Positions 1-37,206 of a stretch of 37,206 bases of DNA are shown piece after piece. Below the pieces are notes generated by a model that did no database searches, had not been told where the DNA came from, and saw only the letters and a list, made by a program, of their open reading frames with translations. The position numbers and the translations under genes were made by a program. Source of the DNA: Syntrophomonadaceae bacterium (GTDB taxonomy: Bacteria > Bacillota > Syntrophomonadia > Syntrophomonadales > Syntrophothermaceae); the NCBI GenBank assembly GCA_012719535.1, contig JAAYAC010000121.1, positions 1 to 37,206 of the forward strand, written 5' to 3'. How positions within the stretch are numbered: position 1 is the first letter of the stretch; every line of letters starts with the position of its first letter.

Positions 1-825
1 GATCTGGGTGGTACTTATGTCCGCGTGGCCCAGCATCTCCTGCACGGCCCTTAGATCAGCTCCGTTTTCCAGCAGATGCGTGGCAAAAGAATGGCGGAGG
101 GTATGGGGGGTTATCTCTTTTTCTATACCCGCCTGCCCGGCATATTTTGCTAATATTTTCCAAAATCCCTGCCTCGTCATTCTCCTACCGTTAGCATTTA
201 CGAAAAGGGTTCTCTCTAACGGGGATTTCACCAACTGGTTGCGCGAGCGGCTAATGTACCTCTCCACCCAGAAGGCCGCGGTCCTGTTCGTCGGGACGAT
301 GCGCTCTTTCCTCCCCTTGCCCAGGCACCTGACATAGCCGGCTGAGAGGTTGATATCATCGAGTTGTAGGGCAAGCAGTTCCGAGACGCGCAAGCCGGTA
401 GCATACATCAGTTCCAACATCGCCCGGTCGCGCAGACCCCTGACGGTTACCGGGTTAGGCTGTTCCAAGAGCCTCTCCACCTCGTGAACCGCAAGAACAT
501 GGGGAAGGCGGCGGGGTAATTTCGGGCTGCCTACATCATCAGTAGGGTTTGCCCGCAGGTAGCCCTCCTGTACCATGAACCGGAAAAAGGCTTTTAGCGT
601 GGAAAGGGCCCGCGCCGAGCTAGAACGGGCCGCACCCTTGTCGAGCAACCAGTTCAGGTACTCCACTATATCGCTTTTTTTCACTTCATTCGGGGTTGAT
701 ATCCCCATTTTCTCTAAGAAAGCAAAAAACTTGCTGAGATCGCGGCCGTAAGCCTGCAAGGTATTCGGGGACAGACCTTTCTCATAATTGAGGTACCCCA
801 TGAATGAGTTCAGGTATGTTTCCAT
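1..825 (-). CDS. xerD: Tyrosine recombinase XerD, 3' end cut by window edge
   Basis: Site-specific tyrosine recombinase that with XerC resolves chromosome dimers at dif. The reading frame is open for 275 codons from ATG at 825 to the window edge. An N-terminal SAM-like core-binding domain (about 1-85) precedes the catalytic domain. The catalytic Arg is R146 in GLRVSE, Lys K170 in LGKGRKER, His/Arg H241 and R244 in HTLRHSFATH, and His H267 in GHADI. The nucleophilic Tyr is expected at about residue 276, one codon beyond the edge, so the gene is truncated by the window rather than broken. The start is supported by GGAG nine bases upstream. It follows spoIIM and a yqzK-like gene, the same order as spoIIM-(fur)-yqzK-xerD in Bacillus, which favours XerD over XerC. 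Confidence 0.95.
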   Translation of the reverse strand, partial: METYLNSFMGYLNYEKGLSPNTLQAYGRDLSKFFAFLEKMGISTPNEVKKSDIVEYLNWLLDKGAARSSSARALSTLKAFFRFMVQEGYLRANPTDDVGSPKLPRRLPHVLAVHEVERLLEQPNPVTVRGLRDRAMLELMYATGLRVSELLALQLDDINLSAGYVRCLGKGRKERIVPTNRTAAFWVERYISRSRNQLVKSPLERTLFVNANGRRMTRQGFWKILAKYAGQAGIEKEITPHTLRHSFATHLLENGADLRAVQEMLGHADISTTQI

Positions 826-949
826 TCTTTTTTGCTCCAGGTTTCATTTGTGGAGTTATTAGACAAGAAAGTAACGGTTTCCTGCTTGTTGTTTAGGAAA
901 TTCGTCCTGAAATTACATCCCTTGTTGGGGGATACCAGGCAAGGGCTAA

Positions 950-1213
950 TTATTCGGTTTCTTTATAATAGAAGTTCTGCAGCTTAATGACAAATTGGTC
1001 CACCGCCCGGTCAAAATTGGTCTTTTCCCGGTTTTCCACCCGCATGGGATTCCCGGAGGGGGACTCGTCCTTCAACCATCCGGAAAAAACAGGCCAGTTG
1101 TTTCCCATCAGACCCATCAAACGGGGAAATAGTAGGGTGAATGCCAGGATGACAACGAGGGCCATGGTAACATTGACCAGCTTCCTCCTCCAGTCCTTGA
1201 CAATGATAATCAC
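950..1213 (-). CDS. yqzK: YqzK-like DUF4227 family small membrane protein
   Basis: Small protein of 87 residues with unknown biochemical role. One hydrophobic segment (about residues 11-36) follows a short basic N-terminus, and the rest is a soluble tail with a charged C-terminus, so a single-pass membrane protein is predicted. It starts at GTG 1213 with AGGAGGTG immediately upstream. Identification with the DUF4227/YqzK family rests mostly on position: in Bacillus yqzK lies between spoIIM-fur and xerD, and here the gene sits exactly between spoIIM and xerD with fur absent. Residue similarity was judged by eye only. It is 18 bases downstream of spoIIM and is probably cotranscribed with it. 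A hairpin with CCCTTG/CAAGGG arms (919-945) follows the stop codon. Confidence 0.7.
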   Translation of the reverse strand: MIIIVKDWRRKLVNVTMALVVILAFTLLFPRLMGLMGNNWPVFSGWLKDESPSGNPMRVENREKTNFDRAVDQFVIKLQNFYYKETE

Positions 1214-1231
1214 GTAAACACCTCCTAATAA

Positions 1232-1846
1232 TCATTTGATAAACATCTCTACCAGCCAGGGAGATAGAAAAGATTCAACCAGTGCCCCGAAAAAAAACAC
1301 TACCAGGAATACCAGCATCGTAACGGTATAGGTCGCTAGACCCTGGCCCAGAGAAGCCCCCGCAAACCTTCCTTTGGCTATGTACACCGAGAAGTTCAGC
1401 CCCACTACCGCCCAGGCAATGGTAAAGAGAACGTAGATGATGTTTTGTGGAAATACGGATAGCATAGCAAGCATGAACCCCAGCAGGGCTTTCTCCTTTA
1501 CCAGGAAACCGAAGGTGAAACCCAGGGAAAACCCTTTGATGAAGACTATGGCTAGAATAAGCGGCACCCCGATGACCGTCATGCCCAGAAACCAGATAAG
1601 GACGATAAGCCTGGCCTGGTTAAGAAAGGCCGGAATGAATATCCTGTATCCCTCTTGATAGGTAACTACCCCCCCTTTCAGAAAACTGTCAACCATTTCC
1701 ACGAGGTGGCTACGGGTCCCCCCCTGCAGGTTGCCAGCGTTAACTTCTCCCAGAACAAACCCCAGCCCAAAGATGATACTGATTAACAGGTACTGCCAGA
1801 TATTCTTACGGACGTGCTCTTTCATCAGGTGCCTGGCCTTCATCAC
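1232..1846 (-). CDS. spoIIM: Stage II sporulation protein M
   Basis: SpoIIM is a polytopic membrane protein that, with SpoIID and SpoIIP, forms the peptidoglycan-degrading machine driving engulfment of the forespore. This 204-residue product has about five hydrophobic segments. It shows the family's N-terminal basic stretch followed by a first membrane helix (about 18-37), a periplasmic loop, and C-terminal helices ending near residue 200. Length matches the family (about 200-215). GTG 1846 and ATG 1843 are adjacent; AAGGGG seven bases before the ATG makes ATG 1843 the likelier start. In Bacillus the gene is under sigma-E; no convincing sigma-E promoter could be picked out upstream here. Confidence 0.9.
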   Translation of the reverse strand: MMKARHLMKEHVRKNIWQYLLISIIFGLGFVLGEVNAGNLQGGTRSHLVEMVDSFLKGGVVTYQEGYRIFIPAFLNQARLIVLIWFLGMTVIGVPLILAIVFIKGFSLGFTFGFLVKEKALLGFMLAMLSVFPQNIIYVLFTIAWAVVGLNFSVYIAKGRFAGASLGQGLATYTVTMLVFLVVFFFGALVESFLSPWLVEMFIK

Positions 1847-2197
1847 ATAACCCCTTATCCGTTCCCTTACAGCATTCTATTTCGCTCGTCCACACTTTAT
1901 TACTGCAGGGAGTAAGGCTGGCTGTTTCAGCTATACTTGTCGGGGTGGAGATGAAGGCTTAAGCAAAGGGGAAACAGAAAGGTCTCAAGGAAGAAAAAGA
2001 AGCAGGAAAATGTCCCAGATAGAGTCGTTGCTTGAAAACAACGTCACGCTCGATGTCGGCTCAGGTCTTCTTCACCTTTCTTTTACCTGGCCACAGCGCG
2101 GGCAATGGCTGCCCGCGCCCTTCTCAAGTTTTCCAGAGCTCCCTCGTGTAACATGAGCCCCGGTAGGGGCGTTCCAAGTTCATCGCGTCATAGGCAT
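1847..2197. other. Intergenic region between hemerythrin and spoIIM
   Basis: This 351-base stretch holds no gene that can be defended. It contains a perfect 9-bp inverted repeat (2096-2118) and a purine-rich run on the plus strand (about 1966-2010, pyrimidine-rich on the transcribed strand). Very short open frames exist on both strands, for example 48 codons on plus from 2010 and 23 codons on minus from 2154, but they have weak ribosome binding sites and no recognisable product. The spoIIM promoter should lie here. Confidence 0.5.
2096..2118 (-). repeat. Perfect 9-bp inverted repeat, possible transcript end after hemerythrin
   Basis: Arms GCGCGGGCA and TGCCCGCGC enclose a five-base loop, about 80 bases after the hemerythrin stop codon. 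The stem is strong, but neither strand has a proper T-run after it: the minus strand continues TGTGGCC. A factor-dependent or processing end is possible; a canonical intrinsic terminator is not shown. Confidence 0.4.
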
Positions 2198-2599
2198 CTA
2201 CTGGCTTACCCGAGAGACAATCTTTTTATCCGTATTGAGAATATGGTTGCTGATCCAGTCAACAATGAAGTCCAGGGTCCTCATGAGAAACTCTTCCTGG
2301 CGATCGTCTGCGGAATCCAGGTCAACACCGTCTATCCAAGAGATAAAATCATCGTGCTCGGTCTTGTGAGACAGGAACCTTCCGTATCCTGTTTCCCTCA
2401 TGTACCCCTCCTCCGTGGCAAAGTGGTATTTGGTGTACTCTTTCAGTTCCTCCACTATGGCGACTATATCATCGTACTTGTCCACTCTTAATTGATTGCG
2501 CAACAACTCGTAGGCTCGGTTGGCAATTTCGAATAGGCGACGGTGCTGCTCGTCGATAACAGTTACGCCCAACTCGTATGCACTCTCCCACTTCAACAT
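2198..2599 (-). CDS. Bacteriohemerythrin
   Basis: Small cytoplasmic diiron oxygen-binding protein of 133 residues. All seven iron ligands of the hemerythrin family are present: H19 (DEQH), H59 and E63 (HFATE), H78 and H82 (HKTEH), H119 and D124 (HILNTD). Such proteins store, deliver or sense O2 and are common in anaerobes facing oxygen. The start is taken as ATG 2599. The upstream GTG 2617 lies inside GTGGAGG, which is itself the ribosome binding site for 2599. The gene overlaps the 3' end of the HD-GYP gene by seven bases, indicating translational coupling and a shared function. Confidence 0.93.
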   Translation of the reverse strand: MLKWESAYELGVTVIDEQHRRLFEIANRAYELLRNQLRVDKYDDIVAIVEELKEYTKYHFATEEGYMRETGYGRFLSHKTEHDDFISWIDGVDLDSADDRQEEFLMRTLDFIVDWISNHILNTDKKIVSRVSQ

Positions 2600-3933
2600 G
2601 ATGATACATCCCTCCACGAATTTACTGTTTTGTAAAAATAAAATGGAAACAAATTTTCCTTTACATTAGCCATGTCATGCAGAGCCCAATTCTTTGCCGT
2701 CCCTAAGATCTTAACTCCTGCTCTTGCGATGACCGGGTCGAAATGAGTACCAGCACGACGTTCCAGGTACCATAGAGCCTCGTCGATGGAAAGTGAGGGT
2801 CGGTAGGGGCGGTCAGAAGTGAGGGCGTCAAACACATCAGCTACGGAAATGATCCTGCTCAAATAAGGAATATCCTCGTCTTTAAGTCCCCGGCAATAAC
2901 CACTGCCATCGTACCGTTCATGATGGGCACTCGCGGTTCCAGCCAATCTGGCCATGAACTGCGAGTTCATCAAAATCCTCTCAGTCATAACCACATGCTT
3001 CTTCATTGTTTCCCATTCTATTGGAGTGAGCGGTCCGTTTTTAACCAGTATGCGGCCGGGCGTTCCTACTTTGCCCGCGTCGTGCAGAAAAGCGGACTTC
3101 ACCAAATCGGAAAGCAAACGTTCATCAGTTATGCTTAATTGAGCCGCAATAGCCAGTGAATATAGCGCCACCCGCCGGGAGTGACCGAATGTGTATCTGT
3201 CTTTGGTATCTATTATAAGAGCTGCGGCCTCATACGCCTTGTATAGGAGTTCTTCCTCAGTGTACACACGTTCCTGTTCAAAGCCAAGGCTACTCGGTAT
3301 ACGTTTGTTTTCAACGTTCAACTCCTCTTCATCAACTAAGATATGAAAACGCTCCTTATTCAACACTTCGTCGAAAAGCACATCGCTTATCAGCGAAGAA
3401 TACTCTTGTTCCTTTCTTTCTCGCATGGATTTGCGCAGATAGTCCATAGATATGGACTTCGTGGCTATCCCTCTCCTGAGCAACACGTCCAGTGAATCGG
3501 CAGCCCTGATAATCTGAGCCTCCAAAGGTATATCGTACCCCTTCAGCCCCAGCGGATAACCCTGCCCATCATACCGTTCATGATGGTAAAGAATCCAGGC
3601 GGCTGCATCCTCCAGAAAAGGGATGTTGGTTATTAACCTGCTTCCTATGGACGCATGCGCTTCTATCTTCTTGCGCAAATGCTCCGGTGGGTTAACTGCA
3701 TAATGGGAAATGTGTTCGGGTAACCCTACAGCTCCCACGTCGTGCAAAAGCCCCGCGTAATAAACGAGTCGCGGCTGAGGGCATTGCAAAGCTTGGGCTA
3801 TCCACCCGCAAACGACCCCCACCCGGATCCCGTGCAGAAGCTTCACCTCTTCCTCTATATCAAGAATAGTCGACAGCATTTGGACTGCATCGGTTAAAGC
3901 GTCCGTTTCCCCAATACACTTACCCCGCTCCAT
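2593..3933 (-). CDS. Tandem HD-GYP domain protein, probable c-di-GMP phosphodiesterase
   Basis: The product carries two complete HD-GYP-type metal phosphohydrolase domains in one chain of 446 residues. Domain 1 has H64-D65 (GLLHDVG), HHERYDGQGYP ending at P127 and a downstream AAD. Domain 2 has H250, H284-D285 (FLHDAGKVG) and HHERYDGSGYC, so its GYP triplet reads GYC (345-347). HD-GYP enzymes hydrolyse c-di-GMP or related dinucleotides. No signal peptide or membrane helix is evident, so the protein should be cytosolic. The start is ATG 3933, eight bases after GGGAG; the earlier ATG at 3951 has no ribosome binding site. The overlapping downstream hemerythrin suggests oxygen-linked control of signalling, which is inference. 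Confidence 0.9.
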   Translation of the reverse strand: MERGKCIGETDALTDAVQMLSTILDIEEEVKLLHGIRVGVVCGWIAQALQCPQPRLVYYAGLLHDVGAVGLPEHISHYAVNPPEHLRKKIEAHASIGSRLITNIPFLEDAAAWILYHHERYDGQGYPLGLKGYDIPLEAQIIRAADSLDVLLRRGIATKSISMDYLRKSMRERKEQEYSSLISDVLFDEVLNKERFHILVDEEELNVENKRIPSSLGFEQERVYTEEELLYKAYEAAALIIDTKDRYTFGHSRRVALYSLAIAAQLSITDERLLSDLVKSAFLHDAGKVGTPGRILVKNGPLTPIEWETMKKHVVMTERILMNSQFMARLAGTASAHHERYDGSGYCRGLKDEDIPYLSRIISVADVFDALTSDRPYRPSLSIDEALWYLERRAGTHFDPVIARAGVKILGTAKNWALHDMANVKENLFPFYFYKTVNSWRDVSSC

Positions 3934-3951
3934 TGGCACTACTCCCATCAT

Positions 3952-4178
3952 TTCGCATTTGAGACAACACTCGCAATTTTAATGTTACGGGGCGTATTTA
4001 GCCCCAACCTCACATTGGCCATAGAATTTGGGCGATGGCCGAGCAGCCAATACAATAACCGGGATTCACTTCTCAGAGTAACGTATGCTCCCGCCGAAGC
4101 CCACCAGGCCGGGCAGACGTAGCACATGGCAGCAAGCTGCCACATCGCTCCCTGTTGGCTAGCCGCAGTCAAAAAAAT
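3952..4178. other. Intergenic region upstream of the HD-GYP gene
   Basis: This 227-base gap separates the EndoQ-type operon from the HD-GYP gene. On the transcribed strand it holds a T-run directly after the upstream stop codon (4170-4176), a short stem with a CTTG loop (TGGCAG/CTGCCA, about 4126-4141), and a GGGGC/GCCCC hairpin with a seven-base loop (3989-4005). A promoter for the HD-GYP/hemerythrin pair is expected here but no clear match was found. No known riboswitch consensus was recognised, including c-di-GMP classes. Confidence 0.4.
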
Positions 4179-4853
4179 CTACGGCTGTATATCAGGCAGC
4201 TCGCCCACCAGCAAGGAAGCGATGAATTGTGCTGCCAGGATGTCTTCCTGGGAGTTGCGGCTGGCTGCGACCACCGCAATCCCTTCCTTGTCGCCCACCA
4301 GTTCCCTGGCACGGCGAACCGCGGTCAGGGCGGGCTGAAGCCCTTTTTGCGCCAGGGTGCGAGCCACCGTCCCGGTGATCACGTCCCGCTGCTCCTGAAA
4401 AGCGGCATCAAAGGCCACCCCTCCGGTATCAGTAACGGCCACAACTACCCGGTCTCTCATCTCGGCAAGCCTGGGGGTCTCGGCTCCCAAATTGGGTACC
4501 ACTGCTTCGATACAGCCTTTTTCTATTTCTATCCCCCGCACCAGCCCCCGGCAACGGTCCAGTCGTTCCTCATCGGAGCCTACTCTGGGTTCGGAAACAA
4601 TCACGATACCAGTCCCCGCCTCCCTCGCCAGGCGTGCGGCCTCACGACCGATGAACTCGGGGTACACCCTGACCGGGGCACGGGTAAAGTCGGGGCTAGC
4701 CCCCAGCACCCGGTAGGCTCCCACATCCAGAGCGCTCTCCAGGGTGGTGGACATGTCAATAACGTCGACCACCATCACCAGCAAACCTTCCCGGGCAGCA
4801 TGCCAGGCTCCACTGGCGTCGGTAGTCATACTAATTCTTTTTGATCTTACCAT
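4179..4853 (-). CDS. Uncharacterised protein with ComB-like N-terminal motif
   Basis: The 224-residue product is not firmly recognised. Residues about 25-50 (VMVVDVIDMSTTLESALDVG) resemble the AVVIDVLRATTT...ALxxGA segment of 2-phosphosulfolactate phosphatase (ComB) proteins, and a later V(A)VTDTGGVAFDAAF stretch fits an alpha/beta enzyme. The similarity is by eye and does not establish activity. No membrane segment is seen. Start ATG 4853 has GGGGGAGG eight bases upstream; the later ATG 4829 has no such site. The gene overlaps the EndoQ-like gene by 23 bases, so the two are translationally coupled. The closing codons run directly into a T7 stretch. Confidence 0.6.
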   Translation of the reverse strand: MVRSKRISMTTDASGAWHAAREGLLVMVVDVIDMSTTLESALDVGAYRVLGASPDFTRAPVRVYPEFIGREAARLAREAGTGIVIVSEPRVGSDEERLDRCRGLVRGIEIEKGCIEAVVPNLGAETPRLAEMRDRVVVAVTDTGGVAFDAAFQEQRDVITGTVARTLAQKGLQPALTAVRRARELVGDKEGIAVVAASRNSQEDILAAQFIASLLVGELPDIQP

Positions 4854-6087
4854 ATTTTCCGCCTCCCCCGGGCAGGATAGAAAGTTGGTTATTGCGCATC
4901 TTGTCTATACCTACAGCTATATTCTCACCGGCTATCCGGGCTATTTCAGTGATTCCGGCCTTCTCCATCACCTCGATCTCGCTGCCGAAATGAGCAACAA
5001 GACGGTCAAGAAGCTTGTTCCCCAGGCCGGGAAGCATATTGAGTGGAACCCGGTAGTAATACGGTGCCCGCTCTCCCACCTGGTGCGGGATGGCATAATC
5101 TGCAATATGGCACACCCGGTCCAGCACCCCCATCACCACGCGGGGGTTCCCACAATGTTCGCAGGCCAGTACCGGGGGTTCCCCGGAGGCAATAGTCCGG
5201 CAGTCCGGACAATACGTGCGGTGGTATTTGCCCAGCCGCGGGTCCATGCCATAGTTGGCCAGTATACTTCTGCCCCTTTTACCGGCCAGGGCCAGGTGAA
5301 GTTCCGCAAAACTTCTTTCCCTCATTGCCAGCCAGTTGTATTCCCGGGCCACGTTTTGCAGGGAATGAGCATCGGAATTGGACAGAAAGTTGAAACGGTG
5401 GGTCTCCGCAATCATACCAGCCATACAGGAATCCGCGCTAAGCCCCAGTTCCAGAACCTCCACCTCGGTTACGGCCGAACCTAATCCGTCCGCCAACCGG
5501 CTCACCCAGCAACCGTAGGCCCCTTTGTGCGGGGTAAATGCATGCGCCGGGCAAAAAATCCCCCCCAGATCCCGGCTGACCTGGACCAACTCCCCAACTT
5601 GCAGCCCGGCTTTTTGCGTAGACAAGTTCGGGTTGGTAACGCGGGGGGCTAAGAACTTGGAGAATTCCTGCATACTTGTCATATCAGGCAGATAAGTAAT
5701 AAAATGAGCCCCTTCCCGGGTCTCAACCTCGGCTCCCAGTACCAGCAGGACACCACTCTCGCTTAGCAGCCCGCCGCCCGCAACTTCGGCCAGTTCTCCT
5801 CCCGCCAGCATCTCCCTGACCTCCTGCAGTACCCGGGGACTGGCTGCATCCACCACCCCGATTATGTCCAGCCCCTTGCGCGAGGCCGTCCGGTTGAGCA
5901 GGTTTTCCAAGGTCAGGTCGCGGGAAGCAGTGATCTTGATCGCCCTGCCCATGGCCTGCCCGATGTGAACATGCAGGTCAGCATACAGTCCCTGCAAGGG
6001 GTCCAACCCATCCCCTCCCCCACCAGTACTGGAGTCGTACCCTGGTAAAGGCCCGTGCCTACCTCTAACTTTAGCGCCGGACATCAT
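4831..6087 (-). CDS. EndoQ-family PHP-domain nuclease (TIGR00375-like)
   Basis: A PHP metal-dependent phosphoesterase domain opens with DLHVH (D37, H39, H41), followed by a metal-ligand type Glu in GAEVET (E120), H182 and NSDAH (D239, H241). A zinc-ribbon follows with C293/C296 (CPDC) and C309/C312 (CEHC). A helical C-terminal part contains LPGLGNKLLDRL, a helix-hairpin-helix-like element. This order is that of endonuclease Q, which nicks 5' of deaminated bases (uracil, hypoxanthine, xanthine) in archaea and some bacteria. DNA repair is inferred from the family. The N-terminus is about 25 residues longer than usual. An internal TTG near residue 29, preceded by GGGAGGGG, is an alternative start. 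The gene begins one base after the NUDIX stop. Confidence 0.8.
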   Translation of the reverse strand: MMSGAKVRGRHGPLPGYDSSTGGGGDGLDPLQGLYADLHVHIGQAMGRAIKITASRDLTLENLLNRTASRKGLDIIGVVDAASPRVLQEVREMLAGGELAEVAGGGLLSESGVLLVLGAEVETREGAHFITYLPDMTSMQEFSKFLAPRVTNPNLSTQKAGLQVGELVQVSRDLGGIFCPAHAFTPHKGAYGCWVSRLADGLGSAVTEVEVLELGLSADSCMAGMIAETHRFNFLSNSDAHSLQNVAREYNWLAMRERSFAELHLALAGKRGRSILANYGMDPRLGKYHRTYCPDCRTIASGEPPVLACEHCGNPRVVMGVLDRVCHIADYAIPHQVGERAPYYYRVPLNMLPGLGNKLLDRLVAHFGSEIEVMEKAGITEIARIAGENIAVGIDKMRNNQLSILPGGGGKYGKIKKN

Positions 6088-6088
6088 A

Positions 6089-6634
6089 TCAGTCTCGAGC
6101 CCCTGCTCTTTGCAGAACCAAATGCTGAATCGCTATTATGCTCTTACCGTCCTTGATGTCTCCACCGGCGATTTTCTGGTAGGCTTCATCAAGCGGCATC
6201 TTAACCAGTTCCAGAAACTCATCCTGGTCCGGGTTAGACTTCCCCGGTTTAAGCTGCCTGGCAACAAAAATATGTAGCCTCTCGCTGGTGAAACCGGGAG
6301 TAGTGTAGTAAGCCAACACCTCTTCCAGGCTTTCGGCTATCAAACCGGTCTCTTCGAGAAGCTCCCGCCGGGCACACTCCAGCGGGTCCTCTTCCGGTTC
6401 CAGCTTGCCAGCCGGAATTTCCAGGAGAGCCTCCTCTACGGGCTTGCGGTACTGGCGTACCAGGTATACCGTTTCATCCTCATCTACGGCGATAATACCT
6501 ACCGCACCCGGGTGTTCAACTATTTCCCGCGTAGCGGACTGCCCACCGGGAAGGGCTACGGTATCCACTCTCAGGTTTAGGATTTTACCGGAAAAGATCC
6601 GTTCGCTGTGCAAGGTTTTTTCCGCAACCGCCAC
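6089..6634 (-). CDS. nudF: NUDIX hydrolase, ADP-ribose pyrophosphatase type
   Basis: Hydrolyses ADP-ribose (or a related nucleoside diphosphate derivative) to AMP and ribose 5-phosphate. The 181-residue protein has a full NUDIX box at 76-98 (G-x5-E-x7-REL-x-EE-x-GL). The sequence LEIPAGKLE before it and the YYTTPGFTSERLHIF region after it are typical of ADP-ribose pyrophosphatases. GTG 6634 is preceded by AGGAGG with nine-base spacing. It is the first gene of a three-gene minus-strand operon with the EndoQ-like and ComB-like genes. The shared region upstream (6660-6735) also carries a plus-strand small ORF, so promoters may be back-to-back. Confidence 0.92.
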   Translation of the reverse strand: MAVAEKTLHSERIFSGKILNLRVDTVALPGGQSATREIVEHPGAVGIIAVDEDETVYLVRQYRKPVEEALLEIPAGKLEPEEDPLECARRELLEETGLIAESLEEVLAYYTTPGFTSERLHIFVARQLKPGKSNPDQDEFLELVKMPLDEAYQKIAGGDIKDGKSIIAIQHLVLQRAGARD

Positions 6635-6734
6635 TTGAACCCGCCTCCTGCTTTACCCACCCCGACAAAACTGCCTTGCTTTCGCCACATAAATTGTCTG
6701 GAAATGAATAACAATCTATATGGGGGGTGATTGT

Positions 6735-6860
6735 ATGATAAGAATTTACGTAAATAACGGTCTGGTTGTAATCGGAAAGATTAAGGAACTCAAAGAAGAG
6801 TTGGCCAGGCTTCCCCAACACCAGAAGCTCGGCGACTTCTGCCGGCTCAACCTGCATTGA
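6735..6860 (+). CDS. Candidate 41-residue small protein, only plus-strand gene
   Basis: ATG 6735 is preceded by GGGGGGTGA at ideal distance and the frame ends at TGA 6860. The product has a short hydrophobic beta-like start (MIRIYVNNGLVVIGKI) and an amphipathic charged stretch (KELKEELARL), and ends with a Cys/His-containing tail. I do not recognise the family. It is divergent from nudF and convergent with DUF3866, whose last 14 bases it overlaps antisense. TTGTCT-17-TATATG lies just upstream, but it would place the start point inside the ribosome binding site, so the promoter is unclear; a sigma-E-like reading (CATAAATT...AATAACAAT) is also only suggestive. Coding status rests on the ribosome binding site alone. 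Confidence 0.5.
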   Translation: MIRIYVNNGLVVIGKIKELKEELARLPQHQKLGDFCRLNLH

Positions 6861-7947
6861 TTACGTGGAGTTCCTCACCCCGCGTCAATTTGCGGGCCAC
6901 CTCCGCACACGCCCCGCAGGTAAGGAAGAACTCCTCATCTTCGTCTATTCCCCGGCCCATGGTAGTGACCCGCAGGTGATGGCGGTCCAGGCAAGCCTTC
7001 ACCGGGCTGCCGTCCTCCAGCACGAACCGGTAGCGCGGCCATAGATTGAATTCGGTCAACTGGGCCAGCAACTCACGCAGCTTGGCCTCCTCCAGTGCCG
7101 GAAGAGGAACGGTACAGGGTATCTTGCACACCCTGGACAAAACGGTCAGGGTATGGTGGCTGATGCCGTGATGCCTGGCCCGGCGATCCGCAAAACTTAT
7201 GCGGGGAATAGCAATGGGATTCCCGCCCAAGGTTGCAACGGCGTTAAGGATATCACCCTGCTCCACTCCGGTGAAGCCCCACCTGGAGCCGGTACCCACA
7301 ATCCCGGGTCCCATTAAGGCTACGATAACCTCTGCCTGCATCACATGGCGCGCCGCCAGCATCCCCGAGTAAACGTTAACCGCTTCCAGGTCTCCCCCGA
7401 AGGCGTTGCCACAGGTGACGGTCCCGTCCAACAGCCCTTTGGTTTTGAGCTCGCTAACAGTCCGGCTGAAAGCCAGGGGAAGACTGGCCCCGTCGGTCAT
7501 GAGATAAATGATCCGGCTTCCCGCCCGCTCCTTGAGGACCGCGCAAATGGGAGCCAGCATGGAATGAAGAGTACCTACCAGCACCGGAATGCCTTCCAGG
7601 CTGTCCGCACCGGTCATGATATCCCGATACGGGCTATCCTCCTCCTCGACGCTGAGAACCCTGGTCTGCAACGGGGTATAACGCAACTTCATGATGTGGC
7701 CTTTCCCTGCCAGTTCCTTTTCTCTTCCCTCCAGCGAGGCGATAACAAAATGTACCCCACCGCTACCCAGACCCAGGGCTACGGCTGTGGTGTTTAGTAG
7801 GACCTCTTCCCCCACCCGGACCCCGCCGGTAAGGTCATCATAGTTGATGGCCCGGGCCACCTTACCGCCCACGTCAACCGTTAGTTCTGTGATTCCTGGG
7901 CGCACCGAGGTAATACTGACTACCCTGCCGCGCTTGATGCTTATCAA
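6847..7947 (-). CDS. DUF3866 family protein
   Basis: Conserved Firmicute and Actinobacteria protein of 366 residues with no established function. It has a beta-rich N-terminus (about 1-75), then a Rossmann-like middle with glycine-rich turns (GTLHSML, VTCGNAFGGDLEA, GPGIVGTGSRWGF) and a HHGISHHT histidine cluster near residue 255, plus paired cysteines in TCGAC near the C-terminus. These conserved polar clusters suggest an enzyme, but none can be named. The start is TTG 7947, with GGGGAG six to seven bases upstream. It lies two bases after the PepT-like gene, at the end of the operon beginning at steA, and ends convergent with the 41-codon plus-strand ORF. Confidence 0.88.
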   Translation of the reverse strand: MISIKRGRVVSITSVRPGITELTVDVGGKVARAINYDDLTGGVRVGEEVLLNTTAVALGLGSGGVHFVIASLEGREKELAGKGHIMKLRYTPLQTRVLSVEEEDSPYRDIMTGADSLEGIPVLVGTLHSMLAPICAVLKERAGSRIIYLMTDGASLPLAFSRTVSELKTKGLLDGTVTCGNAFGGDLEAVNVYSGMLAARHVMQAEVIVALMGPGIVGTGSRWGFTGVEQGDILNAVATLGGNPIAIPRISFADRRARHHGISHHTLTVLSRVCKIPCTVPLPALEEAKLRELLAQLTEFNLWPRYRFVLEDGSPVKACLDRHHLRVTTMGRGIDEDEEFFLTCGACAEVARKLTRGEELHVINAG

Positions 7948-7949
7948 GA

Positions 7950-9065
7950 CTATCTCCCCGCTTCCTTAAGAATCTCTACCACCAGCCGGGCACTGTCCAC
8001 CAGATCCCTGATGCTGATATGCTCATCTACCGTGTGCACTGCCTGCATCCCTATTCCCAGATTGGCGCAACGGATATCCTGCCCGTTGAAGATACTGGCG
8101 TCACTACCCCCGCCGGTCTTCACCAGCTGCGGCGTTTTACCCAGATTCCTCACCGCCCGGCATGCCAGGGATACCACCGGTTCTTCGTGAGAAAGGTTCA
8201 TCTCCGGGTACAGCAGCTGCACGTGCACTTCACCGCGGGCGCCGTATTCCGCTACCGCCGCCTGAAAACGCTCAACCATTTCCGACGTTATCCTTTCCAG
8301 ACCTTCCGGAGAAAGGCTACGGGCTTCACCCCTGATAAGGCAAAAATCAGCTACAATGTTACGAGCCCTGCCCCCTTCGATAATACCCAGGTTACAGGTG
8401 GTCTCCTCGTCGATACGACCGGTACGCATTCCCGCCAGCGCCCGGGCGGCGGCGTGGATGGCGTTTACCCCTTCCTCCGGGTTAATGCCGGCATGGGCAG
8501 CTTTTCCCCAAACCGTAAACTCGATTTCATTCTGTCGCGGGGCCCGGGTTATGATGCTTCCCGGTTCCCCTGCACTGTCGAGGACGTAACCCAGGCGAGA
8601 TTGAATCCGGCTGAAGTCCAAGTGTTTCGAGCCCATCAGGCCCTGTTCCTCGCCGACGGTAAATACTACTTCAACGGGGGGGTAAGCCAGTTTGTCCTCC
8701 TTGATTACCCGCAAGGCTTCCAATATAGCCGCAATACCCGCCTTGTCGTCAGCTCCCAGTATAGTGTCCCCCGCAGAAAAAATGGTTTCCCCCTTTATGA
8801 CCGCCTTAACATCTTGGCCGGGCTTAACCGTATCCATATGAGCACAGAACATTATCGGGGGTTTGGGCACGCTCCCCTCCAACCTGGCCACCAGGTTACC
8901 CGACTCTCCGTTCAGCACCCGCCCTGCTTCATCTTCGTAAACTTCCAGTCCCAGCGCTGTAAGCTTTCCACGGATGGCATCCCTGATTCTTCCCTCCTGC
9001 CCGGATTCGGAATCAATCCCCACCAGTTCGATAAACTCAGCCACCAATCGTTCCCTATTTACCAC
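7950..9065 (-). CDS. PepT-like M20 family zinc aminopeptidase (YqjE type)
   Basis: Metallopeptidase of the M20 family, tripeptidase-T-like group, about 371 residues. Visible metal and catalytic residues are H76 and D78 in AHMDTV, D106 in LGADDKAG, the catalytic E139-E140 pair in GEEQG, D163 in LDSAG, and a C-terminal His in QAVHTVDEH. The lid domain has the usual AHAGxxPExGxNA motif. A cytosolic peptide-trimming role is inferred. The start is taken as GTG 9065, following AAGGGGTGA; an in-frame TTG at 9122 would create a 68-base overlap with the upstream gene and lacks a site. The remaining overlap of 11 bases with the GT4 gene indicates coupling. Confidence 0.88.
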   Translation of the reverse strand: MVNRERLVAEFIELVGIDSESGQEGRIRDAIRGKLTALGLEVYEDEAGRVLNGESGNLVARLEGSVPKPPIMFCAHMDTVKPGQDVKAVIKGETIFSAGDTILGADDKAGIAAILEALRVIKEDKLAYPPVEVVFTVGEEQGLMGSKHLDFSRIQSRLGYVLDSAGEPGSIITRAPRQNEIEFTVWGKAAHAGINPEEGVNAIHAAARALAGMRTGRIDEETTCNLGIIEGGRARNIVADFCLIRGEARSLSPEGLERITSEMVERFQAAVAEYGARGEVHVQLLYPEMNLSHEEPVVSLACRAVRNLGKTPQLVKTGGGSDASIFNGQDIRCANLGIGMQAVHTVDEHISIRDLVDSARLVVEILKEAGR

Positions 9066-9891
9066 TGGTTTTGTCACCCCTTCCCAGGTTGTCCAGGTAA
9101 CGCAGGACGGCAAATCTGTCAATTATCTCGGTTAGAGAGTACTTTTCGGTAAACAGGTGCACCAGGATAAGAAAAGCTAGGGTCCCCAGACGGAAAGGAA
9201 GGTCCATGCCGAGCACGCACATGGTGCCCAGGGTAAGTCCCAACACGTTGGACCCGGCATCTCCCATCATAACTTTGGCTTTCAAGTCAAAAGGGAAATA
9301 GGCTAGCGTGGCGGCAACCAGGGGAACATATATCTGGAATTGCACCCTGGCCACGGTGGGAATGACCAGGAATATGAGAAGAAAACCTTTTACAGCCCGG
9401 CCGGGGCGCAGGTCAAGCAGGTTGATAAGATTGGTAAACAAGGCCAGGAGCAGGACATTTACCAGCAGGTCACGCCAGGAGGGAGAAAACTGCACAGCCA
9501 TGTACAGGGCGACAAAACCACCACCGAGCGCTTTCAGGCCGCCGGTAGTAAGTTCACCTCTCAGCAAACGACTGAAGTGCCCCCGGAAACCCAGCGCATC
9601 ACGCGAACCCAGCAGGTCGTCGAGCAGACCCAGCAACGAGATAAAGGCGATTCCCAGCAAAAAGACGGTAAATTGTTCCCCCATGGTGCGACCTGCCAAC
9701 TGCAGAACAGTCTGGGTAAGTAGCACGGTCATGGGGAAGGTGATCCCGACCGCGACAGGTATGTAAACTCCCCGGTAATTCTGCCGGACTACCCCGGTGT
9801 TTCTCAACAGGGACAGTATGAAGCGAAGAATCAGTAATTCAAATACTATAGCCAATCCTGCCGTCAGCCCGATCGGCACGAGAAGACTCAA
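9055..9891 (-). CDS. MraY/WecA-like (GT4) phosphoglycosyltransferase
   Basis: Polytopic membrane protein with about nine to ten hydrophobic segments. It carries signature loops of the polyprenyl-phosphate sugar-1-phosphate transferase superfamily: GLLDDLLG (Asp pair), NLINLLD (NxxNxxD) and MMGDAGSNVLG (the GDxGS metal loop). The NxxNxxD loop continues LRPGR instead of the usual GxDG, so it is not MraY itself. Members transfer a sugar phosphate from a UDP-sugar to undecaprenyl phosphate; the sugar here is unknown. The start is TTG 9891, overlapping the GT2 stop codon. Its place between a GT2 gene and SteA/SteB-like division genes suggests a lipid-linked glycan made at the septum or on the cell surface, an inference from context. 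Confidence 0.83.
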   Translation of the reverse strand: MSLLVPIGLTAGLAIVFELLILRFILSLLRNTGVVRQNYRGVYIPVAVGITFPMTVLLTQTVLQLAGRTMGEQFTVFLLGIAFISLLGLLDDLLGSRDALGFRGHFSRLLRGELTTGGLKALGGGFVALYMAVQFSPSWRDLLVNVLLLALFTNLINLLDLRPGRAVKGFLLIFLVIPTVARVQFQIYVPLVAATLAYFPFDLKAKVMMGDAGSNVLGLTLGTMCVLGMDLPFRLGTLAFLILVHLFTEKYSLTEIIDRFAVLRYLDNLGRGDKTSGK

Positions 9892-10562
9892 CCCCCGCCA
9901 CCCCTTGCTTCTACAATAATCACCTTCAGTACGTCCAAGAATTGCCGCCCCCGGTGAAGAAAGCCCTTGATGTTGCGCCCTGTCTCCGCATGCGACATGG
10001 AGGTGTCAACCTCGATGATGCGGTAACCATGCCGCAAAGCTCTGATGGACATACCGACCTCGATACCAAAGCCGCCATGAAACGGCAGCACATCTCGCAA
10101 TACCTCCCGGGACATGGCCCGCTGCCCGCTAAGCGGTTCCTTGACTTCCATTCCCGCCTGTCTTATACCCCAGGCCGCCAGTTTCTTAACCAGGCCGAAC
10201 CCGCCCTTCTTCTTGGGCCGCGGGAACCGGGCCACCGCAACATCGGCCAATCCTTCGAGAACCGGCTTTACCAGCAGCTCCCCCTGGCCGGCTGAATCTC
10301 CCAGGTCGGCATCCAGAAATACCACAACATCACTGCTCACACAGGCGGCTGCCCGGTTAAGAGCCTCCCCCTTTCCCAGGTTGCGTTCCAATTGTATCAC
10401 CCTGGCTCCTGCGTCCCTGGCAATCATGGCCGTATTGTCGCTGGAGCCATCGTCAACCACGATTATTTCACCGGCAAACCCTCTTTGCATAACGGCCCTC
10501 AGAGTGGCACCGATGCGTTCCTCCTCGTTGTAGGCCGGAATAACTACGGTTACCGTCTTCAC
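9888..10562 (-). CDS. Family 2 glycosyltransferase
   Basis: Cytosolic GT-A fold transferase of 224 residues. It opens with VIPAYNEEERI, has the nucleotide-binding DD pair at D37-D38 (VVDDGSSDNT), and the metal-binding DAD motif at D84-D86. LSGQRAM near 145 is seen in polyprenyl-phosphate sugar synthases and GT2 transferases of the dolichol-phosphate mannose synthase type. The protein ends with a basic amphipathic tail rather than membrane helices. Start GTG 10562 has GGGGGAGTG upstream. It is two bases from the SteB-like gene and overlaps the GT4 gene by three bases, so the two sugar-transfer enzymes are probably one pathway. Confidence 0.9.
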   Translation of the reverse strand: MKTVTVVIPAYNEEERIGATLRAVMQRGFAGEIIVVDDGSSDNTAMIARDAGARVIQLERNLGKGEALNRAAACVSSDVVVFLDADLGDSAGQGELLVKPVLEGLADVAVARFPRPKKKGGFGLVKKLAAWGIRQAGMEVKEPLSGQRAMSREVLRDVLPFHGGFGIEVGMSIRALRHGYRIIEVDTSMSHAETGRNIKGFLHRGRQFLDVLKVIIVEARGGGG

Positions 10563-10564
10563 GT

Positions 10565-11461
10565 TTACACTCCCCCAAGGTACTCCGGAGGCAGAGATGG
10601 CATAAATTTCTTGGCTGTGGGTTTAACCCCGTAGTCGCCCGATTCGCCTCCCATGGCCAGAATGAGAGCCACCTGCCCAGGGATGATATTAATATCATCC
10701 ACGGTGGTTATCTTGTATCGCTGGTATATCCCCATGTAAGATTGTTCAACCTGAGTGACCTCGACCCCATACACGCTTTTCTGCATCTCGGTGAAATACC
10801 GGATGATAGGCGCGTCAATGGTCTCGGGGAAATAGTAGGCCGGGCTGTTGGTCCCGCCCAGTACCACAATCGCATCCACCGGCGACTGGTAATCACCGTT
10901 GAATTTAACCAGGTTGTTCTTCTGTAAGAGGTCCCTGGCCCCAGTGGTATCGTCGTTCATCAATATGCTGCCTATGCTGCGGGACACCACCGAACGCAAC
11001 TCCTCGGGGGGGATCTCCCGCTTCAGGCCATAGGCCTCACACAGCTTCGCCCTGAGCGCCCGGTCGGTGAGACTGATACCCGGTAGAATCACCGTGGTCG
11101 ATGTCACTTGGGCCCCGGCCAACGAAAGGGAGCTGAGCAAACCGGCAGGCACAGCCTCACCCCCAGTAACTACTATGGCAATACGGTAACCGGCCAGGCG
11201 GTTTCTAACAAGGGGCGGCAACACTGCGCGGTTGAAATCTTCGTACTGGTTAACCACTTCGGTCATGAACCGGTTCTGGGCCGCCAGTTCCTCTTCTCGT
11301 TCTCGCAGTATTTCGAACTGCCGCTCCAGCTGGTCGATAATTTTTTTTTGCTGGTCGACCAACACATCGCTGCCGACCACCGTACTCCCGGTTAGTATTC
11401 CTACCCCCAAGGCTAAGAATATGGCGATAAGGGTGGCAATATGATACCTCAGGTCTATCAT
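10565..11461 (-). CDS. steB: SteB/MctB-like membrane-anchored protein
   Basis: Begins MIDLRYH followed by one membrane helix (about 8-27), a coiled-coil stretch (about 35-75, rich in Glu, Gln and Leu), then an extracytoplasmic alpha/beta domain. This is the layout of the PF11382 family. Members in Actinobacteria are annotated MctB (copper transport) or SteB, a partner of SteA in control of the cytokinetic ring. Because a SteA-like gene lies 50 bases upstream, the SteB assignment is preferred over copper transport. ATG 11461 (MIDLRYH) follows GGGAGTGA, so it is preferred to GTG 11470. The division role in Firmicutes is inference. Confidence 0.82.
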   Translation of the reverse strand: MIDLRYHIATLIAIFLALGVGILTGSTVVGSDVLVDQQKKIIDQLERQFEILREREEELAAQNRFMTEVVNQYEDFNRAVLPPLVRNRLAGYRIAIVVTGGEAVPAGLLSSLSLAGAQVTSTTVILPGISLTDRALRAKLCEAYGLKREIPPEELRSVVSRSIGSILMNDDTTGARDLLQKNNLVKFNGDYQSPVDAIVVLGGTNSPAYYFPETIDAPIIRYFTEMQKSVYGVEVTQVEQSYMGIYQRYKITTVDDINIIPGQVALILAMGGESGDYGVKPTAKKFMPSLPPEYLGGV

Positions 11462-11510
11462 ACCAGTCACTCCCAGCAGATATTGCGCCTCCTGGCCCGG
11501 TGAATCCCTG

Positions 11511-12632
11511 TTACCAGTTCAATAACAACTTCATCTGCAGGCTTATCAACCTCAAAAACGGCCTCGTCGAAGGTGATACCCAAAGGAGAATGATGATGGG
11601 GATACAGGCAGCCAGCAGTAGCTGCACAAGATACTTGGCCCTCATGTTTTGACGATATAACTGGCTGACCCCCTTGGCATCTACGAGAATGGACCCTACC
11701 CTTAGCCTTACCAGGAAGGTACTGGCCATTCCCTTGCGGCCCTTCTCAAGGAAATCAACCATGTTGGAGTGGGTACCCACTGCCACCAAGAGGTCGGCAC
11801 CTTTCTCGAAAGCCAAAAGCATGGCTACGTCTTCGCTGGTCCCGGGCATCGGCACCACCTTGGCCGGCAGTTGCATGTCCTGAACCCGTTTCAGACCTGG
11901 TGCCCGTCCATCGGGATAAGCATGCACCACTATTTCCGCTCCGCTCCGCAGAGCCTCATCCGACACACTATCCATATCGCCCACGATTATGTGGGGGCGA
12001 AAACCGAATTCCAGCAGGGCGTCCGCCCCACCGTCCACCCCGATCAGAACCGGCTTTTCCTCTTCAATATACGTGCTGATGGTTTTTAAGTCTTCTTTAT
12101 AGTTTTTACCCCGGACCACAATCAGGGCATGCCTGCCCTTGATCCTGGTTTTCAGGTGGGGAAGTTCAATATAGTCTAGCAAGATACCCTTTTCCTTTTT
12201 GGCATACTCCAGGGTGTTCTCTACAAAACGATCCAGCTCATCCTTGAAGTTTTCGCGGGCTTGCCGTAACTTGGCCTCCACATCGGCTTCAGTCAGCACC
12301 TTGCCTTTTCCCACCAGGCGATGGTCACGATAAATACACCCGTTCCGAATCTCCACCACGCTATTTTCCTTCACCTGATCAAATATGTCCCGCCCAACCT
12401 CGTCGATGACCGTAATACCGGCTCTAAGTATATTGAGTACCCCGCGCGTGGGATACTTGCCGGTAATCGAGATATCGGCATTAACGACTGCCTGGGGCCG
12501 GGCTTCGATCAGGCCCATGGCTGCCACTTCATCGATATCGTCATGATCAATAAAGGCTATGTCGTTTTTCCGCAATCTTTTAACCAGGTTCTTGGTTCTT
12601 TTATCCAATCGGGCCCTGCCCTTGATACTCAA
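11511..12632 (-). CDS. steA: SteA-like cytokinetic ring protein with thiamin-pyrophosphokinase-like fold
   Basis: The 373-residue product has an N-terminal domain (about 1-165) and a TPK-like domain. The latter contains GVDGGADALLEFG (198-210) and VGDMDS (217-222), which resemble the catalytic region of thiamin pyrophosphokinase. One C-terminal membrane helix follows (about 335-352). This combination matches SteA proteins, which in Actinobacteria work with SteB at the division septum; thiamin kinase activity is not expected. The start is TTG 12632 with AGAAGG seven bases upstream. It is the first gene of an operon reading into steB, GT2, GT4, PepT-like and DUF3866, from a sigma-A-like promoter at 12855-12827. 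Confidence 0.87.
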   Translation of the reverse strand: MSIKGRARLDKRTKNLVKRLRKNDIAFIDHDDIDEVAAMGLIEARPQAVVNADISITGKYPTRGVLNILRAGITVIDEVGRDIFDQVKENSVVEIRNGCIYRDHRLVGKGKVLTEADVEAKLRQARENFKDELDRFVENTLEYAKKEKGILLDYIELPHLKTRIKGRHALIVVRGKNYKEDLKTISTYIEEEKPVLIGVDGGADALLEFGFRPHIIVGDMDSVSDEALRSGAEIVVHAYPDGRAPGLKRVQDMQLPAKVVPMPGTSEDVAMLLAFEKGADLLVAVGTHSNMVDFLEKGRKGMASTFLVRLRVGSILVDAKGVSQLYRQNMRAKYLVQLLLAACIPIIILLWVSPSTRPFLRLISLQMKLLLNW

Positions 12633-12826
12633 TATACCACCTTCTGGTTACGTGCTAACGGGGTGCGGGCCGGTTGGTTTCGGCCCCATATATTGCTGCT
12701 CATTCTGTTTTACATGATACCACCTTCACCAGAGGCTGTCCAAACCAAGCCTGTCTGGCCGGGTCAGACCTAATTCATACGAAAACCGCCCCGTTTGTGC
12801 TCTGGTGGTTTCAGCACTTAACGACT

Positions 12827-12855
12827 ATGATAAATCAATCAGGGAGCAAGTTCAA
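12827..12855 (-). promoter_or_regulatory. Sigma-A-type promoter for the steA operon
   Basis: On the minus strand, -35 TTGAAC (12850-12855) and -10 TATCAT (12827-12832) are separated by exactly 17 bases. It lies downstream of the spo0A terminator and about 195 bases before the steA start, so steA can be transcribed independently of spo0A. Confidence 0.6.
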
Positions 12856-12874
12856 GGTTCCCTGAAATACGGCT

Positions 12875-12894
12875 GCCCCCGGGCGGGGGCTTTT
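12875..12894 (+). terminator. GC-rich hairpin followed by T4 on plus strand
   Basis: GCCCCC/GGGGGC arms with a four-base loop are followed by TTTT when read on the plus strand. No plus-strand gene ends here. It could stop antisense transcription into spo0A, or simply be a structured spot upstream of the steA promoter. Confidence 0.3.
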
Positions 12895-12939
12895 GCACAT
12901 CGCCCGAATAGTAAAGGGCTTCCTTCGCAAGCTGGGACA

Positions 12940-12995
12940 GAAAAAATAAAACACCCCCAAGTTATTGGTTCCGGAAAATCAATAATTGGTGGTGT
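12940..12995 (-). terminator. Intrinsic terminator of spo0A
   Basis: On the minus strand, ACACCACCAATTATTG pairs with CAATAACTTGGGGGTGT with one mismatch and one bulge, across a 12-base loop, and is followed by TTTATTTTTTC. It begins about 65 bases after the spo0A stop. Position and T-run make it a convincing rho-independent terminator. Confidence 0.85.
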
Positions 12996-13059
12996 CAGCG
13001 AAAATGAGTTCACAAATGACAGTAACCCGTCAAGCTATTCAGATATCCAGTCTGCCACT

Positions 13060-13839
13060 TTAGCTTACCTTGGCCTGCAACCTGAGACGGTCAGCTATGA
13101 TAGCAATGAACTCGGAGTTGGTTGGTTTTCCCCTGTCACCGTTAATGGTGTAACCGAAAAACTTATTAATCTTATCAATGTCCCCCCGGTCCCAGGCCAA
13201 CTCAATAGCATGCCTGATAGCCCGTTCTACGCGGCTCGGCGTGGTGTCGTATTTGTCAGCGATAGCCGGGTAAAGCTCCTTGGTCACAGCTCCCAAGTAA
13301 TTGATTTCCTCTACCACCAGCATTATAGCATCTCGCAGATACTGGTAACCCTTTACATGGGCCGGGACGCCGATCTCATGAATAATGCGCGTCACCTCCA
13401 CCTCCAGGTCCCGTTTGGTCACCGGTATCGGCCGGGGCTCGGAGCCCGACTTGTTCCTGACCACCTGTCTCACACGGTCCCCCAGCACTTGAAGGTTAAA
13501 CGGCTTTAGTATGTAGTAGTCGGCACCCAACTGTACCGCCTTCTGGGTTATATTTTCCTGACCAAAAGCGGTCAATATTATAACCTTGGGGCGTTGCTCC
13601 CCTCTCATATCCGCCATTTTTTCCAGTACTCCAATACCGTCCATATAGGGCATGATCAGGTCCAGTATCAATACATCTACGTCTTTCTTGTCCAGGCTCT
13701 CCAGGACCTCCAGGCCGTTAGAACAGATGTCCACAACGTTGAAATCAGCATTCCCGGAGAAAAAGTCCCTTAAGATTCCACAGAACTCCTTGTTATCATC
13801 TGCAACCAGGATATTTATCGGATCTCCCACTCCTGTCAT
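13060..13839 (-). CDS. spo0A: Sporulation master regulator Spo0A
   Basis: Response regulator and transcription factor that commits the cell to sporulation. The receiver domain (1-120) has the acidic pair D14-D15, phosphoacceptor D60 (LILDLIMP), T90 and K112 (LKPF). The Spo0A effector domain contains the hallmark segments [16 protein letters not shown] and [17 protein letters not shown] (recognition helix region). Start ATG 13839 gives 259 residues, the usual family length, and aligns the receiver N-terminus; GAGGGGGG lies 12 bases upstream. The open frame extends back to 13953, but that would pass through the sigma-H-like promoter. It follows spoIVB, as in all endospore formers, and ends in a clear terminator. 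Confidence 0.97.
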
Positions 13840-13900
13840 AATTATGAATGTCCCCCCCTCTTCTGGCATAATTACCCAATCAATCTTGGTTATAATTCGT

Positions 13901-13927
13901 TTTCGACGTCCCCATAGAATATCCTTT
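13901..13927 (-). promoter_or_regulatory. Sigma-H-like spo0A promoter overlapping a 0A box
   Basis: On the minus strand AAAGGATAT (13919-13927) fits the sigma-H -35 consensus RnAGGAwWW. After 11 bases, GTCGAAA (13901-13907) matches six of seven positions of RnnGAAT. A Spo0A-box-like CGTCGAA (13902-13908, six of seven to TGTCGAA) overlaps the -10. The spo0A ATG is about 55 bases downstream of the predicted start point. Confidence 0.5.
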
Positions 13928-13964
13928 TTCGCTACTTGAACAAAATCACCCAAGATATTACATA

Positions 13965-13971
13965 TGCGACA
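13965..13971 (-). promoter_or_regulatory. Spo0A-box-like site between the two spo0A promoters
   Basis: Minus-strand TGTCGCA within TTTTTGTCGCAT matches six of seven positions of the 0A box TGTCGAA. It lies between the upstream sigma-A-like and the downstream sigma-H-like promoters, where autoregulatory 0A boxes occur in Bacillus. Confidence 0.4.
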
Positions 13972-14008
13972 AAAATATTACCAGTATAAGGCATACTTTG
14001 CACCAGTT

Positions 14009-14037
14009 AATAAATATGTCATCTCTTTGTATGGCAA
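14009..14037 (-). promoter_or_regulatory. Candidate vegetative (sigma-A) spo0A promoter
   Basis: Minus-strand -35 TTGCCA (14032-14037, five of six) and -10 TTTATT (14009-14014, four of six) with 17-base spacing, about 170 bases upstream of the spo0A start and just after the spoIVB stop. Confidence 0.42.
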
Positions 14038-14039
14038 TT

Positions 14040-14056
14040 TATGGGAATATCCCATA
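14040..14056. repeat. 17-bp palindrome between spoIVB and spo0A
   Basis: TATGGGA and TCCCATA arms flank a three-base centre, six bases after the spoIVB stop codon and directly before the candidate vegetative spo0A promoter. No T-run follows on the minus strand (AATTGCC), so it is more likely an operator or a weak transcript end than an intrinsic terminator. Confidence 0.4.
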
Positions 14057-14061
14057 TTTCG

Positions 14062-15399
14062 CTAACTCGCAATTTGTCGGTATTTACTTGGATAATTTTC
14101 CACCTCGTCCATCTCGCGCAACATACTATCCATAAAAATGCCGTAGCCTCGTTCCGGATCATTGAGGAAAACGTGGGTTACAACCCCGATGATCTTCCCG
14201 TTCTGGATGATAGGGCTGCCACTCATACCCTGTATTATCCCCCCGGTAACCGATAAGAGCCGGGGATCCGTGACATGAATGATCATTCCCTTGCCATTCT
14301 GGCGGTGCGGGTAAACCTTATCAACCTCTATATCGAAGCTTTCGATCTGGCTTCCGTTGATGACTGTAAGTATCTGGGCCTTTCCCTTTTGCACCTGGTG
14401 GGCATAAGCAACTTCCAGGGGGTACGGGTAAAGCAAGTTGTCCACCTTTTGTTCGAACTTCCCGTAAATCCCGGAGAAAGTGTTCCTGGTGATAGTTCCG
14501 GTTACAACCCCTTCCGGGTCAAAGATACCTATTTTTTCGCCTGGACGGCCTGGTCGGGCCGGGCGAATGGTTTGGATAAGAGCACTGACAATCCGGCCCC
14601 TGCGTACATCTATACCCTTTTTGGTATCGGCATCGACAATGATATGGCCCAGGGCCGCATACCGGCCAGTTTGCGGTTCCCAGAAACTGAGCGTACCAAC
14701 GCCGGCCACCCCATCACGCACATAGAGCCCGATACGGTACCGCTGGGTTTCCGGGCAAAAGGTTGGAAGCATCTTCATGGTTCTTATTTCTCGTTCTTTT
14801 TTCAGAGTGACCTCGACTGGAGTCCTCTTTCTACCCGCCCCGTCGATGATACCGGCCAGCTCGTTCTCGGTGTAGACCGTACGCCCGTTAACCTTGAGGA
14901 TGAGGTCTCCAATCTCGATGCCCTGTTGCTTGGCCGGGTAAGATTTTTCGCCGTTCGCGCTTATCACCGGAGCATATCCCACTACCATTATGCCCCTGGA
15001 CTTAAGTAAAACCCCGATCGAATGCCCGCCTACCACCACTCTCCTGGGAGGGACGGATTCCACTGCGATTGACTTTAGAGGGATGTAACCCAATAGTTTG
15101 AGCTGAACATCCGCCCGGCCCGGCTTGAGCGCGCGGATGTCATATCCCGAATCGTCTCTGTTAACCACTACCGGCTGGTCTGCAGGTGACGAAAATACAC
15201 TGGGCGAGGATAGGACACTGACTTCCATACGTTCTGCCAGTTTCTTGGGAAGAGTTAGCGAGAGGGAGGTTTTTTCGCCCACCACCATCTTCTGCGAATC
15301 GGGTAAGCAGAGGATACTCCTTACAGGAGTGGAGAGACTCAAGACAATAACTGTTGCGGCTAATAGTATTCCCAACCCCTGATGAAAACTGCTGCGCAC
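14062..15399 (-). CDS. spoIVB: SpoIVB signalling serine peptidase (S55)
   Basis: Forespore-secreted protease that triggers processing of pro-sigma-K in the mother cell by cleaving SpoIVFA. The 445-residue protein has an N-terminal signal/anchor helix (about 8-27), a PDZ domain (about 125-205) and the S55 catalytic domain. His 252 is in RYAALGHII, and the catalytic Ser lies in QGMSGSPI (391-396). GTG 15399 follows TAGGAG with nine-base spacing. Family length is usually about 425-450. It is placed between recN and spo0A as expected. A CCTACCG/CGGTAGG hairpin overlaps its ribosome binding site. In Bacillus the gene is under sigma-F and sigma-G; no clear sigma-G promoter was identified here. Confidence 0.96.
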   Translation of the reverse strand: MRSSFHQGLGILLAATVIVLSLSTPVRSILCLPDSQKMVVGEKTSLSLTLPKKLAERMEVSVLSSPSVFSSPADQPVVVNRDDSGYDIRALKPGRADVQLKLLGYIPLKSIAVESVPPRRVVVGGHSIGVLLKSRGIMVVGYAPVISANGEKSYPAKQQGIEIGDLILKVNGRTVYTENELAGIIDGAGRKRTPVEVTLKKEREIRTMKMLPTFCPETQRYRIGLYVRDGVAGVGTLSFWEPQTGRYAALGHIIVDADTKKGIDVRRGRIVSALIQTIRPARPGRPGEKIGIFDPEGVVTGTITRNTFSGIYGKFEQKVDNLLYPYPLEVAYAHQVQKGKAQILTVINGSQIESFDIEVDKVYPHRQNGKGMIIHVTDPRLLSVTGGIIQGMSGSPIIQNGKIIGVVTHVFLNDPERGYGIFMDSMLREMDEVENYPSKYRQIAS

Positions 15400-15410
15400 C
15401 TGGTTTCACT

Positions 15411-15431
15411 CCTACCGTAATTCTCGGTAGG
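15411..15431 (-). promoter_or_regulatory. Hairpin overlapping the spoIVB ribosome binding site
   Basis: On the mRNA strand, CCTACCG and CGGTAGG form a perfect 7-bp stem with a seven-base loop. The 3' arm supplies the AGG of the spoIVB ribosome binding site TAGGAG. There is no T-run after it, so it is not a recN terminator. Masking of translation initiation is plausible. Confidence 0.45.
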
Positions 15432-15437
15432 CTTAAT

Positions 15438-17159
15438 TTATCCGTTTGCAGTTGTTTCTATGCCGCCCGTCTTCAACTGATTTTTTAACTCGGCAGTGGT
15501 CGCGAGTATCTCCCGGGAATGCTCTAGGGAGACGCGTGAAGAGGCCTCTCCGGACAACATGCGGGCAATCTCTTTCACCCTTTCTGCCTCGGTAAGCTTT
15601 CGGGCATAGGTGACCGTGGTGCCTCCCTCCACGGCTTTCTCGAGGAGATAGTGGCAATCCGCAAAGCTGGCCACCTGAGGGGAATGGGTTACCAGTATTA
15701 CCTGGTGATGGCAGGCTATCTCATACAGCTTCTTCGCCATGGCATTCAAGGCACTTCCTCCCACCCCGACATCAATCTCGTCGAAAATGAGGGTTGGAAC
15801 CTCGTAGACCTCGGCCAGCACTTTTTTTAAAGCCAGTACCAGCCTAGAGACTTCCCCTCCGGAGGCTACCCGTGCCAGAGGGCGTGGTTCCTCGCCGGGG
15901 TTGGCGGAAAAGAGAAAAGTAACTTGATCCATGCCGTCCCGGCCGGTGTTTTCACGGGGAGTGATGCTGACCTCAAACCTGACCCCGGGCATCCCCAGTT
16001 GGGATAATTCCTGATGCACCCTGACCTCCAGTAGTTCTTTCGCCTGGCGCCGGTACTCGGAGAGCTGGGCGCAAAGCTCGTGGTATCGCACCCGCAGGTC
16101 CTCTACCTCTTCTTGCAGTTCCGTGACCCGCTGCTCACTACTTTCCAGCCTCGCTTGCTCCTGGCGCGCCTCATCGAGAAATCTCAATATCTCCGGAATA
16201 CTATCACCGTATTTTCGTTTCAACCGGCTGAGAGCCTCCAGGCGCCCCTCAATTTCTTCCAGTGCCCGGGGTTCAAACTCAAGTCGGCTCTTGAACTCCG
16301 CAACCTGCCCCCCGATATCCTCCAGAGTATACAAACACTCCTCCAGGGGGGTTACCAGGCTGGAGAAGAAGTCATCCCTTTTCAAGGCATGGGCCGTTTG
16401 CAGGGCCTGGGCGACCAAGTCATAGGCGCTGGCTTGCTGTTCACTCCCGTAAACCAGTTCGTAGATGTGGCGGGCTCCCTCACCAAGTTCTCCCGCATCC
16501 CGTATACGATCGCGCCTTTGGACAAGTTCCTCCTCCTCCCCGGGAACCAGCTCCAGTGACTCGATCTCCTGTATTTGAAACCGGATCAGGTCAAGATCCC
16601 TGGTACGCCGGCGTTCCCCCGCCAGCAGACTGTCAAGTTCACGCTGTCTTTCCTGCCAGCGGTCATAGGTCTGGCGCACCTGTTCAAGCACCGGGAATAC
16701 ATCCGGGTTGAAGCTGTCCATGTAGTGGATGTACATCCTGGGATGTAGCAACAGCTGGTTATCATGCTGCAAATGGATATCCACCAAGCGTTCTCCCAGT
16801 TCCTTCAACAGTTGCAGGGTGACTGTTCTCCCGTTAATCCGGTTAATGCTTCGCCCGCTCTCACCGATCTCCCGGCGCAGGATCAGCAGGTCGTCGTCCA
16901 CGTCGGCCAGGCCATTTTCTTCCAGATACTGTTTCACCCCGGCATCAGCAATGAAGAAAACTCCTTCAACCACGGCTTTCCGGTTGGCCTCACGGACCAT
17001 GTCAGCGCTCACCCGACCTCCCATCAAGAGACCCAGGGCATCGATAATTATGGATTTGCCGGCCCCAGTCTCTCCGGTTAAAACGTTGAGCCCTTCCTGC
17101 AGTTCCAGCCGTAGCTCGTTTACCAGGATCAGATTCTGAATATGAATCTCCCTCAACAT
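15438..17159 (-). CDS. recN: DNA repair protein RecN
   Basis: SMC-like ATPase acting early at DNA double-strand breaks. The 573-residue product has Walker A GETGAGKS (29-36), long coiled-coil arms (about 160-370, rich in Glu, Arg and Leu), an ABC signature region (LARVASGGEVSRL) and Walker B with D-loop (LIFDEIDVGVGGSAL). Length is normal (about 550-575). ATG 17159 is preceded by GAGGTAA. It lies 11 bases after argR, matching the ahrC-recN pair of Bacillus, and 38 bases before spoIVB. Confidence 0.97.
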   Translation of the reverse strand: MLREIHIQNLILVNELRLELQEGLNVLTGETGAGKSIIIDALGLLMGGRVSADMVREANRKAVVEGVFFIADAGVKQYLEENGLADVDDDLLILRREIGESGRSINRINGRTVTLQLLKELGERLVDIHLQHDNQLLLHPRMYIHYMDSFNPDVFPVLEQVRQTYDRWQERQRELDSLLAGERRRTRDLDLIRFQIQEIESLELVPGEEEELVQRRDRIRDAGELGEGARHIYELVYGSEQQASAYDLVAQALQTAHALKRDDFFSSLVTPLEECLYTLEDIGGQVAEFKSRLEFEPRALEEIEGRLEALSRLKRKYGDSIPEILRFLDEARQEQARLESSEQRVTELQEEVEDLRVRYHELCAQLSEYRRQAKELLEVRVHQELSQLGMPGVRFEVSITPRENTGRDGMDQVTFLFSANPGEEPRPLARVASGGEVSRLVLALKKVLAEVYEVPTLIFDEIDVGVGGSALNAMAKKLYEIACHHQVILVTHSPQVASFADCHYLLEKAVEGGTTVTYARKLTEAERVKEIARMLSGEASSRVSLEHSREILATTAELKNQLKTGGIETTANG

Positions 17160-17170
17160 CGGCCATTACC

Positions 17171-17632
17171 TCACTTAACGGCAATAAGCTCACTAAACTG
17201 GTTGAATACCTCGGGAAGGTATTTCCAGGCCTTCAGCACCACTAAAATTGTATCGTCTCCGGCTACCGTACCCAGGATTCCTTCAAGTTCCGAATTGTCA
17301 ATGGTAGAGGCCACAGCATGGGCGGTTCCCGGCAGGGTCTTGATAACAATCATATATTCGTTGTGTTCCACAGAAACTACGGCATCCGCAAACAGGCGCT
17401 TCATACGATCATACGAGTACCGGTGCCCGCTCTTTTCGGGGAGAGCGTAGCGGTAGCCCTGTCGGTCGGGAATCTTGACCAGCTTCAACTCCTTGATATC
17501 GCGGGATATCGTGGCCTGCGTCACGTCAAACCCTTTCTTGCGCAATTCCTCGCAGAGTTCCTCCTGGGTTTCAATTCTCTGGTTCGAGACCGTCTCCACT
17601 ATGGCGAAGTGCCGCCTTGCCTTCAATGGCAT
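17171..17632 (-). CDS. argR: Arginine repressor ArgR/AhrC
   Basis: Hexameric arginine-sensing repressor of arginine synthesis and activator of catabolism. The N-terminal winged-helix domain contains ETQEELCEELRKKGFDVTQATISRDIKEL, with the family's TQATISRD recognition helix. The C-terminal oligomerisation and arginine-binding domain contains GTAHAVASTID and GTVAGDDTILVV. About 153 residues, as usual. Starts at GTG 17635 and ATG 17632 sit very close to the GAGGGG site; TTG 17626 has the best spacing (eight bases) and gives a N-terminus aligning with AhrC, so 17626 may be the true start. Its 5' end overlaps the tail of the interrupted ytqB-like gene. Confidence 0.95.
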   Translation of the reverse strand: MPLKARRHFAIVETVSNQRIETQEELCEELRKKGFDVTQATISRDIKELKLVKIPDRQGYRYALPEKSGHRYSYDRMKRLFADAVVSVEHNEYMIVIKTLPGTAHAVASTIDNSELEGILGTVAGDDTILVVLKAWKYLPEVFNQFSELIAVK

Positions 17633-18212
17633 CACCCCTCAGCTTTTCAATGGCTATCAACTGTGGAGGTTCATTGGCCTGGTTCAAAAACTCGACTCTA
17701 ACCACGCAAAACCGGGTCTGGTCAAGGGTAGAGACATACTCCAAGACCTGCTCGACCTCCTTTTTTCCCCCCGGGTGACCGGTGTAACCAACCACGGTAA
17801 TGAGCCCGCCCACGGCCAACAGGGGCAGCAAACCCGTGAGGGCAGCTACCGTAGTTTAGGTAATAGTTATTATCTCCCTGCTCCCACCCGGCAGGTAACC
17901 CAGGTTGAACATGGCCGCCCTAACCGTACCCTTGATGTAGCGACCCATGTACCGGTGGTCATCCAGGATTACCACCGTCTGCTCCAAGCAGTCGTGTTCC
18001 TGTAGCAGCCTCCTGGTATTGTTGATGGCCTGTTCCTGAATGTCAAAGGCATACACCTTGCCTCGCGGGCCCACCAGCCGGGCCAGGAATAGCGTGTCTC
18101 TGCCGTTGCCACAGGTGGCGTCCACTACCGTATCGCCCTCTCCGGCAATCATCCCGATCAGGGTATGGGAAAAACCAACCGCGTTTCTTGGCCGGAACCA
18201 GCTTCTTTCCAT
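17571..18212 (-). pseudogene. ytqB: YtqB-like rRNA/tRNA methyltransferase interrupted by in-frame TAA
   Basis: SAM-dependent methyltransferase of the PF06962 family, broken by one codon. The first 118 residues contain motif I VVDATCGNGRDTLFLA and motif IV NLGYLPGG, then stop at TAA 17858-17856. The same frame continues for 94 more codons with TTVAAL, GGLITVVGYTGHPGG, EFLNQANEPP and LIAIEK, all canonical for the C-terminal half. In relatives the region reads IIT-KPE-TTIAAL, so TAA replaces the position normally occupied by Glu, consistent with a single GAA-to-TAA change. No base is inserted or lost. There is no ribosome binding site for a restart. A normal member is about 190 residues; the extra C-terminal tail overlaps argR. 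The gene starts directly at the nadK stop. Confidence 0.88.
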
Positions 18213-19028
18213 CTATTCCCCACCCTGATACAACCTGGTGCCTAATACCTGCCAACCTGTTTTCGTCTTAAACCTGACCAACCGGGTCTTGACCGCCGCT
18301 CCAGTATACTCGACCAAGTCACCCGGCATCAGGGGCACCTCCAATTGCCCGTCTATCGCCAGCACCGCTGTTCTATAGTTGTCCAGCGAAACCGAGATGC
18401 GCTGGCCAGCATCGACCACCAGGGGTCTGTTGGCCAGGTTGTAGGAACATATAGGAGTAATAACCAGGCTACTTACGTCAGGCAGCAACACGGGTCCACC
18501 GGCGGCCAAAGAATAACCCGTAGATCCGGTGGGTGTAGCGCAAATGATACCATCCCCCCGGCATTTACCCAGAGGTTGGTTGTCGATATTGATGCTCAAC
18601 TCCACTATCCGTACAGCTTCCGACCTGATCACTGCGTCGTTCAAAGCCAGGTAAGAGGCTGCCGGTTGAGCTTTTTTCTTGACCTTAACCTGCAGCATCA
18701 ACCGCTCTTCTATGTGGAAATCACCGGATACCAGACGTCGAAGGTAAGCATCCACCTCGCCGGACTGGAGTTCAGCCAGAAACCCAATTTTCCCCAGATT
18801 GACCCCCAGCAAGGGTATACCGCGGGGGCTGTATTCACGAGCCGCCCTCAGGATAGTGCCGTCTCCCCCCAGTACGATGACCAGGTCAGCCTGGTGCCGG
18901 TTGCGATGTTCGTGGTTTTCGTACTCCGTCCATACTTGGATATCTAGTTGCTTCAACTTGTCCAGGAGTTCCCGGGCCAAGAGCACGGAGCGTTGCTTCT
19001 GGGAATTCAGTACAATACCTACTATCAC
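18213..19028 (-). CDS. nadK: NAD kinase
   Basis: Phosphorylates NAD to NADP. The 271-residue protein has the GGDGT motif (54-58), LNDAVI (about 129-133) and the conserved ATPTGSTGYSLAAGGP loop near 163-178, which together define ATP/polyphosphate NAD kinases. The start is GTG 19028, four bases inside the tlyA 3' end, with a GGGGGG-rich site just upstream. The order tlyA-nadK-argR-recN is the typical clostridial arrangement. Confidence 0.96.
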   Translation of the reverse strand: MIVGIVLNSQKQRSVLLARELLDKLKQLDIQVWTEYENHEHRNRHQADLVIVLGGDGTILRAAREYSPRGIPLLGVNLGKIGFLAELQSGEVDAYLRRLVSGDFHIEERLMLQVKVKKKAQPAASYLALNDAVIRSEAVRIVELSINIDNQPLGKCRGDGIICATPTGSTGYSLAAGGPVLLPDVSSLVITPICSYNLANRPLVVDAGQRISVSLDNYRTAVLAIDGQLEVPLMPGDLVEYTGAAVKTRLVRFKTKTGWQVLGTRLYQGGE

Positions 19029-19837
19029 GGGATCCCCCCCAATTTATGGTGGGCCTCACTTACTATCTCGGCAATACTTGGGATATGCCTGCCCGGAGCT
19101 GCCGGGTGCTTTTTCAGGTGAATGAAATACTCGATATTGCCTTCCGGGCCTTTTAAGGGGGAATAGGTTACGCCCTGAAGTGAAAAACCGACGGCCGCTG
19201 CCGTCTCAATCACCCGGAAGAGCACCTGGCCATGGACCTCGGGGTCTTTCACAACCCCCTTTTTACCCACCTTATCCCGGCCAGCCTCAAACTGGGGCTT
19301 CACTAGAGCCAGGACCTCCCCGCCTTCTTTAACCAGCGGGAAAACACCCGGCAGGACTTTGTCCAGTGAGATAAATGATACGTCAATGGTAGCAATGTCG
19401 ACCTGTGCACCCAGGTTCTGAGGAGTAAAATGCCTGATATTGGTTCTCTCGTGGACTATCACACGTTCATCATTGCGCAGTTTCCAGTCAAGCTGCCCGT
19501 ACCCCACATCCAGAGCCACCACTCTGACGGCCCCGTGTTGTAGTGCACAGTCGGTGAAACCACCGGTAGAGGCTCCTACATCCAGCACGGACTTGCCGCG
19601 GAAGGAGATACCAAAATCCCTGATAGCACCTTCAAGTTTCAGCCCGCCCCGGCTTACGTAGGGCATACTCCCATCCAGAATGACAATGTTCGCATCCACG
19701 GGTACTCTGGTGCCTGGCTTGTCTATTTTCTGGCCATTAACCAGTATCTTTCCCGCCAGGATCATAGCTCTGGCTTTTTCCCTGCTGGGCATCAGCCCCC
19801 GGTGGCAAAGCACCACATCCAGCCTATTTTTCTCCAA
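19025..19837 (-). CDS. tlyA: TlyA family 2'-O-ribose rRNA methyltransferase
   Basis: Methylates 2'-O-ribose in 16S/23S rRNA. An S4 RNA-binding domain (about 1-62, RLDVVLCHRGLMPSREKARA) precedes an FtsJ-like domain with DVGASTGGFTD (SAM binding), the KLEGA lysine, DVSFISL and LVKPQFE. The start is TTG 19837, with GGAGG ten bases upstream; this gives 270 residues with the S4 domain at the N-terminus as in relatives. A longer in-frame opening to 19915 is rejected because it adds unrelated residues and a 92-base overlap with dxs. Known older labels as a hemolysin are misleading. Confidence 0.94.
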   Translation of the reverse strand: MEKNRLDVVLCHRGLMPSREKARAMILAGKILVNGQKIDKPGTRVPVDANIVILDGSMPYVSRGGLKLEGAIRDFGISFRGKSVLDVGASTGGFTDCALQHGAVRVVALDVGYGQLDWKLRNDERVIVHERTNIRHFTPQNLGAQVDIATIDVSFISLDKVLPGVFPLVKEGGEVLALVKPQFEAGRDKVGKKGVVKDPEVHGQVLFRVIETAAAVGFSLQGVTYSPLKGPEGNIEYFIHLKKHPAAPGRHIPSIAEIVSEAHHKLGGIP

Positions 19838-21737
19838 ACTTGAGCAGCCTCCAGCCTTCCGGCCTGCCCATTCCCGGCCATCTTTCCACAACCCTTTGCA
19901 CCAGCGAACGAGCATCCATCCTCAGACTTTCCAGCAGAATGTTGGTGTTCCCATGTTCTACAAACCTGTCCGGAACGCCAATGCGCAGTACCTGGTTACC
20001 GGTGCCCAGGTCTGAAATCAATTCAAGAATTGCTCCTCCAAACCCTCCTTGAAGGGCATTTTCTTCAACGGTTACCACCTTTTTGAACCTTCTGAGCAGT
20101 TCAGATAGTAGTTGCTCGTCCAGCGGCTTGATAAACCGGGCGTCGACCAGAGTAGCTAAAATGCCCCTGTCTTCCAGCATGGTGGCTGCACGCCGCGCCA
20201 AGCCCACCCCGCGCCCAACCGCCAGAAACAGTATATCTTTACCTTCTCTGAGCACCCGGGCCTGACCCCGGGGAATAACCCTTCTCCGGTCGCTCACCGG
20301 TACGCCCTCTCCACTACCCCGGGGGTAACGGATCGCTACCGGACCCTCATAATCCATGGCTGAATCCAACATGTCGGCCAGTTCATTTTCGTCCGCCGCC
20401 GCCATGACGGTAAGATTAGGAATATGGCGAAGATAAGAGAGATCAAATACCCCGTGATGGGTGGGACCATCCTCCCCAACCAACCCGGCCCGGTCGATGG
20501 CAAACACCACCGGAAGGTTTTGTAAACAAACATCATGCACAATCTGGTCATAAGCTCGCTGTAGAAAAGTAGAATAAATGGCGACCACCGGCCGCAGGCC
20601 CATACGAGCCATACCGGCCGCCATAGTTACGGCATGCTGCTCGCAGATGCCCACGTCGAAGAACCTTTCCGGGAAACGCTCGGCAAATCTGGACAGCCCG
20701 GTCCCGCTGGCCATCGCCGCAGTTATAGCGACCATCCTGTGATCCCGGGACCCTCTTTCCACCATAAAATCTCCGAAAACCTGGGTATAGGTCTTGAGTT
20801 TCGACTGCACCGGCACCCCCGTTTCAACGTCAAAAGGTCCTATGCCATGGAATTCGTCGGGGTGGTTGCAAGCCGGCTCGTATCCCCGCCCCTTCTGGGT
20901 AATAACATGGAGCAACACCGGGCCCTTCATCTGCTTGGTCTTCCTGAATACTGAAACCAGGTCTTCCAGGTTATGACCATCAATAGGACCGATATAGGTA
21001 AAACCCAACTCCTCGAAAAACATCCCCGGCACTACCAGGTATTTGAGCGTGTCCTTTACCTTGACGGCGGCTTTACGGATATTGGGCCCTATTCCGGGTA
21101 TCCTTTCCAACACTCCTTCGATCTCTTCCTTGCGCCGGAAATAGGCCGGATCAGCTCGCAAGTTGCTAAGATAGGTGGACAGGGCCCCCACGTTCCGCGA
21201 AATAGACATTTCGTTATCGTTCAAGATGACTGTTAGATCGGTTTTCGTATGGCCGGCATGGTTGAGCGCCTCAAAAGCCATGCCACCGGTCAGGGCTCCA
21301 TCTCCTATGACGGCTACCACCCGGAAATCATCTCCCATAAGGTCCCGGGCCAGTGCCATACCTAAACCTGCGGAAATAGATGTACTGCTATGACCGGTAT
21401 CAAATGCGTCGTGCTCACTTTCCTCAGATTTGGGGAATCCGCTCAACCCACCATAAGTTCGCAGGGACGCAATCTGTTTTATTCGGCCGGTCAACATCTT
21501 ATGTACATAACTCTGATGACCAACATCCCATACTATCTTGTCCCGGGGGCTTTCCAGCACATAGTGTAAAGCCAGGGTCAACTCCACCACCCCCAGGTTG
21601 GCGGCCAGGTGCCCGCCGTTCTCAGCCACCACGGTTACCAATATATCACGAATTTCCCCCGCAAGCTGTCTTAGCTGAGCCATGGTAAGTTGCTTAAGGT
21701 CAGACGGAGAGCTGACCCGTTCCAGAAGAGTTTGCAC
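19824..21737 (-). CDS. dxs: 1-deoxy-D-xylulose-5-phosphate synthase
   Basis: Thiamin-diphosphate enzyme that joins pyruvate and glyceraldehyde 3-phosphate, first step of the MEP isoprenoid pathway. The 637-residue length is standard. GDGALTGGMAFEALNHAG and NDNEMSIS form the ThDP/Mg binding motif; GHQSYVHKMLTGR and DVGICEQHAVTMAAGMA are also diagnostic. GTG 21737 has AGGAGG ten bases upstream. It follows ispA, giving a compact isoprenoid pair (ispA-dxs). The 144-base gap between them contains a CCCCTCC/GGAGGGG inverted repeat (21788-21815) without a T-run. Confidence 0.98.
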   Translation of the reverse strand: MQTLLERVSSPSDLKQLTMAQLRQLAGEIRDILVTVVAENGGHLAANLGVVELTLALHYVLESPRDKIVWDVGHQSYVHKMLTGRIKQIASLRTYGGLSGFPKSEESEHDAFDTGHSSTSISAGLGMALARDLMGDDFRVVAVIGDGALTGGMAFEALNHAGHTKTDLTVILNDNEMSISRNVGALSTYLSNLRADPAYFRRKEEIEGVLERIPGIGPNIRKAAVKVKDTLKYLVVPGMFFEELGFTYIGPIDGHNLEDLVSVFRKTKQMKGPVLLHVITQKGRGYEPACNHPDEFHGIGPFDVETGVPVQSKLKTYTQVFGDFMVERGSRDHRMVAITAAMASGTGLSRFAERFPERFFDVGICEQHAVTMAAGMARMGLRPVVAIYSTFLQRAYDQIVHDVCLQNLPVVFAIDRAGLVGEDGPTHHGVFDLSYLRHIPNLTVMAAADENELADMLDSAMDYEGPVAIRYPRGSGEGVPVSDRRRVIPRGQARVLREGKDILFLAVGRGVGLARRAATMLEDRGILATLVDARFIKPLDEQLLSELLRRFKKVVTVEENALQGGFGGAILELISDLGTGNQVLRIGVPDRFVEHGNTNILLESLRMDARSLVQRVVERWPGMGRPEGWRLLKFGEK

Positions 21738-21787
21738 TCTTTTTCAGCCTCCTCGGCATAAGGTTGCACTTCAATACTCGTGAACTA

Positions 21788-21815
21788 CCCCTCCCTGCAC
21801 CACGCTGCGGAGGGG
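21788..21815 (-). repeat. Inverted repeat between ispA and dxs
   Basis: Perfect 7-bp arms CCCCTCC and GGAGGGG flank a 14-base centre that can itself form a GCA/TGC pairing. It lies in the 144-base gap between ispA and dxs. Neither strand shows a T-run directly after it, so termination is doubtful; an operon-internal RNA structure is the alternative. Confidence 0.4.
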
Positions 21816-21881
21816 CTTCTAGCTGCATGCCGGTGTATCAAACACTGCCATCTCTGGGTTATTCATTACTCGCGTGCGGCT

Positions 21882-22784
21882 CTAACTCTGTCTTTCCAGC
21901 ACATAATGAGCCAGGTTACGCAGAAAATCAGCTTCCGGCCCGAACGGTGCCAGGCTTTCCACCGCCTCCTGGATACAAGTGCGGGCTACCCGCCTGGCTT
22001 CATCCAATCCCAGCAAATACGGGTAGGTAGCTTTCTCGTTTTTCCTATCGCTTCCCACGGGCTTCCCGATAACCTGTTCATCGCCTTCCACGTCGAGGAT
22101 GTCATCGGTAACCTGGAACCCGAGCCCAAAACTTTCGGCGTAACGGGTCAGGGCCTTCAGGCGTTCGTCCTCAACCCCGAACAACATCGACCCGCTCCGC
22201 AGGCAGGCACGAAAGAGCGCTCCGGTTTTGCGGCTGTGTATATCTTTCAGTAGTTCCAGGCTTATTTCGGCTCCTTCCGCTTCCAGGTCGAGTACCTGCC
22301 CGCCGATCATGCCCTGACTGCCTGCTGCTACCGCTACTTCGTGGATAACCTTCATTACCTGGACAGGTTCAAGCCCCGGAATACTCGCACTGCCAGCCAA
22401 TACTTCAAACGCCAGGGTGAGAAGGGCATCCCCCGTCAGGATGGCGTTGGCTTCCCCAAATACCTTGTGACAGGTCGGCTTGCCTCGCCGTAAGTCATCA
22501 TCATCCATAGCCGGAAGATCATCATGCACCAGGGAGTAACAGTGTATCATTTCGATAGCACACGCGGTCGGCAAAGCTTTTTCAACTTCCCCGCCCACTG
22601 CCCTGGCCGCCTCCAGAACCAGGGTGGGCCTTAAACGCTTGCCGCCATTGAAGACGGCATAATGCATGGCCTGGTGTATTACCGGCGGATAACTACCCGC
22701 AGGCGGCATGAAACGGACCAGGTGACGGTCGATATACGCCTGCCTCTCCTGTAGTTGCCGCACAAAATCCCCACAAACCGCCAT
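21882..22784 (-). CDS. ispA: Polyprenyl diphosphate synthase (farnesyl/geranyl diphosphate synthase)
   Basis: Condenses IPP with allylic diphosphates to give FPP. The 300-residue trans-prenyltransferase has the first Asp-rich motif in HDDLPAMDDDDLRRGKPT and the second in VTDDILD, with GGKRLRP near the N-terminus. ATG 22784 (MAVCGDF) has AAGGAG ten bases upstream and gives normal length; an in-frame opening to 22895 overlaps xseB almost wholly at its 3' end and is not used. It begins 17 bases after xseB. The two residues before the first Asp-rich motif fit a short-chain (C15) product, but chain length cannot be fixed by eye. Confidence 0.94.
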   Translation of the reverse strand: MAVCGDFVRQLQERQAYIDRHLVRFMPPAGSYPPVIHQAMHYAVFNGGKRLRPTLVLEAARAVGGEVEKALPTACAIEMIHCYSLVHDDLPAMDDDDLRRGKPTCHKVFGEANAILTGDALLTLAFEVLAGSASIPGLEPVQVMKVIHEVAVAAGSQGMIGGQVLDLEAEGAEISLELLKDIHSRKTGALFRACLRSGSMLFGVEDERLKALTRYAESFGLGFQVTDDILDVEGDEQVIGKPVGSDRKNEKATYPYLLGLDEARRVARTCIQEAVESLAPFGPEADFLRNLAHYVLERQS

Positions 22785-22801
22785 CGCCCCGTTTCTCCTT
22801 C

Positions 22802-23023
22802 CTAGTCTTCCAGGAGGCTGAGTTCCCAACCCGAGTTCAGGTTCCTGGTAAGCTTCAACACCCGTCCCTCGGCTTCTTTTAACTGGCTTTCGCAACTACG
22901 GAAAAGATGGATACCTTCTTCAAACATCTGCAGAGTCTCCTCCAGGTCCAGGTTGCCTTCCTCGAGCCGGGATACGATCTCCTCCAATCTGGCCATGGCC
23001 TTCTCAAAACTCATACTTTCCAT
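22802..23023 (-). CDS. xseB: Exodeoxyribonuclease VII small subunit
   Basis: Small helical subunit of exonuclease VII, 73 residues. It contains the family core SFEKAMARLEEIVSRLEEG and LDLEETLQMFEEGI. It partners XseA for degradation of single-stranded DNA. Its start overlaps the xseA 3' end by 13 bases, indicating coupled translation of the two subunits. Confidence 0.96.
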   Translation of the reverse strand: MESMSFEKAMARLEEIVSRLEEGNLDLEETLQMFEEGIHLFRSCESQLKEAEGRVLKLTRNLNSGWELSLLED

Positions 23024-24246
23024 TCTTCACCAGGCTCCTTTTCCTCAACTGTCACTCGCATCAGCCCCTGGCCGAGTATTACCTCCAGCGTCTCCCCGAT
23101 GTAAACCTCTTCTACATTTTTTACAATTTTTCCTGCCTCTAGCTTGCGCACCAGGGCGTAACCCCGCCGCAAGACCTTGACAGGCCCCAGGGCATCCAGT
23201 TGCCGGGCGGCGCTCCCCAACCGGTAGGCTTTCGCGGTCAACACCGCGGTACAGGCCCTTACAAACCTGCCCCTGAGATCTGCCAGATGCCTTTGCCTGT
23301 CCAGAATAACACTCCCGGGGTCTGACCATATTCTTTTTCCTTTCAGATAGTCCAGTTCCTGCCACTTGCGGGTTATGTACCTCTCCAGCGCCTTCTGCAG
23401 CCGCTCTTTCACAACCTGTAGATCGCGGTACAGAATGTTCATGTCTGGAACTGCGAGCTGTGCGGCCTGGGTGGGGGTAGCCGCCCGCACATCAGCCGCC
23501 ATGTCGCACAGACAGTAATCAACTTCATGGCCTACTGCAGATATTACCGGAATCTTGGAGTTGTAAACGGCTCGTACTACTTCTTCCGTGTTAAAAGCCC
23601 ACAGGTCCTCGAAAGAGCCACCGCCGCGACCTACGATGATGACATCAACGTCAGTATATTCATTCAGGGCCTTAATCGCCCCGGCAACTTCCGCTGGGGC
23701 CGTCTCTCCCTGTACCGCACTGTGAGCGATGACGACCTCCGTTCCCGGGCGCCGCTGCCTGATTATCCTCAAGATGTCGCGGAAAGCCGCCCCGTCCTGG
23801 GAGGTAACAAGTCCCACCTTCCGAACGAAGGAGGGCAGGGGCCTCTTCCTGTCCGCGGCAAAAAGCCCTTCGCGCTCGAGCCTGTCGCGCAGCTGGCACA
23901 ACTGCAGGAACAACGCCCCCAGACCATCAGGTTCCAATTCTTCAACATACAGCTGGTAACGACCACTTTTCTCAAAAACAGAAATGTACCCGCGCGCCAG
24001 TACCTTCATTCCGTTCTCCGGGGCAAACCTGAGTTCCCGGGCCCGGCTGCGAAACATGACACAACCGATGACCGCCCCCCCTTCCTTCAGGCTGAAATAG
24101 AGGTGGCCGGATTTCTGGTAATGCTTGAAATCCGATATCTCGCCTTTTACCCAGACTCCGGCCAGTAACCGATCCCTCTCCAGAATCCCCCGAATATGGG
24201 CGGTCAACTCACTGACCGAGAGTATCTTGCCCCTATCCATACCCAA
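23011..24246 (-). CDS. xseA: Exodeoxyribonuclease VII large subunit
   Basis: Catalytic subunit of exonuclease VII, 411 residues. The N-terminal OB-fold (about 8-105) begins SVSELTAHIRGILE and includes VWVKGEISDFKHYQKSGHLYFSLK. The nuclease domain has PTVVxSxxxA-type elements VGLVTSQDGAAFRDILRI, RGGGSFEDLWAFN, and ISAVGHEVDYCLCDMAADVRAATPT. A coiled-coil C-terminus follows. Length is slightly short but normal for clostridia. It starts three bases after the folD-like gene. Confidence 0.97.
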   Translation of the reverse strand: MGMDRGKILSVSELTAHIRGILERDRLLAGVWVKGEISDFKHYQKSGHLYFSLKEGGAVIGCVMFRSRARELRFAPENGMKVLARGYISVFEKSGRYQLYVEELEPDGLGALFLQLCQLRDRLEREGLFAADRKRPLPSFVRKVGLVTSQDGAAFRDILRIIRQRRPGTEVVIAHSAVQGETAPAEVAGAIKALNEYTDVDVIIVGRGGGSFEDLWAFNTEEVVRAVYNSKIPVISAVGHEVDYCLCDMAADVRAATPTQAAQLAVPDMNILYRDLQVVKERLQKALERYITRKWQELDYLKGKRIWSDPGSVILDRQRHLADLRGRFVRACTAVLTAKAYRLGSAARQLDALGPVKVLRRGYALVRKLEAGKIVKNVEEVYIGETLEVILGQGLMRVTVEEKEPGEEWKV

Positions 24247-24249
24247 ACC

Positions 24250-25134
24250 TCACCCCTGGCGCGGCGCCCCCGGCGCAGGGCCATAAGGGGCTACGGTCTG
24301 TTCGGAGCTTTTCGCTGCTTGAACCAGGTTTTCCAGGAGCTTGGCAATGAGGATAGGACCCATCCCCCCCGGAACCGGGGCCAGCCACCCCGCATGCCCG
24401 GTCACGGAAGCTTTATCCACATTTCCACACACCTTACCCGACTCCCAATGAAAGCCGGCGTCGATGACAAATGAGCCCGGTTTAATCACATCACCGGTTA
24501 CCATTCGCGGTTCGCCTTTTTCTACGACCAGGATGTCGCCACGGCGGGCCGCCTCCTGCCACTCTACAGGAGAAGGAATAATTTCCACCTGGCAGCCCCG
24601 GGCCAGTAATAACAATCCCAGCGGTTGAATTAGGTCGAATGAATCACCAATAAGTACCGCATGCTTACCATCAACCCGGATGTGCCTGTCCAGCATCTCC
24701 AGGGTAGCCAACGCCGCGCAGCTTATGAACTGTGCCTGTGAAACCAGCAGCTGTCCCCGGTTGAAGGGGTGAAAACCGTCCACATCCTTGCCGGGGGCAA
24801 GGGCAGCAAGTACCGTTTCCTGTTCATGAACAAGTTGGTCGGGGAGAGGCAGCTGTACCAGTATGCCGTGTGTCCTCACATCCCGGTTTAACACCGCCAC
24901 TTTTGCGCAGAGGTCGGCAACACCTATAGCCGCCGCAACCCGGAGTACTTCACATTCACCTCCGATAGCGGCCACCGCCTTTTGTTTCATACCCACATAG
25001 TGCAGGCTTTCCTCATTGTCACCCACCAGGATAACAGCCAGCCGGGGTGGGAACCCAAGGGCTTCCACCTCCCTGCCCAGCCGGGCCTTGATCTCGCTGG
25101 CTATCTCGGAGCCGTTTATCAACCGGGTATCCAT
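24250..25134 (-). CDS. FolD paralog A: folate-site residues kept, NADP-motif lost
   Basis: FolD enzymes convert methylene-THF to methenyl- and formyl-THF with NADP. This 294-residue copy keeps the folate/catalytic set: Y46 and K50 in YVGMKQK, Q94 in VQLPLP, and GKDVDGFHPFN (115-125), plus PVPGGMGP. It has lost the dinucleotide motif: where GRSxxVGxP is expected, it has GDSFDLIQPLG (163-173). The PCTP segment is also gone (SCAALATLEML). ATG 25134 follows the paralog-B stop codon with no gap. It may be a cyclohydrolase-only form, a non-NADP enzyme or a subunit; this is inference. Its position before xseA equals the folD position in Bacillus. Confidence 0.85.
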   Translation of the reverse strand: MDTRLINGSEIASEIKARLGREVEALGFPPRLAVILVGDNEESLHYVGMKQKAVAAIGGECEVLRVAAAIGVADLCAKVAVLNRDVRTHGILVQLPLPDQLVHEQETVLAALAPGKDVDGFHPFNRGQLLVSQAQFISCAALATLEMLDRHIRVDGKHAVLIGDSFDLIQPLGLLLLARGCQVEIIPSPVEWQEAARRGDILVVEKGEPRMVTGDVIKPGSFVIDAGFHWESGKVCGNVDKASVTGHAGWLAPVPGGMGPILIAKLLENLVQAAKSSEQTVAPYGPAPGAPRQG

Positions 25135-26022
25135 CTACATCACCTGCTCCAGACCACTCGCCCGCTTGGCTAACTGCCATTTAGTCGCCTTGACCAGGTT
25201 CTGCAAGAGGAAAGCAACGGTCACCGCTCCTGCACCCCCGGGAACCGGGCTTATGAAGGCCGCCCGCTTGCAGGCCTCCTCGAACTCCACGTCACCAACG
25301 ATCTTGTCGCCCACCGCGTTTATACCTACATCGATGACAATGGCACCTTCCTTAATCCACTCTCCCCTGATAGTATTGGGCCGGCCTATCGCCACTACCA
25401 GGATCTCGGCCCGGCGCACATGCTCTTCCAGGTATCCGCGCTCGTAAGTGCCTATGTGGCAGACGGTAACGGTAGCGTTTTCTTTCAGCAACATGATGGC
25501 ACACGGTTTGCCGACAATATCACTGCTCCCGATAATGGTAACTTCCTTTCCGGCCAGGTTTACTCCAGTCGACTTGATGAGCTCTACTGCCGCCAGCGCC
25601 GTACAAGGTGCCAGCAGGGGTGCGCCCAGGAACAACCTGCCCAGGTTGTAAGGGGTTACTCCTTCAATATCCTTTTCGTGCGATATTCGCCACTGTGCAG
25701 CTCTGGCTTCAAGGGCGGAGGGAAGGGGCATGTGCAGTATGATTCCGTTGATTGCCGGGTCTTCATTAATATTGTCCAGGGTCCGCATAAGCCTGGCCTG
25801 TGTAGTGAAGGCCGACAGCTGCAGCAACTCGCAATTGATGCCCACCGTTTCGGCCTGGCGCTGTTGCGAATTAAGATAAACCCTCGACGCAGCATCCTCT
25901 CCTACTTGAACCGTCATCAAGCAAGGGTTAACCCCCTTTCCCTTGAGCTCCTTTACCTCCTTCCTTACCCCGCTCAAAATCTTTTCCGCCAGGTTCTTAC
26001 CATAGAGTATTTTTGTTTCCAT
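25135..26022 (-). CDS. FolD paralog B: NADP-motif kept, catalytic Lys and Gln lost
   Basis: Second FolD-family gene, 295 residues. The dinucleotide motif is largely intact (IIGSSDIVGKP, 163-173), with APCT at 138-141 and SPVPGGAGAVT near the end. The catalytic motif YVxxK reads YLNSQ, so the essential Lys is Q53, and the VQLPLP glutamine is H97 (LHMPLP). KDVDG reads KDIEG. With these losses normal dehydrogenase/cyclohydrolase catalysis is unlikely for B alone. It is four bases downstream of the TsaD-like gene and abuts paralog A stop-to-start, so equal amounts of both proteins are expected. See the finding on complementary losses. Confidence 0.86.
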   Translation of the reverse strand: METKILYGKNLAEKILSGVRKEVKELKGKGVNPCLMTVQVGEDAASRVYLNSQQRQAETVGINCELLQLSAFTTQARLMRTLDNINEDPAINGIILHMPLPSALEARAAQWRISHEKDIEGVTPYNLGRLFLGAPLLAPCTALAAVELIKSTGVNLAGKEVTIIGSSDIVGKPCAIMLLKENATVTVCHIGTYERGYLEEHVRRAEILVVAIGRPNTIRGEWIKEGAIVIDVGINAVGDKIVGDVEFEEACKRAAFISPVPGGAGAVTVAFLLQNLVKATKWQLAKRASGLEQVM

Positions 26023-26025
26023 TAC

Positions 26026-27015
26026 CTACACCTCTTCCAGTTGCATGTTGGTCAGCCATTTTTCCCGCCCCATAAGGGCTATTCCCACAGCATTGTCAGT
26101 GCTGAGACGAGGCAGCGCAAAGTGCAATCTGAGCCCCACCGCCGGGTGCTCCAGCCTCTCTCGTAACCGTTGTTTAATCAACCCGTTGGCCATAACCCCG
26201 CCTACCAGGACCACATCCCGGACCGCCTGCAGCCCGGCCTGGTCCCTTACCACTTTTTCGAGGGTATTGGCAATACAGCGCAAGAGCGCAAACGCCACTT
26301 CTTCGCGTGGTACTCCCTGCCTCAGGTAGCGAGTGGCCAGGGTCTCGGCCCCAGAAAAAGAAAACCGCCTTCCCCTTACGGCGGCTGGAATCGCAACCAC
26401 CGGCTTCTGTTCCTTGCCCATCGCCAGGGCGAGTTCCTCCAGGTACTTACCCGCTGGAAAAGGCAGTCCCATGCTTACCCCGACCCGATCCACCAGTTGT
26501 CCGGCATGCAGATCGGTGGTGGCGGCCAGAACCGCGATATCGTAATAGTGAACAGTACCGGGTTGTACCAGTAGCACCTCCGACGTACCGCCGGAAAAAT
26601 GAACCGCCAGGTAGCGTTCTGGTAAAGTACTATCGTTTCCGTACTGTCCAGCCATGATATGACCTTCCTGGTGACTGAAGGTGTAAAGCGGCACCCCCAC
26701 CACGCTACTCAGGGAGCGACCCATGCTTTCGCCCGCCAGAAACACCGGCATGTAACTGCCGGTTACGTTCCTGGGACACGTACTGACGGCTACCGCCCCC
26801 ACGGTATACTTAGAGAAGTATTTCTCAAGCTCGGCAAATAAAAAAGGAAGGTTTCGCACATGGGAAAATAGCGCCTCCGACTGTCGCAACCCCCTTTTTC
26901 CCTCTTCGACCTTCAGTACCTTGCGCAGGTCAGCTACGAGTTCTCCCTTCTCATCCACCATGGCCAGGGAAGTGGTATAAGCGCTGGTATCAATCCCGAG
27001 CACCGATTTCATCAT
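26026..27015 (-). CDS. TsaD/Kae1-like paralog
   Basis: ASKHA-fold protein of about 329 residues, related to TsaD (Kae1/Gcp), the tRNA t6A threonylcarbamoyl transferase. Metal ligands are retained: H115 and H119 in FSHQEGH and D307 in STDNAV. SGG (141-143), D176 and GGVMANGL (N277) also fit. Several signature stretches differ from TsaD: HFSGGTSEV instead of SGGHTxL, DRVG instead of DAxGEAFD. It is therefore more likely a paralog than the essential tsaD. ATG 27015/27012 follow GGGAG; the in-frame opening to 27126 overlaps nusB deeply. Located between nusB and folD, where Bacillus has no such gene. Confidence 0.85.
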   Translation of the reverse strand: MMKSVLGIDTSAYTTSLAMVDEKGELVADLRKVLKVEEGKRGLRQSEALFSHVRNLPFLFAELEKYFSKYTVGAVAVSTCPRNVTGSYMPVFLAGESMGRSLSSVVGVPLYTFSHQEGHIMAGQYGNDSTLPERYLAVHFSGGTSEVLLVQPGTVHYYDIAVLAATTDLHAGQLVDRVGVSMGLPFPAGKYLEELALAMGKEQKPVVAIPAAVRGRRFSFSGAETLATRYLRQGVPREEVAFALLRCIANTLEKVVRDQAGLQAVRDVVLVGGVMANGLIKQRLRERLEHPAVGLRLHFALPRLSTDNAVGIALMGREKWLTNMQLEEV

Positions 27016-27409
27016 CTTTCTCTCCCGAAATCCTGTCCAGTATGGCATTAATGAAGCCCTTGGAGTTTTCGTCGCCATATGTCTTCGCCAGTTCCACCGC
27101 TTCATCGATGGCGATAGCCGGGTCAATATCGGTGTACAGTATCTCGTAAACTGCCAGGCGCATGAGGTTTCGGTCTACGGTGGGCATCCGCTCAATGTTC
27201 CATTCGGGCGAGTATTTGCTGATACGCCTGTCAATGGCACCCAGCTCGGCCAGCGTACCATGGACTAGTTCCCGAGCAAAGCTACAATACTTCTCCTGGA
27301 GGGGCATCTCTTCCAAGAGGTACCCCAGTGATGATTCCGGTCGGGCTCCGGCCAGGTCAACCTGAAACAGAACCTTAAAAGCTATTTCCCTAGCTAACCG
27401 CCTGCTCAA
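26990..27409 (-). CDS. nusB: Transcription antitermination factor NusB
   Basis: Binds boxA RNA with NusE (S10) for antitermination of rRNA operons. The product starts SRRLAREIAFKVLFQVDL, the family signature, and ends with AIDEAVELAKTYGDENSKGFINAILDRI. TTG 27409, seven bases after AAGGGG, gives 139 residues; the longer opening to 27466 would overlap the DUF2273 gene by 40 bases. The 3' end overlaps the TsaD-like gene by 26 bases. First gene of the long housekeeping operon running to argR. Confidence 0.94.
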   Translation of the reverse strand: MSRRLAREIAFKVLFQVDLAGARPESSLGYLLEEMPLQEKYCSFARELVHGTLAELGAIDRRISKYSPEWNIERMPTVDRNLMRLAVYEILYTDIDPAIAIDEAVELAKTYGDENSKGFINAILDRISGEKDDEIGARD

Positions 27410-27426
27410 CAACAGTCCCCTTTCCG

Positions 27427-27645
27427 CTACCTGTTCTTGAAAACCCGCTGAACCCAGTCGTCCCAATCAGTACGTTCATCGATGTTCTTACCCACCAGGT
27501 ACCCCAGCGCTATACATATAATAATAAACAGGGCTTTCCAGAATCCATAGGAGACAACCAGGATGCCAGCTATCAACCCCAGGCCAATCCCGAGCAACTT
27601 GCCCCGGTGGTGTTCCAGGATATGCAATAAGAATTTTTCCCACAT
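27427..27645 (-). CDS. DUF2273 small membrane protein
   Basis: Protein of 72 residues with two hydrophobic stretches (about 15-32 and 36-52) and a charged tail containing DERTDWDDWV. DUF2273 proteins are regularly found beside amaP and asp23. Probably part of the membrane module that anchors Asp23. It begins 12 bases after the amaP stop. Confidence 0.88.
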   Translation of the reverse strand: MWEKFLLHILEHHRGKLLGIGLGLIAGILVVSYGFWKALFIIICIALGYLVGKNIDERTDWDDWVQRVFKNR

Positions 27646-27657
27646 AACAGGTCCTCC

Positions 27658-28191
27658 CTACCTGACTCGCGGGCCCTGGGCGGCTATATCATCCACCAGA
27701 ACCTTTATCTCCTCTACCTTAAGGCCACCTACATCTTCCAGGTACTTGCCCACCCGGGTTTGCAGGGTTTCCATCATTTCCGGCACGTTGTAGTCCGGGT
27801 TAATCATTACGTGTAAAAAAACACCTACTCCGGTTCGGGTGTAATTGACTACCGGCTTGATATCCCTGAGACCCTCCACGGTACGGGCCGCCTTGAGTAT
27901 GATCTGCTTGACCGCCGGGACTGTCATACAGACTTCCCCCAGAGGGCCGTCCCGAACCACCATTACCCGGGGCTTGTCCGGCTTAAGGCTCGCTGCCAGC
28001 AAATAAACGCCCAGCAGAGCGAAAAAACCCGCCACTGCCCCGGTTATCAACCGATCGTGGGAGGTAGCCAGGGCACGACCCAACCACTGCAACGGTTCGC
28101 TGTAACCCAGGGCCAGGCCTACCACACCAGTCGAAATCACAATAAGGAACAGGTTATACAATAATACCACCAAGCGCCAGGCAGCTGGCAT
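27658..28191 (-). CDS. amaP: AmaP, Asp23 membrane anchor
   Basis: The 177-residue protein has two N-terminal membrane helices (about 8-30 and 46-68) followed by a cytosolic domain with an Asp23-like core (VCMTVPAVKQIILKAA, GVGVFLHVMINPDYNVPEM). In Staphylococcus AmaP ties Asp23 to the membrane; the same is inferred here from its place between asp23 and DUF2273. It lies about 90 bases after asp23, with a strong hairpin between them that could lower its expression relative to asp23. Confidence 0.88.
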   Translation of the reverse strand: MPAAWRLVVLLYNLFLIVISTGVVGLALGYSEPLQWLGRALATSHDRLITGAVAGFFALLGVYLLAASLKPDKPRVMVVRDGPLGEVCMTVPAVKQIILKAARTVEGLRDIKPVVNYTRTGVGVFLHVMINPDYNVPEMMETLQTRVGKYLEDVGGLKVEEIKVLVDDIAAQGPRVR

Positions 28192-28228
28192 AATACTTGT
28201 CCCCCTTTACCGGTTTCAAAATACGAAT

Positions 28229-28253
28229 AACCCCCTGTTTATGGCAGGGGGTT
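28229..28253 (-). terminator. Hairpin between asp23 and amaP
   Basis: Perfect 9-bp arms AACCCCCTG/CAGGGGGTT with a seven-base loop. On the minus strand it is followed by ATTCGTATTTTG, a broken T-run. It could act as a partial terminator or as a 3' end stabiliser separating abundant asp23 mRNA from amaP. Confidence 0.6.
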
Positions 28254-28280
28254 GGACTGCTCCCGTCTTATTAGGGGCGC

Positions 28281-28685
28281 TTATACCTCGATCATTTCTT
28301 CCTTCTCTGCCTTTTTCATGGATACCCCTACCACATGGACGTTTATGCTGGTAACTCTTAAACCCGTCATGGTTTCCACTGCCGATTTCACCTGTTCCTG
28401 GACGGTTTGCGCTACCTTGGGAATCGGGAAACCGAACTCCACCAGCAGGAATACATCTATAGCTGCTTCCTTTTCTCCGACCTCCACCTTGACCCCTTTG
28501 CCGAGGTTCTTTCTGCCCAGCATTTCAACTATGCCTGTTCCCCAGCCACCGCTCATGGCTGCGACCCCTTCCACCTCGACTGCGGCCAGGCCGGCAATAA
28601 TAGAGACTACTTCATCGGCAATCCGGATCGAACCAAGGTCATTGGAATCGTCAATTCTTTCAGTTATAACCTTGTTTTCCACCAT
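28281..28685 (-). CDS. Asp23/Gls24 family envelope stress protein
   Basis: Small protein of 134 residues in the Asp23 family, equivalent in position to yqhY, which follows accC in Bacillus. Diagnostic stretches are IRIADEVVSIIAGLAAVEVEGVAAM and ETMTGLRVTSINVHVVGV. Members lie at the membrane through AmaP and are linked to envelope stress and acetyl-CoA carboxylase control. ATG 28685 is five bases after AGGAGGTGA; GTG 28691 overlaps that site and is not used. A good promoter sits directly upstream, so it can be transcribed apart from accC. Confidence 0.93.
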   Translation of the reverse strand: MVENKVITERIDDSNDLGSIRIADEVVSIIAGLAAVEVEGVAAMSGGWGTGIVEMLGRKNLGKGVKVEVGEKEAAIDVFLLVEFGFPIPKVAQTVQEQVKSAVETMTGLRVTSINVHVVGVSMKKAEKEEMIEV

Positions 28686-28705
28686 TCTCACCTCCTAATG
28701 TCTTC

Positions 28706-28734
28706 ATTTTACGCAATTCCAGCGGTAATTACAA
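28706..28734 (-). promoter_or_regulatory. Sigma-A-type promoter for asp23
   Basis: Minus-strand -35 TTGTAA (28729-28734) and -10 TAAAAT (28706-28711) separated by 17 bases, in the 60-base gap after accC. It gives a very short leader of about 14 bases containing the ribosome binding site. Confidence 0.55.
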
Positions 28735-28751
28735 CCTTAATTGGTATTCTA

Positions 28752-30104
28752 CTAGTTATTCAAGCTGTTTATGCGTCTTTGAATGAAATTGGTGTATACC
28801 TCACCCTTCTGGAAAAAGGCATTGTTCAATATCCTGCGGTGATAGGGAATGGTAGTTTTAATGCCTTCAATAACAAACTCGCGCAGGGCACGATCCATTC
28901 GGCTTATGGCCTCGGGACGATCCTTCCCCCACGCAATAACCTTGGCTACCAGGGAATCGTAGTAAGGAGGTATGGAATAGCCAGGGTAAAGGGCCGAGTC
29001 AATTCTAATCCCGGGGCCTCCCGGGGGCAGGTAATTAGTAACAAGACCAGGCGAAGGACGGAAATCAAGTTTCGGATCTTCGGCGTTAATCCGGCACTCC
29101 AGTGCCCATCCGTTTATCTTGATGTCCTCCTGGGTGTATGGCAGAGGCTGTCCGGCAGCTACGAGTATCTGCCCCTTAACCAGATCAATCCCGGTCACCA
29201 TCTCCGTCACCGGGTGCTCCACCTGAATCCGGGTATTCATTTCAATAAAATAAAAGTCGCGGTTCTTGTCCACCAGGAACTCTACCGTCCCGGCACTGAA
29301 GTATCCGGCGGCTCGGGCCGCCAGCACTGCCATCTCCCCCATGCGGCGCCGCGTTTCTTCGTCGATGAATACGGAAGGAGCCTCCTCCAGCAGCTTCTGA
29401 TTGCGCCTCTGTATGGAGCAATCCCTTTCCCCCAGGTAGATGATATTGCCGTGCTCATCCCCCAGTAGCTGCATTTCTATGTGGCGGGGTTCTTCAATAT
29501 ACTTCTCGATGTACAACGACCCGTTACCAAAGGCCGCTTCCGCCTCCGTTCGCGCTGCAGCCAGCGCCTCTTCAATATCTTTACGGCTGTGGGCCAGCCG
29601 CATGCCGCGTCCCCCGCCTCCTGCAGCCGCCTTGATCAAAACCGGATATCCGATATCTCCGGCCAGCCGCAGGGCCTCCTTGACATCGTGCACTGCACCT
29701 TCACTGCCGGGCACTACTGGTACTCCTACATTTTTGACCAGTTCCCGTGCCTCGATCTTGTCGCCCATACAGTTGATAGCCCGGGAGTTGGGCCCGATAA
29801 ACTTTATGTCACATGTTTCGCACATCTGGGCAAAATAGGCGTTTTCCGCCAGAAACCCGTACCCGGGATGAATGGCGTCGGCGTTGGTTATGTTAGCGGC
29901 AGCGATAATATTCGGTATGTTCAGGTAACTGCGGTTGGCGCTGGCACCACCTATGCAAACCGATTCATCCGCCAAGCGAACGTGAAGAGAGTCTCTATCC
30001 GCCTCCGAGTAAACAGCTACCGTACTTATACCCAGTTCCCGGCACGCCCGAATGATTCTGACCGCAATTTCACCACGATTTGCCACCAGAACCTTGGAGA
30101 ACAT
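28752..30104 (-). CDS. accC: Biotin carboxylase (AccC / pyruvate carboxylase subunit A)
   Basis: ATP-dependent carboxylation of the biotin carrier. The 450-residue ATP-grasp protein has [17 protein letters not shown] at the start, the glycine-rich [13 protein letters not shown] loop, [13 protein letters not shown], and [17 protein letters not shown] with catalytic Glu/Arg residues. Length is standard. In this genome its carrier is the C-terminal domain of the preceding fused gene. The pair may act as a pyruvate carboxylase, but AccC can also serve acetyl-CoA carboxylase if other subunits exist elsewhere. It starts eight bases after the fused gene. Confidence 0.95.
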
Positions 30105-30112
30105 CTCATCAC

Positions 30113-32020
30113 CTACTCCTTCACGATCAGAAACATGGTCTGTCCGTATTCGACAGGTTGGGCGTTCTCAACCAGGATGTCAACAACACGCCCGCTCATT
30201 TCAGACTTGATCTCGTTCATCAGCTTCATGGCTTCCACTATACACAAAGTTTGCCCCTGCTCTACCCTGTCTCCGATTTCCACGAAAGGTGGAGCATCGG
30301 GAGCCGGTGCCCTGTAAAAAGTCCCCACCATAGGGCTTACCACTGCTATCAGGTCTTCATCAGTCATGCCATTGGCTTCGTCCTTTTCTGCCTGTGTTTC
30401 CTGACTGCCACGCTTGTCTTTCGTTCCGGGTTCACTCGTGGTTAAACTGCCGGTACGGGCCACCTTGCGCAGGTTAAGCTTGAAATCCTGGCTTTCCAGC
30501 TCCATTTCTGCAATACTGGTATCGTCAAACAGCAGCATTAGCTCCCGGATTTCGTCAATGTTCACCTCTTGAGCCCCCTTGTTGCTTGTTCTTTTGGCAA
30601 TCTTCGGTAACGGTCGCGATGGTTCCGCAGCCGGGGATTCTTTTGCTTCCTCGATTCTTCGTTCCTGGGACGCCGACTTCTCCATCCCGCCGTCTTTACG
30701 GTAGGCAAAGAACTTGAGCGCCACCTGGGGGAACAGAGCATAGCTCAAAATGTCCTCCTCGCTTTCGGCAAGGTGCCCCACTTCCTGTCGCGCCCTTTCC
30801 CAGCCGGGTTCCAGCAAATCGGCCGGTCGCACGGTGATAACTTGCTCGTCACCGATAATTCTCTTTCTTACCTCTTCGTCGATAGGAACCGGTGATCTGC
30901 CGTAGAAACCTCGTACATAGTCCTTAACCTCTCCCGGGCACAGCTTGTACCTCTCGCCCATAAGGATATTCAGCACGGCCTGAATACCCACAATTTGGCT
31001 GGTAGGAGTTACCAGAGGCGGAAATCCCAGGTCCTTTCTTACCCGGGGAATCTCTTCCAGAACCTCGTTCAGCCTGTCCAATGCTTTTTGTTCTTCCAGT
31101 TGCGAGACCAGGTTAGATATCATACCTCCCGGCACCTGGTGCTCAAACACCTTCATATCTGCGATACGAGTCACCCCGCGCTCAAAGCCCTTTTGTTTGC
31201 GGATTTCCTCGAAATGGCTGGCAATCTCGAAGAGTTCGTGCAGGTTCAACCCGGTGTCCCATTCCGTGCCCTGTAAAGCCCTAACAATGGTTTCCACCGG
31301 AGGCTGTGAAGAACCGAAAGCCATGGGCACACTGGCCGCGTCCACTACGTCAACCCCGGCTTCGGCCGCTTTGAGACAGGCCCCGCCGGCCAGACCCCCG
31401 ATGTAGTGGGTATGCAGCTGGATAGGAAGTTGCACCTTTTCTTTCAGCAGCTTTACCAGCTCATAGGACTGGTAAGGGCCAAGCAACCCGGCCATGTCTT
31501 TGATGCAAATGGAGTCCGCCCCCATATCCTTGAGTTTGAACGCGGTTTCCACAAAGTGATCCACAGTATGGACGGGACTAACGGTATAAACCACGCAGGC
31601 TTGCACATGCTTACCCGCCTGGCGGACAGCTTGTATCGGAACCTCGAGGTTCCGAATATCGTTCAGGGCGTCAAAAATCCGAAAGATGTCAATTCCATTG
31701 GCAGCAGCTCTCTCCACAAATTTCTTCACCACATCATCGGGGTAGTGGCTGTAGCCTACCAGTGACTGGCCGCGCAACAGCATCTGCAGTTTGGTTTTCT
31801 TTACATATCTGCGAATAATCCGCAGGCGTTCCCAAGGATCCTCATTCAGGTAGCGCAGGCAGACGTCGAAGGTAGCCCCTCCCCAGACCTCCAGGGAGTG
31901 GTACCCGACATTATCGAGCTGCTCCAGAACGGGTATCATGTCTTCGGTAGTCATTCTGGTCGCCCATAAGCTCTGGTGTCCGTCTCTCAAACTCGTGTCG
32001 GTTATCTTGAGCTTCTTCAA
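30113..32020 (-). CDS. Carboxyltransferase (PycB/OadA type) fused to AccB-type biotin carrier
   Basis: Chain of 635 residues. Residues 1-270 form an HMGL-like TIM barrel with [22 protein letters not shown] and QLHTHYIGG (metal ligands), and 290-460 the conserved carboxylase domain; together these are the pyruvate carboxylase/oxaloacetate decarboxylase carboxyltransferase. After a linker, residue 487 onward is AccB-like: NIDEIRELM...[11 protein letters not shown], then [21 protein letters not shown] and biotin site EAMKLMNE with K599. AMKL with the DDTSIAE helix is typical of BCCP, not of OadA. The gene occupies the accB slot before accC. Start TTG 32020 has GGGGAGGA six bases upstream. Pyruvate plus CO2 to oxaloacetate is the likeliest reaction; decarboxylase is less likely as no membrane subunits are near. 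Confidence 0.92.
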
Positions 32021-32063
32021 CTTTATTCCTCCCCGGGTACCTTCTTTGGCAATTGATTATGGG

Positions 32064-32096
32064 CTAAAAATTAACTCAGGCCTTACGGACCTGAGT
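32064..32096 (-). terminator. Hairpin terminator in the leader of the carboxylase gene
   Basis: Arms ACTCAGG and CCTGAGT (32074-32080, 32090-32096), extendable by CC/GG, are followed on the minus strand by TTAATTTTTAG. It can end the spoIIIA transcript. Because a good promoter lies upstream at 32167-32195, it also sits in that promoter's leader, about 65 bases after the start point and 44 bases before the coding start. Confidence 0.72.
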
Positions 32097-32166
32097 ATTT
32101 AAAGCTTGCGTGCCAGATACCTGCTATGCCGCCTTTGGCCAGCCGATGCCATATAAGGCTAATCAT

Positions 32167-32195
32167 ATTATATGGTTCAGAGAGGTCAAATTCAA
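32167..32195 (-). promoter_or_regulatory. Strong sigma-A promoter for the carboxylase operon
   Basis: Minus-strand -35 TTGAAT (32190-32195) and a perfect -10 TATAAT (32167-32172) with 17-base spacing, just after the spoIIIAH stop codon. It is the best promoter match in the window. The transcript would run about 140 bases to the TTG start through a terminator-like hairpin. Confidence 0.72.
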
Positions 32196-32215
32196 CACCT
32201 CTACCCAAGTATACA

Positions 32216-32752
32216 TTATCCTTCGGATTTACGAACGATTATACAGACCTCGTCCGCCTGGCAACCTACTACCTGGGCCACTTGTTTCTTGAGTTCCTCT
32301 TCCCGGCCGAGAGGAAGACTGGCAGCCTTAAAAGGAACGACCACCATGGTGATACCAGACTGGCTGATAACTACGCAATCCTGGTACCCTGTAGCCTTCA
32401 CCAGAGTCTCGGCTTTTACCTCCCGGTCTATAGCCTCCGTTATCTTGACTAAACGGGCCGCGGCTGATTCCTTGGCCTTTCCGTCCACATTCGGATTGTT
32501 TATCATCTCCCGCAACAAATCCACCTGCTCGCTTCTGATACGCTCGCGTTCGAGGCGGTACTCAGAAAAAAAAGCCCGGCTGTACTTGACTTGAGCTATC
32601 CTGTCCGCAAGTGGCGCTCTTGGTATCACCGGTTCCCTGTTTTCCCGCGGCGAGCTGCTGGCCAGCCACTTGCTCCCCAACAAGTAAACAAGGGCTATGA
32701 GCAACACCGCTCCTCCCGCGCAAATCAGGGATTTCCTCAGATTAATCACCAT
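32216..32752 (-). CDS. spoIIIAH: Stage III sporulation protein AH
   Basis: Mother-cell membrane protein whose extracellular domain docks with forespore SpoIIQ to form the engulfment channel. The 178-residue product has a short cytosolic N-terminus, one membrane helix (about 8-27) and a YscJ/FliF-like ring-building C-terminal domain (EREVKAETLVKATGYQDCVVISQSG and following). ATG 32752 (MVINLRK) has AAGGTGG nine bases upstream; the earlier opening to 32869 overlaps spoIIIAG and is rejected. Last gene of the spoIIIA operon. Confidence 0.93.
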   Translation of the reverse strand: MVINLRKSLICAGGAVLLIALVYLLGSKWLASSSPRENREPVIPRAPLADRIAQVKYSRAFFSEYRLERERIRSEQVDLLREMINNPNVDGKAKESAAARLVKITEAIDREVKAETLVKATGYQDCVVISQSGITMVVVPFKAASLPLGREEELKKQVAQVVGCQADEVCIIVRKSEG

Positions 32753-32822
32753 CCCTATCAACCACCTTTCCCGAGGCAAGTCTGAAAAAAACTTTGGGAA
32801 ACATAAGGGCCTGTGCCAGTCT

Positions 32823-33401
32823 TCAGTACGGCTCGCGGGGCAGGACCCGGACCTTGTGAGCGGGAACACCCAGTAAAGTGACCACCGCGTCAGTCAACTG
32901 CTCTCTCACCAGCGGGTTTACCGCGCCATCGGCCACTACCAGCACTCCCGTTACGATTGGCGCTCTCTGTTCAATCAGTATCGGAGACTGGTTTCCTGAA
33001 ACTGCAATATCAGATGTCCTGTTAATCTCCCTGGTCTTGCTGGTCCCCTCTTCGACTTCCCGGCTCTCCTCCCTATTATTAAGAGCATAGGTCCTGACGC
33101 CGCCCGAAGCCAGGGTGAGACTTACATTGACCCTGCCCACGCCATTCATCCGGGATAGGATACCGGAGAGTTCAGCCTCCATGGCCGCCCGGACAGAGTC
33201 ACCCGCAACCGGTTCCCCCTGTACGGGGGCCTCCTCCACCCCTGCTTCCGGCGTTACAGAAACCGGCCACAGAAGCAGGGTAACCCCTACCACTGCCAGC
33301 AAGGCCAGTATCCATCCCTGCTTAACATTCACCCGTTCCAGCAGTCGGGGTTGAAAAGATGTGATTTTTTCTGTTTTGTCCCTGACCCATTTCACTAACA
33401 T
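32823..33401 (-). CDS. spoIIIAG: Stage III sporulation protein AG
   Basis: Ring-forming component of the SpoIIIA-SpoIIQ complex. The 192-residue protein has a membrane helix at about 30-46 and an extracellular domain with repeated ring-building features (LSGILSRMNGVGRVNVSLTLASGG, VNPLVREQLTDAVVTLLGVPAHKVRVL). ATG 33401 follows GAGGGGGG with five-base spacing and lies one base after the spoIIIAF stop, so coupling is tight. The in-frame GTG/TTG region up to 33440 overlaps spoIIIAF and is not used. Confidence 0.94.
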   Translation of the reverse strand: MLVKWVRDKTEKITSFQPRLLERVNVKQGWILALLAVVGVTLLLWPVSVTPEAGVEEAPVQGEPVAGDSVRAAMEAELSGILSRMNGVGRVNVSLTLASGGVRTYALNNREESREVEEGTSKTREINRTSDIAVSGNQSPILIEQRAPIVTGVLVVADGAVNPLVREQLTDAVVTLLGVPAHKVRVLPREPY

Positions 33402-33402
33402 T

Positions 33403-33996
33403 CTAACCCCCCTCGAATTTAACCTGGACCATACTCTCATCCAAGCCGTACAGGTTCTTAATCAGGTTGACCAGTTTGGCCTCGATTGCCGCCTTATCTT
33501 CCCGGCCTCCACCGTCATCCCCACCGGAGAATACTCTTATGTCTCCGTGCCGGGGCACGGTTTCCCCTGATTCGGTGTTAACCACCAGTAACAACTTACG
33601 AATTCTGCCATGCTTATCAAGGTCAACGCGGGTTTCCAAAGCCCCAACCCCGGGAACCAAGCCCGCCATGGCTGTTACTTGTCCCTCGACTTTGCTTTTC
33701 ACCACTGCGTTGGTCTCCTGCAAAATACGCTCGTTGAGACGCTGGCCTTCATTTAATACTTCCCTGGCCATGTCTTCTTGCCACTTCATCTCCCAGGCGT
33801 CCACCCTTATATCCTGGCTTTTGTGCACCAGCTTGAGGACCGGGTTGAGAACAGCAATGACTATAAAGAGACCGATGGCGAACCTTGCGAATGGTCGAAG
33901 ACCACTTGCCGGAAGCAGCATTTCCATGAAGCTGGCTAAAAGGACTATTGCTACTATGCTCTTGACCATGTGTATCAGGATCTCCAAGCCTTTCAC
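33403..33996 (-). CDS. spoIIIAF: Stage III sporulation protein AF
   Basis: Membrane component of the mother-cell SpoIIIA complex, 197 residues. Two N-terminal membrane helices (about 7-28 and 36-54) are followed by a soluble domain with an Arg/Glu-rich helix. MEMLLPASGLRPFARFAIGLFIVIAVL is close to the family's IDMLLPSS...VV.LLL pattern. The start is one base before the spoIIIAE stop. Confidence 0.92.
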   Translation of the reverse strand: MKGLEILIHMVKSIVAIVLLASFMEMLLPASGLRPFARFAIGLFIVIAVLNPVLKLVHKSQDIRVDAWEMKWQEDMAREVLNEGQRLNERILQETNAVVKSKVEGQVTAMAGLVPGVGALETRVDLDKHGRIRKLLLVVNTESGETVPRHGDIRVFSGGDDGGGREDKAAIEAKLVNLIKNLYGLDESMVQVKFEGG

Positions 33997-33997
33997 C

Positions 33998-35188
33998 TCA
34001 CCTGAACACGGGATTGGCTGAGCTGGCCACGATGGTAATCATGATGAAGAACATCAAGGCTACGGAGGCCACCGAGGCTAGAACCAGTACCAGGTGTTTT
34101 CCCATCACCTCCAAAGCCTGGGCTGTACGGGAGTCGCCCAGCGGTTCTACCAGGGCTCCACATACTCTGTAGATTAGGACGATGGCCCCTATCTTTAGCA
34201 CCGGAAAGATGCAGATACCAAAGATGATGACCAGGCCGAACAGGGATAAGGCTTGCTTCAGGATAACCATGTACCCTACGGTGAACTCCACCGCGTCAGA
34301 AAACAGCTTACCCACCACCGGAAACAGGCTGGCCGCGAACTGCGTAGTTTTCAGGGTCACCTTATCCAGGACTGAACCATACACCGCCTTTAGGCTGAGC
34401 AGGCCGATGAACATGGTCATAAAAAGGCCCAGGAATACACCCACCAGGCTCCTGATGAGGTTACCCAACCTTTCCACCTTTACGGTATTGGAAGCCAGGT
34501 CCAGCAAACTCAAGACGGCGGAGAGTATGATGAGGGGAAAAACCACGTGCTGTATCGCGTTGGCCCGCGTGGTCGTTGCCGTCATCAGCAAAGGAAACAT
34601 CATGGCCGAGGTGTTTATGCCCCCCATGCCGGCTACCAGGATCATCATCTGAGGTAGCACTCCCGCCATGAAATCGCTCATTGCCTCAACCGTCCGGTAT
34701 CCGATCCCCAGCACGTAATGAAACGACCCCAGGGCTATGGCAAGTAAGGCCAGAAAACATACCAGGTAGGATATACCGGCTACCCCTTCACCGCCGAATG
34801 ATGACTGCAGGTTCACCAGCAGGGAGGCTATAACTGCCAGGACGATTAGTTTTCCCAGCAGATGCAGATTGGCCGCCACTTCCTTGACAAAAAACCTCAG
34901 CAGATTACCCGTGATTTCCCCGGTATCAAACTTCCACTTTCCCCGGATAAAGTCGTTGAACCACTGACCCAGCGACGTGGTATTCAGGTAAGGGGAAAGC
35001 TCCCCGTCTATCTGTTGCTTGAACTTCTCAAGTTCGCTCAGCTTCAAGCTGCTCATGGTTGATTCGTATATGGCATCGGGATCCCGGGAAGATGTTGCTG
35101 CCATGGCGCCTGGCAACGGCAACAGGAGAACGAGTACCAGAACAAGACCGGAAACGAGCCATCTTATCTGCAACCTCATATACCACAC
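33998..35188 (-). CDS. spoIIIAE: Stage III sporulation protein AE
   Basis: Large polytopic membrane protein of 396 residues, thought to be the translocase-like core of the complex. It has a signal-like N-terminus (about 8-32), a soluble linker (about 35-110) and then about eight hydrophobic segments, with family motifs GMGGINTSAMMFPLLM and VVGKLFSDAVEF. GTG 35188 and ATG 35179 are both possible; ribosome binding sites are weak for each. It lies three bases after spoIIIAD. Confidence 0.94.
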   Translation of the reverse strand: MWYMRLQIRWLVSGLVLVLVLLLPLPGAMAATSSRDPDAIYESTMSSLKLSELEKFKQQIDGELSPYLNTTSLGQWFNDFIRGKWKFDTGEITGNLLRFFVKEVAANLHLLGKLIVLAVIASLLVNLQSSFGGEGVAGISYLVCFLALLAIALGSFHYVLGIGYRTVEAMSDFMAGVLPQMMILVAGMGGINTSAMMFPLLMTATTTRANAIQHVVFPLIILSAVLSLLDLASNTVKVERLGNLIRSLVGVFLGLFMTMFIGLLSLKAVYGSVLDKVTLKTTQFAASLFPVVGKLFSDAVEFTVGYMVILKQALSLFGLVIIFGICIFPVLKIGAIVLIYRVCGALVEPLGDSRTAQALEVMGKHLVLVLASVASVALMFFIMITIVASSANPVFR

Positions 35189-35191
35189 CGC

Positions 35192-35581
35192 CTATCCGGG
35201 CATCATTTGCATCAAGGATTCCAGAATGGCTACCAGTATGGGTAAAGCCAGCACGGCAATAATCACCTTGGCGGCAAACTCCAGTTTCTGGGCCACGGCT
35301 TGTTCTCCGGCATCGCGGCAAATGGCCGCCGCAAACTCGGTCAAATAGGCTATACCCAGTATCTTGAGAATAGTGGAAAGGAAAAAGAAATTGATTTCGG
35401 CTTTACGCGACAGCTCGGTAATAACTTCCACTACGGAGGATAGCTTGCCCACCAGCATGAGAAACACCACCACGCTGAAGGCAATGCTCAGAACAACTGC
35501 CATTTGTGGCTTCTCCTGACGAAGTATCATGAGCAACACCGTAGTGACCAGAGCCATTCCGACCAGCCTGGCTATGTCCAT
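35192..35581 (-). CDS. spoIIIAD: Stage III sporulation protein AD
   Basis: Membrane protein of 129 residues with four hydrophobic segments and the family pattern TELSRKAEIN...KILGIAYLTEFAAAICRDAGE. ATG 35581 (MDIARLVG) has GGGTGA four bases upstream; GTG 35593 precedes that site. The 112-base gap from spoIIIAC is unusually long for this operon and contains a stable stem-loop (35623-35686). Confidence 0.93.
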   Translation of the reverse strand: MDIARLVGMALVTTVLLMILRQEKPQMAVVLSIAFSVVVFLMLVGKLSSVVEVITELSRKAEINFFFLSTILKILGIAYLTEFAAAICRDAGEQAVAQKLEFAAKVIIAVLALPILVAILESLMQMMPG

Positions 35582-35622
35582 GTATTCACCCACTTGAGTA
35601 GTTTTCTCGGTTGGTATTCGGG

Positions 35623-35686
35623 TACAGGCGCAGCAGGCGACAACTTCGCCTCTAATTGTTGCCTGAACCCGGTTGTGCGCCCTGTA
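35623..35686 (-). other. Structured intercistronic RNA between spoIIIAC and spoIIIAD
   Basis: On the mRNA, TACAGGGCGCA (35676-35686) pairs with TGCGCCTGTA (35623-35632), ten base pairs with one bulged G. Inside lies a second perfect stem, AGGCGA/TCGCCT (35635-35651). There is no T-run after the outer arm. It separates two genes that elsewhere are nearly contiguous. Confidence 0.55.
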
Positions 35687-35693
35687 TATCGAT

Positions 35694-35888
35694 TTATAAG
35701 TTAAACACCGTTCTGACTACGGTGAACAACTGATTCATCAACTGCACCAGGATTATCAGCACAACCACCACCCCCGCCAGGGTGAGCATCTGCGCCTGTT
35801 CCTCCTTCTGGGCTTGCTTGAGAACTATACTCAACACCGAAATCAGTATACCGATGCCGGCAATTTTGAAAATTATATCTGTGTTCAT
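35694..35888 (-). CDS. spoIIIAC: Stage III sporulation protein AC
   Basis: Small membrane protein of 64 residues with two hydrophobic helices (about 4-24 and 36-56). The start MNTDIIFKIAGIGI is typical of the family. ATG 35888 is preceded by AGAGGTGA; the GTG 35921 opening adds 11 unrelated residues and is rejected. In related organisms SpoIIIAC and SpoIIIAD act together. Confidence 0.93.
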   Translation of the reverse strand: MNTDIIFKIAGIGILISVLSIVLKQAQKEEQAQMLTLAGVVVVLIILVQLMNQLFTVVRTVFNL

Positions 35889-35977
35889 GTAACCGTCACC
35901 TCTTACAATTCCTGTACTCAACCTTCAACGGCCGGTATCCTCCGGCATAACAGGCTGGCGGAAGACTGTTCTCCATG

Positions 35978-36499
35978 CTAAATCACCAGTAATACTATCA
36001 GGGCTCCCAGTAAAAACCCCCCGTAACTCCAAATTCTCCTGCCCGAGTCTGCAACCTGGGCAGCTTTGGCCTCCTGCAGCTTGAGCTCTTCTACCAGCAT
36101 CTGAAAACACTTTATCTGTTCATCTACGTCGGACATTCCGAGGCGGGGAGCGAAAGAATTAAGCAGTTCCAGGTCCTCGGGAAGCAATGCCGACGCAGAG
36201 CCCAGGGCAGCAACCCCTTGTCGCCAGGATTCTTCCGCCGTGTAGTCCCCTTTCAAACTCAAGCACCTGCTGGTTTCGGCAAACAACTGCCGGGCCGGGG
36301 GCTCAGCCAGTGCCACCACCTTTTCCAACGCCAGGGGCAACGGGTTATGTATATAGGTAACCTCTCTTTCCAGGATGGTTAATGCAAATCGTACCGACTT
36401 TAAGTGCCGGATCCGGTCGTTAAACCTTCTTGCTCCTGCCAGGCCATAAAAGCCGCAAGCCCCTATAGTCAGGGCAGCTCCTGTTAGCTTGAGCAACAT
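35978..36499 (-). CDS. spoIIIAB: Stage III sporulation protein AB
   Basis: Membrane protein of 173 residues with hydrophobic helices at both ends (about 4-20 and 154-172) and a helical cytosolic middle, related to GspF-like secretion components. Motifs include RIRHLKSVRFALTILEREVTYIHNPLPLAL and FAPRLGMSDVDEQIKCF. It begins 68 bases after spoIIIAA and ends about 90 bases before spoIIIAC. Confidence 0.93.
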   Translation of the reverse strand: MLLKLTGAALTIGACGFYGLAGARRFNDRIRHLKSVRFALTILEREVTYIHNPLPLALEKVVALAEPPARQLFAETSRCLSLKGDYTAEESWRQGVAALGSASALLPEDLELLNSFAPRLGMSDVDEQIKCFQMLVEELKLQEAKAAQVADSGRRIWSYGGFLLGALIVLLVI

Positions 36500-36567
36500 C
36501 TCCCACCACTTCCTTTCCTTGAGGAGTTGCAGGTAAACCTGTTCGCTTGTTCCCGGCCACCAAGCGG

Positions 36568-37206
36568 TTATTGTATTCCGGCCAGCTTGCTACCTTGGGG
36601 TCGGCGTTGTGGTTCCGCGCAGGGGTTAAGCCGGTGTATTGCCTCAACCGTTCCCGGGCCATGGCGGCGGGAAAGCAGAACTGCCAACTGAAAGGCCCCG
36701 GAGTTCATCAGGTCTGCCATCAGCGGGCGCCGGTAGAGTTCCTCCAGGGTATGGGCGTGAACCGTGGTGATAACGGCCACCCCGGCGTTAACACACTCGT
36801 TTATGGCTTCTATGTCTGCCGGGCGACCGATCTCATCTGCGACCACCAACTGGGGTGCCAGGGCCCGCACCGCCATTATCATGCCCGAAGCTTTAGGGCA
36901 GCCGTCCAGGACATCGGTACGCATTCCTACATCGAGTTGCGGGACCCCCCGGTAACAAGCGGCTACCTCGGACCGTTCGTCTACCAGGGCGACATTAAGG
37001 CTGTTGGCAAAGCTCCTGGTCAAATCCCGCAACAGGGTAGTCTTGCCACACCGGGGAGGAGACACGAGTAGCGTACTTAGGGGCAAACCCCGCTCCCCGA
37101 TAAGAAATCGGAGCAGGGGTGACGAACACCCTATCACTTCTCTGGCCACCCGGAAAGCTAAGCCGGAAAAATCGCGCATAGTCTTTATGTGCCCTTTTTC
37201 CAGGAC
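36568..37206 (-). CDS. spoIIIAA: Stage III sporulation protein AA, 5' part beyond window
   Basis: Cytosolic ATPase that powers the SpoIIIA complex, of the secretion-ATPase (GspE/VirB11-like) type. The frame is open through the right edge: before the internal Met at 37179 it reads VLEKGHIKT, matching the family's GHIxT segment, so the gene continues outside and about 100 N-terminal residues are missing. Visible features are VSPPRCGKTTLLRDL (Walker A), ALVDERSEVAACY, and LVVADEIGRPADIEAI (Walker B and Glu). The sigma-E promoter of the operon lies outside the window. Confidence 0.95.
   Translation of the reverse strand, partial: VLEKGHIKTMRDFSGLAFRVAREVIGCSSPLLRFLIGERGLPLSTLLVSPPRCGKTTLLRDLTRSFANSLNVALVDERSEVAACYRGVPQLDVGMRTDVLDGCPKASGMIMAVRALAPQLVVADEIGRPADIEAINECVNAGVAVITTVHAHTLEELYRRPLMADLMNSGAFQLAVLLSRRHGPGTVEAIHRLNPCAEPQRRPQGSKLAGIQ

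Follow-up and report, generated by a model that had tools for sequence, protein, structure and literature searches.

Two adjacent FolD paralogs in the 37,206-nucleotide stretch of DNA analyzed here (the window) most probably take the place of one bifunctional FolD, with copy A serving as a FolD-derived methenyl-THF cyclohydrolase and copy B as a FolD-derived methylene-THF dehydrogenase. FolD is a textbook bifunctional enzyme in which both reactions use one active site. Two separated partial activities were among the outcomes raised by the original prediction for this locus, and conserved residues, published mutants, and gene complementation patterns all lend them good support.

Genes on the minus strand of the window follow the order nusB (the frame at 26990-27466, named by its resemblance to genes in related loci), a TsaD-like gene, B, A, and xseA (Table 1). 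Both FolD frames lie as first described, with the TAG stop codon of B directly abutting the ATG start codon of A. The typical bacterial folD position has a folD-xseA-xseB order, and B-A-xseA-xseB or A-xseA-xseB is found at the same place in several genomes, which indicates that the pair sits at the usual folD position. The same comparison suggests loss or relocation of B in some lineages and loss of A in genome G011, in which no remnant of a decayed A was found beside B. The TsaD/Kae1-like gene scores below the TsaD equivalog cut-offs and likely starts within its listed reading frame, at MMKSVLGIDTS; a similar gene also precedes A in G005 and other genomes.

Table 1. Positions of the FolD paralogs, their diagnostic residues, and neighboring genes in the window (conservation is counted over aligned sequences of each type)
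Feature	Coordinates	Strand	Support or conservation
Copy B: FolD paralog, 295 aa, putative methylene-THF dehydrogenase only	25135..26022	-	PF00763 + PF02882; residues; AF2
Copy A: FolD paralog, 294 aa, putative methenyl-THF cyclohydrolase only	24250..25134	-	PF00763 + PF02882; residues; AF2
TsaD-like gene, directly upstream of B; recurrent neighbor at the locus	26026..27126	-	
xseA (exonuclease VII large subunit), downstream of A; marker of the folD-xseA-xseB locus	23011..24246	-	
A: YVGMK, catalytic Tyr and Lys kept (Y46, K50)	24985..24999	-	48/48 A sequences
A: Gln94 kept	24853..24855	-	49/49 A sequences
A: KDVDG kept (residues 116-120)	24775..24789	-	Asp125 (human) in 49/49 A sequences
A: GDSFDLIQPLG (163-173), remodelled former nucleotide loop in place of GRSxxVGxP	24616..24648	-	
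A: Glu205 at the human Ala215 position, former nucleotide site	24520..24522	-	49/49 A sequences
A: Leu262, human Thr279 to Leu	24349..24351	-	48/48 A sequences
B: YLNSQ (Y49, Q53), Gln in place of catalytic Lys	25864..25878	-	Gln in 25/25 B sequences
B: His97 replacing catalytic Gln	25732..25734	-	His 14, Asn 9, Gln 2 among 25 B sequences
B: KDIEG, human Asp125 (pterin-binding Asp) to Glu	25660..25674	-	Glu in 25/25
B: GSSDIVGKP dinucleotide loop (165-173)	25504..25530	-	

Copy A matches PF00763 with 97 bits and PF02882 with 122 bits, and copy B with 110 and 203 bits, respectively, all above the cut-offs and over full length. Neither protein reaches the NCBIfam models of bifunctional FolD, the best scores being 226 bits against a cut-off of 421 for A and 294 bits against 355 for B. 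AF2 models based on family alignments had a mean pLDDT of 93.5 for A and 92.4 for B, and the best PDB matches of both were all FolD/MTHFD structures, at a TM-score of 0.75-0.91. It had been cautioned that a third, complete FolD elsewhere in the genome would weaken the reading of an essential function; a search of the 98.4%-complete assembly found none, with one extra 41-residue match below the cut-off. Likewise, no FchA (PF04961) was found in this genome, and A itself has no PF04961 domain. Fhs is present.

The two copies were compared at 7 catalytic and 13 NADP-site residues of human MTHFD1 (PMC3368264), and human numbering is used below unless stated otherwise. Window copy A has all 7 catalytic residues and is identical at 4 of the 13 NADP-site residues. 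The original prediction held that A keeps Tyr46, Lys50, Gln94, and KDVDG and lacks GRSxxVGxP, all of which is borne out; the loss extends far past that loop, to the equivalents of Thr148, His196, Ala215, and Thr279, and the nucleotide-site changes comprise T148A, R173D, I176D, G178I, H196P, A215E, and T279L. Among 49 aligned A-type sequences, the catalytic residues are intact wherever covered (Tyr52 and Lys56 in 48/48, Gln100 and Asp125 in 49/49), in relatives that share 40-64% identity with the window copy. At the nucleotide site, R173D is found in 44 of the 49, and all 49 have I176D and Ile, Val, or Cys for G178. On average, A-type proteins keep 7.0 of 7 catalytic residues and approximately 4 of 13 nucleotide-site residues of the canonical kind.

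Copy B keeps the nucleotide half and has lost the catalytic set. The GSSDIVGKP loop, Gln53, and His97 reported earlier agree with the sequence, and the same pattern is found order-wide; to these can be added KDIEG for KDVDG, in which the pterin-binding Asp is replaced by Glu. The changes in window B are thus K56Q, Q100H, L101M, and D125E (K54Q/Q98H/D121E in E. coli numbering). K56Q and D125E occur in all 25 B-type sequences, Q100 is replaced in 23 of them, and T148, G172, S174, G178, and T279 are kept; window B also keeps P180. The B-type averages are 3.4 of 7 catalytic residues and 10.5 of 13 nucleotide-site residues of the canonical kind. The dN/dS ratio was 0.06-0.18 for A and 0.06-0.12 for B, values taken from the closer pairs in which dS is measurable, comparisons with the window copies being near or past saturation. 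A pseudogene reading was rejected, as these ratios show purifying selection. The recurrence of the same substitutions in 49 A-type and 25 B-type sequences, together with low dN/dS, indicates that the losses in the two copies did not arise by chance.

Published mutants indicate what these residues imply. In E. coli FolD, K54N leaves cyclohydrolase activity undetectable and dehydrogenase activity at approximately 19%, and Q98H leaves approximately 1% and 8%, respectively (PMC5688156). Window B is altered at both of these positions and at a third. A conflicting result comes from silkworm MTHFD, whose K53A mutant reportedly retained cyclohydrolase activity (PMC6443876). No report bearing on K56Q or Q100K was found in the literature searched.

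The cofactor of B may differ from that of canonical NADP-dependent enzymes. In window B, the two positions that bind the NADP 2'-phosphate are both substituted (R173S, S197I), a point beyond the original prediction, and window B thus probably uses NAD+ rather than NADP+. Both Arg173 and Ser197 are kept in ten B-type sequences and the others vary, so NAD preference may be variable across the B type. In a relative, Thermacetogenium phaeum, methylene-THF dehydrogenase activity of cell fractions was reported to be approximately 10,000-fold higher with NAD+ than with NADP+ (PMC6895022).

The distribution of A across genomes resembles that of a cyclohydrolase. Within Syntrophomonadales, A was found in 50 of 63 genomes, most of them drafts, and FchA in 14 of 63. 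Restricting the count to genomes at least 90% complete leaves 28 with A alone, 7 with FchA alone, 3 with both, and 2 with neither (Fisher p = 2e-4 for exclusion; p = 0.005 at the genus level); within the order, A largely substitutes for FchA. Both occur together in four genomes of genus g13 and in G015. Neither was found in G011 (99% complete), which has B without A, or in G012, in which no FolD of any type was detected.

A dehydrogenase-type FolD accompanies A in 48 of the 50 genomes with A, as type B or as a further type, C, and 26 of them have C without B. The two genomes with A and no called B or C are G061 (67% complete) and G028, where there is a contig-edge fragment. Type C occurs in 41 of the 63 genomes; Lys56 is replaced by Ile, Leu, Ala, Val, or Met, Asp125 is replaced by Glu in all sequences except one, and the nucleotide site is kept. 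By the same residue reasoning as for B, C would be another dehydrogenase-type FolD. Given its co-occurrence with either type, A would behave as the cyclohydrolase partner of any such FolD. Type C proteins carry the motifs YVNGI, KDVEG, and AVPGGVG (e.g., L081 1510-2358 and L107 1540-2358, among loci L068-L128) and, in the two loci inspected, lie at a different place from A, near yraN-like genes. A further FolD type, with YENSI, was seen in L077 (G023:C50) at 1507-2385, adjoining a second formyl-THF synthetase gene (G023:C50:15008-16666).

A comparison across the phylum covered 57 genomes outside the order with classified FolDs. FchA is present in 21/21 genomes that have no FolD with intact Tyr/Lys/Gln/Asp versus 11/36 of those that have one (p = 1e-7, the counts being genomes and not independent events), and it lies within approximately 0.5 kb of folD in 13 of the 21. 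This pattern supports the reading of the catalytic residues taken from the E. coli mutants. Nine phylum genomes carry a FolD variant with the catalytic Gln changed to Glu and YxxxK kept, often with a GRGETVGK loop and usually beside FchA (loci L214, L215, L216, L217, L221, L222, L227, L228, and L229). In L212 (G116) and L213 (G070), FolD matches lie in overlong frames of 569 and 425 aa, respectively, which may represent an extension or fusion.

On this evidence, B would bind a dinucleotide, probably NAD+, together with methylene-THF and catalyze hydride transfer alone to give methenyl-THF, being limited to the dehydrogenase step because the Lys/Gln/Asp set for hydrolysis is gone. A, with the catalytic set kept and its nucleotide pocket rebuilt with acidic and bulky residues, would bind methenyl-THF and hydrolyze it to 10-formyl-THF. 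The two would act one after the other as distinct enzymes, each most likely a homodimer; each activity, the NAD+ preference, and the oligomeric state we infer.

Several other explanations were weighed. First, there is a small chance that, in lineages with the tandem, this one included, a mixed dimer of A and B passes methenyl-THF directly from the dehydrogenase site of B to the cyclohydrolase site of A, or that the rebuilt pocket of A, with its invariant Asp and Glu, binds another ligand that regulates flux to formyl-THF. Second, an obligate A-B heterodimer, in which folate chemistry and cofactor binding are split between subunits, is unlikely. FolD is a dimer (PMC5688156), the genes are stop-to-start here and adjacent in other tandem lineages, and the T. 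phaeum products are named "two subunits" in a report that gives no evidence for the term at that point (PMC6895022). However, the coexistence of A with C as well as with B argues against such a complex, and the original prediction of an obligate A+B form does not hold as a general rule, given the 26 genomes with A and C, the latter at another locus, and no B, and the B without A in G011. Furthermore, neither polypeptide depends on the other for the residues of its half-reaction, which makes pairing of A with B unnecessary.

Third, A could be a dead or regulatory FolD homolog comparable to the D/C domain of MTHFD1L, with B sufficing and methenyl-THF hydrolyzed spontaneously. The lost nucleotide site of A would fit, as would the survival of E. 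coli without cyclohydrolase, which was ascribed to spontaneous hydrolysis, but very slow growth was reported for E. coli K54N (PMC5688156). A dead A is rendered very unlikely by the invariance of its catalytic Tyr, Lys, Gln, and Asp while the rest of the protein diverges, by purifying selection, and by its substitution for FchA in the order. Finally, it is hardly credible that B retains both functions with K56Q and that A is a redundant duplicate heading for loss: silkworm MTHFD K53A reportedly retained cyclohydrolase activity (PMC6443876), contrary to E. coli K54N (PMC5688156), but Lys, Gln, and Asp are all changed together in window B, FchA is kept in all 21 of the compared phylum genomes without an intact-set FolD, and A is order-wide and under purifying selection.

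Relatives of the pair bear on its history. In a quick tree with a midpoint root, A with A', B with B', and C each formed one clade (SH-aLRT 99, 99, and 100, respectively). An A'-B' tandem is found throughout family f30, including T. phaeum (G130). The loop of A' is partly kept (GWSIEIGKP, GHSIEVGKP), and Arg173 and the CHS motif are gone; A' may mark a halfway point toward A or a separate, parallel course. A strong FchA accompanies A' in many f30 genomes, so the exchange of FchA for A does not extend to A' in this family, which weakens the exchange argument. The f30 genomes also contain divergent FTCD_C-like proteins (approximately 50-65 bits) distinct from FchA (e.g., G130:C1:588329-588841). 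In G119 (L146), two NfnA/NfnB-transhydrogenase-like genes (2181-4402; DHODB Fe-S plus NAD-binding, and Fer4_20 plus Pyr_redox_2) lie between B' and A', a hint of a possible redox link of the dehydrogenase.

Compared to known systems, the proposed division of labor has several distinct features. First, A and B share fold, length, domain order, and the folD-xseA-xseB position with bifunctional FolD and the D/C domain of MTHFD1; however, bifunctional FolD has both half-sites in one protein, whereas A has the catalytic half and B the nucleotide half, with no intact FolD in the genome. Second, FchA combined with a dehydrogenase-type FolD lacking the catalytic set is the arrangement of many acetogens. 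There, too, two proteins divide the two reactions, but that cyclohydrolase is unrelated to FolD, whereas A is a FolD paralog, even though A and FchA largely interchange in the order. Third, monofunctional methylene-THF dehydrogenases are known from yeast (MTD1) and Peptostreptococcus productus; like these, B would be a FolD-family dehydrogenase without cyclohydrolase activity, but with a putative FolD-derived cyclohydrolase next door. Fourth, the D/C domain of human MTHFD1L resembles A as a FolD-homologous region with lost activity, but it has lost both dehydrogenase and cyclohydrolase, whereas A retains the cyclohydrolase residues. We know of no FolD-derived cyclohydrolase, although dehydrogenase-only relatives are known, and none was found in the largely open-access literature searched.

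The closest parallel is the B'-A' tandem Tph_c16310/Tph_c16320 of T. phaeum, where the dehydrogenase is reported to be mainly NAD+-dependent (PMC6895022) and both proteins were detected in proteomes (PMC12674515). Its A' keeps the GKP loop end (GWSIEIGKP), unlike A. Its annotation treats the pair as duplicate copies, or as subunits, of one bifunctional enzyme, and the passages on it in the two reports propose no division of labor (PMC6895022, PMC12674515).

In an order with many syntrophs, organisms that subsist close to the thermodynamic limit, the FolD reactions thus appear to be divided between paralogs at the folD locus. Together with the less altered A', which belongs to a related family whose members include a cultured species, A and B constitute a natural experiment on the roles of individual residues, and they bear on the reason for uncoupling both steps, such as an NAD-linked redox step. 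The split reading would also correct the annotation of such copies as bifunctional FolD, with which metabolic models of these organisms would miscount activities.
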